DNA from: Palleronia pelagia
GTDB lineage: Bacteria; Pseudomonadota; Alphaproteobacteria; Rhodobacterales; Rhodobacteraceae
NCBI RefSeq assembly: GCF_900110115.1
Contig: NZ_FOCM01000012.1
Coordinates: 1-51,145 of the forward strand
Reading direction: 5' to 3'
DNA: 51,145 nt
Made by a program: the position numbers and the translations under genes. Within the stretch, counting starts at the first letter, position 1. The number at the start of each line of letters is the position of its first letter. Under the pieces are notes generated by a model. It saw only the letters and a program-made list of their open reading frames with translations. It was not told the DNA's origin and ran no database searches. Of the stretch, positions 1 through 51,145 are shown piece after piece.

Positions 1-201
1 CTTCCGGTGACCGTGGCGATAGCCTTTTGCCGGGCCGTCCCCACGACGGTAGCGAAGCCGGCCGAGGAAGCTGGCCAGCTCCTCTTCGAACACGGCTTCG
101 ATGGTCGCGCGCACGTTGGCTCGAAGCCGCTCTTCGATCAGATCGAACCCGGCCTCTTCGGCCAGTAGCGCAAAGCTCGCGGTGTCGGTAATCTGGTTCA
201 T
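1..201 (-). CDS. IS256-family transposase, N-terminal fragment
   Basis: Reading leftward from an ATG at 201-199, the frame is open to the window edge (67 codons). It begins MNQITDTASFALLAEEAG, continues through an acidic helical stretch (IEAVFEEELASFLGRLRY) and ends in the basic segment GPAKGYRHGHRK, the usual N-terminal layout of IS256 transposases of Alphaproteobacteria. A GGGAG ribosome-binding site lies about 7 bases upstream. The DDE catalytic part lies outside the window. The C-terminal fragment at the other edge reads as the same protein. Such proteins are usually near 400 residues, so this is a fragment by window truncation, not a short gene. Confidence 0.85.
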   Translation of the reverse strand, partial: MNQITDTASFALLAEEAGFDLIEERLRANVRATIEAVFEEELASFLGRLRYRRGDGPAKGYRHGHRK

Positions 202-263
202 GGCGTGATCTCCCTGGCGGTTGCCGCCGCCGGTTGGGTGGGTGTCAGTTCACCCGGAGATTA

Positions 264-303
264 CGCCGCCCTCGAATTTCCACCACCTCCGCGACACGAC
301 CCC
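264..303. repeat. Terminal inverted repeat of the left IS256-type copy
   Basis: Compared with the reverse complement of 50823-50862, about 30 of 40 bases agree, including the shared blocks GAATTTCCAC and GACACGACCCC. The GACCCC end (to 303) is the likely outer tip. Exact limits are uncertain by a few bases. Confidence 0.65.
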
Positions 304-1847
304 AGCATCTGGCCTCCGCCGGTGCAGGCCGACCCGTCGACGCGAACGGGTTTCCCCAAGGTCCCTGGACCCCCGACCTTCTCGCAGAAGCCATTTCACA
401 GATAGACGCGAACCAATCCGGGATCGAGTTGCGCACGGTGCAGCTCTGGTTTCAGGAAAATGCGAAAGGGATCAGCTGCGCCAATATCCGTTGGCTTGCG
501 AGAATATTCGGTTGCGACGACCCGAAGGCGACGAGCGACTGGCAGACCGTGCTGAGTGTTGCGAGATCACGTTTGACGGCCCTCAGACGGCACCGGCAGG
601 TTTCGGCAGACTCTGACGCTTCAAAGTCGCATGACTCGAAGCACGCGGCGGCCAGCGGGATCGAAAATAGCCTTACGGTCCATCGGGAAGACCGACAGAT
701 CAATACGGAGTCGCACAACGGATTTCGCCTGGCACAGACGTGCGAGGCAATCTTCGGACGCCGATCCTTCCTGGACCTACCAGCATCGGTCTTCGCGGGC
801 GCCGTCGTGCTGGGATATGCGTCCTACTTTCTGGGAATTCATAGCGTTACATACACCCGCGAAGACGGTCTGACCAAACAGGTCGGATTTCTTTGGGCTC
901 CCAACTGGACCCTTCTCTTCATGGTCTTCATGCCGCTCTTCTTTGTCTTCGCGGTGGATCTCTTAGCATTCTGGAAGACCAAAGGCCGTTCAATGCTCTT
1001 GGCTCTAAACGGCAACGAATTAGAAGACTCGGGCTGGAGCCGCAAAGTCGGAGCGTCGACATTCACATTCTGGACACTTCTCCTCGTTTGTCTGGGCGTC
1101 GTCGGCGTTCTACAATGGGTAAGCCTCCGATTGGTACCATTAATAACTATTGATAGTGATAGGGCAACAGACTGGGGTTCTTTGGCGACCACTCGTCCCG
1201 ATGCCATATCTGTTCCGCAAGCAGCAGCTTTCACTGGTGTCGCGTACCTATATATGTGCCTATCAATGTATCTTCTCTTTGTCGGCCTGATTTTCCTCTA
1301 TACACTCGCGCAGGATTTTACTGACTTAATTTCCTCATTGGGATCGAAGCGGAGCGCAAGTACTCAGCGAGAGATTGCAGCGATTGTTGAAGGAGTGTTT
1401 CAGGGAATTTTTCGTTGTACGGCTTTGGTATTAATGATCGCTATCTTTATGAAACTCCAGAGCTTTTACGTGAAAATAAGTTCCGAGAATATTATAGACT
1501 GGCTGATTCAGGACACGAGATCGGTTTTCTTCTCAGACAAGATAAGTGGCGAACGGTATGACAGTACTACAACGCATTACAGCAGCCTTCTCGTCGCACT
1601 TGCGGCCTGCGTGGTGTTTCTCAAGGCCCATTATGCTCTGGGTCGTTTTAGCGGATCTAGAAAACAGCTGCGCAAGATGGCGGTGGTCGTAGTTCTGCTT
1701 ACTACTGGATATCTTTCGATCGGTGCCTTTTCGGGTTTCTCAGCCTTGTTGGGTGTAACTGTATTGCTCTCGATATATGGACTTTTCAATCCTGCTTTCA
1801 GCATGCGCCAAACACGCGAGATAGAGGATCGCCGCAATGTATCATAG
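304..1847 (+). CDS. RcgA-like polytopic membrane protein, 5' end cut by IS
   Basis: An open frame runs through the IS boundary to a stop at 1847. The host-derived part starts near 304 and gives about 514 residues. After a Pro-rich linker comes a conserved-looking soluble region (GPWTPDLLAEAISQID, then LRTVQLWFQENAKGIS and NIRWLARIFGCDD), then seven or so hydrophobic segments from roughly base 770 to the end. This pattern resembles the RcgA family putative transporters that I recall from rhizobial plasmid conjugation loci; I cannot confirm this by search. No start codon with a ribosome-binding site exists inside the remaining gene, so the native N-terminus was probably lost to the IS. The frame can be extended to a TTG at 234 inside the IS, which looks accidental. 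Its 3' end overlaps the next gene by 11 bases. The region from about 1130 to 1860 is visibly more AT-rich than the metal genes. Confidence 0.6.
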
Positions 1848-2844
1848 ATTGCTAGATCGGTGGGATGAGCATCGGGTGCAGCGCGGAAATGCGCTGAAGC
1901 ACAGGAGTGATTTCGCGCTTGACGCGGAACTAGCATGTCCAGGCGCGAGGAAAGTGAGGAGTATAAGGGAATTTTGCGCTCTTGCCGCCATGACTGCGGA
2001 GGACCCAACCTTTTTCGACGAACCGGACACGCAGAATTTGGGCGTTAAGTGGAAAGATGGATGGATTGAATTCCCGTCGTCGGTTTCAACTGACACCGAA
2101 GAGAACAACGTCGTCTCGGCGAAGGTAACGAAGACTCGAATAAACGAGCACGCGCTTTTGATCTTCCATCATTGGAATGCGGGAGCGCGTTACCGTCAAC
2201 TTTCAAAATATCTCGCACGGCAAGGAATCACAGTCGTCGAGATCGCCATGCCGTATCACTTTGAACGAAGGCGTCATGGGTCCCTGCATGCGGATTACAT
2301 GCTCAGCTCAAATCTCGGCCGTACCATCCAGTCCATGCGACAGGCTGTCTTAGACGGTAGAAAGCTCATACGGATTCTGGAAAGCGAAGGATATAAGAGT
2401 TTCTCGGTTCTTGGCCTTAGTCTTGGATCTTGGACTGCCGGCCTGGTAGCTGCCCACGAACAGACCGTCGGAAAGGCTGCGCTTGTCCTGACAGCCGGAA
2501 GCCTCCCGGACATGGTATGGACCGGTCGCGCCACTCAACACATTCGCGCCAGTCTTGAGAATAAGATCGAACTAGCCGACCTACGACGGGCTTGGGCTCC
2601 GATCAGTCTTGCAGCCTGGACACGAAGATTAGCGAGACCGGATCTTGATCTACTCTTGGTGGTGGCGAAAAGGGACACGGTCGTGATACCAGCGCTATCG
2701 AAGAAGTTTATAGCAAAGCTGGAGGCCGGAGGAGCAAAGCCGAACGTATTGGAACTCAACTGTGGTCATTACTCACTGTCACTGCCCCCACACATTATCT
2801 GGACTGGCTTATCTATTTCGCGTTTTTTGAGTAAGGGCCACTAA
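1837..2844 (+). CDS. Alpha/beta hydrolase, RcgR-like (putative lactone hydrolase)
   Basis: The 335-residue protein has an alpha/beta-hydrolase core: an HHWNAGARY strand-loop near 111-119, the nucleophile elbow GLSLGSW with Ser195, a likely acid at Asp280 (AKRDTVV) and a likely His311 (NCGHYSL). It has no signal peptide and should be cytosolic. It overlaps the preceding membrane-protein gene by 11 bases, implying translational coupling. The RcgA-like/hydrolase pair matches what I recall of the RcgA and RcgR family (putative quorum lactone hydrolase) arrangement at rhizobial conjugation loci. The substrate is not determined by the sequence. Hydrolase fold is nearly certain; the RcgR assignment is moderate. 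Confidence 0.7.
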   Translation: MYHRLLDRWDEHRVQRGNALKHRSDFALDAELACPGARKVRSIREFCALAAMTAEDPTFFDEPDTQNLGVKWKDGWIEFPSSVSTDTEENNVVSAKVTKTRINEHALLIFHHWNAGARYRQLSKYLARQGITVVEIAMPYHFERRRHGSLHADYMLSSNLGRTIQSMRQAVLDGRKLIRILESEGYKSFSVLGLSLGSWTAGLVAAHEQTVGKAALVLTAGSLPDMVWTGRATQHIRASLENKIELADLRRAWAPISLAAWTRRLARPDLDLLLVVAKRDTVVIPALSKKFIAKLEAGGAKPNVLELNCGHYSLSLPPHIIWTGLSISRFLSKGH

Positions 2845-3139
2845 CCTGTAAAGCGATACGGAACGGGAAGTATACCCAATAGCTCACCTTTTCCAATTTT
2901 GAAGGTGAAGGGTTTGACGACAATGAGGCATCACCATCCCTGTCTCGGTAGCCTCGTCGAAGCGAACCTTGGTGTTTTGGTAACGAAGATCGAGACTGGG
3001 TCCTCACCGGACAACGCTACACAGCGGACAAGTGGCCGTCTTGATGCCAGCAGTTTCTGCCGCAGTGCCGCTGCCGTGATCAGCGCAACCTGATGTATCA
3101 GCTTCAAGCTTCGTCTTTGGCACGGGCCTGCATTCTTTT
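2845..3139. other. Intergenic stretch between convergent genes
   Basis: This 295-base gap separates the hydrolase (plus strand) from the DUF1624 protein (minus strand). Short open frames on both strands (for example 2899-3093 plus) have no convincing ribosome-binding site or recognisable product. I see no strong terminator hairpin. It marks the junction between the conjugation-like genes and the metal block. Confidence 0.4.
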
Positions 3140-3898
3140 TCAACCTGTAAGATTGACGATCGGGATCAGCAGGCCAAGCAGTATGGGTTGATGGATCAGG
3201 TAGATCGTCAGGCTGTGTCGGCCGAGCCATGCCAAAGATCGCGCCGTGTGTCCGTGCAACGGGCGAGCGTATCGGACCAAGTTTCGCGCGAAAGCGATCC
3301 GGGTTCCTGCGATGCCGAACAGCGTCAATCCGATCCACGGGAAAAAGGGAACGAAGTCGTTGCTGGGCGGTGGAGAGGCCGCGAAGCCGGTCCAGGCCAG
3401 CCATCGCGGATCGAAGGTTTCCGATGTCCAGAGAAAGCCCAACGCATAGGTCGCGAAGCCAAGCCCCACGATGACGGATGTGGAGAGCCGTGAAACGAGA
3501 ACGCCGACCACGCTCGCGACCGCGATCGCGTGCAGGATGCCGAAATAGACGAAGTTCTGCGGGAAGATCACGCGTGTTACGACGCTGATGATCACCGCGG
3601 CCACAATCAGAACGACGAGACGTCGTAAGAATGCCTGTCGCCGGAAACCGCCCGCTGTTGCGAGCACGAGACTTACACCCACCAGGATCATGAACGTTCC
3701 CGCGAGCAAGCGACCGAACAGCAACCAGAGTGGGTGAACGGAGATCCCCGGAGGAATGACACCGAGGAAGGCGAGGTCCCAAACCAGGTGAAAGAGCACG
3801 ACACCCGCAATCGCGATCCCTCGAACGACATCGACGATGTCGAGACGCGGGATGCTGGTCTTCGGGTCGAGGATTTCCGATGCGGGCAATTCTTGCAT
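3140..3898 (-). CDS. DUF1624 (heparan-alpha-glucosaminide N-acetyltransferase-like) membrane protein
   Basis: The 252-residue protein, started at the ATG at 3898 (MQELPASEIL), opens with RLDIVDVVRGIAIAGVVLFH and LVWDLAFLG, the signature of DUF1624/HGSNAT-type membrane acyltransferases. About seven hydrophobic segments follow, with a conserved FFPWIGLTLFGIA stretch and the C-terminal motif HSLTIYLIHQPILLG typical of this superfamily. A longer frame reaches 4006, but that extension is basic, unlike the family, and overlaps the upstream gene. The gene is last in a minus-strand series of CDF, STAS and DUF1624, separated from the STAS gene by 8 bases. Its role in metal tolerance is not evident; envelope sugar or lipid acetylation is one possibility. 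Confidence 0.8.
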   Translation of the reverse strand: MQELPASEILDPKTSIPRLDIVDVVRGIAIAGVVLFHLVWDLAFLGVIPPGISVHPLWLLFGRLLAGTFMILVGVSLVLATAGGFRRQAFLRRLVVLIVAAVIISVVTRVIFPQNFVYFGILHAIAVASVVGVLVSRLSTSVIVGLGFATYALGFLWTSETFDPRWLAWTGFAASPPPSNDFVPFFPWIGLTLFGIAGTRIAFARNLVRYARPLHGHTARSLAWLGRHSLTIYLIHQPILLGLLIPIVNLTG

Positions 3899-3906
3899 GA
3901 ACAGCT

Positions 3907-4269
3907 CTAACTTCCACGCACCCATTCGATTGCCGCTCCCATCTGGGCCGGGTCGAAGCTGTGCATCTCGGCTCGGGTCAGGGCGTCGGCCAGTTTCGCG
4001 CCCCATTCCATCAAGACGCCTTCGCCAACGATGGCGACGCGGCTGAAGTCGTTCGCATGGGCGGTGTCGATCTTCAGGTCTTCCAGCATCGCAGACGGGC
4101 CGTCGTAGCCGTCGAAATCGGTCAGATCGAGAACGAGACCGGGTTTGCCTGGCCTTTCGAGCCGCTCGTGCAGAAGCCCGTGCATTCTCTCCAGGTCGCT
4201 TTCGCTGAGCTTACCCCGGCAGGCGATGCCGATGACATTGATGTCCGCCGTCTTGATCTCCGTAAACAT
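3907..4269 (-). CDS. STAS/SpoIIAA-like protein
   Basis: A 120-residue soluble protein with the alternating beta-alpha pattern of the STAS/SEC14-like SpoIIAA family (PF11964 type): VIGIACRGKLSESDLE, then LVLDLTDFDGYDG, FSRVAIVGEG and a C-terminal EWVRGS. Such proteins are thought to act in lipid or nucleotide binding or stress signalling; no catalytic residues are visible. It lies 9 bases downstream of a CDF exporter and 8 bases upstream of the DUF1624 gene, so it probably belongs to the metal-inducible unit started at 5235-5265. Confidence 0.75.
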   Translation of the reverse strand: MFTEIKTADINVIGIACRGKLSESDLERMHGLLHERLERPGKPGLVLDLTDFDGYDGPSAMLEDLKIDTAHANDFSRVAIVGEGVLMEWGAKLADALTRAEMHSFDPAQMGAAIEWVRGS

Positions 4270-4278
4270 GGAATTCTC

Positions 4279-5205
4279 CTATTTGTCGGACTTGCCGTGA
4301 CCGTAGAGGTCGGCGTTCTCGTGCGAGCGATTTTCATGCTCGAATTCGAGGCTTGAATGCCCGATGCCGAATTCCTCTTTGAGGCGGTGTTTGATCGCGG
4401 CCTTGATGTCTTCGATCCGGTCCCAGCCCCCATCGGTCAGCACCACATGGCAGTCGAGCGCAGCTTCATGTTCCTGCATCTGCCAGAGATGGACGTGGTG
4501 GACATCAGCCACGCCATCCACGTCGCGCATCGCATCAATGACCGCCGCGTTGTCCATGTCCGGCGGGCTGCCCAGCATCAGCGTGCGGATCGGGCCACCG
4601 ATCTCGGTAACGGCGAGATAGAGGATATAGAGCGCGATACCGATCGTGATTGCGGGATCGACCCACCACATGTCGTAGAGCAGGATGAGTGTCCCGGCCA
4701 CGATGACGGCAACCGAGGCCAGTGCGTCCGACAAGTTGTGCAGAAACAGCGCGCGGATGTTCACGCTGCCCTTCTGCATCGAGTAGGTGAGAACCGCTGT
4801 CAGGGTATCAACAACCAATGCCACTCCACCGAGGATCACCACGGTCCAGGCACCGACCTCCGGCGGGTCGATGATCCGCATTCCTCCTTCATAGATGAGA
4901 TAGAAACCGATGAGGATCAACGTTGTGTAGTTGATAAGCGCGGCGACGATCTCGACCCGGCCGTAGCCGAAGGTCATGCGTTCATCCGCCGGACGCCGCG
5001 CGATCTTTCGTGCCACGAAGGCGATGACCAACGACGCCATATCCGAAAAGTTGTGCAACGCGTCGGCGATCAGGGCGAGGCTACCGGACAGGATGCCGCC
5101 TACGATCTGCGCGACCGTCAGAATACCGTTGGCCCAGATCGCTATGGAGACGCGGCGGTCGCCGGACTGAGGGTCAAGATGGGCATGGCTGTGGTCGTGC
5201 GGCAC
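4279..5205 (-). CDS. Cation diffusion facilitator (CzcD/ZitB-type) exporter
   Basis: A 308-residue inner-membrane CDF protein. The N-terminus is His-rich (MPHDHSHAHLD), followed by six transmembrane segments carrying the paired metal-site motifs HNFSD (about residues 51-55, TM2) and HNLSD (about 155, TM5), then a cytoplasmic domain with VDGVADVHHVHLWQ. The two His/Asp pairs are the zinc-transport site of Zn2+/H+ antiporters of the CzcD/ZitB group, which move Zn2+, Cd2+ or Co2+ from cytosol to periplasm. It heads a CDF-STAS-DUF1624 series and lies behind a MerR-type promoter (5235-5265), so induction by a divalent metal is likely. Confidence 0.92.
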   Translation of the reverse strand: MPHDHSHAHLDPQSGDRRVSIAIWANGILTVAQIVGGILSGSLALIADALHNFSDMASLVIAFVARKIARRPADERMTFGYGRVEIVAALINYTTLILIGFYLIYEGGMRIIDPPEVGAWTVVILGGVALVVDTLTAVLTYSMQKGSVNIRALFLHNLSDALASVAVIVAGTLILLYDMWWVDPAITIGIALYILYLAVTEIGGPIRTLMLGSPPDMDNAAVIDAMRDVDGVADVHHVHLWQMQEHEAALDCHVVLTDGGWDRIEDIKAAIKHRLKEEFGIGHSSLEFEHENRSHENADLYGHGKSDK

Positions 5206-5234
5206 GAAAGGGCTCCTCGAATCATTCGAAGAGG

Positions 5235-5265
5235 GATGTAGGGGCTACAGCTACTGTAGGTTCAA
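5235..5265 (-). promoter_or_regulatory. MerR-type metal promoter/operator of the CDF exporter
   Basis: On the minus strand: -35 TTGAAC (5265-5260), a 19-base spacer, and -10 TACATC (5240-5235). The spacer holds the perfect dyad CTACAGCTACTGTAG (5245-5259). The long 19-bp spacer with a central dyad is the hallmark of promoters activated by MerR-family regulators. The start codon is 30 bases downstream. Confidence 0.75.
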
Positions 5266-5274
5266 GTCCTTTGA

Positions 5275-5601
5275 TCACGTGCCACGCGGCGCCGCCAAAA
5301 TGACCGTCGCGCCGATCAGGCAAATTGCGGTTCCGGCTAGGTCCCACCTGTCCGGTCGCTGTCCCTCTGCTAGCAACATCCACAGAACGGATGCAGCAAT
5401 ATAAACCCCGCCGTAGGCTGCGAAGGCGCGTCCCGCGACGACGGTTTCGACCTGTGCAAGCAGCCAACCGAAAATTGCAAGCGATAGGATTCCGGGCACC
5501 AGCCAGAGCGACGTAGCCCCAAGACGCCACCACGCCCAGATCGCAAAGCAACCGACAATCTCGGCCGATGCGGCCAGGGGATACGCAACAGTTGCGTGCA
5601 C
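5275..5601 (-). CDS. YnfA family (UPF0060) small membrane protein
   Basis: A 108-residue protein with four hydrophobic helices and the YnfA signatures [33 protein letters not shown] and [11 protein letters not shown]. YnfA proteins resemble SMR transporters; their substrate is unsettled. The likely start is GTG at 5601, one base after the TGA of the upstream CDF gene, giving the family's usual length. The longer frame to 5679 overlaps that gene. The tight coupling suggests a role alongside cation export. Confidence 0.85.
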
Positions 5602-5602
5602 G

Positions 5603-6244
5603 TCAGTCGCCGGTTCCCTCGCGAGTCTTCTGACCGACGGGATCGTCGTGGACAGCCTCGTGATGCTCTCCATGCGCATCCTTCAATATCTCAATCCCGC
5701 CCCAGGCGGCCACGACAGCGACGGCGACACCGACCGCCAGATCGGGCCAGTTGCTCCCTAGCCAAGCGACGAGCGTACCGGCGATGATAATACCGGCATT
5801 TGCCAGAAAGTCGTTCATGGTAAAAATGTTGGCGGCGCGCACGTTGACATCCGGATCGGAGATCCGGCGCAAGAGAACGACGCAGACGAGGTTCACAGCG
5901 GCAGCGATCAGCGCCATCACGATCATCACAGGGCCCAGCGGTTCCGATCCTTCGAGGTATCGGCGACCGGCGTCGAACAGAATACCGATGGCGAACAGAA
6001 TCAGCACACTTCCCGAAACGGTCGCTGCGATCCGCTTCCATCTGGCCGACCGGGACAGCGCGAACAGGCTCAAGGCATAGACGAACGCGTCGGATGTGTT
6101 GTCGAGGCCGTTGGCGATCAGCGACGTGGAGTCGCCGAACGCGCCGGTCATGAAGAAGGCCACAGCAATCGCGGCATTCAGCAAGAGCACGATCCACAGG
6201 ATACGACGTTGACGCGCGTCTTTCGGCTGGATGCTTTCGCTCAA
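5603..6244 (-). CDS. Short CDF-superfamily cation transporter
   Basis: A 213-residue member of the cation diffusion facilitator superfamily lacking the cytoplasmic C-terminal domain. About six hydrophobic segments are visible, with [20 protein letters not shown] in TM2 (LDNTSD in place of the usual HxxxD site) and [17 protein letters not shown] in TM5 (NDFLAN). Altered site residues suggest a metal preference different from the neighbouring exporter. The C-terminal tail is His/Asp-rich ([14 protein letters not shown]). It sits 65 bases downstream of the merR gene on the same strand and is coupled to ynfA. Confidence 0.88.
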
Positions 6245-6309
6245 CGCGTGTCTCCCTGGCGGCGACGTCCAAACGGATCGACGAACTCATTGTTCCCGTA
6301 CGGGAGGGC

Positions 6310-6738
6310 CTAAGCACCGATCTCGTCGTGATCGGTCAGGCACTCCGAATGGTCCCGCAGGACCTCAAGCACCCGACAATCGGCCGTTTGTCCGCCAGCG
6401 CATTCGCGCACCATGCGTTTCAACTCGGTGCGCAAGGCCTCGAGACGCGCGATGCGCTGCTCAACCTGACGAAGCTGCCGACGCGCGATTGCGGCAGCGT
6501 TCTCGCAGGACCGGTCGGGTTCATCGCTGAGGTCGAGAAGCTCCCTGATAGCTTCGAGCGTGAAGCCCAGCTGACGCGCGTGGCGCACGAAAGCCAACCG
6601 GTCGAGTTCGTCCTCCCCGTAGCGACGCTGACCGCCCGCCGTTCGTCCCGGCTCGGGCATCAAGCCGATCTGTTCATAGTAGCGGATCGTCTGGACCTTG
6701 GTCCCGGTCTTCTTGGCGAGATTACCAATCGTCAGCAT
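6310..6738 (-). CDS. MerR-family divalent metal regulator (ZntR/CadR/PbrR-like)
   Basis: A 142-residue MerR protein started at MLTIGNLAKKTGTKVQTIRY. It has the winged-helix domain (VQTIRYYEQIGL, then GQRRYGEDELDRL), a long dimerisation helix from about 80 to 112, and a metal-binding end. Cys78, Cys113 and Cys121 match the pattern of Zn/Cd/Pb sensors such as ZntR, CadR and PbrR; the Cys at the position where CueR has Ser points to a 2+ ion. Cys133 is extra. It likely activates the four CTCTAGC/CTACAG-type promoters at 5235, 6850, 13616 and 14811. A longer frame to 6792 would run through its own promoter region. Confidence 0.88.
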   Translation of the reverse strand: MLTIGNLAKKTGTKVQTIRYYEQIGLMPEPGRTAGGQRRYGEDELDRLAFVRHARQLGFTLEAIRELLDLSDEPDRSCENAAAIARRQLRQVEQRIARLEALRTELKRMVRECAGGQTADCRVLEVLRDHSECLTDHDEIGA

Positions 6739-6747
6739 GTCCAACCC

Positions 6748-6778
6748 CCTCAAAGCTACAGTTTTGGTAGATTTCGAA
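6748..6778 (-). promoter_or_regulatory. Possible weak promoter and autoregulatory operator of merR
   Basis: Just upstream of merR the sequence CTACAGTTTTGGTAG (6756-6770) resembles the dyads of the other MerR boxes, with candidate -35 TTCGAA and a poor -10 at 19-bp spacing. The -10 match is weak, so this may be an operator half only. Confidence 0.35.
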
Positions 6779-6849
6779 TAGTGGACAGGCAAGCGTTCTT
6801 CGCTCCAATCACAGATTTGCGACGAGACGACTTATGCGATGGAAATGGC

Positions 6850-6880
6850 TTGAACCTCTAGCAGCTGGAGGAGGTATCTC
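6850..6880 (+). promoter_or_regulatory. MerR-type metal promoter/operator of the SCO1-M23-DUF411-ZIP-lspA operon
   Basis: -35 TTGAAC (6850-6855), 19-base spacer CTCTAGCAGCTGGAGGAGG and -10 TATCTC (6875-6880). The spacer dyad CCTC...GAGG is centred as in Pb/Cd/Zn MerR-family promoters. It shares the CTCTAGC half-site with the boxes at 13622-13640 and 14817-14835. Confidence 0.8.
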
Positions 6881-6921
6881 CCGCGTTGACAACGTCCCAG
6901 AGAACCCGAGCCGCGTTGAGA

Positions 6922-7533
6922 ATGACGTTTTTGCAGCAATCCCTTTTGACGCTGATAGGTATAGTTGCGCTTGTTTTTCTGTGGCTCCTGCTTCGGGTGG
7001 ATTACCGCTCAGACACTGCGCGGAAGACCGGAAATGCGATCCAAGCCGAGTTCGAACTTTCGGATCACACCGGAATGGTCCGGACGCAAGATGATTTTGC
7101 GGGGCGATGAATGCTGATCTTCTTCGGCTTCACCTATTGCCCGGACGTCTGCCCGACCACGCTGGCGGATATCTCGGACTGGTTGGACGCACTGGGCGGC
7201 GATGCCCGACGGCTTGATGTCGTGTTCATCACGGTCGATCCCGACCGCGAGACGGTCGAGATCATGGCGGAATATGTCGACTACTTTCATCCCGCAATCG
7301 AGGGATCGACCGGCACCGACGACCAGATCGCCCCTGGGGTTGAAGGTTTCCGCGCAAACTATGAGAAAGTACCGACAGAAGGCGGTGACCACACGTTGAA
7401 CCACACGGCGAGCGTGTTCTTGTTCGACGTCGAGGGCTGGTTCGTCACGACCATCAACTATCACGAACCGCGGGAATTCGCGGTGCCGAAAATCCGGCGC
7501 ACGATGAAAAAAGAAACGGAAGAGGCGACATGA
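6922..7533 (+). pseudogene. SCO1/SenC copper chaperone, interrupted by an in-frame TGA
   Basis: Read through one stop, this is a 203-codon SCO protein: a membrane anchor (LLTLIGIVALVFLWLLL), the lead-in FELSDHTGMVRTQDDFAGR, then TGA at 7108-7110 (codon 63), then MLIFFGFTYCPDVCPTTL with the CxxxC copper site, FITVDPDRET, and the conserved His in LNHTASVFLFD. Both halves are in the same frame, so this is a single nonsense change, most simply TGG to TGA, because many SCO proteins have an aromatic residue there. ATG follows the TGA directly (TGAATG), so reinitiation could give an unanchored domain. A TTG start at 6886 is possible but falls at the expected transcription start. The gene heads a metal-inducible operon and overlaps the next gene by ATGA. 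Confidence 0.85.
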
Positions 7534-8903
7534 AGATCAGATATCTGGCGACAGGACTGTTCGCGGCGGGCGGCATCGCAACGGGCGGCATTCTTCTATT
7601 CGACAAACTGGGAAAGGAGCCTGTTCCGCCCTCCCTTCGCAATGCCGCCACCTGGATACCGGAGCCTATGCCTTTGCCCACTTTCTCCAACTCGGACGCA
7701 AACGATTTGGATATGGGTAAAAAAGAGGTAGCGCCGACTTTCACTTCTCCAGCTCCTCTTGCCTCCGCGATCGCCGAGACTTCCGCGCCAGTCATCGAGC
7801 CGCTTCTGGAGGTCTGGTCGCGCGAAATCGCCTCTGGCGAAACGCTCGATACCGTTCTGGCGGAAGCTGGCCTCGTAGCTTCAGAGCGAGCCGAAATCGC
7901 CCTGGCGCTTGCAGCGGAATACGATCTGCGTCGGCTGCGTCCGGGACATGGACTTACTGTCGAGACAGGGCATGACGGGCATTTGCAGCGGGTGGTGCTG
8001 GATGTCGACGACGGCGTTCGGATCGAAACCGTCTTCGGTGCGGATGTCGCGACCCGTGTTCTTTCCCCCGAATCCGAGCTGCTGATCCGCGCGGCAGAAA
8101 CGCGCATCGAGAGCTCCCTCTTCGCGGCGCTCGCTGACGCCGGTATCCCCGCGCGCTTCGCAGTCGATCTGGCGCAAATGCTGGGCGGCACTGTGGACTT
8201 TCGGCGTGACCTGTCGGGCGGCGAAATCATGCGCTTGATGTGGCGCGAGGAACGTGTCGAAGGCGGGGTGATCGGGCAACCCGAACTGGATTTTGCTGTG
8301 CTCGACCTCGGCGATACGCAATTCGAGATTGTCTGGCCCGAAGACGGCACCGGCCGGGCCACGATCTATCGGGACGGCGAGATGATGCGCGTCTTTGCCC
8401 AGCCCGTCGAAGGTGCGCGTCTCAGTTCTGTCTTTGGTCGCCGTGCGCATCCGGTCTATGGCGATACCCGCATGCATACCGGGGTGGACTTCGCCGCGCC
8501 GCGCGGCACGCCGATTTCGGCGACCGCGCCCGGACGTATCAGCTTCATCGGGCGACGCGGCGGCTACGGGCGGGTTGTTGAAATCTCGCACGGCTCCGAG
8601 ACCATGACTCGCTACGCGCATCTCAGCGCGGTTCCAGACGGGCTGGCGGTGGGCGATCGCGTCGCGGCGGGCGATACGATCGGCCGCGTCGGTGCAACCG
8701 GTACGGCGACTGGTCCCAACCTCCACTACGAGGTGCGCGTCAATGGGCGGCCGACCGATCCTCTTTCCGACGACCGTCTCGCCGAAGCCGTAGAACACGA
8801 AGAGCGGAACGACGATGCGATCATGCGTCTTGGCGCGGCGCGGACTTTGCTTGACGAGCACCTCGCCGGTCTTCTTCCGACGAATCCAAACGAAAGACTC
8901 TGA
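7530..8903 (+). CDS. M23 family metallopeptidase (LytM-type)
   Basis: A 457-residue envelope protein with an N-terminal signal/anchor (YLATGLFAAGGIATGGILLF), a central LysM/OapA-like region (SGETLDTVLAEAGL about 115-128) and a C-terminal peptidase M23 domain: GRRAHPVYGDTRMHTGVDFA carries the first zinc ligands (HxxxD) and NLHYEVRVNG the HxH-equivalent end. Such enzymes cut peptidoglycan cross-links in the periplasm. Its start overlaps the SCO1 stop (ATGA) and the DUF411 gene starts 3 bases after its end, so it is fixed within the metal operon. An inducible cell-wall hydrolase here parallels the L,D-transpeptidases elsewhere in the island. Confidence 0.92.
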   Translation: MKIRYLATGLFAAGGIATGGILLFDKLGKEPVPPSLRNAATWIPEPMPLPTFSNSDANDLDMGKKEVAPTFTSPAPLASAIAETSAPVIEPLLEVWSREIASGETLDTVLAEAGLVASERAEIALALAAEYDLRRLRPGHGLTVETGHDGHLQRVVLDVDDGVRIETVFGADVATRVLSPESELLIRAAETRIESSLFAALADAGIPARFAVDLAQMLGGTVDFRRDLSGGEIMRLMWREERVEGGVIGQPELDFAVLDLGDTQFEIVWPEDGTGRATIYRDGEMMRVFAQPVEGARLSSVFGRRAHPVYGDTRMHTGVDFAAPRGTPISATAPGRISFIGRRGGYGRVVEISHGSETMTRYAHLSAVPDGLAVGDRVAAGDTIGRVGATGTATGPNLHYEVRVNGRPTDPLSDDRLAEAVEHEERNDDAIMRLGAARTLLDEHLAGLLPTNPNERL

Positions 8904-8906
8904 CCA

Positions 8907-9362
8907 ATGAAACGATCGATTATGGCCCTGTCATGCGCCCTTGCACTCTTTCCGTTTGCGAAGGTCTCCGCAGAGCAATCGCAGATCGACGTCTACAAGA
9001 CCAACAGCTGCGGCTGCTGTGTCGCCTGGATGAACCATCTCGACGAAAACGGCTTCGAGACGACCGGGCACGACATGTTCGGTGGAACTCTTGTCCGCTT
9101 CAAGCTCGACAACGGCGTTCCTCAGCGGATGGTGTCCTGCCATATGGGCCTGATCGATGGCTACGTGATCGAAGGCCATGTCCCGGCTGCGGACATATCC
9201 AGATTGCTTGAGGAACGCCCGGAGGCCGTGGGCCTCGCCGTGCCAAAGATGCCGCTGGGATCTCCGGGCATGGATCAAGGCAGTCGCCGCGATGCCTACG
9301 ATGTCTTTCTGATCTATGAAGATGGTTCGACAGAGGTTTTTGCCAGCTATCCCGGCAACTGA
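8907..9362 (+). CDS. DUF411 periplasmic metal-binding protein (first copy)
   Basis: A 151-residue protein with a Sec signal peptide (cleavage near KVSAEQ) followed by the DUF411 core: DVYKTNSCGCCVAWMNHL with a CGCC metal site, MVSCHMGLIDGYVIEGHVPA and the tail motif KMPLGSPGMDQG. DUF411 proteins are common in copper and other heavy-metal clusters and are thought to bind metal in the periplasm. It lies 3 bases after the peptidase gene. A second copy at 36147-36599 shares the same motifs but sits behind a CueR-like box, so the two paralogues appear to be under different metal regulators. Confidence 0.9.
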   Translation: MKRSIMALSCALALFPFAKVSAEQSQIDVYKTNSCGCCVAWMNHLDENGFETTGHDMFGGTLVRFKLDNGVPQRMVSCHMGLIDGYVIEGHVPAADISRLLEERPEAVGLAVPKMPLGSPGMDQGSRRDAYDVFLIYEDGSTEVFASYPGN

Positions 9363-9385
9363 CCAAGGACTAAAGGGAATCCGAT

Positions 9386-10168
9386 TTGGAATCACTGTCT
9401 CCGATAGCGCTCGGCTTCTTCGGAAGCCTCGCGGCCGGTTCGCTGACCGCAATCGGCGCAGTACCGGTGCTGTTCGGTCGTATCCCGTCGCGAGCCACGA
9501 GGGACCTGTCGCTCGGCTTTGCAGCCGGCGTCATGCTGGCAGCGTCGTTCTTCTCGCTGATCATTCCGGCCCTGGACGCAGCCGAAGGTCAGTTCGAGAA
9601 CGGTGCCGTGCCAGCCGCCATCGTCTGTGTCGCGATCCTCTTCGGCATGGGCGCCGTCGCTCTGTTGAACGAGAAGCTGCCGCACGAGCACTTCTCGACG
9701 GGCCGCGAAGGGCCGGACGCGATCGCCCTGCGGCGTGTGTGGCTGTTCATCTTCGCGATCACGATCCACAACTTCCCCGAAGGCCTCGCCGTCGGGGTCG
9801 GCTTCGGTGCCAACGGTCTTTCCGGCGGCCTGCCGCTCGCGCTCGGGATCGGCCTACAGAACGCGCCCGAAGGGCTCGCGGTGGCGGTTTCGCTGCTGGG
9901 CGAAGGCTATTCGAAGTGGCGCGCCTGGGGCATCGCTGCTCTGACCGGTATGATCGAGCCTGTCGGCGGGCTTATCGGTGCCGGCATCATCAGCCTGTCG
10001 CAACCGCTTTTGCCCTGGGGTCTCGCCTTCGCGGCCGGTGCGATGCTGTACGTCATTAGCCACGAGATCATTCCCGAAACCCACCGGAGCGGAAACCAGA
10101 ACCGCGCGACGCTTGGCCTGTCGGTCGGGCTGGTTCTCATGCTGTTCCTCGACGTTTGGCTCGGATGA
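9386..10168 (+). CDS. ZIP family metal transporter
   Basis: A 260-residue inner-membrane protein with eight predicted helices and the ZIP metal-site motifs HNFPEGLAVGVGFG (TM4) and QNAPEGLAVAVSLLG (TM5). It belongs to the bacterial ZupT/GufA-like branch. ZIP proteins usually import Zn2+ or other divalent ions, which is unexpected in a resistance operon; it may retrieve metal or act in the opposite direction. The start is a TTG at 9386 behind an AAGGGA ribosome-binding site. lspA follows after 4 bases. Confidence 0.92.
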   Translation: MESLSPIALGFFGSLAAGSLTAIGAVPVLFGRIPSRATRDLSLGFAAGVMLAASFFSLIIPALDAAEGQFENGAVPAAIVCVAILFGMGAVALLNEKLPHEHFSTGREGPDAIALRRVWLFIFAITIHNFPEGLAVGVGFGANGLSGGLPLALGIGLQNAPEGLAVAVSLLGEGYSKWRAWGIAALTGMIEPVGGLIGAGIISLSQPLLPWGLAFAAGAMLYVISHEIIPETHRSGNQNRATLGLSVGLVLMLFLDVWLG

Positions 10169-10172
10169 GATC

Positions 10173-10667
10173 ATGACGAATATGAACAGCCCGCGCGCCC
10201 TGGGGCTGACCATCGCGACTGCTGCCATCATCGCCGATCAGGCAACGAAGGCAGTTGTCGTCGCGAATGCCGGTGCCTTGGGCACCGGAATCGCCGTTGG
10301 CCCAGGCTTCAATCTCGTCTTCGGGCGCAACGACGGCGTGACCTTCGGTATGCTTGGCGGTGTGCCATGGTGGGGCCTCGCGCTTCTCGCACTTGGTATC
10401 TGCCTCTGGCTGACCGTCATGTTGTATCGCTCGGACAGCCGGATCGAGGCATTGGCCTATGGGGTGATCATCGGCGGCGCGCTTGGAAACGTCATCGACC
10501 GCGTGCGCTTCGGCGGGGTCACTGACTTCCTGGATTTCTACGTAGGGCGGCTGCACTGGCCCGCCTTCAACCTGGCGGATGTCTTTGTGGTCTGCGGCGT
10601 CGGGCTGCTGCTTCTGGCATCTGTCCTCGAGCGACGCAAAGACAACTCGAGGGTTGGTCAGGAGTAA
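10173..10667 (+). CDS. lspA: Signal peptidase II (lipoprotein signal peptidase)
   Basis: A 164-residue four-helix membrane aspartyl peptidase. The catalytic Asp residues lie in GNVIDRVRFGGVTDFLDF and FNLADVFVVCGV, as in LspA; the N-terminal IIADQATKAVVV segment is also typical. It removes signal peptides of diacylated lipoproteins. Extra lspA copies are recurrent members of Pb/Cd/Zn resistance operons (for example next to pbrA or cadA), which fits the MerR-type promoter of this operon. It is the last gene of the unit, and its 3' end overlaps the convergent transpeptidase gene by 10 bases. Confidence 0.93.
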   Translation: MTNMNSPRALGLTIATAAIIADQATKAVVVANAGALGTGIAVGPGFNLVFGRNDGVTFGMLGGVPWWGLALLALGICLWLTVMLYRSDSRIEALAYGVIIGGALGNVIDRVRFGGVTDFLDFYVGRLHWPAFNLADVFVVCGVGLLLLASVLERRKDNSRVGQE

Positions 10668-11170
10668 ATGTCGATAGGCGTTCCATTCCGCACCATGGAG
10701 TAGATTTCCTCGATCTGCCGATCCGTCACCGAAATGCAGCCCGCCGTCCAGTCGCGCTTGTCGACCGGATCGATACCGGGACGTGGCCCACCGTGAATGA
10801 AGATGTCGCCCCCGGGCGATCTGCCTTCAGCGGCGGCGAAGTCCCGGTCCTGCGCGTTCGGATAGGAGATACCAATCGACAGGTGGAATCGGCTGTCGGG
10901 ATTGCGCCGGTCGATGACATACGATCCCTCAGGCGTCCGTCCGTCTCCTTCGAACTGCTTGTGACCGATCGGTGCGAAACCCAGTCCGATGGGATAAGTG
11001 CGCAGCGCCCCTTCGGCGCCATCGAGAACGAGCAACCGCCTTCCCTTGAAGAGCCGCAGGCGCGTGACTTGTGGGCCATCATAGCTGCGGAACTTGGTCG
11101 CACAGGCCGACAGAAGCGTGGCCACAGCGCCAAGCAGCGCAATCCGTCTCGTGAGTCTGATATACTGCAT
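10658..11170 (-). CDS. L,D-transpeptidase lipoprotein (YkuD domain), copy 1
   Basis: A 170-residue protein with a lipobox (TLLSAC, about residues 18-23) and a YkuD domain ending in IFIHGGPRPG and WTAGCISVTD, which hold the His and catalytic Cys. Such enzymes form 3-3 peptidoglycan cross-links or attach proteins to the wall. It lies 63 bases downstream of the ZntA-type ATPase gene on the same strand, so it should be transcribed from the MerR-type promoter at 13616. It is one of four L,D-transpeptidases in the window, each in a metal-regulated unit. Confidence 0.9.
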   Translation of the reverse strand: MQYIRLTRRIALLGAVATLLSACATKFRSYDGPQVTRLRLFKGRRLLVLDGAEGALRTYPIGLGFAPIGHKQFEGDGRTPEGSYVIDRRNPDSRFHLSIGISYPNAQDRDFAAAEGRSPGGDIFIHGGPRPGIDPVDKRDWTAGCISVTDRQIEEIYSMVRNGTPIDIYS

Positions 11171-11233
11171 CGATGGATGCCCCGTTTTCGAGGTTCTCTA
11201 CTTCGTCGGATAAGCCACAAGAATGCGCCCGGA

Positions 11234-13582
11234 TCAATGCCCGTGCGCCAGCGCGCCCTGTGCCATGCGTTCACCCACCGGCTCGCCACCCTCGGGCGGT
11301 GACTTGCGCCCGGCGGCGTTCAGCAGACGCAGAGCGTTGGCGACCACCAGCAGCGACACGCCGACATCAGCCGCGATGGCCCCCCACATCGACGCCAGTC
11401 CGAAGGCGGTGGCCACGACGAACGCGGCCTTCGTTGCCAGAGAGATGCCGATGTTCTGATGAATGATCGACATGGTGCGGCGCGAATGGCCGATCAACCA
11501 CGGAACACGGGCGATGTCGTCGGTCATCAGGGCAATGTCGGCCGTCTCTATGGCCGCGTCGGATCCGACCGCCCCCATGGCGATGCCGTAATGCGCCCGC
11601 GCCATCGCCGGGGCGTCGTTTACCCCGTCACCGATCATCGCGACCATGTCGTGCCTGGCGACCAGTTCCCCGATGGCCGTGACCTTGTCTTCCGGCAGAA
11701 GCTCGGCGCGGACCTCGTCAATCCCGACTTCGGCTGCAACGGCCCGCGCGGTGCGCGCATTGTCGCCCGTCAGCATGACGATGGTGTTCACGCCCTGCGC
11801 GTGCAGTGCGGCGATGACGCCCTTGGCCTCCGGCCTGATCCGGTCACGCAATTCCAGAACGCCGACGACTCCGGCATCGTCGCCGACCGCCACGAGCGTG
11901 GATCCGCCCGCTTCGATTCGGTTCCGAAGGTCACCGGGGATCGCGTCGCCGAAACCCTTTTCCTCGGCGAAGCGGTCCGAACCCAGCCAGATCGACCGCC
12001 CATTGACCTGCCCTTCCAGGCCCCGGCCGGGCACCGTGCGCGTCTCGTCCGCCGCGGTGACGGTCAGTCCGTCCTTTGTGGCACGGTCCAGGATGGCGCG
12101 GGCCAGCGGGTGCGAAGAACGCGCCTCCAGCGCGGTGGCAATGGAAAGCAGTTCGGCTTTGCTGGCATTTCCAAGCGGATGGATACCCGCCACCTCCGGC
12201 TCGCCCATCGTGATCGTGCCGGTCTTGTCCATCGCCAGCGCCGTCGTCCGTCCCGGTGCCTCGACATAGGCGCCGCCCTTGATCAGAACCCCTGCCCGCG
12301 CGGACGCGGTCAGCGACGCGACGATCGATACGGGTGTCGAGATCACCAGCGCGCAGGGGCAGGCAATGACCAGAAGCACCAGCGCATTGTAGAACCAGAA
12401 GTCCCAGGCACCGCCAAGAACGAGCGGTGGCAGCAGCGCGATTGCGACCGCCAAGAGCATGACGACAGGCGTGTAGACGCGCGCGAACTTCGCCACCCAT
12501 TGCTCCACCGGCGCGCGGCGGGCATGGGCGTCGCCGACCATGCGGATGATCTTTGCCAATACCGTATCGGAGGCGAGTTTCGTCGCGCGCACTGTCAGCG
12601 TGCCTTCGCCGTTGATCGTGCCCGCATAAACCTCGTCGCCGGGCTCCTTTGCGACCAGCGCGCTTTCGCCGGTGATGGGGGCCTGATCGACCGCGCCGGC
12701 ACCGTCCGTCACCTCGCCGTCGAGCGCGATGCGGTCACCGCCGCGCACGATGAAACTGTCCCCCACGGCGACTTCCGCCGCCGGAACATCCGCCTCGCTG
12801 CCGTCCGCCCGGATCAGCCGTGCCGTGGGCGGCGCCAAATCCAGAAGCGCCGAGACCGCATTGCGCGCCCGCCCGACACTCCAGCTTTCAAGATAGAGCG
12901 AGAGCGAGAAGAAGAAGGCCACCGTCGCCGCCTCGAAGAACTCGCCCAGGCCGATTGCGCCCGCGACGGCCACGACCATCAGCAGGTTCATGTCCGGCGA
13001 AAGCCGCCGCGCCGAGGACCACGCCTTGGGCGCGACCAGCCAGACACCGAACAGGATCGCGATCCCGAACAGCCCTGCCTCGGTCAGGGGCATCGGGGCA
13101 TCGCCATGGCCCGAGAATATGCCGACTGCGCCGCCCAGCCCGGTCTCGATCAGGTGCCAAAAGAAGCCAGCGGCCCAGAAGCCGCCGCTGAGCATCGTGA
13201 ACCATCTTTGACGCGCAAGATGGGCGGCCTGGTCTTCCGAAGCCGTTTCAGCATCCCAAAGACGAGCAGTCATTCCGGTGCTTGCCACCAGTTCCGCGAC
13301 CCGATCGTCCGTGACGGGTCGGGCGCTGTCCAGAACGGTCATGCGCCCGTTGATGACGTCGAAGGCCAGATGTTCCTTTCCGCCGATCTCGGGTCCGATG
13401 GCACGGCTGAGAATCCCGATCTCTTCCGCGCAATCGAGACCGGACACCTGGAAACTGCGTCCTTCCACCGGTGTCGTCGCGGTTGTCGGTATCTCTTTGT
13501 CATCGTGAGCATGGCCGCAGCAACTACTAGCCTCTTGCCGACGTGCGGTGACGTGATCGTGAACAGGAGGATCGGAAGGCAT
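11234..13582 (-). CDS. zntA: Zn/Cd/Pb-translocating P1B-type ATPase
   Basis: A 782-residue heavy-metal ATPase. The N-terminus is His/Cys-rich (HDHVTARRQ, SSCCGHAHDD) and is followed by a metal-binding domain with GLDCAEE in place of the copper CxxC. Then come SPDMNLLM, TGES, the ion-site motif ACPCALVIS, DKTGTIT, SSHPLA, TGDN and GDGVNDAPA. Near the end, the Lys in ATKAAFVVA and the Asp in WGAIAADVGVSLL match the Zn2+/Cd2+/Pb2+ class and not the Cu+ class. It exports divalent metal to the periplasm. The C-terminus is again His-tipped (LAHGH). Transcription is from the MerR-type promoter at 13616-13646, together with the transpeptidase downstream. The long frame on the opposite strand is a shadow. 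Confidence 0.95.
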   Translation of the reverse strand: MPSDPPVHDHVTARRQEASSCCGHAHDDKEIPTTATTPVEGRSFQVSGLDCAEEIGILSRAIGPEIGGKEHLAFDVINGRMTVLDSARPVTDDRVAELVASTGMTARLWDAETASEDQAAHLARQRWFTMLSGGFWAAGFFWHLIETGLGGAVGIFSGHGDAPMPLTEAGLFGIAILFGVWLVAPKAWSSARRLSPDMNLLMVVAVAGAIGLGEFFEAATVAFFFSLSLYLESWSVGRARNAVSALLDLAPPTARLIRADGSEADVPAAEVAVGDSFIVRGGDRIALDGEVTDGAGAVDQAPITGESALVAKEPGDEVYAGTINGEGTLTVRATKLASDTVLAKIIRMVGDAHARRAPVEQWVAKFARVYTPVVMLLAVAIALLPPLVLGGAWDFWFYNALVLLVIACPCALVISTPVSIVASLTASARAGVLIKGGAYVEAPGRTTALAMDKTGTITMGEPEVAGIHPLGNASKAELLSIATALEARSSHPLARAILDRATKDGLTVTAADETRTVPGRGLEGQVNGRSIWLGSDRFAEEKGFGDAIPGDLRNRIEAGGSTLVAVGDDAGVVGVLELRDRIRPEAKGVIAALHAQGVNTIVMLTGDNARTARAVAAEVGIDEVRAELLPEDKVTAIGELVARHDMVAMIGDGVNDAPAMARAHYGIAMGAVGSDAAIETADIALMTDDIARVPWLIGHSRRTMSIIHQNIGISLATKAAFVVATAFGLASMWGAIAADVGVSLLVVANALRLLNAAGRKSPPEGGEPVGERMAQGALAHGH

Positions 13583-13615
13583 TGGCGGACCTGCAAACTT
13601 GCGAATTCAGACATG

Positions 13616-13646
13616 GAGATAGCTCCTACAGCAGCTAGAGCTTCAA
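13616..13646 (-). promoter_or_regulatory. MerR-type promoter/operator of the Zn/Cd/Pb ATPase
   Basis: Minus strand: -35 TTGAAG (13646-13641), 19-base spacer CTCTAGCTGCTGTAGGAGC and -10 TATCTC (13621-13616). It is the closest match to the boxes at 6850 and 14811. The ATPase start codon is 33 bases downstream. Confidence 0.8.
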
Positions 13647-13724
13647 GGCCCAATCTCGTTTTTGCGTTGTTCATCGAACAGGGGAATGAAAAAGCTTGTC
13701 GCCGAAACGGGAAACGATGGGAAA

Positions 13725-14000
13725 ATGGCCATGCGCGTCAGACTGATAGGCTTTGTGGTGGCAACGCTCGCCCTTGGTGGGTGCTCGACGCTTGACGGCA
13801 CAGCCCGGGAGACGCGTCAGCAAGAGGCCGTTCAGGCCCAACTAGCTGCCTTGGCGGCACCGGATCAGGATGTTGCAACGGCGCGGCTGAGACCCGAAGA
13901 CGGGTGCTACTGGTATCGCCATGCCGGGCGTGTCGAGACGACCGAGCTTCCGCTTCGCACACCGGGTGGCCAGCAGATTTGTGCACCCTCCGAAACGTGA
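13725..14000 (+). CDS. Small putative lipoprotein
   Basis: A protein of about 91 residues (start at 13725, or 13731 with better spacing to GGGA) with a lipoprotein signal (RLIGFVVATLALGGCSTLDG; lipobox LGGC) and a short mature part rich in Gln/Ala, ending with DGCYWYRHAGRVETTELPLR. I do not recognise the family. It lies between the ATPase promoter and the convergent transpeptidase gene. No MerR box is obvious in front of it. Lipoprotein processing by the island's own LspA is possible but only inferred. Confidence 0.65.
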   Translation: MAMRVRLIGFVVATLALGGCSTLDGTARETRQQEAVQAQLAALAAPDQDVATARLRPEDGCYWYRHAGRVETTELPLRTPGGQQICAPSET

Positions 14001-14082
14001 CCGCCGCTACCGGACGACTCGCAACCGTCTGATCGGACGACTTCCGACGACATTTTGCGCCGGAAGCCGTGGCTTCGCGTCT

Positions 14083-14748
14083 TCAACTGCGCGGGGATAC
14101 GCTGTCGTCGGCCGAGTAAAGATACGCGGTCGAACCGAGTTCGACCCTTGGGTAAAGCTGATTGATGTGTGCCATGACCATGCGGACGCACCCTGAACTT
14201 GCCCGCGAGCCAATGGACCGCGGATAGGGCGTGCCGTGGATCCGCAGATAGGTATCCCGGTCTCCGACATAGAGATAGAGCGCCCGCGACCCCAAGGCAT
14301 TGCTCGGACCCGGTTCCATTCCATCTTCGTACTGCGCGTAGACTTCGGGCTCGCGCTCGATCATCGACTGGGTGGGCGTCCAATGCGGCCACTCGACCTT
14401 GCGCTTGATCGTGTAGGTGCCCGGCTCGTAGAGATCGCCCCGCCCGATGGCCACCCCATAGCGCATCGCGGTCCCACCTTCCTCGATATGATAGAGATAC
14501 CGCGCTACCGCGTCGACATGGATGTCGCCCGGTGTCAGTCCGTCATTCGCAACGACCCGCTGTGGCAGGAAGCGCGGATCCAGACCCCACGGATTGGAGG
14601 TCGCCGGATCAAAGCCCGGCGGCGTCACCTGCGCGTCCCAGGCGGCCTTTTCCGCTGCCGTCGGCTGGCTGCTGGAAAGCGCGGGGCCGGCTGCCGCGGC
14701 CGAAAACAGCGCGGAAGTCGTTATGATGAAATGGCGTCTTGTCAGCAT
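14083..14748 (-). CDS. L,D-transpeptidase (ErfK/YbiS family), copy 2
   Basis: A 221-residue exported protein with a Tat-like N-terminus (TRRHFIITTSALFSAAAAG). The YkuD domain ends in YLRIHGTPYP and RASSGCVRMV, with the catalytic His and Cys. The middle motif YEPGTYTIKRKVEWPHWTPT is characteristic of alphaproteobacterial ErfK-type enzymes. It is the only gene behind its own MerR-type promoter at 14811-14841, which makes direct metal control of a cell-wall cross-linking enzyme likely. Its closest relative by eye in the window is copy 4 at 28478, with shared WTPTP and YEQYRDG-like motifs. Confidence 0.92.
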   Translation of the reverse strand: MLTRRHFIITTSALFSAAAAGPALSSSQPTAAEKAAWDAQVTPPGFDPATSNPWGLDPRFLPQRVVANDGLTPGDIHVDAVARYLYHIEEGGTAMRYGVAIGRGDLYEPGTYTIKRKVEWPHWTPTQSMIEREPEVYAQYEDGMEPGPSNALGSRALYLYVGDRDTYLRIHGTPYPRSIGSRASSGCVRMVMAHINQLYPRVELGSTAYLYSADDSVSPRS

Positions 14749-15066
14749 GTTCTGCTTCTCTCTTCAATATCCAGCCCGGTGTCGCCGAAGAATTCGAGAT
14801 ACTTTGCAGTAGGATAGGACCTACACCAGCTAGAGGTTCAATGGTTCACGATCAGAAAATCGTGAGAGGTTTCTGAAACCGCGATCTACCGATTTTCATC
14901 GCGGGGCGCGAATGACGGCCAGGTAGACCGAAGCGGAGACGCGAGCGACAGTTTCCGACTGGCCGATGAGAAGTTGGCCAAACTTTCGCTTTTCCTCCTT
15001 GAGTCGCGCGGCAGCCTAGGGTCGATGATTGACGATGATGATCTTGGTGCCTCAGAAGCCAGTACA
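14749..15066. other. Intergenic region holding the transpeptidase promoter
   Basis: This stretch lies between copy 2 of the L,D-transpeptidase and cueR, both on the minus strand. It contains the MerR-type promoter at 14811-14841. In the remaining part (about 14842-15066) I see no gene; a minus-strand frame at 14852-15127 lacks a ribosome-binding site and overlaps cueR. Confidence 0.5.
14811..14841 (-). promoter_or_regulatory. MerR-type promoter/operator of L,D-transpeptidase copy 2
   Basis: Minus strand: -35 TTGAAC (14841-14836), 19-base spacer CTCTAGCTGGTGTAGGTCC and -10 TATCCT (14816-14811). It shares CTCTAGCTG and GTGTAG/GCTGTAG halves with the ATPase box. Confidence 0.8.
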
Positions 15067-15480
15067 TCAGCCTGAAGCCTTTGAATTCATATCGGTCTGG
15101 CGGGCCATGCTTTGCAAGATTGGGCAATCGGGCCGATGGTCACCAGCGCATTCGCGTACTAGATGATCGAGCGTCTGACGCATGTCTTGGAGATCCGCGA
15201 TCTTGTCGTCGATCGCGCGCAAATGATCTTTGGCCAATGCTTTCACGTCTGCACTGGCACGCGTGTCGTCCGCCCAAAGTGCAAGCAGCTTGCGGCAATC
15301 CTCGATCGAGAATCCAAGCGCCCGCGCGCGACCGAGAAACGTGAGCTTGTGCGCGTCGCGGGTTCGGAACGCGCGATATCCATTCGTGTCGCGCAGCGGT
15401 TTAACCAGACCGATATCTTCGTAATACCTGATCGTCTTGGCGGGCAGTCCCGACACAATCGCAACTTCTCCGATATTCAT
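15067..15480 (-). CDS. cueR: CueR-type Cu+ responsive MerR-family activator
   Basis: A 137-residue MerR protein started at MNIGEVAIVSGLPAKTIRYY behind a strong AGGAGG. The winged helix is followed by a long coiled-coil helix (about 76-110) and the copper loop with Cys111 and Cys119 (ECAGDHRPDCPIL). Ser76 stands where Zn/Cd/Pb sensors have Cys, the feature that marks +1-ion sensors such as CueR and HmrR. It is 19 bases downstream of copA and so probably induced with it. It should bind the TTCC-N6-GGAA boxes found at eight places from 18 to 37 kb. Confidence 0.93.
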   Translation of the reverse strand: MNIGEVAIVSGLPAKTIRYYEDIGLVKPLRDTNGYRAFRTRDAHKLTFLGRARALGFSIEDCRKLLALWADDTRASADVKALAKDHLRAIDDKIADLQDMRQTLDHLVRECAGDHRPDCPILQSMARQTDMNSKASG

Positions 15481-15499
15481 GCCTTGCCTCCTTTCTGTT

Positions 15500-18025
15500 T
15501 CATTCTGCGGGTTCGGGCACGGTGCCGGGGCCATTCTGCCTGCGGGTGGCCCGGGCGGGAACGGTCTGCATGCGGGTCAGGCGAAGCGCGTTCGACAGGA
15601 CGAAGACACTGGACAGCGCCATCGCGCCCGCGGCCAGCATCGGCGACAGGAGCATCCCGGTCAGGGGCCACAGGACGCCAGCCGCCACGGGGATCAACGC
15701 CGTGTTGTACGCGAAGGCCCAGAACAGGTTCTGGCGGATGTTGCGCATCGTGCGCCGGCTGACATCCACGGCCCGCAGCACGGCGGCCGGGTCGCCCCGC
15801 ATCAGCACGACATCGGCAGTCTCGATGGCCACATCGGTGCCGGTGCCCAGGGCGATGCCGATATCTGCGGCCGCCAAGGCGGGCGCATCGTTGATGCCGT
15901 CGCCGACGAAGGCCACCGGCCCATGGTCCCGAAACTGGTCGATCGCGGCGACCTTGCCATCGGGCATGACTTCGGCCGTCACCAGATCGAACCCGAGATC
16001 CCGCGCGATTGCATCCGCCGTGGCGCGCGCGTCGCCGGTCACCAGAGCGACCCGCAGGCCGCGGGCCTTCAGGGTTGCCACGGTTTCCGCGGCTGACGGC
16101 TTCACCGGATCGGCAACGCCGATCGTCGCCGCCAGATGTCCGTCTATCGCGACGAAAAGCGGGGTGCGCCCCCCTGCCCCGATGGCAGCCGCGTGCCGGT
16201 CCATCGCCGCGGTCGCGATGCCGTCGCGCCGCATCAGACGGGACGCGCCGACCAGAACGGTCCGCCCGTCGACCGTGGCGCGGGCACCGAGACCGGTGAT
16301 GCTTTCGAAACCGCGCACCCCCGACAGATCCAGACCGCGCAGTTCGGCGGCCCGCACGATGGCCTCGGCGATCGGGTGCTCGGACATCGCTTCCACCGAT
16401 GCGACCAGCCTCAGGACGTCGTTCTCCTCGAAGCCCTCGCCGACCGACAGATCGGTCAATTCCGGACGGCCTTCGGTCAGGGTGCCGGTCTTGTCGAAGA
16501 CAATCGTGCGGACCTCCTGAAGCCTCTGCAACGCATCGCCCCGGCGGAACAGCACGCCCAGTTCGGCGGCGCGCCCTGTTCCGACCATGACCGACGTGGG
16601 TGTGGCAAGCCCCATGGCGCAGGGGCAGGCGATGATCAGGACCGACACGCCCGCGACCAACGCAAGACCAAGTGCGGGATCGGGGCCGAAGGTCAGCCAC
16701 GCCGCGACCGTCAGGACCGCGACAGCCAAAACGGCGGGGACGAACCAGCGCACGACGCGGTCAACCGCGGCCTGGATCGGAAGCTTGGCACCCTGCGCGT
16801 CCTGCACCATCCGGACGATCCCGGCCAACACCGTGCTCTCGCCCACGGCCGTCGCGCGGAAGGTCAAGGCACCCGTGCCGTTGACGGTGCCCCCGGTCAC
16901 ACGCCCGCCCGCGACTTTCTCGACAGGCAGCGGTTCGCCCGTCAGCATGGATTCGTCCACGAAGGATCGTCCCGAAGCGACCTCGCCATCCGCGGCGATG
17001 CGTTCGCCGGGGCGCACGATGATCGTATCGCCGGTGACGACATGGGCGATGGGGATATCCAGCGTCTGTCCCTGTCGTTCGACCCGCGCCGTGCCGGGCC
17101 GCAGGGCGATCAGCGACCGGATCGCCGCGCCCGTCCGCCCCTTTGACCTCGCCTCCAGATACCGTCCGGTCAGGATCAGTGTGACGATCACGGCCGCGGC
17201 CTCAAAATAGACCGCGACACTGCCGGGCGGCAGTATCGACGGGGCGAAAGTCGCGACTGTCGAATATCCCCACGCCGCCAATGTTCCAAGCGCCACGAGC
17301 GAATTCATGTCCGGTGCCGCACGGAGCAGGGCGGGCACACCCTTCGTGATGAAGCGCCGACCGGGCCAAGCCAGGATCAGCGTGACCAGCGCAAACTGCA
17401 CGATCCAAAGGGTCTGGCGGCCGAATGTCGCGTCGAGGGTGTCGCGGAAGCCGGGAACCAGATGCCCCCCCATTTCAAGCAGGAAAACCGGCAACGTCAA
17501 AACGGCGGCGATTATAGTCTGACGCAACAGGGTTCGCGTCTCTTTCGTCGCCCGATCTTCGTGTTCGGTCGACAAGTCACCGCGAACGCGCAGCGCCGTT
17601 GGATAGCCTGCCTCCTCCGCCGCCCGGGCGATTTCCTCCGGTGTGGTCGCGCCAGCGAGCCATTCGACCTCCGCCGCATTGGTCGCAAGGTTCACGCGCG
17701 CCGCGATCACACCGGATACCGCCGCCAGCGCCCGTTCGACCCTGCCCGTGCAGGACGCGCATGACATGCCCTCGACCTCGAATGTTTCCACCCGTGTTTC
17801 CGCCGGATATCCGGCAGACCGAAGGGCTTCGGCAATGTCCCCCAGATCGGCAGCCGCCGGCGCGACCCGAGCGGTTCCGTCGGCAAGGTTCACATTCGCC
17901 GAATCGACGCCCGGAACTGATGCAATTGCCCGTTCGGCGCGACCGACGCAGGACGCGCAGCTCAGCCCGGTCAACTGGATCGTACTGAATGTTTGGGCCA
18001 CGGGCGACGCTCCTTCGTAAGGCAT
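15500..18025 (-). CDS. copA: Cu+-exporting P1B-type ATPase
   Basis: An 841-residue copper ATPase with two N-terminal heavy-metal-associated domains ([14 protein letters not shown] near 20-33 and [14 protein letters not shown] near 88-101), eight membrane helices, [59 protein letters not shown] and [11 protein letters not shown]. The last helices carry YNTALIP and [17 protein letters not shown], the YN and MxxSS signatures of Cu+ pumps. It moves Cu+ from cytosol to periplasm. A canonical CueR promoter (18032-18062) lies directly upstream and cueR follows directly downstream. Confidence 0.97.
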
Positions 18026-18031
18026 AGGCCA

Positions 18032-18062
18032 GAGATAGGGCTTCCCCTTACTGGAAGGTCAA
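18032..18062 (-). promoter_or_regulatory. CueR promoter/operator of copA
   Basis: Minus strand: -35 TTGACC (18062-18057), 19-base spacer TTCCAGTAAGGGGAAGCCC and -10 TATCTC (18037-18032). The TTCC-N6-GGAA-like dyad and 19-bp spacing match CueR/HmrR promoters. Confidence 0.88.
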
Positions 18063-18088
18063 GGATGCAAAATCACATTTCCGTCCGC

Positions 18089-18119
18089 TTGACCCTCCAG
18101 CGCTGGAGCGTCCCATATA
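18089..18119 (+). promoter_or_regulatory. CueR promoter/operator of copZ
   Basis: -35 TTGACC (18089-18094), 19-base spacer beginning with the perfect palindrome CTCCAGCGCTGGAG (18095-18108), -10 CATATA (18114-18119). It diverges from the copA promoter. Confidence 0.83.
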
Positions 18120-18146
18120 TCCGGCAAGCGAAAGAAAGGACCGACC

Positions 18147-18347
18147 ATGACCATCCTGAACGTTCCCGGCATGAATTGCGGCCATTGCAGGACCGCGGTC
18201 GAACAGGCGATCGCATCCGTGGACTCTGCCGCCACGCCGCAAGTTGATCTGGGCAATAAAACGGTATCGCTTGAGAGCCACGCAAGCGATCAGGAAATCG
18301 TCGACGCGCTCGCGGCCAAGGGTTACCCGGCGACCGTCGCCGCCTGA
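18147..18347 (+). CDS. copZ: CopZ-like copper chaperone
   Basis: A 66-residue stand-alone heavy-metal-associated domain: MTILNVPGMNCGHCRTAVEQ with the CxxC copper site at about residues 11-14, then VDLGNKTVSLES and a C-terminal ALAAKGYPATV, the usual beta-alpha-beta-beta-alpha-beta order. It carries Cu+ in the cytosol to CopA or CueR. It is divergent from copA with its own CueR promoter, giving a complete sensor, chaperone and pump set. Confidence 0.93.
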   Translation: MTILNVPGMNCGHCRTAVEQAIASVDSAATPQVDLGNKTVSLESHASDQEIVDALAAKGYPATVAA

Positions 18348-18363
18348 GCCCCCCCGGCGTTTC

Positions 18364-19080
18364 CTATTCCTGACGCGCGGCCTCGACCAGATTTTCGAGC
18401 TGTTCCAGCGGCACGAGGCCAGGCACGAGTTCGTCACCGATCACGAAGGACGGCGTTCCGTTGAACCCGAGCGACTGCGCAAGCCGCATGGACGTTTCGA
18501 TATGCGCGTCGATCTCGGCTGCGTCCATGTCGGCCCGAAGCTTTTCGGTATCCAGCCCGACATCTTCCGCAGCAGCCATGACCGTCGTCTCGTTGGCCCG
18601 GCCGGCCAACTCCATCAGGGCCCAATGGAACGGCTCGTAGAGACCCTGCTCGCGTGAAGCGAGCGCCGCGCGCGCCGCGAAGACGGAGCCTTCGCCCAGG
18701 ATCGGCCATTCGCGGTAGACAACCTTGAGATCTTCGTCGCCTGCGACCAGCGCTTTTACATCCGGCGCGACACGCTTGCAGTAGGGGCAATTGTAGTCGA
18801 AAAATTCGACCACCACGGGATCGCCGTCCGGGTTGCCGAGAACGGGGGCGTTGGGGTCGTTCTCCAGAAGATCGCGCTCCTGTTCCAGAACGTCGGCGGC
18901 CGCCGATCTTTGCGCCGCGGCTTCGCGCTGTTCCAGAAGCTGGATCGCCTGCATCAATATCTCAGGCCGCTCAAGGATGGCTTCAAGCGCCAGACGCTTG
19001 ATATCTTCGTCCGAGCGATCTTGCGCAACGGCAGTCATCGGGGTCAGCGCCAAAAGCGCCAGAACGAGCAGTTTCTTCAT
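18364..19080 (-). CDS. DsbA-family periplasmic thiol oxidoreductase
   Basis: A 238-residue secreted protein: signal peptide (MKKLLVLALLALTPMTAVAQ), a charged helical N-terminal extension (about 25-75), then a thioredoxin fold with FFDYNCPYCKRVAPDV (CPYC), an inserted helical domain and the cis-Pro region GFNGTPSFVIGDEL. The helical extension plus CPYC resembles the DsbA/Com1/ScsC-like group. It is the last gene of the long minus-strand copper operon starting at the transpeptidase at 23888, 10 bases after a cytochrome gene. It probably oxidises or isomerises disulfides damaged by copper; the partner could be ScsB (25916). Confidence 0.9.
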   Translation of the reverse strand: MKKLLVLALLALTPMTAVAQDRSDEDIKRLALEAILERPEILMQAIQLLEQREAAAQRSAAADVLEQERDLLENDPNAPVLGNPDGDPVVVEFFDYNCPYCKRVAPDVKALVAGDEDLKVVYREWPILGEGSVFAARAALASREQGLYEPFHWALMELAGRANETTVMAAAEDVGLDTEKLRADMDAAEIDAHIETSMRLAQSLGFNGTPSFVIGDELVPGLVPLEQLENLVEAARQE

Positions 19081-19090
19081 GGTTCAGTCC

Positions 19091-19549
19091 TTATGATTCC
19101 GAGGCGGTTCTAGCCGATTGTGCATCCCGAACGCGTTCGGGCCAGGTCGATTTGATATAGGCCATTATATCCCAGATCTCCTGATCGCTCAGAATATCGC
19201 CGAAGGCCGGCATGCCGCTGTCGAAGTCCTCGATCCCGGCTGCTTTCATCGCCTCTGCCCCGCCCTGTTTGGTGTAGGCGAAGATCATCGCATCGCCGTG
19301 GTGCCATGTGTGGCCAGTCTCGTCATGGGGCGGCGCCGGAAGGCGACCGTCGGGTCCGGGCGAACGCCAGTCGGCTTGCCCTTCAAGGTTCGCGCCGTGA
19401 CAACTCGCGCAATTCTCGGCGTAGAGCTGCGCCCCCGCAACGGGGTCGCCGGTGGCGTTGGGAAGGTCCAGATCGGCCTGCGCAAACAGCAATCCCGCAG
19501 CCCCGGTGACCGCCGCCAGACCGGCCGCCATGATGATCCACACCTTCAT
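19091..19549 (-). CDS. Class I c-type cytochrome (monoheme)
   Basis: A 152-residue protein from the ATG at 19549 (MKVWIIMAAGLAAV), with an N-terminal signal/anchor, one heme site CASCH (in YAENCASCHGANLEG) and a likely axial Met in FDSGMPAFGDILSD. The insertion with PHDETGHTWHHGD between heme and Met ligands is His-rich. Its start overlaps the stop of the multicopper oxidase gene (ATGA), suggesting it accepts or delivers electrons for that oxidase. Heme attachment would depend on Ccm, part of which is encoded at 29113-33272. Confidence 0.9.
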   Translation of the reverse strand: MKVWIIMAAGLAAVTGAAGLLFAQADLDLPNATGDPVAGAQLYAENCASCHGANLEGQADWRSPGPDGRLPAPPHDETGHTWHHGDAMIFAYTKQGGAEAMKAAGIEDFDSGMPAFGDILSDQEIWDIMAYIKSTWPERVRDAQSARTASES

Positions 19550-20934
19550 ACGACACGCACCCACTGCATCATTCCCGATGCGGCGTGGCCCAGCATGTGG
19601 CAATGGAACAGCCAGTCACCCGGATTGTCGGCGACGAAGGCGATCTCGCGCCGCTCTCTGGCAGCGATCAATAGCGTGTCGCGCATCGGGCCCATCGCGC
19701 CATCGCCGAGCACCTCTCTGAAATGCATGCCGTGCAGGTGCATGGCATGGGGAAAGACGGTGTCGTTCTCGATAGGGATGCGGACCGTCTCGCCCATGCT
19801 CGCGGTGACGAGCGGTGTGTCGTGCAGCCCGGCCTGCCCGGCCATGGCCCAGAACTGGCCCTGTCCGATCATCTCGCGGAATCCCATCTCGCGACCCTCG
19901 ACACTCGCGCGCGACAAACGACCCATTGCGCCGCCCTCGATCTTCATCGGGGCCGTCTGCGCCGAGCCGAGCGTGCCCATCGCATGGCCCGGATTCGGGG
20001 GAAGAGCGACGGGATCGGGCCGGCGGGTCAGGGACGCCCGTGCGGTCACGGGAAACGCCGCCTGGACCATGCCGCCGTCGTCGTCGAGCCGCACGAGATA
20101 CGCTTCTCCGCCCTCGGCTGCGGTCACATCGACCAGCAAATCGATCCTTTGCGCAGGCCCCATGACAAGTTCGGAGGTCACCTTTTCCGGCTGCGCGAGC
20201 GGCATCCCGTCATAGGCGACGACCCAACCGTCCAGACCCTGAAGCGCCAGCGGGAAAATCCGCGCATTCGCCATGTTGATCAGCCGAAGCCGCAGCCGTT
20301 GGTGCTGCTGCACATCCTGCGTGAAATCATGGCGCGCGTTCGTGGTGACAAAGTTTCCGATCCGGCCGCCATGCGACATCTGCATCGGAATGGCGAAGTT
20401 GGGTTCGATCTGGGCCGCTTCGTTCAGAAGCCAGTCATCGAGTGCCAGGACCAGATCGGCGTCGATATCCGGCGCGCTTTCGGCCTCCTCGATTATCAGC
20501 GGGCCGTGCAATCCACGCCCAACCTGTTCAGGCGACGCCCAATGGGCGTGGTACCAGTAGGTGCCGGCATCGGGCACGTCGAATGCGTAGTCGAAACTTT
20601 CGCCCGGCGCGACGGCGGTTTGGGTCAGATCGGGCACGCCGTCCATGCCGTTGGGCACACGGATACCGTGCCAATGGATCGTCGTCGGCTGGTCGAGCCC
20701 GTTGACCAGCCGCCGCTCCAGCCGTGCGCCCTGCCCCAACCTTATTTCCGGCCCCGGCGACGCTCCGTCATAGGCCCAGACCGCCGTTTTCGGATAACCG
20801 TCCGGGGCGAGCTGGTGTGACACGGGCTTTGGCTCAATGACCTTTGGCGCCGTGGCCGCAATCGCAGGACCGATCAGAGGCAAGCCGGCCGTTGCGACGG
20901 CACCACCCAGAAACGCGCGTCTTGTCGCTCTCAT
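19546..20934 (-). CDS. Multicopper oxidase (copper-tolerance type), copy 1
   Basis: A 462-residue periplasmic oxidase with a Tat signal (TRRAFLGGAVATAGL). The four copper-ligand stretches are present in order: TIHWHGIRVP, YWYHAHWAS, PHAMHLHGMHF and FHCHMLGHAASGMM. It has three cupredoxin domains. It should oxidise Cu+ or organic substrates in the periplasm. It sits between two c-type cytochrome genes with overlapping ends (20931-20934 and 19546-19549), unusual company for this family and suggestive of electron flow between oxidase and cytochromes. Confidence 0.94.
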   Translation of the reverse strand: MRATRRAFLGGAVATAGLPLIGPAIAATAPKVIEPKPVSHQLAPDGYPKTAVWAYDGASPGPEIRLGQGARLERRLVNGLDQPTTIHWHGIRVPNGMDGVPDLTQTAVAPGESFDYAFDVPDAGTYWYHAHWASPEQVGRGLHGPLIIEEAESAPDIDADLVLALDDWLLNEAAQIEPNFAIPMQMSHGGRIGNFVTTNARHDFTQDVQQHQRLRLRLINMANARIFPLALQGLDGWVVAYDGMPLAQPEKVTSELVMGPAQRIDLLVDVTAAEGGEAYLVRLDDDGGMVQAAFPVTARASLTRRPDPVALPPNPGHAMGTLGSAQTAPMKIEGGAMGRLSRASVEGREMGFREMIGQGQFWAMAGQAGLHDTPLVTASMGETVRIPIENDTVFPHAMHLHGMHFREVLGDGAMGPMRDTLLIAARERREIAFVADNPGDWLFHCHMLGHAASGMMQWVRVV

Positions 20935-21827
20935 CCATCTTGCTCCTCGTTCAGAAGGTAAATCGCCATCGCTTCGCGGTCCGCATCGGTCATGAAGGAT
21001 GTGCCATAGGTGACCACTTCGCCCATCGACCCGCCGAACGCATCGCCGTCCGGCATGATCCCGGTTTCCAGCGCATAGGCTAGGTCCGACACGCTCCAGC
21101 CCCCGTCTTGCAGCGCTTCCGGCGTGATGGCGGGCGACTTGCCTCCGCCGGGCAGCCCGTCATAACCGCGAAACTTCTCGTCCAGCACGCGCGCGCCGGC
21201 GATGTTCCTGCCCGTATGGCACGCCCCGCAATGGGTCACGCCTTCCACCAACAAGCGGCCGCGGTTCCACGCCTCGGACCGGCCTTCGACCGGTTTAGTG
21301 CGCGGCGGTTCCAGAAACGCCCCGCGCCAAAGCTTCAGGCCCCAGCGCTGATCGAACGGAAATCCCACCTCATGTGCCGGTGCCGGTTCGTCCACCGCTG
21401 CCACGGTCTGGAACGCGGCCCAGAGGTCCGCGATGTCCTGATCGGACAGATTGCGGTAAAACGGATAGGGGAAGGCGGGGTAGTATGGCTCGCCGTCCGG
21501 AGAGACGCCCTGCCGCAAGGACGCCGCGAAATCCTGCACGGACCAATCTCCGATCCCCGCGTCTTTCGACATCGTCAGGTTCGACGGATAGAATGTGCCG
21601 AAATCGGTCTTGAGCGGCGCACCGCCCGCAAGCGGCTTGCCGCCCTCCTCCCAGTTCGTGTGGCAGGCGATGCAGCCCCCGGCGCGCGCCAGATAGGCAC
21701 CGCGCTGAGGATCACCGGGCTGATCGATCGACGCGACCTCGTTCTTGACGGGCCACGCGATCACAGCGCCCACGCCGATGACGGCCGCTGCGGAAAAGAC
21801 CGCAGCGGTGATAAGCAATTTCCGCAT
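20931..21827 (-). CDS. Diheme c-type cytochrome
   Basis: A 298-residue protein with an N-terminal anchor (LLITAAVFSAAAVIGVGAVIAW) and two cytochrome c domains: heme sites GGCIACHTN (about 51-57) and THCGACHTGRN (about 204-211). Candidate axial Met residues lie in each domain (YPSNLTMSKD and YGTSFMTDAD). The arrangement resembles the cytochrome subunits of membrane dehydrogenases of the alcohol/gluconate type. It overlaps the multicopper oxidase start by ATGA and is preceded by the cytochrome c'-like gene at 4 bases. Confidence 0.92.
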   Translation of the reverse strand: MRKLLITAAVFSAAAVIGVGAVIAWPVKNEVASIDQPGDPQRGAYLARAGGCIACHTNWEEGGKPLAGGAPLKTDFGTFYPSNLTMSKDAGIGDWSVQDFAASLRQGVSPDGEPYYPAFPYPFYRNLSDQDIADLWAAFQTVAAVDEPAPAHEVGFPFDQRWGLKLWRGAFLEPPRTKPVEGRSEAWNRGRLLVEGVTHCGACHTGRNIAGARVLDEKFRGYDGLPGGGKSPAITPEALQDGGWSVSDLAYALETGIMPDGDAFGGSMGEVVTYGTSFMTDADREAMAIYLLNEEQDG

Positions 21828-21831
21828 GATC

Positions 21832-22416
21832 CTAGTCCTTCTCGAGCCGGAACCGCGTATGGCACGTCGAACAAGTGCGGCTTAGCTCGGAAAACACCTC
21901 GTCGGCAGGCATGTCCGCCATCTCGGCCAACGTGGTTTCGGCCGAGCCGCCACCCATCATGCCAGACGCATCGCCACCCATCATGCTGGCCGTGTCTCCG
22001 CCCATCATGGACCCCATATCCGCTTGCGCCGCCTCTTCATCGGCCAGACCGTTATCCGCCGCTTTCGAAAGCCCCTGGGCCAAGGTCTCCAGCCGCATCG
22101 CGATGCGTTCGAACTCGTCCCAATCCTCCCAGATCGCGTCTTTCACGTAGGATTTCTCGTTCGCGTTATCTTCTGGAAACAGCTCGGTCATCGCGGTGCC
22201 CGCATGTTCCTCGAACACGGCGGCGGCCTTCCTGACCGTGTCGGCGTCGTAGTTCTGTTCGCCCTTCATGATCGGCGTGACGGATTTCACCGCATCGCCC
22301 ATCGCGCTCATGGCCTGCATCCGCTCCAGCACGATGCCGGTCGCACCCGTATGAGCCACTGCGCCGATGCCGATGCTAGTCGCGACCGAAGCCGCCAGAA
22401 TGGTTTTCAGTTTCAT
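21832..22416 (-). CDS. Cytochrome c'-like protein with Met-rich insertion
   Basis: A 194-residue secreted protein. The N-terminal part (RMQAMSAMGDAVKSVTPIMK) and the C-terminal heme motif SRTCSTCHTRFR follow the four-helix cytochrome c' plan. Between the third and fourth helix, residues about 132-156 form an insertion with repeated SMMGGD/GMMGGG units, which is not part of ordinary cytochrome c'. Met clusters of this sort bind Cu+ in periplasmic copper proteins. The protein may combine gas- or electron-related heme chemistry with copper binding. It is in the copper operon between a hypothetical secreted protein and the diheme cytochrome. Confidence 0.88.
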   Translation of the reverse strand: MKLKTILAASVATSIGIGAVAHTGATGIVLERMQAMSAMGDAVKSVTPIMKGEQNYDADTVRKAAAVFEEHAGTAMTELFPEDNANEKSYVKDAIWEDWDEFERIAMRLETLAQGLSKAADNGLADEEAAQADMGSMMGGDTASMMGGDASGMMGGGSAETTLAEMADMPADEVFSELSRTCSTCHTRFRLEKD

Positions 22417-22457
22417 CTCGGAGTTTCCTGTATTTCCTGGATCTTAAGTCTTGTGCT

Positions 22458-22790
22458 TCAAGACAGGGATCGTGGGACAGGAGGATCGGTCATGGAATAC
22501 AGAAGCTTGAACAGGGACGGCGACACGCGGCGCTTTTTCGACGATGCCGCGATGTACGCTTGTCCGTGCGACGCCGACGAGAGAACTACCGAGATGTTGC
22601 ACTCCGGCGCGTCGTGACAGTCATCGGCTCCGATCTGATCTTGGACCTTTGCTGCACCTGGTTCGCCAAGCTCGACGGCACTTTCCGACTGAGCGGCATG
22701 CAGCCCGCCTGCCTGCACGGGCGACCCGGCGGACAGGACCGCCAATACAATCACCGACGCGAAAACGAGAAAGAGCGTAGAGATGCGCAC
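22458..22790 (-). CDS. Secreted protein of unknown function
   Basis: A 110-residue frame with a signal peptide (LFLVFASVIVLAVLSAG, cleavage near VQAGG) and a mature part containing DDCHDAPECN (two Cys and a His) and a basic segment SSKKRRVSPSLF. I do not recognise the family. The GTG start overlaps the TAG of the upstream cytochrome gene by one base, which supports it as a real operon member. A role in copper binding or cytochrome partnering is only suggested by context. Confidence 0.6.
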   Translation of the reverse strand: MRISTLFLVFASVIVLAVLSAGSPVQAGGLHAAQSESAVELGEPGAAKVQDQIGADDCHDAPECNISVVLSSASHGQAYIAASSKKRRVSPSLFKLLYSMTDPPVPRSLS

Positions 22791-23260
22791 TATTGGATCC
22801 CGTTCTCACTTTGCATGGCCCGCACATAGGCAACGATCGTGCCCACATCGGCGCGCGTCAGTCCCTCGATCGGTGGCATATTGCCGAAATCCCAATGGTG
22901 CGACCTGACGCCATTGGAAACGGCGCGATAGAACGCTTCGTCGCCGTGATGGCTAGGCTCATAGATTTTGTGGACCAAGGGCGGGGCCACGCCGTTCTGT
23001 CCCGCCGCGTTCTGACCGTGGCATTGGGCGCAAGCCGCCTCGAACGCGCGCTTTCCCATTTCCTCTTTCTGATCCAGTTCGGTCGGCAAGGAAACGTCCA
23101 CAATGGGGGCACCCAGCGCCAGTTCCGTCGTATCGGGGGGCGTCATCGAATGACCCGCCATCTGGGATGGTGCAGTCGCCCACCACAGAAGGCCCGCGGC
23201 TGCAACGACGATGGCGATCGTGACGGCGATGAGTTTGGTTGGCATTGTATGTCCCGACAT
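22790..23260 (-). CDS. Membrane-anchored monoheme cytochrome c
   Basis: A 156-residue protein with an N-terminal membrane anchor (LIAVTIAIVVAAAGLLWWAT), a Met/His-rich linker (SQMAGHSMTPPD) and one cytochrome c domain: CAQCHGQNAAG for the heme and a likely axial Met in HHWDFGNMPPIEGL. A basic start MSGHTMPTKL precedes the anchor. It lies 52 bases downstream of L,D-transpeptidase copy 3 and overlaps the next gene by one base. It probably passes electrons between periplasmic partners of the same operon. Confidence 0.9.
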   Translation of the reverse strand: MSGHTMPTKLIAVTIAIVVAAAGLLWWATAPSQMAGHSMTPPDTTELALGAPIVDVSLPTELDQKEEMGKRAFEAACAQCHGQNAAGQNGVAPPLVHKIYEPSHHGDEAFYRAVSNGVRSHHWDFGNMPPIEGLTRADVGTIVAYVRAMQSENGIQ

Positions 23261-23312
23261 TGGAACGGGGCAGCCATTGACCGCCCCGCAAACAAGTGAT
23301 GTTCCGCCGGCG

Positions 23313-23888
23313 TCAGATCAAAAGCACCTGAGTGCCCACCTTCGCCATGCCGAAGAGTTCGGCGATATGTTCGTTGAACAATCCTATACAGCCGTTCGAG
23401 GACCGCCGCCCGATCTTGCGCGTGTCATTCGTTCCGTGCACCCGGTAATACTGCCAGGACAAATAAAGCGCATGGGTACCAAGCGGGTTGTCGGGTCCGG
23501 GCGCCCAGTAATCCGGCCATTCGGGATTACGCTCTTTCATCGACGGCGTGGGCCGCCAGCTTGGGCCTTCGACCTTGCGTATCACTTCCGTCCGACCGAG
23601 CCGCGTCAGCTCGTCGGATTCCGGAACGGAACTTGGGTAGACCTTGTGGATCGAACCGTCTTCGGACCAGTAGTTGACGTATCGCCGGACCGTATCGCAC
23701 AGGATGACGCCATTCCGACGTGTGTCGAAGTAGTCCTGCCAGCCATGCGTGCTGAAGCTGGACGCATTGCGCCGCACGGCCGGGGTTGCCAGAGATTGTG
23801 CGGCACTGGCGAGCGGAAGTGCGGATGCACTGGCCGAGGCAAGTCCGATAAGAACCGACCGCCGCGACGGTGGATTACCCTGGTTCAT
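23313..23888 (-). CDS. L,D-transpeptidase (YkuD domain), copy 3
   Basis: A 191-residue exported protein with a Tat-type signal (PSRRSVLIGLASASASALP). The YkuD motifs are YYRVHGTNDTRK and RRSSNGCIGLFNEH with the catalytic Cys. The middle region contains SWRPTPSMKERNPEWPDYW, related to the ErfK-type enzymes at 14083 and 28478. It is the first gene of the copper operon running to 18364 and lies 27 bases or more behind a CueR-like box (23915-23945), so copper-induced wall cross-linking is the likely role. Confidence 0.9.
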   Translation of the reverse strand: MNQGNPPSRRSVLIGLASASASALPLASAAQSLATPAVRRNASSFSTHGWQDYFDTRRNGVILCDTVRRYVNYWSEDGSIHKVYPSSVPESDELTRLGRTEVIRKVEGPSWRPTPSMKERNPEWPDYWAPGPDNPLGTHALYLSWQYYRVHGTNDTRKIGRRSSNGCIGLFNEHIAELFGMAKVGTQVLLI

Positions 23889-23914
23889 GACTGCTCCTCA
23901 ATTCATTTTCTTTG

Positions 23915-23945
23915 CGCTTGCGGCCTTCCAACGCTGGAAGGTCAA
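23915..23945 (-). promoter_or_regulatory. CueR-like operator of the cytochrome/oxidase operon
   Basis: Minus strand: TTGACC (23945-23940) followed by TTCCAGCGTTGGAA within a 19-base spacer. The hexamer at the -10 position (CAAGCG) is poor, so the promoter may use a different -10. It is divergent from the box at 23991. Confidence 0.65.
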
Positions 23946-23990
23946 ACCCTTTCCGATCACGACAGAGTGACCGGTGGCGGCCTAAACCGC

Positions 23991-24021
23991 TTGACCTTCC
24001 CGCACTGGAGTTTGCCAGAAT
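23991..24021 (+). promoter_or_regulatory. CueR-like promoter of the Rieske/Scs operon
   Basis: -35 TTGACC (23991-23996), 19-base spacer TTCCCGCACTGGAGTTTGC and -10 CAGAAT (24016-24021). The first gene starts 30 bases downstream behind AAAGGAG. Confidence 0.72.
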
Positions 24022-24050
24022 TAACATCGGCGAACAAAGGAGCTCTAAAA

Positions 24051-24368
24051 ATGAACGACCAACCTTCCAGCGGCGGTATCCAGGCGCGCGTCATGAAATG
24101 GGGCATGATGGCGTGCTGCGCGATCATGCTCGCGCCGGTCGCATCGTTTCTTCTTGCCGGGGGAACGATCGCGGGGTTGTGGAACAACGCGGGTGTTTTC
24201 GCGCCTATCGCCCTGTGTGTTGGTGCGCATCTGGTGATGCATCGCCTGATGGGCAAATCCTGCCACGGCAAGGGTTCTGAACAGGTCAAACAGGCGGAAC
24301 AGGAGAAAATCGTCGCTGTTCCAGCCCAGGCGCGATCCACCGAAATGGACCGTCTGCGCGGCGCATGA
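24051..24368 (+). CDS. Small membrane protein, DUF2933-like
   Basis: A 105-residue protein started at 24051 behind AAAGGAG. It has two hydrophobic helices (MMACCAIMLAPVASFLLAGG and GVFAPIALCVGAHLVMHRLM) with a CC pair in the first and HRLMGKSCHGKG after the second, followed by a charged cytosolic tail. The pattern of WxMMxCC, a short loop and a terminal His/Met/Cys motif recalls the DUF2933 family found next to copper genes. It heads the unit running to scsB and lies behind a CueR-like promoter. Longer upstream frames are not supported. Confidence 0.65.
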   Translation: MNDQPSSGGIQARVMKWGMMACCAIMLAPVASFLLAGGTIAGLWNNAGVFAPIALCVGAHLVMHRLMGKSCHGKGSEQVKQAEQEKIVAVPAQARSTEMDRLRGA

Positions 24369-24583
24369 CCATGCGAATGATTGTGCTCGCTCCGCTTTTT
24401 GTCGGAGCGTGCACAAACGCTTTTTCGAACTGCCCGGATAGGACCGAGTACACGGGCAGGGTCGACTTGCCACCGGGCTGCCGCGTTTCGTCCAAAGCGG
24501 AAACCGAATTGGCAACTCTCGTTTGCGCTGATGGCAGAAGCGGGTTTGCGGCGATTGATCAGAATGGAGGTGTTCTGCGATGA
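24365..24583 (+). CDS. Small putative lipoprotein
   Basis: A 72-residue protein with a lipoprotein signal ([14 protein letters not shown]) and a short mature domain with three further Cys (NCPDR, PGCRVSS, LVCADGR). I do not recognise the family. Its ATG overlaps the stop of the upstream gene (ATGA) and its stop overlaps the ATG of the Rieske gene, so it is embedded in the operon and likely translated. Confidence 0.6.
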
Positions 24584-25137
24584 CTGACACCACTCACCAC
24601 ACGACTCGTCGAGATTTTCTCTACTACGCGACTGCGGGAGCCGGAACTGTCGTCGCTGGGGCTGCCGCATGGCCTCTGATAAATCAGATGAACCCAACGG
24701 CCGATGTCCAAGCCCTATCACAGATACGGGTCGATATATAGGGAATCACGGAGGGGGCTCAGCTGACAGTGACATGGCGAGGCAAGCCTGTATTCATCAG
24801 AAACAGGACGGCGGCGGAGATCGAGGCGGCTCAACTTGAAGATCCGGCGGCGCTACCGGATCCAAACGCTCGGAACTCCAATCTCGAAGACGGTGCGTTG
24901 GCAACCGATGATAATCGCACCATAGGTGAGCGTGGTGACCTCATCGTGATGATCGGCGTCTGCACCCATCTAGGCTGTGTTCCGCTCGGCGAAGCCGGCG
25001 ACTTCGATGGCTGGTTTTGTCCCTGTCACGGATCGCACTACGACACGTCGGGTCGAATTCGAAAAGGGCCCGCGCCGGAGAACTTGGCAATCCCCAAGAC
25101 TTCGCTCGGCGATGATATGATCCTGGTGATTGGGTAA
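24580..25137 (+). pseudogene. petA: Rieske Fe-S subunit (cytochrome bc1 type), interrupted by an in-frame TAG
   Basis: Read through one stop this is a 185-residue bc1-type Rieske protein: Tat motif [31 protein letters not shown], then TAG at 24739-24741 (codon 54), then [20 protein letters not shown], and the cluster ligands [10 protein letters not shown] and CPCHGSHYD. Everything before and after is one frame. The lost residue is Ser in most relatives I recall; a Gln (CAG to TAG) is also possible. No cytochrome b or c1 gene is nearby, so the gene would have been a lone replacement subunit. The downstream part could start at a GTG (24769) but would lack the anchor. It may be a recent pseudogene. 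Confidence 0.88.
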
Positions 25138-25141
25138 CCTC

Positions 25142-25900
25142 TTGATAGCACGTAGAAACCTTTTGCTGGCGGCGGGCGGCGTGGCGCTGGTCGCAGCCTT
25201 CCAGAAAGGTCCGGACATTCTGGCGGCGTTCGGGTCCGAATTTGAATTTGAACCCTCCCCGGTCGATGGATTTCGCCAGATTGCCGGTGGAAGTTCATCG
25301 ACGGGCAGCTTCGATCCGTTCGTCGGTCTGGACCGGGACAAGGTTGCCATCCCGGCGGAATTGGTCGCCACGGTCGAACGCAACCTCTGTTCGACCTTGT
25401 TCGAAGATACCGGCACCGGCGATGTCCCGGTCGCGTCCTTTTCGGACTACAACTGCCCCTATTGTCGGATCCTGACCCGAGACCTGGGCAGGATCGCGCA
25501 GGAGGGCGGCGTCACCGTGTCGTGGCACGAACTTCCGCTTCTGGGCGAAACTTCGATCGCGGCTGCGAAAGCCGCACTGGCCGCGAAGCGTCAGGGGGCA
25601 TATACCGAATTTCATGAACGTTTGCTGCGAACAGCGTTCGTCACGACGCCGGAGTTTCTTCAGCTGATCGCGGATGACATAGGCGTCGACTACGAACAGC
25701 TTCGACAGGATATCGACAGTCCCGACGTCGAGGACGAACTGAAACGCAGCAAGACACTTGCGCAAATCTTTCGGTTTTCCGCGACACCAGCGATGGTCGT
25801 CGGGCGAACCGTGGTGATCGGCGTGGTTGGCGAAGCCAGGCTTCGAAGCCTGATCGAATTGGAACGACAGGAAGGACGCGTGGAAAGATGCTTTGTCTAG
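25142..25900 (+). CDS. DsbA-family thiol oxidoreductase, ScsC-like partner of ScsB
   Basis: A protein of about 252 residues, probably from the TTG at 25142 (IARRNLLLAAGGVALVAAF signal/anchor), with a linker, then a thioredoxin fold: FSDYNCPYCRILTRDL holding CPYC, an inserted helical domain (AAKAALAAKRQGAYTEFHERLL) and the cis-Pro motif FRFSATPAMVVGRT. It lies 16 bases upstream of scsB. In the Scs copper-tolerance system a DsbA-like ScsC is kept reduced by ScsB, and this gene order fits that pair. The start codon is uncertain because an earlier TTG at 25130 overlaps the Rieske stop. Confidence 0.85.
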   Translation: MIARRNLLLAAGGVALVAAFQKGPDILAAFGSEFEFEPSPVDGFRQIAGGSSSTGSFDPFVGLDRDKVAIPAELVATVERNLCSTLFEDTGTGDVPVASFSDYNCPYCRILTRDLGRIAQEGGVTVSWHELPLLGETSIAAAKAALAAKRQGAYTEFHERLLRTAFVTTPEFLQLIADDIGVDYEQLRQDIDSPDVEDELKRSKTLAQIFRFSATPAMVVGRTVVIGVVGEARLRSLIELERQEGRVERCFV

Positions 25901-25915
25901 GGATCGCGTTTTGAA

Positions 25916-27997
25916 ATGATGGCTCGAAACCTTGTCCGTGCGCTTTCGGTCGCACTGTTTCTGGCGTCTCCGATGCAGGCAGCGACATCGGAAACCGTAT
26001 CGAGCGGGCCGATCGACGCACAGCTGTTCGTCGCGGAGGACGGCATCGCGCCCGATGCCTCGACCCTGTCGGCAGCCCTCCGCATCGAACTCGAGGAAGG
26101 CTGGAAGACTTACTGGCGCTCGCCCGGCGAAGTCGGGATTCCCCCGACCGTGAATTGGGAAGCGTCGAAGAACGTTGCCGAGGTCGAGTTTCTTTGGCCG
26201 GCTCCCGAACGGTTCAGGGCCTTCGGGATCGAAAATTTCGGCTACAAGGATGAAGTCGCCTTTCCGCTGCGGATTTCGCTGCAGGAACCGGGCGTGCCGA
26301 CGCGCCTGGCCGGGACGGTCGATTTGCTGGTCTGTTCCGATATCTGTGTGCCGGAGAGCTTCGATCTCGCGCTGGATATCCCTGCGGGAACCGGCATCGA
26401 CCGCGTCTCGGCCGAATTGATCGCAGCGGCCAACAACCGCGTCCCGGATGCGGGCGGCGCGGGAATGGGGGACGCGCAAGCGTTTATCGATACGGACGGC
26501 CAGACGCTGACCGTCCAGATCCAGTCCGAAGTTCCGTTCAGGACGCCGGATGTATTCGCCGAGCTTGGCAGCTTCACCGCCTTCGGCGCGCCGGATATAC
26601 GGCTGGGCGACGGCGACCGGACGCTCTGGGCCAGCGTGCCGATACTCGCCCGTCAGGATGACGTCCGTGACATCGCCCTGACCGTCACCGACGGGGACCG
26701 CGCAAGTACCATCGTCCCCGATTGGACAGAACGCGCCCCGCCGCCGCCCTTCACAATCGCGACCGCCGCGCCCGGTATCGGAACGCTTGCCTGGATCGCC
26801 CTGGTGGCCCTGTTGGGCGGTGCCATATTGAACGTCATGCCCTGCGTCCTGCCGGTCCTGTCGATCAAGGTCGCATCGGCGATGCAGGCACGCGCCCGTG
26901 GCGAAGACCATGTGCGACGCGGCTTTCTTGTCTCGGCATCGGGCGTCCTGGCCTTCATGTGGCTGCTGGCGGCCGCCCTTATCGCGCTGAAGGCGGCAGG
27001 CTATGCCGTCGGCTGGGGGTTGCAGTTCCAGAACCCGGTCTTCCTGGTGGCGATGATCGTCGTGCTCGTCCTTTTTGCGGCAAATCTCTTTGGCGTGTTC
27101 GAGATCTCGCTGCCGCAATCCTGGATGACGCGGCTTGCCCGCGAAGAAGGCCGGTCGGGCCATGCCGGGGATTTCGCGACCGGTGCGTTCGCCGCGATCC
27201 TCGCGACCCCCTGCTCCGCCCCGCTGCTGGGCACCGCGGTCGCCTTCTCCTTGGCGGGCCGCGCGCTGGATGTCTTCGTGGTCTTCACCGCGCTGGGTGT
27301 CGGACTGGCGCTTCCGTATCTCGCACTCGCGGCACGACCGGGCCTTGTGCGCCGTTTGCCGAAGCCGGGTCCGTGGATGATTGCGCTCAAGGCCGTGCTG
27401 GGATCGCTGCTGGCGCTGACCGCGGCATGGCTGCTTTGGGTGCTATCGGGCGTGGCCGGCGTTTCGACGTTCCGTATCGTTGCGGGCGCATCGGTGCTGT
27501 TGCTGGTCGTTCTCGCCCTGTCGTCGCGTCTGCCGCGCAATCTGGCCGTCGGCACCGCCCTGGCCGTCGTGGCGGGAACGTTGGCGGTTCCGGTCCTTGT
27601 GCCCCAAGACACCGCGCAGGCGTCCATCGCCACGAACTGGGTGCCCTTCGACCGCGCCGAAATCCCGGTTCACGTATCCCGGGGCCATGTGGTCTTTGTG
27701 GATGTCACCGCGGATTGGTGCCTGACCTGCAAGGCGAACAAGGCGCTTGTCCTGGACCGCGGCGCGGTGTCCGGGGCGCTGGCCCGTCAGGACGTCATCG
27801 CGATGCAGGCCGATTGGACGCGACCGGATCCGGCAATCGGGCGGTATCTGGAGGCCAATGGCCGCTACGGAATACCGTTCAACGCCGTCTACGGGCCGGG
27901 GGCGCCCGAAGGGATCGCCCTTCCCGAACTGCTGACCGAAGCCGCCGTGATGGACGCACTGGATACGGCATCCGACCGCATCGTCGCCGAACGCTGA
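25916..27997 (+). CDS. scsB: ScsB-type thiol:disulfide interchange protein (DsbD superfamily)
   Basis: A 693-residue protein: signal peptide (ALSVALFLASPMQAATS), an N-terminal periplasmic domain with WKTYWRSPGEVGIPP and the Cys pair LVCSDICVPE, a membrane domain with paired Cys helices (NVMPCVLPVLSIK and LATPCSAPLLGTA), and a C-terminal thioredoxin domain with DVTADWCLTCKANK. This order is that of ScsB/DsbD, which carry electrons from cytosolic thioredoxin to periplasmic partners. The suppressor-of-copper-sensitivity context, with ScsC directly upstream, favours ScsB. It ends the operon one base before the convergent channel gene. Confidence 0.93.
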   Translation: MMARNLVRALSVALFLASPMQAATSETVSSGPIDAQLFVAEDGIAPDASTLSAALRIELEEGWKTYWRSPGEVGIPPTVNWEASKNVAEVEFLWPAPERFRAFGIENFGYKDEVAFPLRISLQEPGVPTRLAGTVDLLVCSDICVPESFDLALDIPAGTGIDRVSAELIAAANNRVPDAGGAGMGDAQAFIDTDGQTLTVQIQSEVPFRTPDVFAELGSFTAFGAPDIRLGDGDRTLWASVPILARQDDVRDIALTVTDGDRASTIVPDWTERAPPPPFTIATAAPGIGTLAWIALVALLGGAILNVMPCVLPVLSIKVASAMQARARGEDHVRRGFLVSASGVLAFMWLLAAALIALKAAGYAVGWGLQFQNPVFLVAMIVVLVLFAANLFGVFEISLPQSWMTRLAREEGRSGHAGDFATGAFAAILATPCSAPLLGTAVAFSLAGRALDVFVVFTALGVGLALPYLALAARPGLVRRLPKPGPWMIALKAVLGSLLALTAAWLLWVLSGVAGVSTFRIVAGASVLLLVVLALSSRLPRNLAVGTALAVVAGTLAVPVLVPQDTAQASIATNWVPFDRAEIPVHVSRGHVVFVDVTADWCLTCKANKALVLDRGAVSGALARQDVIAMQADWTRPDPAIGRYLEANGRYGIPFNAVYGPGAPEGIALPELLTEAAVMDALDTASDRIVAER

Positions 27998-27998
27998 G

Positions 27999-28445
27999 TC
28001 AGCCCCGTGGCCGGAATGGGTTCCGGCCGCTCATGATCTGAAGCAGGAAACTGCCCGAAGCGGTTATCAAAAGAAACCCGTGAAACGCTTCGAGCGCTGC
28101 CATGAAGCGCAGATGCCCGGACGGGATGAGATCGCCCCGTCCAAGCGTCGTGTAGTTCACCATCGAGAAATAGAAATAGTCCATGAAGGTCAGATCGGCA
28201 CCGCGATCGCAGCCGGTCGCGCGAAGATCGCCCAGTTCGAAACCATGCGCTGCAACCCACAGGCCGGACGCATAGACCAGCGCCTCCACAAGGTGGGCGA
28301 CGGTGAGCGCCGCTACGCCCAGTGCCAGACATCGGCCCGGATGCAGGGCAGGATTGACCGCGTCCGAAACCCTCCGCAAAGCCACGTAGTGGACCGCGGT
28401 GTTCATGGATATTAGGACGGCGGAGATCAGAATGGCGTTGAGCAT
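27999..28445 (-). CDS. Two-helix potassium-channel-like protein
   Basis: A 148-residue membrane protein with three to four hydrophobic stretches. The pore-like segment YFYFSMVNYTTLGRGDLIPS lies between two helices, as in two-TM ion channels (Ion_trans_2), with TTLGRGD in the place of the K+ filter TVGYGD. The Tyr-to-Arg change makes K+ selectivity uncertain. It ends one base from the convergent scsB stop and lies 32 bases downstream of L,D-transpeptidase copy 4, in the ccm operon. A membrane-potential or ion role during copper stress is speculative. Confidence 0.78.
   Translation of the reverse strand: MLNAILISAVLISMNTAVHYVALRRVSDAVNPALHPGRCLALGVAALTVAHLVEALVYASGLWVAAHGFELGDLRATGCDRGADLTFMDYFYFSMVNYTTLGRGDLIPSGHLRFMAALEAFHGFLLITASGSFLLQIMSGRNPFRPRG
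28009..28028. other. Perfect hairpin between convergent operons
   Basis: GGCCGGAA, loop TGGG, TTCCGGCC: an 8-bp GC-rich stem in the last codons of the channel gene, directly beyond the scsB stop. No T-run follows on either strand, so termination is only possible. Confidence 0.35.
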
Positions 28446-28477
28446 TCAAGCAACTCAATACCACCGCCGAGGGAAGC

Positions 28478-29101
28478 TCAATATAGGCCGAAATTCTCGG
28501 GCTGGGGATGCAGCACGACCCGTGTTCCGATCGGCACGCGATCGTAGAAGTCTACGATCTGGTCGTTGATCAGGCGTGCGCATCCATTGGACACCGCGCG
28601 GGCCAGTGTTTCGGGCAGATGCGTTCCGTGGATCCTGAGCAGGGTATCCCCGCGACCGGGTTGGAAAAGATAAAGCGCGCGCGCCCCCAGCGGGTTTTCC
28701 AGACCGCCCGGAACGCCGTCACGGTACTGTTCGTAAACTTCGGGCTCCCGGCGCAGCATCCCGGGCGTCGGTGTCCAGCGTGGAAATCGCCGTTTCATGC
28801 CGACGTAGAATTCACCTTCCTCATACAAGCCCGGCCGCCCGACGCCGACGGTGTAGCGAATCGCCTGCCCATCCGGCAACGTCCAATAGAGCGCGAATTC
28901 CCATGGATAGACGTGGATTTCATCCGGGCGCAGATCCAGATGTTCGATTGAAACCCGCTGCGGAAGATGCTCGTCTGGCACGTCGTAGGTCGGCACAACC
29001 GGTTCGGCCTCGACATGCGCGGCGGCAAGTCCCGGCCGCAGGAGCGTCGCGGCAGCCGCACCGCGGATGAAGGTTCTTCTGTCGGTCATGAGCCTATTCA
29101 T
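28478..29101 (-). CDS. L,D-transpeptidase (ErfK/YbiS family), copy 4
   Basis: A 207-residue exported protein with a Tat signal (TDRRTFIRGAAAATLLRPG). It has the ErfK-type middle motif RRFPRWTPTPGMLRREPEVY and the catalytic region LRIHGTHLPE and AVSNGCARLIND. It lies 11 bases downstream of ccmI on the same strand, so it is carried on the ccmF-G-H-I transcript. An L,D-transpeptidase inside a cytochrome-maturation operon is unusual and is best explained by shared copper induction. Confidence 0.92.
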   Translation of the reverse strand: MNRLMTDRRTFIRGAAAATLLRPGLAAAHVEAEPVVPTYDVPDEHLPQRVSIEHLDLRPDEIHVYPWEFALYWTLPDGQAIRYTVGVGRPGLYEEGEFYVGMKRRFPRWTPTPGMLRREPEVYEQYRDGVPGGLENPLGARALYLFQPGRGDTLLRIHGTHLPETLARAVSNGCARLINDQIVDFYDRVPIGTRVVLHPQPENFGLY

Positions 29102-29112
29102 CGACTCGAGTT

Positions 29113-30252
29113 TCAGTTTCCGAGAGCTTCACGAATGACGATCCGCCGAGGGTCGTCGGGGGAAAGGTTCTCTATTAATTTCTGCGCGCTCTCATACGCC
29201 AAGATCGATTCCTCCAGCTCGCCGAGAACGTCATAGGCCCGCCCCAACCTCAGCCAGCCGTCAAGGTCGTCCGGGTTCTCTTCCAGACGCGCCGCCAGCC
29301 CATCGACCATCGACCGGATGAAGGCCCCCCGGTCCTCCTCGCTCAGTTCGGAGGCGGCGGCGATGTCGTCTTGGCTTGGCCCGCGCATCGTCGGCGCGTA
29401 GTCGGCCAGGGAAATCCGGTCGGCACCGATCTGGTCACCCAGATAATTCGCCCGCACCACGAAGCTTTCCATCCAGGGCTGGAAGCCGTTCGCCGCATTC
29501 AACCTGCTCAGCAAAAGATCGCGCGCCTCCTGCCGCGCCCCCGCTTGTTCCAGCGCCACGGTCTTGTAGTAGGTCGCTGCCGGATTGCCCGGGTCGAGCG
29601 CCGCCGCTCGGTCGATCGCGGTTTCCGCCTCCGGGGTGACAATGCCGCCCTCGGCCTCGATCAGAGCTTCGGAATAAAGCGAAAAGGTGGCCGATGTGGC
29701 ATCCGATCGATCCAAGAGGCGCGCGTAGGCCGATGCGGCCCGGTCCGGTTGGCCAAGCCGGGAATAGACGCCTGCCAGAAGCAACCAGCCCTCGGTCGGG
29801 CCGCCATCCGGATCACTTTCCAGTCGTTCGCGCAATCGTTCGGCAAGTTCCGCGATCTCGGCGGCATCCGCGCGTTCGCCGGCGCGATCGGCCAGTGTGA
29901 GGCTCGGCACCTGTGGCGTGCCGGTGACTGCGTAGAGCGCGGCACCGAAAAGCGGTATCGCGACCGCCGCGGCCAAAACGGCCGCCCGCCCCGACCCTGT
30001 TGCCATCGGACCGCGGTCCGGGCTGCGCGACAGGGCAAGCATCCGGCGCTTGATCTCCACCTCGGCAGATTGCGCCTCGGTGTCCGAGATCAATTCACGT
30101 TCGCGATCCCGACTCACCTCGGCAAGCTGGTCGGTCAGAATCGCCATCGCGCTTTTTTCGCGACTGACGTCGTTGCTCGGCCCGCGCAGCGACGGAAACG
30201 CGACAGCGGCTCCGGCGAGGATCGCGAGAAGTATCAGGAAGACCCAGATCAT
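29113..30252 (-). CDS. ccmI: Cytochrome c maturation protein CcmI (TPR protein)
   Basis: A 379-residue protein started at 30252 (MIWVFLILLAILAGAAVAF), with a first membrane helix, a cytosolic leucine-rich segment, a second helix (AAVLAAAVAIPLFGAALYAV about residues 90-110) and a C-terminal periplasmic TPR domain (GWLLLAGVYSRLGQPDRA and GWLRLGRAYDVLGELEES). CcmI holds apocytochrome c for CcmF/H. The start overlaps the ccmH stop (ATGA). The longer frame to 30399 overlaps ccmH and is rejected. Confidence 0.93.
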   Translation of the reverse strand: MIWVFLILLAILAGAAVAFPSLRGPSNDVSREKSAMAILTDQLAEVSRDRERELISDTEAQSAEVEIKRRMLALSRSPDRGPMATGSGRAAVLAAAVAIPLFGAALYAVTGTPQVPSLTLADRAGERADAAEIAELAERLRERLESDPDGGPTEGWLLLAGVYSRLGQPDRAASAYARLLDRSDATSATFSLYSEALIEAEGGIVTPEAETAIDRAAALDPGNPAATYYKTVALEQAGARQEARDLLLSRLNAANGFQPWMESFVVRANYLGDQIGADRISLADYAPTMRGPSQDDIAAASELSEEDRGAFIRSMVDGLAARLEENPDDLDGWLRLGRAYDVLGELEESILAYESAQKLIENLSPDDPRRIVIREALGN

Positions 30253-30713
30253 TGCCCGTCCCCCTGACGCGACAGGAAAGCATCCAGTTCCACGGTTTCT
30301 TCTTCGGACAAGGCATCGCCAGTCCGCTGTCGCCGCCCGCGCAGTGCCACGGTCACGCCGATCGCTCCCCCCAGGAAGATAACCGCCGGCGCCAGCCACA
30401 ATGCATAGGTGGTCGGTTTCCAGGGAGGGCGGAAAAGAACGAAATCGCCGTAACGGGCGACGATGTAATCCAGAACCTCCTGATCCGTGTCTCCGGCGAC
30501 AAGCCGTTCACGCACCAGAAGCCTCAGGTCCCGCGCGACACCCGCATTCGAGCTGTCGATGGATTCGTTCTGGCACACGACGCAACGCAACTCGGCCGAA
30601 AGACCGCGCGCTCGCGCCTCAAGCGCGGGGTCGTCGAGTATCTCGTCGGGTTCGACAGCGGCCGCGACGGTGGCGACGACCGCAAACAGGACGGCGCAGA
30701 TCAGATGCCTCAT
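30249..30713 (-). CDS. ccmH: Cytochrome c maturation protein CcmH
   Basis: A 154-residue protein with a signal peptide (LICAVLFAVVATVAAAV), the redox motif LRCVVCQNESIDSSNA (LRCxxCQ) and a C-terminal membrane helix (YALWLAPAVIFLGGAIGVTVAL). CcmH reduces the heme-binding Cys pair of apocytochrome c together with CcmG. It overlaps both neighbours by ATGA, so ccmG, ccmH and ccmI are translationally coupled. Confidence 0.95.
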   Translation of the reverse strand: MRHLICAVLFAVVATVAAAVEPDEILDDPALEARARGLSAELRCVVCQNESIDSSNAGVARDLRLLVRERLVAGDTDQEVLDYIVARYGDFVLFRPPWKPTTYALWLAPAVIFLGGAIGVTVALRGRRQRTGDALSEEETVELDAFLSRQGDGQ

Positions 30714-31264
30714 GATGCCGCTCCGGCTGCCGCTGCCAACGCGGACCTGACCCTGGCCAGATCGTCAGCCGCCACGATCGGACCGACATGACGATAAACG
30801 ACAGTGCCCGCCGTATCGATCACAAACGTTTCCGGGACGCCGGAAACGCCCCATTCGATCCCGGCCCGTCCCGACAGGTCCGACCCGATACGGTCGTAGG
30901 GGTTGCCAAGATCGCGCAGCCATTGGGCCGCATCCTCGGGCTTGTCCTTGTAGTTCAGACCCATGAGGGGGACCCCTTCTTCCTGAACCAGCCGCGTCAG
31001 GACCGCGTGTTCGGCCCGGCAAGGCACGCACCAGGATGCGAACACGTTGACGAGTGCCGGTCTTTCCAGGTTCGACAGATCGGCCCTGGAAAGACCGGGA
31101 ACACCCGCGCCCTCGACCGGCGGCAAGTCGAATTCCGGGGCGGGCTGGGACAGCAGCACCGTTGGAACGGCACCGGGGTCGCGGTCGGGGTCGAGCCCCC
31201 AGAAAAAAGCCGCGCCGATGACCAAGGCGACCACGACAGGCAATGCGATCAGAAAACGGGCCAT
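30710..31264 (-). CDS. ccmG: Thiol:disulfide interchange protein CcmG (DsbE)
   Basis: A 184-residue anchored thioredoxin-fold protein started at 31264 (MARFLIALPVVVALVIGAAF). It carries the CcmG-specific PALVNVFASWCVPCRAEHAV (WCVPC), GLNYKDKPEDAAQWL and the cis-Pro GVPETFVID. It keeps apocytochrome Cys residues reduced in the periplasm. The frame to 31324 overlaps ccmF and is not the start. Confidence 0.94.
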   Translation of the reverse strand: MARFLIALPVVVALVIGAAFFWGLDPDRDPGAVPTVLLSQPAPEFDLPPVEGAGVPGLSRADLSNLERPALVNVFASWCVPCRAEHAVLTRLVQEEGVPLMGLNYKDKPEDAAQWLRDLGNPYDRIGSDLSGRAGIEWGVSGVPETFVIDTAGTVVYRHVGPIVAADDLARVRSALAAAAGAAS

Positions 31265-31268
31265 CCGA

Positions 31269-33272
31269 TCATTCCGCCGGAGTGGCGCCGACCGGCGGCG
31301 TCGCGACCGTACGTCGCGGCGCACCGACCCGCAGGCGGCGGTCCGACAGGGACAGGATACCGCCCACGACCAACATTACGGTCCCGAGCCAGATGAACCC
31401 GACAAGCGGTTCGTAGAGGATGCGCAAGGTCCATTTTCCGGCCGCAAGCGATTTCTCATCCGACGGGGCGCTGATCGACGCATATAGATCACCCGCGACC
31501 GTCGAACGGATGGCCGCTTCGGTCGTTTGCGAATTCGCGACCGGATAGCTTCGCCGCTCGGGGCGCAGAACCGTGACAGGTTCTCCGTCGCGCGTGACGA
31601 TCAGCGTGCCGGTGTCAGAGATATAGTTCGGCCCCCGCAGACGCTCGACCCCCTCAAAGCGGATATCGAAGCCCGCAATGGCGACTTCCGTGCCGGGTTC
31701 GCCGAACTTGATGACCTCTTCCTTCCAGGCGCTGGAGCCGGTGAAGCCGATGATGCAGACGGCCAATCCGGCATGGGCCAGCGTCATGCCATGCGCGGCG
31801 CGGGGAAGTCCCTTGGCGCGCCGCCAGCTGTCGGCCAGGGGCACCGCGCCCAGCTTTATTCTAAGGGACCATTCGCGAAGCGTGGCGAACAGAAGCCAGA
31901 CGGCCGCCGCTATCGCCAGAACAGCGAGGGCGGGGCCGCCGGTATCAACGTACCACGCCCCCAAGGCCGCCAGCGCCGTCAGACCGGCAACCCACTTCAG
32001 CCGCGACAGCACGCCGGGCAGGTCTGCGCGTTTCCACGACAGAAGAGGTCCGACCGCCATGATCGCGACAAGCGGCAGCATGATCGGAATGAAGCTTGCA
32101 TTGAAGAAGGGCGGCCCGACCGAGATTTTCTCGTCCGCGATCGCCTCGACGAAGAGCGGATAGAGCGTGCCGAACAGAACCACGGCTGTCGCGGTCGCCA
32201 GAAGCAGGTTGTTGATGAGAAGCCCGCCCTCGCGGCTGATCGGGGCGAACAGCCCGCCGGCCTCGAGCTTGGGCGCGCGCGCCGCATAGAGGGTCAGCGA
32301 CCCGACGATCGTGATGCCAAGCAGGCCGAGGATGTACAGGCCGCGCTCGGGGTCGACAGCGAAGGCGTGCACGCTGGTGAGCAGTCCGGACCGGACGATA
32401 AAAGTGCCCAGCAGAGACAGCGAGAATGTCAGGATCGCCAGCAGGATCGTCCAGCTTTTGAACGCATCCCGCTTCTCGGTCACGATCGCGGAGTGCAGCA
32501 GGGCCGTGCCGAGAAGCCAGGGCATGAAACTGACATTCTCAACCGGATCCCAGAACCACCAGCCGCCCCAGCCAAGTTCGTAATACGCCCACCAGGAGCC
32601 CAGGGCGATGCCCGCGGTCAGGCTGGTCCAGGCCGCAAGCGTCCAGGGCCGGACCCAGCGCGCCCATGCCGGGTCGACGCGCCCTTCGATCAGGGCGGCA
32701 ACCGCGAAGCTGAAGACGATCGAAAATCCGACATAGCCGATGTAGAGAAGCGGCGGATGCAGCGCGAGACCGAAATCCTGCAGCAGCGGGTTCAGATCCT
32801 GGCCGTCCATCGGTGGCGGAAAGACGCGTTCGAACGGGTTCGACGTGAACAGAAGGAACGTAAGGAACCCGACGCTGATCCAGGCCTGAACGCTCAGCGT
32901 CCGGGCTTTCAAACCATCGGGCACGTTGCGCCCCAGCGTCGCGACCCCTGCCCCGAACACCGCAAGAATCAGGACCCAGAGCACCAGTGACCCCTCGTGA
33001 CTGCCCCAGGTGCCCGCAACCTTGAAGAGCATGGGCTTCAGGGAATGCGAGTTCTCCACCACGTTCCGGACGGTAAAGTCGCTGACGACGAAGGACCGCA
33101 TGAGCGCCAAGAATGCGACGCCAACCAACCCTACCTGCACGACGGACGTGGTCACGGCGCTTTGCATCCAGAGCGCGTTGTTCCGTGCGGCGCCCATGAT
33201 CGGAAGGACCGACTGTACCACGGCCGCCATCAATGCGAGGATCAGCGCGAAATGTCCGAGTTCGGGAATCAT
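31269..33272 (-). CDS. ccmF: Heme lyase subunit CcmF
   Basis: A 667-residue polytopic protein with about 14 helices. The heme-handling WWD motif is present (GWGGWWFWDPVENVSFMP), as are LHPPLLYIGYVGF and TWGSHEGSLVLWVL, and periplasmic His residues typical of CcmF. It ligates heme to apocytochrome c with CcmH and CcmI. It is the first gene of a minus-strand operon ccmF-G-H-I-L,D-transpeptidase-channel. A CueR-like box lies upstream (33294-33324). No ccmABCDE genes are in the window, so heme supply must come from the host set. Confidence 0.96.
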   Translation of the reverse strand: MIPELGHFALILALMAAVVQSVLPIMGAARNNALWMQSAVTTSVVQVGLVGVAFLALMRSFVVSDFTVRNVVENSHSLKPMLFKVAGTWGSHEGSLVLWVLILAVFGAGVATLGRNVPDGLKARTLSVQAWISVGFLTFLLFTSNPFERVFPPPMDGQDLNPLLQDFGLALHPPLLYIGYVGFSIVFSFAVAALIEGRVDPAWARWVRPWTLAAWTSLTAGIALGSWWAYYELGWGGWWFWDPVENVSFMPWLLGTALLHSAIVTEKRDAFKSWTILLAILTFSLSLLGTFIVRSGLLTSVHAFAVDPERGLYILGLLGITIVGSLTLYAARAPKLEAGGLFAPISREGGLLINNLLLATATAVVLFGTLYPLFVEAIADEKISVGPPFFNASFIPIMLPLVAIMAVGPLLSWKRADLPGVLSRLKWVAGLTALAALGAWYVDTGGPALAVLAIAAAVWLLFATLREWSLRIKLGAVPLADSWRRAKGLPRAAHGMTLAHAGLAVCIIGFTGSSAWKEEVIKFGEPGTEVAIAGFDIRFEGVERLRGPNYISDTGTLIVTRDGEPVTVLRPERRSYPVANSQTTEAAIRSTVAGDLYASISAPSDEKSLAAGKWTLRILYEPLVGFIWLGTVMLVVGGILSLSDRRLRVGAPRRTVATPPVGATPAE

Positions 33273-33293
33273 GATCTCACCTCTTTTCGGGGC

Positions 33294-33324
33294 TGCCTGC
33301 CGGGTTCCGCTGCGGGAAGGTCAA
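33294..33324 (-). promoter_or_regulatory. CueR-like operator upstream of ccmF
   Basis: Minus strand: TTGACC (33324-33319) and then TTCCCGCAGCGGAA in a 19-base spacer; the hexamer at the -10 position (CAGGCA) is weak. The TTCC-N6-GGAA layout equals the copA box. Confidence 0.6.
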
Positions 33325-33383
33325 GTCAGCTTGTATGCACAAGGACGTTGAACAGAATGACAAGTCTGTGACTGATCCGATCC

Positions 33384-33414
33384 TTGAGCTTCCGATACTG
33401 GAAGCACCACGTCC
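33384..33414 (+). promoter_or_regulatory. CueR-like operator upstream of the propeller gene
   Basis: TTGAGC (33384-33389) overlapping the perfect dyad GCTTCCGATACTGGAAGC (33388-33405). No good -10 is seen at 19-bp spacing; CATATC at 33415 is too far for a standard spacer. Confidence 0.6.
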
Positions 33415-33443
33415 CATATCGGAATTTGCAATGAGGAACTACC

Positions 33444-34541
33444 ATGCAAAATTTGCTGATCTTCGCAGCGACAACAGCTTTGACCGCCGGAGTAGCGACC
33501 GCGGATGTCTTCATTCCCGAGGGAGACGCGGATTCGATCCTGCATCTTACCGATGATGGAACGGTCGTCGCGCGCGTTGATGGAGTTAGGAATGTTCACG
33601 GCCTTGCGGTGGCCCCCGACTTGAACCTTCTGATCGCAGGCAGCTTGTCGGCGGCTCCGAAAGGAACCGGGCTACCGGTATTGGAATCCTCTCACTCGAT
33701 CGGAATGGGGTCCATGTCCGACAGCGGCGAAAATGCGGAAATGACGATGGATGGTGATGAAAAGATGACCGATGCCGAACACGACGCGCATCATGGTCCG
33801 ACCAACGGCGCCGCCGTGTCCGGCGACACCAGCATCGTCACGATCCTCGACAAGGACACCCACGCACCGGTCCGCAAGGTACCGGTGGCGGGCATCGTTC
33901 ATCATGTCGCCGTCGACCCGTCCGAGACCTACGCGCTTGTCACGCACCCGTCTCTGGGCGGCGTTTCGATCATCGATATTGCGGAGGGCGTCGCGGCAGG
34001 ACCAATCGCGACCGGACCGAACCCGGAATATGCGGTCGCCGACCCACGGACCGGTCGGTTCTTCGTGTCCAACGCCGGAAATGCGACGATCAGCGAGGTC
34101 GATCCGGCCAAGGGCTTTGTCGCCCGCAACATCCCGTTGGAGACCGGACCAAAACATCTGCAACTGCTGCCCGAAGAACGTCTTCTTGTTGCGGCCGAAG
34201 CGGATGCCGGTTTCGTCAGCCTGATCGACGCGGATAGCGGCCAAATTGTCGAAAGATACGAGATCGGCGGAGATCTTCATGGTGTTCAGGCCGACAGTTC
34301 CGCGATCTACGCAAGTGCGCTCGGTCAGGATCAAGTTGTCAGGATCGACCGGGCGACCGGCGCGCGTACGGCGGTGCAGATGGATGGTCCCTACCACATG
34401 GCCTTGACAGATGACGGACTGATGGTCAGCCGCAACGAAGACGCGAGCGTGCGTCTGCTGGACCCAAATACGTTGGAAACAATATCGACAACGCAAACGA
34501 ACGGCATCGCCCATCAGATCGTTGTCGAGCCGTCGATCTGA
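33444..34541 (+). CDS. Secreted YncE-like beta-propeller with Met/His-rich insertion
   Basis: A 365-residue periplasmic protein: signal peptide (MQNLLIFAATTALTAGVATA) and a seven-bladed propeller pattern of repeats such as VHGLAVAPDLNLLIAG, VHHVAVDPSETYALVTHP, PEYAVADPRTGRFFVSN and YHMALTDDGLMVSR, akin to YVTN/YncE proteins. Between the first two blades (about residues 84-118) is an acidic insertion rich in Met and His (GMGSMSDS, EMTMDGDEKMTD, EHDAHHG), a plausible copper site. It lies behind a CueR-like box and 13 bases before a TVP38 gene. Function unknown; copper binding is inferred. Confidence 0.82.
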   Translation: MQNLLIFAATTALTAGVATADVFIPEGDADSILHLTDDGTVVARVDGVRNVHGLAVAPDLNLLIAGSLSAAPKGTGLPVLESSHSIGMGSMSDSGENAEMTMDGDEKMTDAEHDAHHGPTNGAAVSGDTSIVTILDKDTHAPVRKVPVAGIVHHVAVDPSETYALVTHPSLGGVSIIDIAEGVAAGPIATGPNPEYAVADPRTGRFFVSNAGNATISEVDPAKGFVARNIPLETGPKHLQLLPEERLLVAAEADAGFVSLIDADSGQIVERYEIGGDLHGVQADSSAIYASALGQDQVVRIDRATGARTAVQMDGPYHMALTDDGLMVSRNEDASVRLLDPNTLETISTTQTNGIAHQIVVEPSI

Positions 34542-34554
34542 CGATGCATACCGC

Positions 34555-35220
34555 ATGACATCTGCCAGGACTATTCGTTTCGGGGCCTTTTTGGCGCTCG
34601 CCCTGGCGGGTGTCGCGGTGGTCGTCTTCTGGGACGCGCCCGTGATCGCCGACCTCCGCAGCCTTGCCGAACGCGAGAATATCGAAAGGTTGGTCGCCCG
34701 CGCCGGAGCTTGGGGCCCTGCCGTGATTGTCCTGGCGATGATCGTGGCGGTCGTCGCGTCGCCGATCCCCAGCGCGCCGATCGCCATGGCGGCGGGTGCC
34801 GCATACGGTCACGTCTACGGCACCATGCTGGTCGTTGCGGGGGCCGAAACCGGTGCCCTGATCGCGTTTGCACTGGCCCGCTTCCTCGGCCGGGAAACGA
34901 TCCGGCGCTGGCTTGGCGACGGCGTCGAACGCGGCCTTGTCGGGTCGCAAAACGCATTGACGCTGGCGGTCTTTCTCAGCCGTCTCATGCCCTTCGTTTC
35001 GTTCGATATCGTCAGCTATGCCGCGGGCCTCAGCGCGATCCATTTCTGGCGCTTCGCCGTCGCGACCCTGGCCGGGATCGTGCCCGCCAGTTTCGTCCTG
35101 TCGCATCTGGGCACGGCGGCGATGAGCGGCGGCGATCCGATGGCCTGGGTCATCGCGGCCCTTGGGCTGGTGACGGGCCTTCCCCTGATCTGGGCAGTTC
35201 TCCGGCGCAGACGGGGCTAA
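34555..35220 (+). CDS. TVP38/TMEM64 (VTT/DedA-like) membrane protein
   Basis: A 221-residue inner-membrane protein started at MTSARTIRFG. It has an N-terminal helix, then the VTT domain: SPIPSAPIAMAAGAAYGHVYG, a helix rich in small residues, LSRLMPFVSFDIVSYAAGLS, and a C-terminal helical pair. These proteins are lipid-scramblase-like or transporters and recur in metal-response operons. It is 13 bases downstream of the propeller gene. The longer frame from 34522 overlaps that gene. Confidence 0.88.
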   Translation: MTSARTIRFGAFLALALAGVAVVVFWDAPVIADLRSLAERENIERLVARAGAWGPAVIVLAMIVAVVASPIPSAPIAMAAGAAYGHVYGTMLVVAGAETGALIAFALARFLGRETIRRWLGDGVERGLVGSQNALTLAVFLSRLMPFVSFDIVSYAAGLSAIHFWRFAVATLAGIVPASFVLSHLGTAAMSGGDPMAWVIAALGLVTGLPLIWAVLRRRRG

Positions 35221-35314
35221 GGCTGCCGGCCTGTCGCGCGTGGCGATATTTTGTTCGGCGAATAAGTATCCGTCCGCATACCAAGAACAGCTTTGTCAAT
35301 TCACAGGTTCACCC

Positions 35315-35896
35315 GTGCCCCACGATCCCGACACGATGTCTCTGCTCATTTCCATCGGTCACTGGCTGATCGGCGCGTTCTCGTTTCCCATCGCGGCGCT
35401 CGTCGTTTAGCAGGCGCAGCGGCGCGACGCGGCGGTTCCCGGGATCGGCATCCCGCTCCTTCTTTTGGCGGCGGGGGCGACGCTTGCACTTTACATCGTC
35501 TTTCAAGCCGGCGTCGACGATGCCCTTCTGATGCTGCACTGGGCTCTGCGCTAGCCGCAACAGCTTCATCACTTTGCGTTCGCGACATTGATTGCCGCCA
35601 CGGGCGCGGGCGAATGGAAAGCGGGGCCTCGAGGGGGCCGTGCAACCCTGGTCTGGCCCATTGGCTACATAATTCTGGGAGCCACGTTCATCGTCCATGA
35701 ACAGATCGGCAGCAACGCTCACGCCAAATGGCTTTATCATATGGCTCTGGGGGTGATGATCATAATGGCGGGAGCGCTGCGACTTGCGCAGCGTCGCGGA
35801 TGGCTTCCTTGGCGGCGCGCCGGACTGGGGTTTGCGGCTTTGCTGTGCCCGATCGGTATCGTGCTGATTTCATATCGCGAAACCATGTCGCTGTAA
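35315..35896 (+). pseudogene. Polytopic membrane protein interrupted by two in-frame TAG codons
   Basis: One continuous frame from GTG 35315 (or ATG 35336) to the TAA at 35896 encodes about 190 residues with five to six hydrophobic helices, broken only by TAG at 35408-35410 and TAG at 35552-35554. The segments read LLISIGHWLIGAFSFPIAAL, then QAQRRDAAVPGIGIPLLLLA, then PQQLHHFAFATLIAATGAGE and LGATFIVHEQIGSNAHAKWL. His residues in or near helices (GHW, LHW, QLHHF, VHE) suggest heme or metal sites. The stops could derive from CAG or TGG by one change each. I do not recognise the family. The last part can start at TTG 35588 and may survive as a fragment. It follows the TVP38 gene after about 95 bases. 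Confidence 0.7.
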
Positions 35897-35937
35897 GCGA
35901 CACTTTGCATCTCTCGAAACCGTGACACGATGGGCAT

Positions 35938-35968
35938 TTGAGCTTCCAGTGCTGGAAGGCCCATTTGC
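35938..35968 (+). promoter_or_regulatory. CueR-like operator upstream of DUF411 copy 2
   Basis: TTGAGC (35938-35943) followed by TTCCAGTGCTGGAA and GGCCC, 19 bases in all; the hexamer at the -10 position (ATTTGC) is weak. The dyad is nearly palindromic. Confidence 0.65.
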
Positions 35969-36146
35969 CCTTCCATGACCAATTGGCACGAGAGTCGTAT
36001 GGTCACCGCCGCGATCCGCGATGTGTTCGATGCCGTCGATGGCAACGGCGGCCCTCTCTGCTCCGCCCGGTTCTTCCCCGGATCCAGTCCGACACACCCG
36101 CAACCGCCCACTCGATCTCAAATCCACTGAACGAAAGACGCAATCC

Positions 36147-36599
36147 ATGAAAAAAGCCCTTCTCATCGCATCCTTCAGCATTCTCGCGGCCACGACCGCC
36201 ACCGCCGAAACGGCCATGACGGTATTCAAGGATCCCAATTGCGGATGCTGCACAGCCTGGGCGGATCACATGCAGGACGCCGGATTCGACATCACGATCC
36301 GGGAGCTTGAATACGACGCGATGCGCGCACACAAGGCGTCCGTCGGTGTTCCTGAGGACGCCGTGGCCTGCCATACCGCGATGATCGGCGACTTCGTGAT
36401 CGAAGGCCATGTTCCTGCCGAAGACATCAGGCACGTGCTGGCCAATTACCCGGATGCAAGCGGTGTCGCCGTCCCGGGCATGCCCATGGGATCACCGGGC
36501 ATGGGTCAGATGACGCCCGATACCGTGTTCGATGTGGTCCTTCTGCGGGATGGCGATATCGGTCAGGTGGTGACGTCGTATCCCACGGACGGGAACTGA
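36147..36599 (+). CDS. DUF411 periplasmic metal-binding protein (second copy)
   Basis: A 150-residue secreted protein: signal peptide (KKALLIASFSILAATTATAE), then VFKDPNCGCCTAWADHMQ with the CGCC site, VACHTAMIGDFVIEGHVPAE and a Met-rich GMPMGSPGMGQM. It is related to the copy at 8907 but has more Met residues, consistent with copper instead of a divalent metal. The ATG at 36147 is chosen because the signal peptide begins there; the frame is open further upstream without a signal. It stands alone between the CueR-like box at 35938 and that at 36772. Confidence 0.9.
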   Translation: MKKALLIASFSILAATTATAETAMTVFKDPNCGCCTAWADHMQDAGFDITIRELEYDAMRAHKASVGVPEDAVACHTAMIGDFVIEGHVPAEDIRHVLANYPDASGVAVPGMPMGSPGMGQMTPDTVFDVVLLRDGDIGQVVTSYPTDGN

Positions 36600-36771
36600 T
36601 CTGGTAGCCGCGATCCCTGAAGGACGCCGTTTCGCGGTGTCCCGCGCCGCACACTTGGCGCTTCGGGCTTACCGTTGACCACCTGCGCACGCGGGGCCGC
36701 CCCCGATCCGCGGCGATCCTGCGGGTCGGCTTGACCGGACCGGTCAGGCCGCCTGGCCCGGATCGCGCGAC

Positions 36772-36802
36772 CAAACCTTCCAGCGATGGAACCTTTTTCC
36801 AG
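36772..36802 (+). promoter_or_regulatory. CueR-like operator upstream of the complex-I-like operon
   Basis: TTCCAGCGATGGAA lies at 36778-36791 behind CAAACC at the -35 position; the hexamer at the -10 position (TTCCAG) is poor. A second partial TTCCAGCG follows at 36798. The first gene starts 75 bases later. The operator match is good but the promoter elements are weak. Confidence 0.5.
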
Positions 36803-36876
36803 CGTTTTCCAAGCTTTTGCGGGAACTTTCGCACGCCCGCAGGTTTGACGGGTAAATCGACAGGGTATGCCGCGAC

Positions 36877-37212
36877 ATGCAGACGGTCATCGTGATACTC
36901 GGATGGACAGCCCTCGCGGTCCTGTTGGCGCGCGCGATGCAACCCGTCGCGGACAGCACCGCGCCGCAGGCGATGCCTTTTCTGGGCGGGGGGACGCCCG
37001 ACACCCATGCCTGGCAACGCTATCACTTCCGCCCCTATTCCATGGCCCTTCTGTTCGTCGCCTTCGAAATGGAGATGATGTTCATGTATCCATGGGCTGT
37101 GGTCTTCGTCTCCGAAGGGATCAAGGCGCTGGCCGAGATGGGCATGTTCTTGGCGATCCTGTCTGTGGGCATCCTTTATGGTTGGCGCGAAGGGATCTTC
37201 CGATGGCAATGA
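36877..37212 (+). CDS. NuoA-like subunit of a complex-I-like membrane arm
   Basis: A 111-residue three-helix protein. The core RPYSMALLFVAFEMEMMFMYPW matches the NuoA stretch around FxLVALLFVIFDLEVxFLFPW, and AEMGMFLAILSVGILYGWREG matches its last helix. The conserved Glu residues of helices 2 and 3 are kept. The loop before helix 2, which in NuoA contains YECG near the quinone tunnel, is replaced by AMPFLGGGTPDTHA, so quinone-site contacts are lost. It is the first gene of an eight-gene operon. Confidence 0.85.
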   Translation: MQTVIVILGWTALAVLLARAMQPVADSTAPQAMPFLGGGTPDTHAWQRYHFRPYSMALLFVAFEMEMMFMYPWAVVFVSEGIKALAEMGMFLAILSVGILYGWREGIFRWQ

Positions 37213-38114
37213 CTCGTCTTGCCCGTTGGGCGGCGCGGTCGCCCGCGCCCGTCTTCGCCGCCATCGGCCCCGGTCGGCAGGCCGAAACCGAGCGTCTGCT
37301 TGCCCGGCCCGGCCTGCGCCGGGCCGCGACCCCGCGCGATGCGGCGATCCTGCTGGTCGCCGGCGATCTGCCGGGCGACACGGCAGAGGCGCTGTCCCAT
37401 GTGCACGACCAGCTTCCCCATCCGCGGGCCACGCTGCGGTGGCAGGCGGATGCCCCAGATGCCATCGCGGCGCGGATCGAAACGGCATGGCGCGATATTT
37501 GCGCGGGCGAACGGGACGAAGACGATCATCTGCCGGACGAGCCGCCGAACGCGTGGAAGGGCATCGGCCCCCACGGTCAGGGCGGCAAGGGGATGATGGG
37601 CGGCACGCCCTACGGGCGGCCCATGGCCATGACCGGCACGGACATTCGCGACGGGCTGCGACTCGACCGGTACACGGCGCGGTTCGGTCCGTTCCTGCCG
37701 ATGCTGCCGCCGGGGCTGGTGCTTCAGGTGACGCTGCAAGGGGACGTGATCTGCGACCTTGACGTGCAAGCACCACCCCTCGCCCAGGCGGCAGATGCCG
37801 ATGCGCCCGATCTCTGCGCGGCGCGGATGCTGCGGCTGCTGGGTCTGGACCGCGCCGCCCACCGCGTGATGCACGGGCAATCCGCCCGCGCGCTGTGGCT
37901 GCGGGGCGCGGTGCCGAAACGGATCGGCAGGATCGACGGCACCTCCGCACGCGACCGACTGATCGCCTGGCTGGCGGGCGACACGGTGTCGGTCGCGCCC
38001 CCCGATCTGCCCGCGCTGTTGCACGGTGCCGAATGGGCCGAGGCCATGCTGATCCTCGCGTCCCTGCCCCCATCGGCACTCATCCGTGCCGCGCGCGGCG
38101 TGGAGGCTGCATGA
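37203..38114 (+). CDS. NuoB-like/NuoD-like fusion protein without Fe-S ligands
   Basis: A 303-residue soluble protein. Residues 42-80 (ATPRDAAILLVAGDLPGD, then AEALSHVHDQLPHPRATLRW) align by eye with the NuoB core (SPRQADxMxVAGT, KMAPVxxRLYDQMPEPKWVIS), but the CC and later Cys that hold cluster N2 are absent. Residues 120-188 (GIGPHGQGGKGMMGGTPYGR, DGLRLDRY, FGPFLPMLPPGLVLQVTLQG, DVICDLDV) resemble the N-terminal beta domain of NuoD or of hydrogenase-type large subunits (GPQHP, LVLxLxGEVV). Residues 189-303 are helical and less clear. It appears to be a cofactor-free adaptor that caps the membrane arm. GMMGG is shared with copper proteins of the island. It overlaps nuoA and nuoH at both ends. 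Confidence 0.7.
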   Translation: MAMTRLARWAARSPAPVFAAIGPGRQAETERLLARPGLRRAATPRDAAILLVAGDLPGDTAEALSHVHDQLPHPRATLRWQADAPDAIAARIETAWRDICAGERDEDDHLPDEPPNAWKGIGPHGQGGKGMMGGTPYGRPMAMTGTDIRDGLRLDRYTARFGPFLPMLPPGLVLQVTLQGDVICDLDVQAPPLAQAADADAPDLCAARMLRLLGLDRAAHRVMHGQSARALWLRGAVPKRIGRIDGTSARDRLIAWLAGDTVSVAPPDLPALLHGAEWAEAMLILASLPPSALIRAARGVEAA

Positions 38115-38971
38115 CGGCGCTTCTGACCCTCGCGGTCCTTGCGACCTTGCTCGGCGGGACGCTGTTCGCCGTCGCCCTCGACCGTGCCTATCTGCCGCTC
38201 CTCGCGCTCTTCACTCGCCAGCGGGTCGAGACCGAGGCTCCCGACCGCCTGAACCGCGATCTGGCCCCCGCCTGGTATCTGGCGCTGGCCGCCATCGGCA
38301 TCGCCGTCGTCCCCTTCGCGCCGGATCTGGCGCTGATCGACAGCCCGGTGGGCATCGTGATCTGGGGCAGTTGCGAAGCCCTGATCGTCGTCACCGTCTT
38401 CCTGCACGGCTGGTCGCCCAACGCGCCCTTTCCGCTGATCGGGGCCTATCGCTATGCCGCCATCGGGCTGCCGGTGATGCTGCCCTCGATGTTCGTGCTG
38501 ATCGCCGCCGCCCTGCCCGCCGAAAGCCTGTCGCTGGTCGCCATCGTCGACAGCCAGCGCGAGGTCTGGAACGTGATCCGCCAGCCGCTGGGCCTGCCGC
38601 TGTTCATGGTGGTTGCCCTGGCGATGACCCTGCGCGGCCCGATGGATTACGCCGACGCCGCCGATATCGCGACGGGCACATCGGCCGAAGACAGCGGCGC
38701 CGGTCGCGCCGTCTGGCAGATCGCGCGGCTGGCGATGCTGGTTTCGGTCTCGGCCATCGCCGCGACGGTGTTTCTGGGCGGCCCGCTAGGACCGGTGCTG
38801 CCCGGACCGGTCTGGCTGTGGCTGAAGACGGGCGCGCTGATGGCGCTGACCGTCTGGATCGGCAACCGCGTGGCGCGGACGACCCCCAGCCGGATGCTAA
38901 CGATCCTGTGGGTCGTGCTGCTTCCGCTGTCCTTCCTCCACCTTCTGATTTCGGGACTGATCGAGCTATGA
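38111..38971 (+). CDS. NuoH-like subunit, degenerate quinone site
   Basis: A 286-residue protein with eight helices, shorter than usual NuoH (about 325-345). Recognisable NuoH features are FLHGWSPNAPFPLIGAYRYA (GWxSNxxxxxLGALRxxA) and WNVIRQPLGLPLFMVVALAM. The family motif AETNRAPFDLPEAE, whose acidic residues line the quinone chamber, is replaced by AMTLRGPMDYADAAD. It would form the link between the adaptor and the antiporter-like subunits. Start and stop overlap both neighbours by ATGA. Confidence 0.88.
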   Translation: MTALLTLAVLATLLGGTLFAVALDRAYLPLLALFTRQRVETEAPDRLNRDLAPAWYLALAAIGIAVVPFAPDLALIDSPVGIVIWGSCEALIVVTVFLHGWSPNAPFPLIGAYRYAAIGLPVMLPSMFVLIAAALPAESLSLVAIVDSQREVWNVIRQPLGLPLFMVVALAMTLRGPMDYADAADIATGTSAEDSGAGRAVWQIARLAMLVSVSAIAATVFLGGPLGPVLPGPVWLWLKTGALMALTVWIGNRVARTTPSRMLTILWVVLLPLSFLHLLISGLIEL

Positions 38972-39573
38972 CAGACCTCATGATCGCCCTGCTCGTCGCC
39001 TTCGCCGTCTGGACCGGCTGGCGTGTGTTCCGCGTCGACAGCATGGTGCGCGCCTCCTTCGCGCTGATGCTGTCCTTCGTCGCGGTGGGCGCAATCGGCG
39101 TGCTGCTGTCGGCGCCCTATATCGGTGTGGCGACCGTGTTCATGATGGCTGTCGAAATGATGGTCATGGCGATCTTCATGGTCATGTTCATGATGAACCC
39201 CGCGGGCCTCAATCCGATGGTCATGGTCCACCAGCACCGCCTGTCCATCGGCGCCGGTCTTGTCGCGTTCTTCGGCCTGTCTGCCGCCGTGCTGCTTTCG
39301 CCGTTGCCGTCGAACCCGGTCGCCCCTGGCACCGACGTCGTCGCACAACTCGGTCACGAACTTCTCGGCCCCTCCATGCTGATCTTCGAAACCGCGGGCG
39401 TCACGCTTCTGGCCACGATGGTGGGCGCGGTCATCCTGTCGTCGCGACAGGGCCGTTTCGGATCGGCCGACGAAGGATCGCGTCCGCCGGGACTGACCGA
39501 GGGCGGCGATCCCGCAGGCCGCCAACCCGAGGGCGGCGGCGGGCACGGCCACCACCATCACGGGGGCCATTGA
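38968..39573 (+). CDS. NuoJ-like subunit with Met-rich helix and His-rich tail
   Basis: A 201-residue five-helix protein at the NuoJ position. The third helix (about 55-87) is extremely Met-rich (VFMMAVEMMVMAIFMVMFMM), about 11 Met in 29 residues, where NuoJ normally has aliphatic residues and a Tyr/Gly hinge. The C-terminus (192-201) is GHGHHHHGGH. Both features suggest copper or another soft metal at or in the membrane. Overlaps nuoH (ATGA) and nuoK (TGATG). Confidence 0.85.
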   Translation: MTDLMIALLVAFAVWTGWRVFRVDSMVRASFALMLSFVAVGAIGVLLSAPYIGVATVFMMAVEMMVMAIFMVMFMMNPAGLNPMVMVHQHRLSIGAGLVAFFGLSAAVLLSPLPSNPVAPGTDVVAQLGHELLGPSMLIFETAGVTLLATMVGAVILSSRQGRFGSADEGSRPPGLTEGGDPAGRQPEGGGGHGHHHHGGH

Positions 39574-39878
39574 TGACACTGACACTTGTTCTTCTCGGGG
39601 CCGCCGCGCTGATCGGCATCGGTCTTTACGGCGCGCTCAGCCAGCAAAGCTTCGTCATGCTGATGATGGGGCTGGAATTGATGCTGAACGGTGCGCTTCT
39701 GGCGATCATCGGCTTCTGGTCCCTGTCCCTGGGCGGCATGCCCGAAGGCCAGCTGCTGGCGATCATCGTGATGGCGGTGATGGCCGTGGAAATGGCAATC
39801 GGCTTTGCCCTGATCGTGGCCGTCTATCGCAAGCGGCAGGCTGACATGACAGAAAGCATCGGAACGCTGAGGCAATGA
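39573..39878 (+). CDS. NuoK-like subunit
   Basis: A 101-residue three-helix protein with both functionally important Glu residues of NuoK: MMGLELMLNGALLAI (helix 2) and VMAVEMAIGFALIVAVYRKR (helix 3). It is therefore likely competent for proton movement. The ATG overlaps the nuoJ stop by one base, and its stop overlaps the nuoL start. Confidence 0.92.
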   Translation: MTLTLVLLGAAALIGIGLYGALSQQSFVMLMMGLELMLNGALLAIIGFWSLSLGGMPEGQLLAIIVMAVMAVEMAIGFALIVAVYRKRQADMTESIGTLRQ

Positions 39879-41800
39879 TCTGGGCGCTGGCATATCTGCC
39901 GGTTCTGGCCGGTCTGGCGATCTGGGCCATCGGCGGCACGCGGGCGCGGCTGGCGACGCTGGGGGCCGGGGCGGCAGCCGCGACGCTGGCCCTGGCGCTC
40001 ATTTCTGGCGACCAGACAGGACGCTTCGTCTGGTCTGAGTTGCTCGTGCTACAGGCCGCCCTGCCCCCGCTGGCCCATGCCACGGCCCTCCTCGTGCCCG
40101 CGATCCTGCTGCCGATCACGCTTTACGCCGCATCGCACGAAGACGGTCGCGGCCTGCCCCGGCTCATCGGGTTGATGCTGGTCTTCACCGGCGGCATGGA
40201 ACTGGTCATCATTGCCGCCGACCTGGTGACGCTGCTGATCGGGTGGGAAATCGTCGGCGCCTGTTCCTGGGCCCTGATCGGCCACAAGTGGCGGCAGCAG
40301 GAACCGGGCCTGTCGGCCAATTTCGCCTTCGTCCTGGCCCGCACGGGGGATCTGGGTCTTTTCATCGCGCTGATGGCGACCGTCACCGCGACGGGCAGCG
40401 CCAGCTATGGGGCGCTTGGCACGCTCTACGGCTGGCCGCTGACGCTGGCGGCGTTCGGGCTGCTTCTCGCGGCGGTGTCGAAGGCCGGTCAGGTGCCGTT
40501 CGCGCCATGGCTGTTCCGCGCCATGGACGGACCGACTTCGGTATCCGCTTTGCTGCATTCAGCAACGATGGTGGCCGCGGGGGCCTATATCCTCGCACGC
40601 CTGCATCCCCAGCTTTCGGCCGCGCCCGGCTTCGGCCCGGCGGCGATGGTGATCGGACTTGCCACCGCGATCCTCGGCGGCGTCGTGGCCCTGCGCCAGA
40701 CCCACGCAAAGAAGCTTCTGGCCGGATCGACCTCGGCGCAGATGGGCCTGATGATCGCCACAATCGGCGCGGGCTTTCCGGGCGTCGCGGTGCTGCACCT
40801 GATCGTCCACGCCGCGACTAAGGCCGCGCTGTTCTGTGCCGCGGGCGTTGCCCACCGCGTCACCGACACGTTCGATCTGCGCCGGATGGGTCTGGCGCGC
40901 GCCCTGCCCGCCACCACGGCCCTGACCGTCATCGCCGCCCTGTCGCTGGCCGCCGTGCCGCCCCTGTCCGGCGGCTGGAGCAAGGAAGAAATGGTCAAGG
41001 CCCTGGAACATGCGGGGCCGTTCTGGGCCGCCGCGATCATCCTCGCGGGCGGGTTGAGCGCCGCCTACGCCACCCGCTTCGCCATCGCCGCCTTCGGGCC
41101 GGGCGAAGATCGGGATAGCACGGTCAAACGGGGCGAGCTGGCCGGGCTCGCCCTGCTGTCCGGTGCCGTGCTGGCGCTTTCGGCGCTGTGGTGGCCGCCC
41201 GTCCACGACGTTGTCGCCGCCCGGATCGGTGCGGACTTGCCCGAAGGGTCCCGCCTCGGACTTCTCGCGTCGCTTGCCGCCGTGGCGTTCGGTATCCTCG
41301 CGGGCCTACGCGCCGCGCGGTCCGATACCGAAGCCCCGGCGATGGAATGGCTGGGTCTGCCCGCGCTTTACGAACATGGCCTCATCCGGCCATTCCATGC
41401 TCTCGCGATCATGGCCGCGCGGGCGGATGACCGGGTTATTGACTTGATTCCGCGCGGCGCGGCGACCGTGGCGATATTCCTTGCCGACGGCCTGTCGCGC
41501 GCCGATGACGATACGCTGGACGGGCTCGCGCCGGGCGCGGCCGGGGCGGCGATGTCGACCGGCGGACAGATCTGGCGCGGCGCTGTCGGGACCGCGGTGC
41601 GCGCGACGTCCGGCCTTGCAGCGCTGGGTGCCGGTCTCGGCGAGCGGCTGAGCGACCTTATCCCCACCGGCAGCGGACGCATCGCGGGCATGGCGGGCGC
41701 GGACCTGCGACGGCTGCAGACCGGGCTCGCGCATCACTACTACACCATTCTCGTGGCGGGCTTCGCGTTGGCCGTGGCGCTACTGATTTTCGGAGGCTGA
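39875..41800 (+). CDS. NuoL-like antiporter-type subunit
   Basis: A 641-residue protein with about 16 helices. It keeps the NuoL/MrpA features GWEIVGACSWALIGHKW (helix 5 Glu), AVSKAGQVPFAPWLFRAMDG (helix 7 Lys), LLHSATMVAAGAYILARLHP, HAATKAALFCAAG and SGGWSKEE. The C-terminal part (about 490-641) contains the long lateral-helix region and a last membrane helix. It should form one proton channel of the complex. It overlaps nuoK by ATGA; nuoM starts 4 bases after its end. Confidence 0.94.
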   Translation: MIWALAYLPVLAGLAIWAIGGTRARLATLGAGAAAATLALALISGDQTGRFVWSELLVLQAALPPLAHATALLVPAILLPITLYAASHEDGRGLPRLIGLMLVFTGGMELVIIAADLVTLLIGWEIVGACSWALIGHKWRQQEPGLSANFAFVLARTGDLGLFIALMATVTATGSASYGALGTLYGWPLTLAAFGLLLAAVSKAGQVPFAPWLFRAMDGPTSVSALLHSATMVAAGAYILARLHPQLSAAPGFGPAAMVIGLATAILGGVVALRQTHAKKLLAGSTSAQMGLMIATIGAGFPGVAVLHLIVHAATKAALFCAAGVAHRVTDTFDLRRMGLARALPATTALTVIAALSLAAVPPLSGGWSKEEMVKALEHAGPFWAAAIILAGGLSAAYATRFAIAAFGPGEDRDSTVKRGELAGLALLSGAVLALSALWWPPVHDVVAARIGADLPEGSRLGLLASLAAVAFGILAGLRAARSDTEAPAMEWLGLPALYEHGLIRPFHALAIMAARADDRVIDLIPRGAATVAIFLADGLSRADDDTLDGLAPGAAGAAMSTGGQIWRGAVGTAVRATSGLAALGAGLGERLSDLIPTGSGRIAGMAGADLRRLQTGLAHHYYTILVAGFALAVALLIFGG

Positions 41801-41804
41801 ACCC

Positions 41805-43277
41805 GTGTTGACACTTGCCATTCTGATCCCGCTGCTGGCGTCTCTGATCCTTGCCTTCGTGCCGATCGGCGAGGTTGCATCGCGCTGGACCGCCACCGGA
41901 GCCGCCGCACTGTCGCTTGTGGCTCTGGTGATCGTCTGGGCGGGCGGCGGCGACGGCTTTCGCGCCGTGGCCGAAGTGCCGTGGATCCCGACCCTCGGGA
42001 TCGCCTGGCGCGTGGGCGTCGACGGCATGTCGCTGGGGCTGGCGCTGATGAGCGCGCTGATCTTCGTCGCCGCGACCGCCTGGCCGCTGAAGCTGCACGA
42101 TGCGCGCGCCTACTACGCCTGGATGGCGTTCCTTGCGGGCGTGTCCATCGGTCTCTTCGTCACGCTCGACCTGATCGTCTTTTACGTGTTCTTCGATCTC
42201 AGCCTTGTCGGCATGTATTTCCTCATCGGTCGCTGGGGCCATGGCGACGCGCAGCATGCGGCGCTCAAATTCTTCGTCTATACGCTCGCGGGCTCGCTGC
42301 TGATCCTGATCGGGATCATCGTGCTGGCGCTGAACATGCCGACACTGACCTTCGACATGCGCGCGATGATCGACAGCCCGCCGCTGGCCGCCGCGGGGAT
42401 GGTGCCCGGTCTGGTGTTCCTCGCCTTCGTCATCGGCTTCGGGATCAAGACGCCGGTTTTCCCGGTCCATACCTGGCTGCCGCCCGCCCATGTCAACGCG
42501 CCGGGGCCCGCCTCGGCCATCCTGGCGGGCGTGCTGCTGAAGATGGGCACCTACGGGCTGATCCGCATCCCGCTGCAGATGATGCCCGACACCTTCGCCC
42601 GCTGGGCCCTGCCGCTGGCGATCGTCGGCGTAATCTCGATCCTCTGGGGCAGCATCGTCGCCTTCGCCCAAGACAACCTGAAGCGTCGCATCGCCTACAC
42701 CTCGGTCAACCACATGGGCTACACCGTTCTGGGCATCGCGGTGGCGGGATCCGCGCTGGGGTCCGAGACCGCACGCCAGCTGGCCATGACCGGCGCGGTG
42801 GTCGAGATGATCGCCCACGGCCTGATCACGGGCGCATTGTTCCTGATCGCGGGCGCAGTCTGGCAGCGGACCGGGGATTACCACCTGCCCAATTTCGGCG
42901 GGTTGGCGGGCCCCGCCCCGCGGCTGACGGGTGCGGCCACGCTGGCGGCCTTTGCGTCGCTGGGCCTGCCGGGTCTGGCCGGTTTCGTGGCCGAGCTGCA
43001 CATCTTCCTCGGTGCCTTCGGCGTCTATCCCTGGCTGGCGGCCATCGGTCTTCTGGGTATCCTGATCACCGCCGCGCTGTTCCTGCGGATGCTGCGGCAG
43101 ATGTTCTTCGGCGACCTGCCGAAAGAACGCGCGGGTTTCACCGATCTCGACCGGACCGAAACGGCGCTTTTGGCGGGCTTACTGGTCCTTGTCGTGCTGA
43201 TCGGCGTCTGGCCCACGTGGCTGTTGTCGCTCATCGACGCCGCTTCCCTTATTCCGGCCCCCGGCGCAGGGGGCTGA
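41805..43277 (+). CDS. NuoM-like antiporter-type subunit
   Basis: A 490-residue protein with about 14 helices. Typical segments are GIKTPVFPVHTWLPPAHVNA, ASAILAGVLLKMGTYGLIRI, AYTSVNHMGYTVLGIAV and HGLITGALFLIAGAVW. The helix-5 Glu (FYVFFEAxLIPM in NuoM) is Asp here (FYVFFDLSLVGMYFLIG), a conservative change. The helix-7 Lys is kept. It starts with GTG at 41805 after 4 bases from nuoL and is followed by nuoN after one base. Confidence 0.94.
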   Translation: MLTLAILIPLLASLILAFVPIGEVASRWTATGAAALSLVALVIVWAGGGDGFRAVAEVPWIPTLGIAWRVGVDGMSLGLALMSALIFVAATAWPLKLHDARAYYAWMAFLAGVSIGLFVTLDLIVFYVFFDLSLVGMYFLIGRWGHGDAQHAALKFFVYTLAGSLLILIGIIVLALNMPTLTFDMRAMIDSPPLAAAGMVPGLVFLAFVIGFGIKTPVFPVHTWLPPAHVNAPGPASAILAGVLLKMGTYGLIRIPLQMMPDTFARWALPLAIVGVISILWGSIVAFAQDNLKRRIAYTSVNHMGYTVLGIAVAGSALGSETARQLAMTGAVVEMIAHGLITGALFLIAGAVWQRTGDYHLPNFGGLAGPAPRLTGAATLAAFASLGLPGLAGFVAELHIFLGAFGVYPWLAAIGLLGILITAALFLRMLRQMFFGDLPKERAGFTDLDRTETALLAGLLVLVVLIGVWPTWLLSLIDAASLIPAPGAGG

Positions 43278-43278
43278 C

Positions 43279-44670
43279 ATGCCCATCGGCGATCTCGCCC
43301 CGGAACTGACGGTCCTGTTGACCGCCGTTGCCGTGCTTCTGCTGGCGATGGTCCTGCCGCAGCGCCGCCACGGCTGGTGCGCCCTGCTGGCGGCGGCGGG
43401 GCTGGCCCTGTCCATGGCTCTCGCATGGGCACAGGCCGACGCGCACCGTCTGACCTTTTCGGGCACCTTCGCTTTGGACGGTGCCACGACATGGGCGCGG
43501 TTCGCCATACCCGGATTGACGATCCTTTGCGTCGGCCTCGCACCGCGCTGGTTCGCCACCGACCGCCGACACGGCGAATTCTACGCGATGCTTCTGTTCT
43601 CCACCCTTGGCGCGATGGCGATGGCCGGGGCGGCGGATCTGATGCAATTGGTGATGGGCGTGCTGCTGTCGTCGGTCACGGGATACGTTCTGGCCGCCTA
43701 TCACCGCGACTGGGCGATCTCGCTGGAAGCGGGAATGAAGTATTTCCTGGTCGGCGCATTGGCCAACGCGCTTCTGGTGATCGGCGTGGTCTTCGTGATG
43801 GGCATGGCGGGCAGCACCGATTACCGCGACCTCGCCGGCGCGATCCCGGACAATCCCGTCGCGCTTGCGGGCCTGACCCTCGTGCTGATGGGCCTGTTCT
43901 TCAAGCTGGGTGCCGTGCCCGCCCATACCTGGGTGCCGGACGTCGCCGAAGGCGCGCCCGCCCCTGCGGCCGCGTTCCTGACCGTGATCCCCAAGCTTGC
44001 CGCGGCCGTGGCGCTCTACCGCTTGGTCGCGCTGACCCCCGAAACGCAAGCCCTGCCGCTGCTTGTCGCGCTGGTGGCTGCCGCGACGATGACGGTCGGC
44101 AACCTTTGCGCGCTGTGGCAGGACGATGTACGCCGCCTTGTCGGGTGGTCGTCGATCAGCCAGACGGGCTACGCGCTGATGGCCGTCGCCGTGGCGGGCG
44201 CGGTCCCGGACGCCCTGCCCGCGCTCCTGGCTTTCATGAGCGTCTATGGCATCGCCAACCTGCTCGCCTTCGCGGCCATCGTCGAATTGCGGGGACGCAC
44301 TGCCATCGCGGACTACCGTGGTTTGATCAGAAAGCACCCCGGCCCGGCAATCGCCCTGACACTTGCCTTCCTGTCCTTCGTCGGCATCCCGCCGCTTGCC
44401 GGATTCCTGGGGAAGTTCGCGTTGTTCGTGGCCACGCTCGAAGCGGGTCTGGCCTGGCTCGTCGTTGTAGCCGTCGCCAACACAATCCTTTCGCTGTTCT
44501 ACTACCTGCGTGTCATCGGGCCCGCGGTGTTTTCCCGACCCGAAGGCGCGATGGCGACGCTGGGCGGCACGGCGCGCGCCACGTTCTGGGCCCTGTTCGC
44601 GCTGCTTCTGGCCACCACATTCCTCTGGTCCCCCGTCTGGTCCGCCCTGCCCCGCGCCCTGCTGCCGTGA
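43279..44670 (+). CDS. NuoN-like antiporter-type subunit
   Basis: A 463-residue protein with about 14 helices: SLEAGMKYFLVGALANALL, FFKLGAVPAHTWVPDVAEGA, AFLTVIPKLAAAVALYRL and RLVGWSSISQTGYALMA. Both helix Lys residues are present, but the helix-5 Glu of NuoN (GLELLSLALYVL) is replaced by Leu (GVLLSSVTGYVL). One of the three proton channels may therefore be altered. It ends the operon, 30 bases from the convergent repressor gene. Homologues of Mrp-type antiporters (MrpB, E, F, G) are absent, so the order A-BD-H-J-K-L-M-N points to complex I. Confidence 0.93.
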   Translation: MPIGDLAPELTVLLTAVAVLLLAMVLPQRRHGWCALLAAAGLALSMALAWAQADAHRLTFSGTFALDGATTWARFAIPGLTILCVGLAPRWFATDRRHGEFYAMLLFSTLGAMAMAGAADLMQLVMGVLLSSVTGYVLAAYHRDWAISLEAGMKYFLVGALANALLVIGVVFVMGMAGSTDYRDLAGAIPDNPVALAGLTLVLMGLFFKLGAVPAHTWVPDVAEGAPAPAAAFLTVIPKLAAAVALYRLVALTPETQALPLLVALVAAATMTVGNLCALWQDDVRRLVGWSSISQTGYALMAVAVAGAVPDALPALLAFMSVYGIANLLAFAAIVELRGRTAIADYRGLIRKHPGPAIALTLAFLSFVGIPPLAGFLGKFALFVATLEAGLAWLVVVAVANTILSLFYYLRVIGPAVFSRPEGAMATLGGTARATFWALFALLLATTFLWSPVWSALPRALLP

Positions 44671-44700
44671 ACGCGACCTTGCCGCACCGCACCGAACGGG

Positions 44701-45039
44701 TCAGACGTCCGGGGGCCGCTCCTCGTCCCCCGCATCCGCGCAGTAGATTCGGTAAAGCGCGTCGATCAGATCGTGCAGGCGCGGATCGGCGATGCGGTAG
44801 AAGATGCTTTGGCTTTCGCGCCGCGTCGCGACCATGCCCGCCGCGCGAAGGCGGGCAAGGTGCTGGCTGAGCGCCGATTGGCTAAGCGCAAGCTGGCCCT
44901 GCAGCGCGCCCACCGATCGCTCGCCCTCCAACAGGTGGCACAGAACCATCAGACGGTTGGCATTCGACAACAGCGCCAGCTGCTCGGCCACGTCCGCCGC
45001 GCGCGCCTGCAGGACCGGCAGCGGCGGACGGTTCTTCAT
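44701..45039 (-). CDS. bigR: ArsR-family persulfide-responsive repressor (BigR/SqrR-like)
   Basis: A 112-residue winged-helix protein (121 if the ATG at 45066 is used). RLMVLCHLLEGERSVGALQG and ALSQSALSQHLARLRAAGMV form the ArsR DNA-binding domain; one Cys in VLCHL and one in YRIYCADAG are placed as in BigR/SqrR, which form a di- or polysulfide bond when persulfide appears. I prefer the start at 45039 because the longer start would put the operator palindrome (45051-45065) inside the coding region. It is divergent from sulfur-metabolism genes and convergent with nuoN. Confidence 0.85.
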   Translation of the reverse strand: MKNRPPLPVLQARAADVAEQLALLSNANRLMVLCHLLEGERSVGALQGQLALSQSALSQHLARLRAAGMVATRRESQSIFYRIADPRLHDLIDALYRIYCADAGDEERPPDV

Positions 45040-45049
45040 ATTATTAGAG

Positions 45050-45078
45050 TTGACTAATTTAGTCATGACTTACATATA
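45050..45078 (+). promoter_or_regulatory. Promoter and palindromic operator of the sulfide operon
   Basis: -35 TTGACT (45050-45055), 17-base spacer and -10 CATATA (45073-45078). The palindrome TGACTAATTTAGTCA (45051-45065), with 7-bp perfect arms, covers the -35 and half of the spacer, so a bound BigR-like repressor would block polymerase. Confidence 0.75.
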
Positions 45079-45124
45079 TCACGGCGTAGGTCAGATATCC
45101 ATACAGCAATCGAAAGGATCGTGG

Positions 45125-45574
45125 ATGGAACCGGTCGTCGCAACGCCCTTCACACCGTGGCTGTCGCTTTTCGGTGGCATCCTGATCGGCCTTGCCGCGG
45201 TCATGGTCATGGGTCTGTTCGGCAAGATCGCCGGGATCACCGGCATATCGAAGGGCCTGACATCGGCGGTGGCCGGCACCGGCGGGCCTGCGGATCGCGG
45301 CTGGCGGTTCGCGGTTCTGCTGGGATTGATCGCGGCCCCGCTGGCCGTGCTCCTGGCGACGGGATCCTTACCGCAGCAGACCGTGCCAATTAACCTCTGG
45401 GGCATGGCGCTGGCCGGTCTTCTGGTCGGGTTCGGCACGGCCTTCGGGTCGGGTTGCACGTCCGGGCACGGGGTCTGCGGTCTGGCGCGTCTATCGCCGC
45501 GGTCTGCGGCGGCTGTCGCCACCTTCCTCGTCGCGGCCGTCGCGACGACCACCTTCATCCGCCACGCCATCTAG
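45125..45574 (+). CDS. YeeE/YedE-family sulfur transporter half (PmpA-like)
   Basis: A 149-residue membrane protein from the ATG at 45125 behind AAGGA. It has about four helices, the central motif AFGSGCTSGHGVCGLARLSP typical of the first half of YeeE/YedE (TsuA-like) proteins, and a C-terminal helix. The Cys residues handle thiosulfate or other reduced sulfur species. It is the first gene of a unit of two transporter halves, hydrolase and rhodanese under BigR-like control. Confidence 0.9.
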   Translation: MEPVVATPFTPWLSLFGGILIGLAAVMVMGLFGKIAGITGISKGLTSAVAGTGGPADRGWRFAVLLGLIAAPLAVLLATGSLPQQTVPINLWGMALAGLLVGFGTAFGSGCTSGHGVCGLARLSPRSAAAVATFLVAAVATTTFIRHAI

Positions 45575-45585
45575 GGAGACCCGTC

Positions 45586-46020
45586 ATGCGCAACGCCATG
45601 GGCTTCGTCGCGGGTCTGATCTTCGGGATCGGGCTGATCGTGTCGGGCATGTCCGACCCGGCGAAGGTGCTGAACTTCCTGGACATATTGGGGCCGTGGG
45701 ATCCCAGCCTCGCCTTCGTGATGGGCGGCGCGTCGGTGACGGCCTTCCTGGGCTATCGTCTGGTCTGGCGTCGCGACGCGCCCGTGCTGGGTAAAACGTT
45801 CGACCTGCCGACAGGCACGACCATCGACGCGCCGCTGCTGACCGGCGCCGCGATCTTCGGTGCGGGATGGGGCTTGGGCGGCTTCTGCCCCGGTCCCGCC
45901 TGGACATCGCTGGCGATGGGGGCACCTGGCACGCTGGTGTTCCTGCCCGCGATGCTGGTCGGGATCGTGCTGGCCGATCTCGGCAAATCCGCGACCCGTC
46001 TCGCAAGCAAAGGAGCGTGA
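45586..46020 (+). CDS. YeeE/YedE-family sulfur transporter half (PmpB-like)
   Basis: A 144-residue protein from ATG 45586 with GLIFGIGLIVSGMSDPAKVL and GAAIFGAGWGLGGFCPGPAW, the motifs of the second half of YeeE/YedE. Together with the preceding gene it forms the split PmpA/PmpB pair seen next to bigR in Alphaproteobacteria. GGAG precedes the start by 8 bases. Confidence 0.9.
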   Translation: MRNAMGFVAGLIFGIGLIVSGMSDPAKVLNFLDILGPWDPSLAFVMGGASVTAFLGYRLVWRRDAPVLGKTFDLPTGTTIDAPLLTGAAIFGAGWGLGGFCPGPAWTSLAMGAPGTLVFLPAMLVGIVLADLGKSATRLASKGA

Positions 46021-46023
46021 TCC

Positions 46024-46935
46024 ATGTCCGAACTGAACGACCCCATCGTCCGCCTTTCGGCCTCAACCGGTCCCGACAGCCCCGATGTCTGGGGGATCTA
46101 CGAGCCCGATACCGGCTCGATCCAGTATATCTGCGCCGACCCGGCGACGAAGAAGGCGGTCCTGATCGACGTGGTACTGAACTTCGACCCCGCGAGCTTC
46201 GCGCTGAGCGAGCGCAGCATGGAGCAGGTGCTGGGCCTGGTCGAAAAGCATGACCTGCACGTCGAATGGGTGCTCGACACCCACCCCCATGCCGACCACG
46301 TGATGGCCTCGGCGCGGCTGAAGGAGCGCATCGGCGCTCCCAACGCTATTGGTGAAAAGGTGCGCGAGATCGCAGACCTCTGGCGCGACTATTACAACAC
46401 GCCCGAGGCCTTCGATCCGGACCGCGATTTCGACCGGCTTTTCGAGGATGGCGACACGTTCCGCGTCGGCGATCTGGAGCTGCGCGTGACGCTGTCGCCG
46501 GACCACACACTGGGCTCGATCACCTATCTCTGCGGCGATGCGGCCTTCGTGCATGACACGCTGATGCAGCCCGACAGCGGCACGGCACGCGCCGACTTTC
46601 CCGGTGGCTCGGCCGACGACCTCTGGTATTCGCTACAAGACATTCTGTCCCTGCCGAAGGAGACGCGGCTGGTCGTCGGCCACGATTACGGGGCCGAAGG
46701 GCGCGACACGCCGGAATGGGAGGCCACGGTCGCCGAGCACAAGGCCCGAAACGTCCATGTCAAGGACGGCACCGACAAGCGCGACTATATCGAGAAGCGC
46801 GAGGCGCGGGACACCACGCTGGCCCTGCCCGACCGGATGCTGGCGGCATTGCAGATCAACCTGCGCGCCGGGCGGCTGCCCGAGGCCGAGAACGACGGTG
46901 CGCACTATCTCAAGATTCCGCTCAATAAGTTCTGA
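46024..46935 (+). CDS. blh: Metallo-beta-lactamase-fold persulfide dioxygenase-like hydrolase (Blh)
   Basis: A 303-residue cytosolic metal-dependent protein. Motifs in order: VLDTHPHADHVMASARL (HxHxDH metal site), SPDHTLGSITYL, AAFVHDTLMQPDSGTARADF and VVGHDYGAEGRDTPEW. The DTLMQPDSGTAR stretch is typical of the ETHE1/Blh persulfide dioxygenase group, which oxidises glutathione persulfide to sulfite. It starts 3 bases after the transporter gene and is followed by rhodanese after 12 bases. Confidence 0.93.
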   Translation: MSELNDPIVRLSASTGPDSPDVWGIYEPDTGSIQYICADPATKKAVLIDVVLNFDPASFALSERSMEQVLGLVEKHDLHVEWVLDTHPHADHVMASARLKERIGAPNAIGEKVREIADLWRDYYNTPEAFDPDRDFDRLFEDGDTFRVGDLELRVTLSPDHTLGSITYLCGDAAFVHDTLMQPDSGTARADFPGGSADDLWYSLQDILSLPKETRLVVGHDYGAEGRDTPEWEATVAEHKARNVHVKDGTDKRDYIEKREARDTTLALPDRMLAALQINLRAGRLPEAENDGAHYLKIPLNKF

Positions 46936-46947
46936 AAGGCGAAAAAT

Positions 46948-47334
46948 ATGGCAAAATCCCTGAAAGCCCTCGTGGCAGAGGCCCGGTCGCGCGTCGATGC
47001 GATCAGCCCTACGGACGCGCATAAAGCAGCGCGGGACGGCGACGTGATCCTCGACGTGCGCGAACCGGTCGAACTGGACAGCGACGGTGCCATCGCGGGC
47101 GCGATCCACATCCCCCGCGGCCTAGCCGAAGCGCAGGCCGACCCCGACACCGGCAAGGCCAACGATGCCCTGACCGCCAAACGCGGCGGCGGTGGCCGGG
47201 TCCACGTCCTGTGCGCCTCGGGCGCCCGCGCGGCGCTTGCGGCCGACAGCCTGCGACAGATGGGCTACGAGGCCACGGTGATCGAAGGCGGGCTTGAGGG
47301 CTGGAAAAAGGCGGACCTGCCGCTGAAGGACTAG
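46948..47334 (+). CDS. Rhodanese-domain sulfurtransferase
   Basis: A 128-residue single rhodanese domain: DGDVILDVREPVEL, GAIAGAIHIPRGL, the active-site loop VHVLCASGARAALAA with the catalytic Cys, and YEATVIEGGLEGWKKADLPL. It transfers sulfane sulfur to acceptors, completing the sulfide detoxification unit. Confidence 0.94.
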   Translation: MAKSLKALVAEARSRVDAISPTDAHKAARDGDVILDVREPVELDSDGAIAGAIHIPRGLAEAQADPDTGKANDALTAKRGGGGRVHVLCASGARAALAADSLRQMGYEATVIEGGLEGWKKADLPLKD

Positions 47335-47430
47335 CAGGGAATGCCGTGTCATCGAAGGCATCTGTCCCCTTCCCGCCCTCTCGAACCAAAACGCTGCCGA
47401 CGCAAGTCTTCCCATGACGGAGCACTTCCA

Positions 47431-48933
47431 ATGAAACGCCGCCAATTCCTGTCTCTCACCACCGCCGCGCTGGCTGCGCCCACCTTATTCGTCCGGCGCG
47501 CAAATGCGGCGGAACCAGGCGCGCCGCTTCCTGTGCCGGAGGTCATGGATGTTGGCCCCGGATCGGGAAACAACCTTGAAGCGATCAGAAGCACCCGCGA
47601 GTTTGTCGCTGGCGTCAGGTCGGACACTCTGGGATATTCGCAAGACTATCTGGGGCCGCTCTTGCGATTTCGACGCGGACAAACTGCCAATATCGACGTG
47701 ACGAACCGCATCGACGCGCCGATCACAGCCCACTGGCACGGTATGCACGTGCCGGGTCATCTGGATGGCGGACCGCAACTCGCCTTCGGTCCGGGCGAGA
47801 CCTGGTCGCCGGAACTGCCAATCGACCACCCTGCGGCGACCCTCTTCTACCACAGCCACGTGCACGGCCGCACGGCGGATCAGGTCTATCGCGGCCTTGC
47901 CGGACTGATCGTCATCGACGATCCCGATATCGACGATCCGTTGCCGCGCGATTACGGCGTCAACGATTTCCCGCTGATCGTGCAGGATCGCAGCTTCGAC
48001 GGCGCGGGCCGGATGACCTACGACATCGGAATGATGGACCTGATGCAGGGCTTTCACGGGACCGAGATTCTGGTGAATGGGGCGATCCGCCCGAAGCTGA
48101 CCGTCCCTGCGGGTTTGGTGCGCCTGCGTCTCGTGAACGGATCGAACGCGCGGATGTATAATTTCAGCTTCACGGATGGGCGGACTTTTCACCAGGTCGC
48201 CAGCGATGGCGGCCTGCTGACCGCACCCATCTCCATGACCGGCCTGCGTCTGGCCGCCGCCGAACGAGCCGAGATCGTGGTGGATTTCTCGGATCGCGCC
48301 GCGGTACGGCTGGTCTCTACCCGAGGCGGATCGGGCATGATGGGCGGTGGCATGATGGGCAACAGTGGCATGATGGGTGGCAACGGCGGCATGATGGGCG
48401 GCGGTGCCGAAGGTTCGCCGCTCGAAATTCTGTCCTTCGAAATCGCCGATGCCCGCAACCCCGGTCCCGCGCGCCTTCCCGAAGCCTTGCCCGCACCCGT
48501 CGTCGATCTGGGCGAACCCGTGCGTCGCCGCGACTTCACGTTGAACATGCATGCCGGGAACATGATGGGCAGCATGTTGAACAACCTGATCGGGCGCGAC
48601 GGACAGATCATGGGGATCAACGACGAGTCCTACGACATGGGACGCATCGACCTTCAGGTGCCGCACGGCGAAACCGAGCTTTGGCGCATCAATGCGGACA
48701 TGGCGATGCACCCGTTCCACGTGCACGGAACATCCTTCCAGGTCGTCACACAAAACGGGCGGTCCGTCGATCCGGTGCGGATCGGGTGGAAAGATGTGGT
48801 GCATGTCGAGGGCCCGACCGAGATCCTGCTGCGGTTCGACAAGCGCGCGGCGGCCGATGCGCCGTTTATGTATCATTGCCACATCCTGGAACACGAGGAT
48901 GCCGGCATGATGGGTCAGTTCACGGTTCTATGA
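47431..48933 (+). CDS. Multicopper oxidase (CueO-like) with Met-rich insertion, copy 2
   Basis: A 500-residue periplasmic oxidase with a Tat signal (MKRRQFLSLTTAALAAPTLF). Copper motifs in order: TAHWHGMHVPGH, LFYHSHVHGRT, HPFHVHGTSFQ and YHCHILEHEDAGMM. Between the second and third cupredoxin domains, about residues 300-328, lie repeated GMMGGG, MMGNSGMM and GGMMGGG units, comparable to the Met-rich cuprous-ion region of CueO. It should oxidise Cu+ to Cu2+. It lies 96 bases after rhodanese, so it may be co-transcribed with the sulfide operon; no CueR-like box is evident in front of it. Confidence 0.94.
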   Translation: MKRRQFLSLTTAALAAPTLFVRRANAAEPGAPLPVPEVMDVGPGSGNNLEAIRSTREFVAGVRSDTLGYSQDYLGPLLRFRRGQTANIDVTNRIDAPITAHWHGMHVPGHLDGGPQLAFGPGETWSPELPIDHPAATLFYHSHVHGRTADQVYRGLAGLIVIDDPDIDDPLPRDYGVNDFPLIVQDRSFDGAGRMTYDIGMMDLMQGFHGTEILVNGAIRPKLTVPAGLVRLRLVNGSNARMYNFSFTDGRTFHQVASDGGLLTAPISMTGLRLAAAERAEIVVDFSDRAAVRLVSTRGGSGMMGGGMMGNSGMMGGNGGMMGGGAEGSPLEILSFEIADARNPGPARLPEALPAPVVDLGEPVRRRDFTLNMHAGNMMGSMLNNLIGRDGQIMGINDESYDMGRIDLQVPHGETELWRINADMAMHPFHVHGTSFQVVTQNGRSVDPVRIGWKDVVHVEGPTEILLRFDKRAAADAPFMYHCHILEHEDAGMMGQFTVL

Positions 48934-49022
48934 CGTCTGACCCGGTTTCACATCGAAACCACCGATTTTCCATCTGGTTGGAAAGAACAACTCCAAGGAA
49001 GAAAGGTACGATACTATGAATA

Positions 49023-50075
49023 TGGCGCTGTTGCATGAAGCGTCTGAAGGTCAGAGAACCCCTTTCCCCGCCCGATTTCAGCCAACTGGCTGCGTGACGG
49101 GAGTGCCGAGGGCCGTAAAGCGGTTGAGGATGGCGATGCGGACTTGGAGTTCGGCGGTCTGACGACCGAAGTCGCGGGCGGCGAGTTTCTGACCGAGGAG
49201 CTTCATGCAGTTCATCTTAGTCTCGACGCGGCTGCGCCGATGGTAGCCGCTCCAGCGTCGCCAGATCGTGCGGCCGAGCCGCTCGATAGCCCGCAGTGCT
49301 TCGTTCCGTGCTCCTGCGCCGGGGCTGTCCTTCTTTCAGGGCTTGGCGTTGCGGCGCGGTGGGATGATCGCATTGGCGCCCCGGCCGGCGATGGCATCGC
49401 GGCAGGCCCGCCCGTCATATGCGCCGTCGGCGGTGACGAAGTCGATCGGCTCGCCCTCGTGGGTATGATCGAGCAGGCTCGGCAGCATAGGCGCGTCGCC
49501 CACCCCGCTGCCGGTGACTTCGACCGCTCGGACCTCGAGCGTCGCCTCGTCGACAGCCAAGTAAACTTTGCGCCAGACGCGCCGCTTGGCCTCACCATGC
49601 TTGCGTGCGTGCCATTCCCCTTCGCCCCGGGCCTTGATGCCCGTGCTGTCCACAAGCAGGTGCAACGGCCCGCCTGAGCCCCGGTAGGGCAGCTGCACGG
49701 CCAGCGTCTTCTGGCGTCGGCAGAGCGTCGAGAAGTCCGGCACTGACCAGTCGAGGCCCGCAAGCCGCAGCAGGCTCGCCACGAAGCCCGTGGTCTGGCG
49801 AAGCGGCAAGCCGAACAGAACCTTCACCGTCAAACACGCCTGGACCGCGGCGTCGCTGTAGATCGGCTGCGCGCCGCGCTTGCCTGAGGGTGCCACGTAC
49901 CAGGGCGCCGACGGGTCGAACCAGACCCTCAGCGAGTCGCGCTCACGCAGCGAGGCATTGTAGGCAGACCAGTTCAGAGTGCGGCAGCGGGTGGGCGCAG
50001 GGCTGGACATGCCGCCCAGCTATGCCTCTGGACTCGTGATGTGAGTCCCGGGCAGCCTTCGTGCAACAAGGTCCC
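49023..50075 (-). mobile_element. IS5-family (IS427-like) insertion sequence
   Basis: The ends TGGCGCTGTTGCATGAAG (49023-49040) and, on the opposite strand, GGGACCTTGTTGCACGAAG (50075-50057) form imperfect inverted repeats with TGTTGCA and GAAG in common. A TA on each side (49021-49022, 50076-50077) fits the TA duplication of this group. Length is about 1.05 kb. The transposase is interrupted, so the copy is probably inactive. Confidence 0.8.
49078..50010 (-). pseudogene. IS5-family transposase with in-frame TGA
   Basis: The frame of 311 codons begins MSSPAPTRCRTLNWSAYNAS and contains LPLRQTTGFVASLLRLAGLD, WSVPDFSTLCRRQKTLAV, the DDE residues in LLVDSTGIK and VTADGAYDGR, then NAKP followed by TGA at 49336-49338 (codon 225), then KKDSPGAGARNEALRAIERL and SRVETKMNCMKLLGQ, which holds the catalytic Glu. 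Relatives have Trp at the stop position (NAKPWK), so TGG to TGA is the likely change. The product would end before the catalytic Glu. Confidence 0.88.
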
Positions 50076-50077
50076 TA

Positions 50078-50822
50078 GTGATCCATTATCGATGATCTAT
50101 TCGCTGACGGTCTTAGCCCGCCGAGAAACCAATCAACCCTGTCCATTGTTTGAGCCACCACTTAGAGCTTGCAATATGGTCGGATGTCCCACCGGCGCTC
50201 ATACACCCAATCATACATCCTTTTCCCAGCGCCGATCATGCCGGTAGCCCGGGCCTCACCTGACGTGGGAAAACCTGAACATCCAGTGCGCACTAGACGT
50301 AGCAACCCATTGACAAGTTGAAACAATCCGTCAAGTCCATCAGTGGGACTTTTTCCTCAGAATGCTGCGGAAAACTATGAGAACTTTGAGTGTCCCACTT
50401 CGCCCTAACCTTCTGTTTCTTCGTCCTTACTCCCGCCCCCTACGGGCTGCCACATCCCTCAGATAAGCAACCGAAAAGTATCGGATAAATTCTCAGGACT
50501 TCTCCTGTCCCATCATTCGTCCCATCATCGGGATTGGAACCGTACGGGGCATTTCGCCCAGCGGCCGACGCTCTAATGCTTACTCCATGGTTGTGCAGGA
50601 GTGAATCAGACGCACTCGCGCCAATCACTGACGCTGTCGGGTAGTTGGGCGACGCCCAATCCTGACCTGGTGCAAACTTGGATGCCCCAGCAGGCGGATG
50701 GTCGAACTGGACAACACCACGCCCGTCCCTGAGGCCTATGCGGCCGATCACGCTAGATCCTATTCGGCTGTTCTCTTTGACCAGTACCGGGCACTTGTCT
50801 CTGAGCTGATCCGCCGACGCAT
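50078..50822. other. Non-coding or decayed stretch between IS elements
   Basis: No gene is recognised in these 745 bases. Weak frames exist (50440-50907 minus, 50698 onward plus) but run into the IS256 fragment and show no family features. GTCCCA occurs at 50186, 50392, 50507 and 50519 and its inverse at 50344; AGTGGGAC (50342-50349) and GTCCCACT (50392-50399) form an 8-bp inverted repeat. Confidence 0.45.
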
Positions 50823-50862
50823 GGGGTCGTGTCTCGAATGCTGTGGAAATTCCCTGGCAGCG
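50823..50862. repeat. Terminal inverted repeat of the right IS256-type copy
   Basis: It starts GGGGTCGTGTC and contains GTGGAAATTC. It pairs with 264-303 at about 30 of 40 positions. The outer tip is near 50823. Confidence 0.65.
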
Positions 50863-50890
50863 TGTTCCGGGCATGTGAAGGTTCGGCCTC

Positions 50891-51145
50891 TCAGGCGGCG
50901 AGGTCAAGGGACATGGGTCCGAGGGGCTGAGAGAGGGTCTCCCATCCGTCGACCTTGCGCATCTGGATCTGGCCGGAGGCGAGCAGCGCCCACAGCAGCA
51001 TGGGCACGGTCTCTGCGCATGGCAGCACGGTCTGCGTCTTGATGCGGCGCCGAAATTCGCCGTTCAGCCGTTCGATGGCGTTGGTCGTGCGCGCGGATTT
51101 CCATTGCGTCGGATCGAGCCGTGTGAAGGTGAATAGCCGGTCGCC
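50891..51145 (-). CDS. IS256-family transposase, C-terminal fragment
   Basis: The frame from the right edge to the TGA at 50893-50891 encodes 84 residues, beginning GDRLFTFTRLDPTQWKSART and followed by TNAIERLNGEFRRRIKTQTV, the highly conserved C-terminal block of mutator-type transposases (NAIERLN, EFRRRIKTQ), and ending PLGPMSLDLAA. The catalytic core is outside the window. It fits the same transposase as the fragment at 1-201. Confidence 0.92.
   Translation of the reverse strand, partial: GDRLFTFTRLDPTQWKSARTTNAIERLNGEFRRRIKTQTVLPCAETVPMLLWALLASGQIQMRKVDGWETLSQPLGPMSLDLAA

Follow-up and report, generated by a model that had tools for sequence, protein, structure and literature searches.

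A complex-I-like gene unit without redox subunits in a copper island, probably a copper-handling machine driven by protons

Gene layout and copper setting

The window, which is the whole analysed stretch of 51,145 nucleotides of Palleronia pelagia contig NZ_FOCM01000012.1, contains eight genes on the + strand at 36877-44670 that, by ORF reading, stand in the order A-BD-H-J-K-L-M-N. All eight members of the complex-I-like arm proposed in a first-pass annotation were located. They had been described as overlapping, which is correct for A through L but not for the last two junctions, where gaps of 4 bases (L-M) and 1 base (M-N) separate the genes. The genes and the box that precedes them are as follows.

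36775..36794, + strand: CueR-like operator-type box, 82 bases before gene A, 2 mismatches to the consensus we assumed
36877..37212, + strand: NuoA-like (PF00507, E 2e-22)
37203..38114, + strand: BD, degenerate NuoB-NuoD fusion of 303 aa without N2 ligands (profile, structure and sequence comparisons)
38111..38971, + strand: NuoH-like (PF00146, E 4e-44)
38968..39573, + strand: NuoJ-like (PF00499, E 5e-17)
39570..39878, + strand: NuoK-like (PF00420, E 3e-17)
39875..41800, + strand: NuoL-like antiporter subunit (PF00361, E 5e-51)
41805..43277, + strand: NuoM-like antiporter subunit (TIGR01972, above its cut-off)
43279..44670, + strand: NuoN-like antiporter subunit (TIGR01770, E 6e-95, slightly below cut-off)

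Pfam matches above cut-offs were obtained for A, H, J, K and three Proton_antipo_M proteins (E 5e-17 to 3e-60). The best NCBIfam matches for the last three genes were L, M and N, with only M passing its curated cut-off. As had been claimed, no NuoC, E, F, G or I was found in the window operon using ORFs, Pfam and NCBIfam, and the same three sources revealed no ferredoxin-like gene in it. An Rfam search of 30000-51145 gave no matches.

The surroundings do form a copper island, as first suggested: the window holds CopA, a MerR regulator, two multicopper oxidases and two DUF411 genes. The CueR-like box said to lie upstream of A was found by sequence at the position listed above. When we scanned with what we take to be the CueR consensus, the window contained 10 boxes at ≤3 mismatches, compared to 1.5 expected. 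Such a box also precedes the near-identical copy L002 (by script) and the Palleronia rufa copy L003 (by eye); among the copies printed, the script flagged none besides those of the window and L002. Among the loci compared outside the plasmid set, only L002 shares the YeeE, metallo-beta-lactamase and rhodanese genes of the window, but four plasmid copies have rhodanese, TauE or metallo-beta-lactamase genes nearby. A sulfur or sulfide task may exist, although sulfide is not supported as a general task of the unit.

The soluble BD protein

A Pfam search with the 303-residue BD protein gave no match. Its residues 33-76 match NuoB weakly in NCBIfam (E 9e-5), and a profile built from ten BD relatives matched PDB NuoB chains at E 1e-6. 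Foldseek with a BD model returned weak matches, to NuoB-type chains and then NuoD-type chains, none with E under 0.001, and four of five longer BD relatives tested matched Pfam Complex1_49kDa. We read BD as a degenerate, shrunken NuoB-NuoD fusion that lacks Fe-S ligands in its compact forms. The first-pass annotation was therefore right that there is no separate NuoB or NuoD, but its unusual soluble protein appears to be itself a NuoB-NuoD remnant and not an unrelated one. Two segments of BD are relevant here.

37299..37439, + strand: NuoB-like stretch of BD, residues 33-79 (profile matches)
37590..37631, + strand: BD Met motif GMMGG.P.GR.MAM, present in 18/18 compact BD proteins

Cluster ligands in this protein would have spoken against a non-redox unit. 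At the positions we take to be those of the N2 cluster Cys ligands, none were found in the window BD, which has no Cys before residue 100, or in the compact BDs that the check covered (n=18), where the NuoB-like part (first 97 residues) contains Cys only in L082, a single residue. Sequencing error as the source of the missing ligands was rejected because other genomes also carry a conserved BD without ligands.

The Met motif sits in the linker that joins the NuoB-like part to the NuoD-like part, and pLDDT is under 50 at residues 105-145. In three long BD proteins tested we detected HMBD domains (E 1e-31, 3e-28 and 2.5e-44), and nine long BDs carry 2-5 CPMHP motifs per protein. All nine actinobacterial BDs contain MDM or MSM motifs; six of them have 7 to 30 His in their first 200 residues, with fewer in L104, L105 and L122. 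Metal segments among the copies are of three types: HMBD plus His repeats in BD, His/Met linkers in BD, and the BD Met motif combined with a His-rich NuoJ tail.

Residues gained and lost in the membrane subunits

In the first 21 copies, conserved gained Met occupies 19 of 393 columns in A, J and K together (A 3/109, J 11/185, K 5/99), compared with 2 of 1767 in H, L, M and N (H 0/273, L 0/565, M 1/473, N 1/456). In NuoA the gained residues are Met 65, 67 and 70, with M67 and M70 present in 36/36 copies and M65 in 29/36. The 11 gained Met of NuoJ and its His88 are present in 36/36 copies, and in 15/15 plasmid loci outside the set used for discovery. None of 35 canonical NuoJ proteins has Met at 10 of the 11 positions, and none has His at position 88.

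39142..39231, + strand: Met-rich helix 3 and M.M.H motif of J, residues 59-88 (36/36 copies; compared with 35 canonical J)
39532..39570, + strand: His-rich C-terminal tail of J (at least 3 His in the last 25 residues in 17/17 compact-form J)

A test for clustering of the conserved helix-3 Met of J on one face was not significant (P 0.38), and the four long-form J proteins have 0-1 His in their last 25 residues. NuoK keeps its membrane glutamates, with gained Met adjacent to them; by pattern, the first Glu motif is present in 36/36 copies and the second in 34/36, the exceptions being L110, which has Asp, and L003, in which the next residue differs. Across the 15 plasmid loci, 3 of the 19 gained Met are not kept throughout: Met is present at A M65 in 2/9 actinobacterial copies, at K M68 in 0/9 actinobacterial copies and at K M32 in 1/6 long-form copies.

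NuoH gained no conserved Met in its 273 aligned columns and has instead lost canonical features. The motifs ETNR, PFDLPE and EYS occur in 0/36 copies, compared with 14, 12 and 13 of 14 canonical proteins, and alignments show loss of the ETNR/PFDLPE loop and of an early Gly-Pro-Asn loop. The conserved loops of NuoH are presumably the quinone site and the acidic loop. E214, E224, E226 and E249 are lost in 36/36 copies, whereas E236 is kept in 36/36. The Glu of the canonical SYE motif is lost in the first 21 copies but kept in 9/9 actinobacterial copies, so that loss of canonical sites is uneven.

These changes bear on the question, raised in the first-pass annotation, of whether the unit is an energy-coupled machine in its own right or a replacement arm that couples to redox subunits supplied by the host. 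A canonical nuo locus does lie elsewhere in the host genome, as would suit a replacement. However, the unit brings its own ligand-free BD adaptor, its canonical NuoH loops are lost, and it occurs as a closed unit across phyla. In the M tree, copies from different phyla form one group (SH-aLRT 96). Because of the ligand-free BD and changed NuoH loops we judge a replacement arm very unlikely, and the evidence favours a separate non-redox machine tied to copper.

Charged residues at what we take to be the proton-path Lys/Glu sites are retained at five sites in L, three in M and four Lys in N, each in 21/21 copies. The helix-5 Glu of NuoN is lost in 21/21 and Asp replaces Glu of NuoM in 16/20; with these two exceptions, L, M and N hold the conserved Lys/Glu of ion-coupled antiporters. 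Retention of most of these residues would also suit a copper-gated ion pump or valve, in which Cu bound to BD would make the arm exchange protons and other cations, copper being signal and not cargo, and membrane potential or pH would be protected under copper stress. The metal segments on the soluble adaptor BD and the copper gene neighbourhood are consistent with such gating. It is not obvious, however, why regulation would need J, K and A to conserve Met in their membrane helices, and we consider this explanation unlikely.

Relatives, known systems and proposed function

The unit recurs in Alphaproteobacteria, Gammaproteobacteria and Actinomycetota, often on plasmids. A search with J gave 31 plasmid records containing it, of which we viewed 24 regions. 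The unit recurs across genomes with no redox genes annotated alongside, and its relatives lack intact nuoB-I genes next to them: nuoC, E, F, G or I was annotated beside the unit in 0/24 plasmid regions, for which gene tables are incomplete. One profile search gave 10 copies, of which 4 were already rows of the query profile.

As a raw count, copper or heavy-metal genes flank the unit in 17 of the 24 plasmid regions, and the other 7 have no annotated copper gene. Of 14 copies in 13 genomes, 7 have a copper ATPase or multicopper oxidase within 10 kb, against an expectation of 0.44 (P 6e-8). A split copy of G653 and the genomes from which L004-L006 come are outside this count, which used rounded genome sizes except for the window's own; since copies are related, P values overstate. 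The remaining 7 chromosomal copies lack such a marker at that distance, and some copies are at contig ends.

HMBD domains and His repeats can bind several metals. The metal-binding segments are not copper-specific, and the unit might serve another soft metal (silver, mercury or zinc), or take up or deliver copper instead of exporting it. An organomercurial lyase gene lies near one copy, and L064 is near a pyridine-nucleotide disulfide oxidoreductase, a candidate mercuric reductase. Neighbours are nonetheless mostly copper genes (CueR, CopA, multicopper oxidases), and we give these possibilities only a small chance.

We compared the unit to known systems. Complex I (NDH-1) has homologous A, H, J, K, L, M and N, and the unit's BD apparently derives from NuoB plus NuoD. 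Unlike complex I, the unit has no C, E, F, G or I, its compact BDs lack N2 ligands and its NuoH loops are lost, whereas A, J and K are Met-rich and the linker is metal-binding. The Mrp cation/proton antiporter presumably resembles it in putting antiporter subunits to non-redox use, but the unit keeps NuoH, NuoA and a NuoB-NuoD adaptor, and its L, M and N best match Nuo models; as a control, MrpA and MrpD encoded elsewhere in the same genome pass their cut-offs. DabAB, an inorganic-carbon accumulator, is similar in what we take to be its NuoL-like subunit and soluble metal-binding partner. The unit differs in having seven membrane subunits and a BD with no DabA match in Pfam; as a control, the same genome's true DabA, beside a NuoL-like gene, was found at E 2e-235. 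Ehr and energy-converting hydrogenases, as we understand them, share NuoH, antiporter subunits and NuoB/D-like soluble proteins with the unit and keep an Fe-S small subunit and a ferredoxin-like subunit. By contrast, the operon has no ferredoxin-like gene and compact BDs lack the N2-type Cys set.

Two published gene sets resemble the unit by their descriptions and are candidate relatives of it. According to extracts of PMC8233155, a NuoADHJKL cassette of Marinobacter atlanticus lies within a copper operon and is expressed with copper resistance genes; the authors report a short NuoL and no nuoM/N. Eddie et al. suggest there that Cu redox chemistry powers ion pumping, and co-expression with copper genes fits their suggestion. 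The compact BDs are without the N2 ligand set, canonical NuoH loops are lost and no electron path is visible, so we regard a copper-redox-driven pump as rather improbable. Methylation of nuo genes under copper stress is the subject of PMC12668529, as its extract states.

The other set is the Salinispora 'second partial NDH-1 operon', with seven nuo membrane genes, which in extracts of PMC3314556 is horizontally acquired and read as marine adaptation; the word copper is absent from that paper's text. A module for adaptation to the sea or to sodium, in which a partial NDH-1 would pump Na+ or H+, has been proposed for Salinispora and Kocuria, whose seven nuo genes of similar content are described in extracts of PMC3314556 and PMC6002675 as acquired marine adaptation genes. 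Against such a module, some plasmid copies in soil and clinical actinobacteria adjoin copper genes and heavy-metal-binding domains are present. The Salinispora and Kocuria operons are candidate relatives of the unit by published description. We think this explanation improbable, slightly more so than either redox drive or another metal.

The mobile unit travels with copper genes and carries many metal-binding residues, and its probable role is therefore to handle copper with protons as the driving force. Our specific proposal, held tentatively and with doubt about as strong as belief, is Cu(I)/H+ antiport, that is, proton-driven Cu(I) efflux with redox input replaced by metal input. The eight proteins would assemble into one complex-I-derived membrane machine. 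Cytoplasmic BD, a ligand-free adaptor with a Met-rich, His-rich or heavy-metal-binding linker, would capture what is presumably Cu(I). The ion may then cross the A-J-K hub, through helices with gained conserved Met, out of the cytoplasm, driven by proton inflow via the NuoL/M/N antiporter chain. Cytosolic copper would be relieved at the expense of the proton gradient, not ATP, alongside CopA and multicopper oxidase.

Slightly more doubtful is the broader idea, drawn from sequence comparison, that a metal ion takes the place of electrons as coupling partner in an unrecognised, plasmid-borne, complex-I-derived class, with Cu(I) entering at the former NuoB-NuoD/quinone region, passing the Met-rich A-J-K hub and being expelled at the cost of the proton gradient.

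If Cu(I)/H+ antiport is correct, the known uses of a complex I arm, redox pumping and the transport of cations or carbon, would be joined by a further one: a proton-powered copper pump made from complex I, on plasmids of two phyla. In canonical complex I, the A-J-K hub passes redox energy to the antiporters; the unit would offer a natural test of this coupling, with the hub driven by an ion that can be added or removed at will. Such units are annotated mostly as 'NADH-quinone oxidoreductase', and annotations, metabolic models and some 'marine adaptation' claims would need re-examination.

An eight-gene arm and its BD protein

The arm consists of eight closely packed genes, A, BD, H, J, K, L, M and N, on a contig that is the window in its entirety (51,145 bases) in a genome of 3.85 Mb. 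Its seven membrane subunits were identified by Pfam; L, M and N were named by their best NCBIfam matches, among which M alone passed the curated cut-off. A canonical nuo locus, in which A, B, D, H and J to N were seen, lies on contig C11 of the same genome. This contig also carries, at 525 kb, a second eight-gene unit with another multicopper oxidase 1.7 kb away. The genome also carries true MrpA and MrpD genes and a true DabA adjoining a NuoL-like gene, so several kinds of complex I relatives are present together.

Features of the window and its genome (G000)
window 36877-44670, + strand: eight-gene arm
window 44701-47334: sulfide-type module, with ArsR/BigR-like regulator, Sulf_transp and DUF6691 proteins, metallo-beta-lactamase-fold protein and rhodanese
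window 49336-50010: transposase gene, close to the contig end
G000:C11:525174-532948: the complete arm again, in a divergent second copy (L050)
G000:C3:15-19 kb (L054) and G000:C3:32-37 kb (L055): DabA with NuoL-like partner, and MrpA/MrpD

BD is most simply read as a ligand-free NuoB-NuoD adaptor, given its NuoB match, its structural and 49 kDa matches and the near-absence of early cysteines in compact forms. The NuoB match covers residues 33-79 and ends just ahead of what we take to be the later cluster ligands of canonical NuoB. Foldseek searches with an AlphaFold2 model (mean pLDDT 77, pTM 0.75) returned weak matches, none under E 0.001, with NuoB-type chains best and NuoD-type 49 kDa subunits next. 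Four of the five longer BD relatives tested matched Complex1_49kDa (E 3e-7 to 3e-16). No significant match was obtained for the fifth (L082) or for the C-terminal portion of the window BD. Among 18 compact BDs, that of L082 alone has a cysteine within the first 97 residues. Palleronia abyssalis has a protein 100% identical to the window BD.

Distribution and gene neighbourhoods

We searched for the arm with profiles of BD and NuoJ. The BD profile matched 6 of 394 same-family genomes at E 1e-10 or better; in a class-level search of 385 genomes, the matches listed extended beyond a short NuoB-like stretch only in the window's genome. The NuoJ profile found 10 copies in 9 of 398 Pseudomonadota genomes at 191-256 bits, four of these copies being rows of the profile itself, and the next-best score, 50.9 bits, was taken as canonical NuoJ. 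A BD C-terminal profile recovered the same nine genomes, with weak matches (E 1e-5 to 2e-6) in four.

The J protein was also matched in 31 of 72,556 plasmid records (E 0.01 or better), with Roseivivax, Halomonas, Paracoccus, Sulfitobacter, Mycobacterium, Arthrobacter, Pseudonocardia, Rhodococcus and Rubrobacter among the hosts. These J genes mostly carry the label NADH-quinone oxidoreductase subunit J, which masks the family. We viewed the neighbourhoods of 24 of the 31 records, in incomplete gene tables. The annotated order A-BD-H-J-K-L-M-N was present in 21 regions, the exceptions being L114, whose BD has an insertion, and L116 and L120, which are broken or poorly annotated; no annotated nuoC, E, F, G or I was found near the arm in these 24 tables as they stand. 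In a quick M-subunit tree, 33 copies formed one group (SH-aLRT 96, with long branches present) that splits three ways, into a long form bearing heavy-metal-binding domains (Rubrobacter included), an actinobacterial form and the window's compact form. On pXAUT01 of Xanthobacter autotrophicus Py2 (L153) there is a likely remnant of the arm, with A annotated together with a short NuoB-like beginning of BD; its neighbours are a rhodanese gene and a gene labelled bilirubin oxidase.

Copper genes recur around the arm. Seven of 14 copies (13 genomes) have a multicopper oxidase or copper ATPase no more than 10 kb away, against 0.44 expected (P 6e-8, taking copies as unrelated and with genome sizes rounded); the markers were 27 multicopper oxidase places and the copper ATPases over cut-off, 40 of 55 places listed. 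In 17 of the 24 plasmid regions, the annotation includes at least one of CueR, a multicopper oxidase, a copper-resistance protein and an ATPase for copper or heavy metals. The window itself encodes CopA, a MerR regulator, two multicopper oxidases, two DUF411 genes, DsbA and cytochromes c, and contains 10 CueR-like boxes against 1.5 expected, one of them preceding the arm.

Plasmid regions by annotated copper or heavy-metal genes
present: L078-L081, L103-L105, L108-L112, L115, L118, L119, L121, L122
none annotated: L106, L107, L113, L114, L116, L117, L120

Other neighbours were seen. A set similar to the window's sulfide-type module also follows the Curtobacterium copy, and DUF305 proteins occur repeatedly near the arm in two phyla (L066, L104, L105, L110, L115, L116, L122). 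A small P-II-like protein gene, recognized by eye, lies immediately ahead of the G939 copy (L089:202-525). The halomonad copies L081 and L083-L085 are followed by egtB and egtD (ergothioneine), annotated in L081 and identified by eye in the others.

Residues gained and lost

BD carries candidate metal-binding segments in each of its forms. In long-form BDs, His-rich repeats separate the NuoB-like half from the NuoD-like half; each of nine contains 2 to 5 CPMHP motifs, and Pfam confirmed HMBD in all three tested (E 2.5e-44, 2.6e-28 and 1.1e-31). Nine actinobacterial BDs have MDM or MSM motifs between the two halves, and six are clearly His-rich too, L104 less so; in L105 and L122 the annotated start falls inside the linker. 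GMMGG.P.GR.MAM is present in all 18 compact BDs; in the window BD it falls within the low-confidence stretch of the model (residues 105-145) that separates the NuoB-like and NuoD-like parts. Compact-form NuoJ has a His-rich C-terminal tail (17/17); four long-form J proteins have none.

In structures of complex I, the quinone cavity is connected to the antiporters through a hub built from A, J and K. Comparing 21 arm copies with 14 canonical Alphaproteobacteria operons (13 for M and N), we found conserved methionine gained at 19 of 393 columns of A, J and K versus 2 of 1767 of H, L, M and N; conserved methionines were lost in J (1), H (4), L (3) and M (3). Fifteen further plasmid loci, six of them long-form relatives of four already used, played no part in finding these positions. 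With these added, 11 J methionines and His88 were present in all 36 copies, as were A M67, A M70, K M30 and K M71; K M75 was methionine in 35 and A M65 in 29. All nine actinobacterial copies lack K M68, and most long-form copies lack K M32. For NuoJ, 21 sequences of other Pseudomonadota were added to the 14 canonical ones. In none of these 35 is methionine found at ten of the 11 gained positions, and position 84 is methionine in four; position 88 is His in none and Met in four.

Of the charged residues of the proton path, NuoL retains five, NuoM three and NuoN four lysines, each in 21/21 copies. The helix-5 Glu of NuoN is lost in all 21 copies, and Asp replaces Glu in NuoM in 16 of 20. The NuoH motifs ETNR, PFDLPE and EYS occur in none of 36 arm copies versus 14, 12 and 13 of 14 canonical sequences. 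Conserved glutamates E214, E224, E226 and E249 (numbering of the canonical L099) are lost in all 36, which retain E236 and R156. The first 21 copies lack the SYE Glu, but all nine actinobacterial ones (L103-L106, L111, L113-L115, L122) retain it and may therefore preserve some of the canonical proton or quinone path.

A proposed route for copper

Passages of Eddie et al. (2021, PMC8233155) describe a nuoADHJKL cassette co-expressed within a copper operon of Marinobacter atlanticus and suggest that it draws energy from copper redox. Partial NDH-1 operons are read as marine adaptation in passages of Penn and Jensen (2012, PMC3314556) and, likewise, of a Kocuria flava paper (PMC6002675). In our searches of open-licence papers we found no report uniting such operons as one metal-linked family, or describing the methionine pattern or a ligand-free metal-binding BD.

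We consider it very probable that the arm handles metal in some way, and propose, at slightly less than even confidence, that it is a proton-driven Cu(I) efflux machine. We infer the efflux direction solely from where BD sits in complex I and from a signal peptide not being evident by eye. In such a machine, BD would gather Cu(I) on the cytoplasmic side, the A-J-K hub would pass it onward, and L, M and N would provide the protons.
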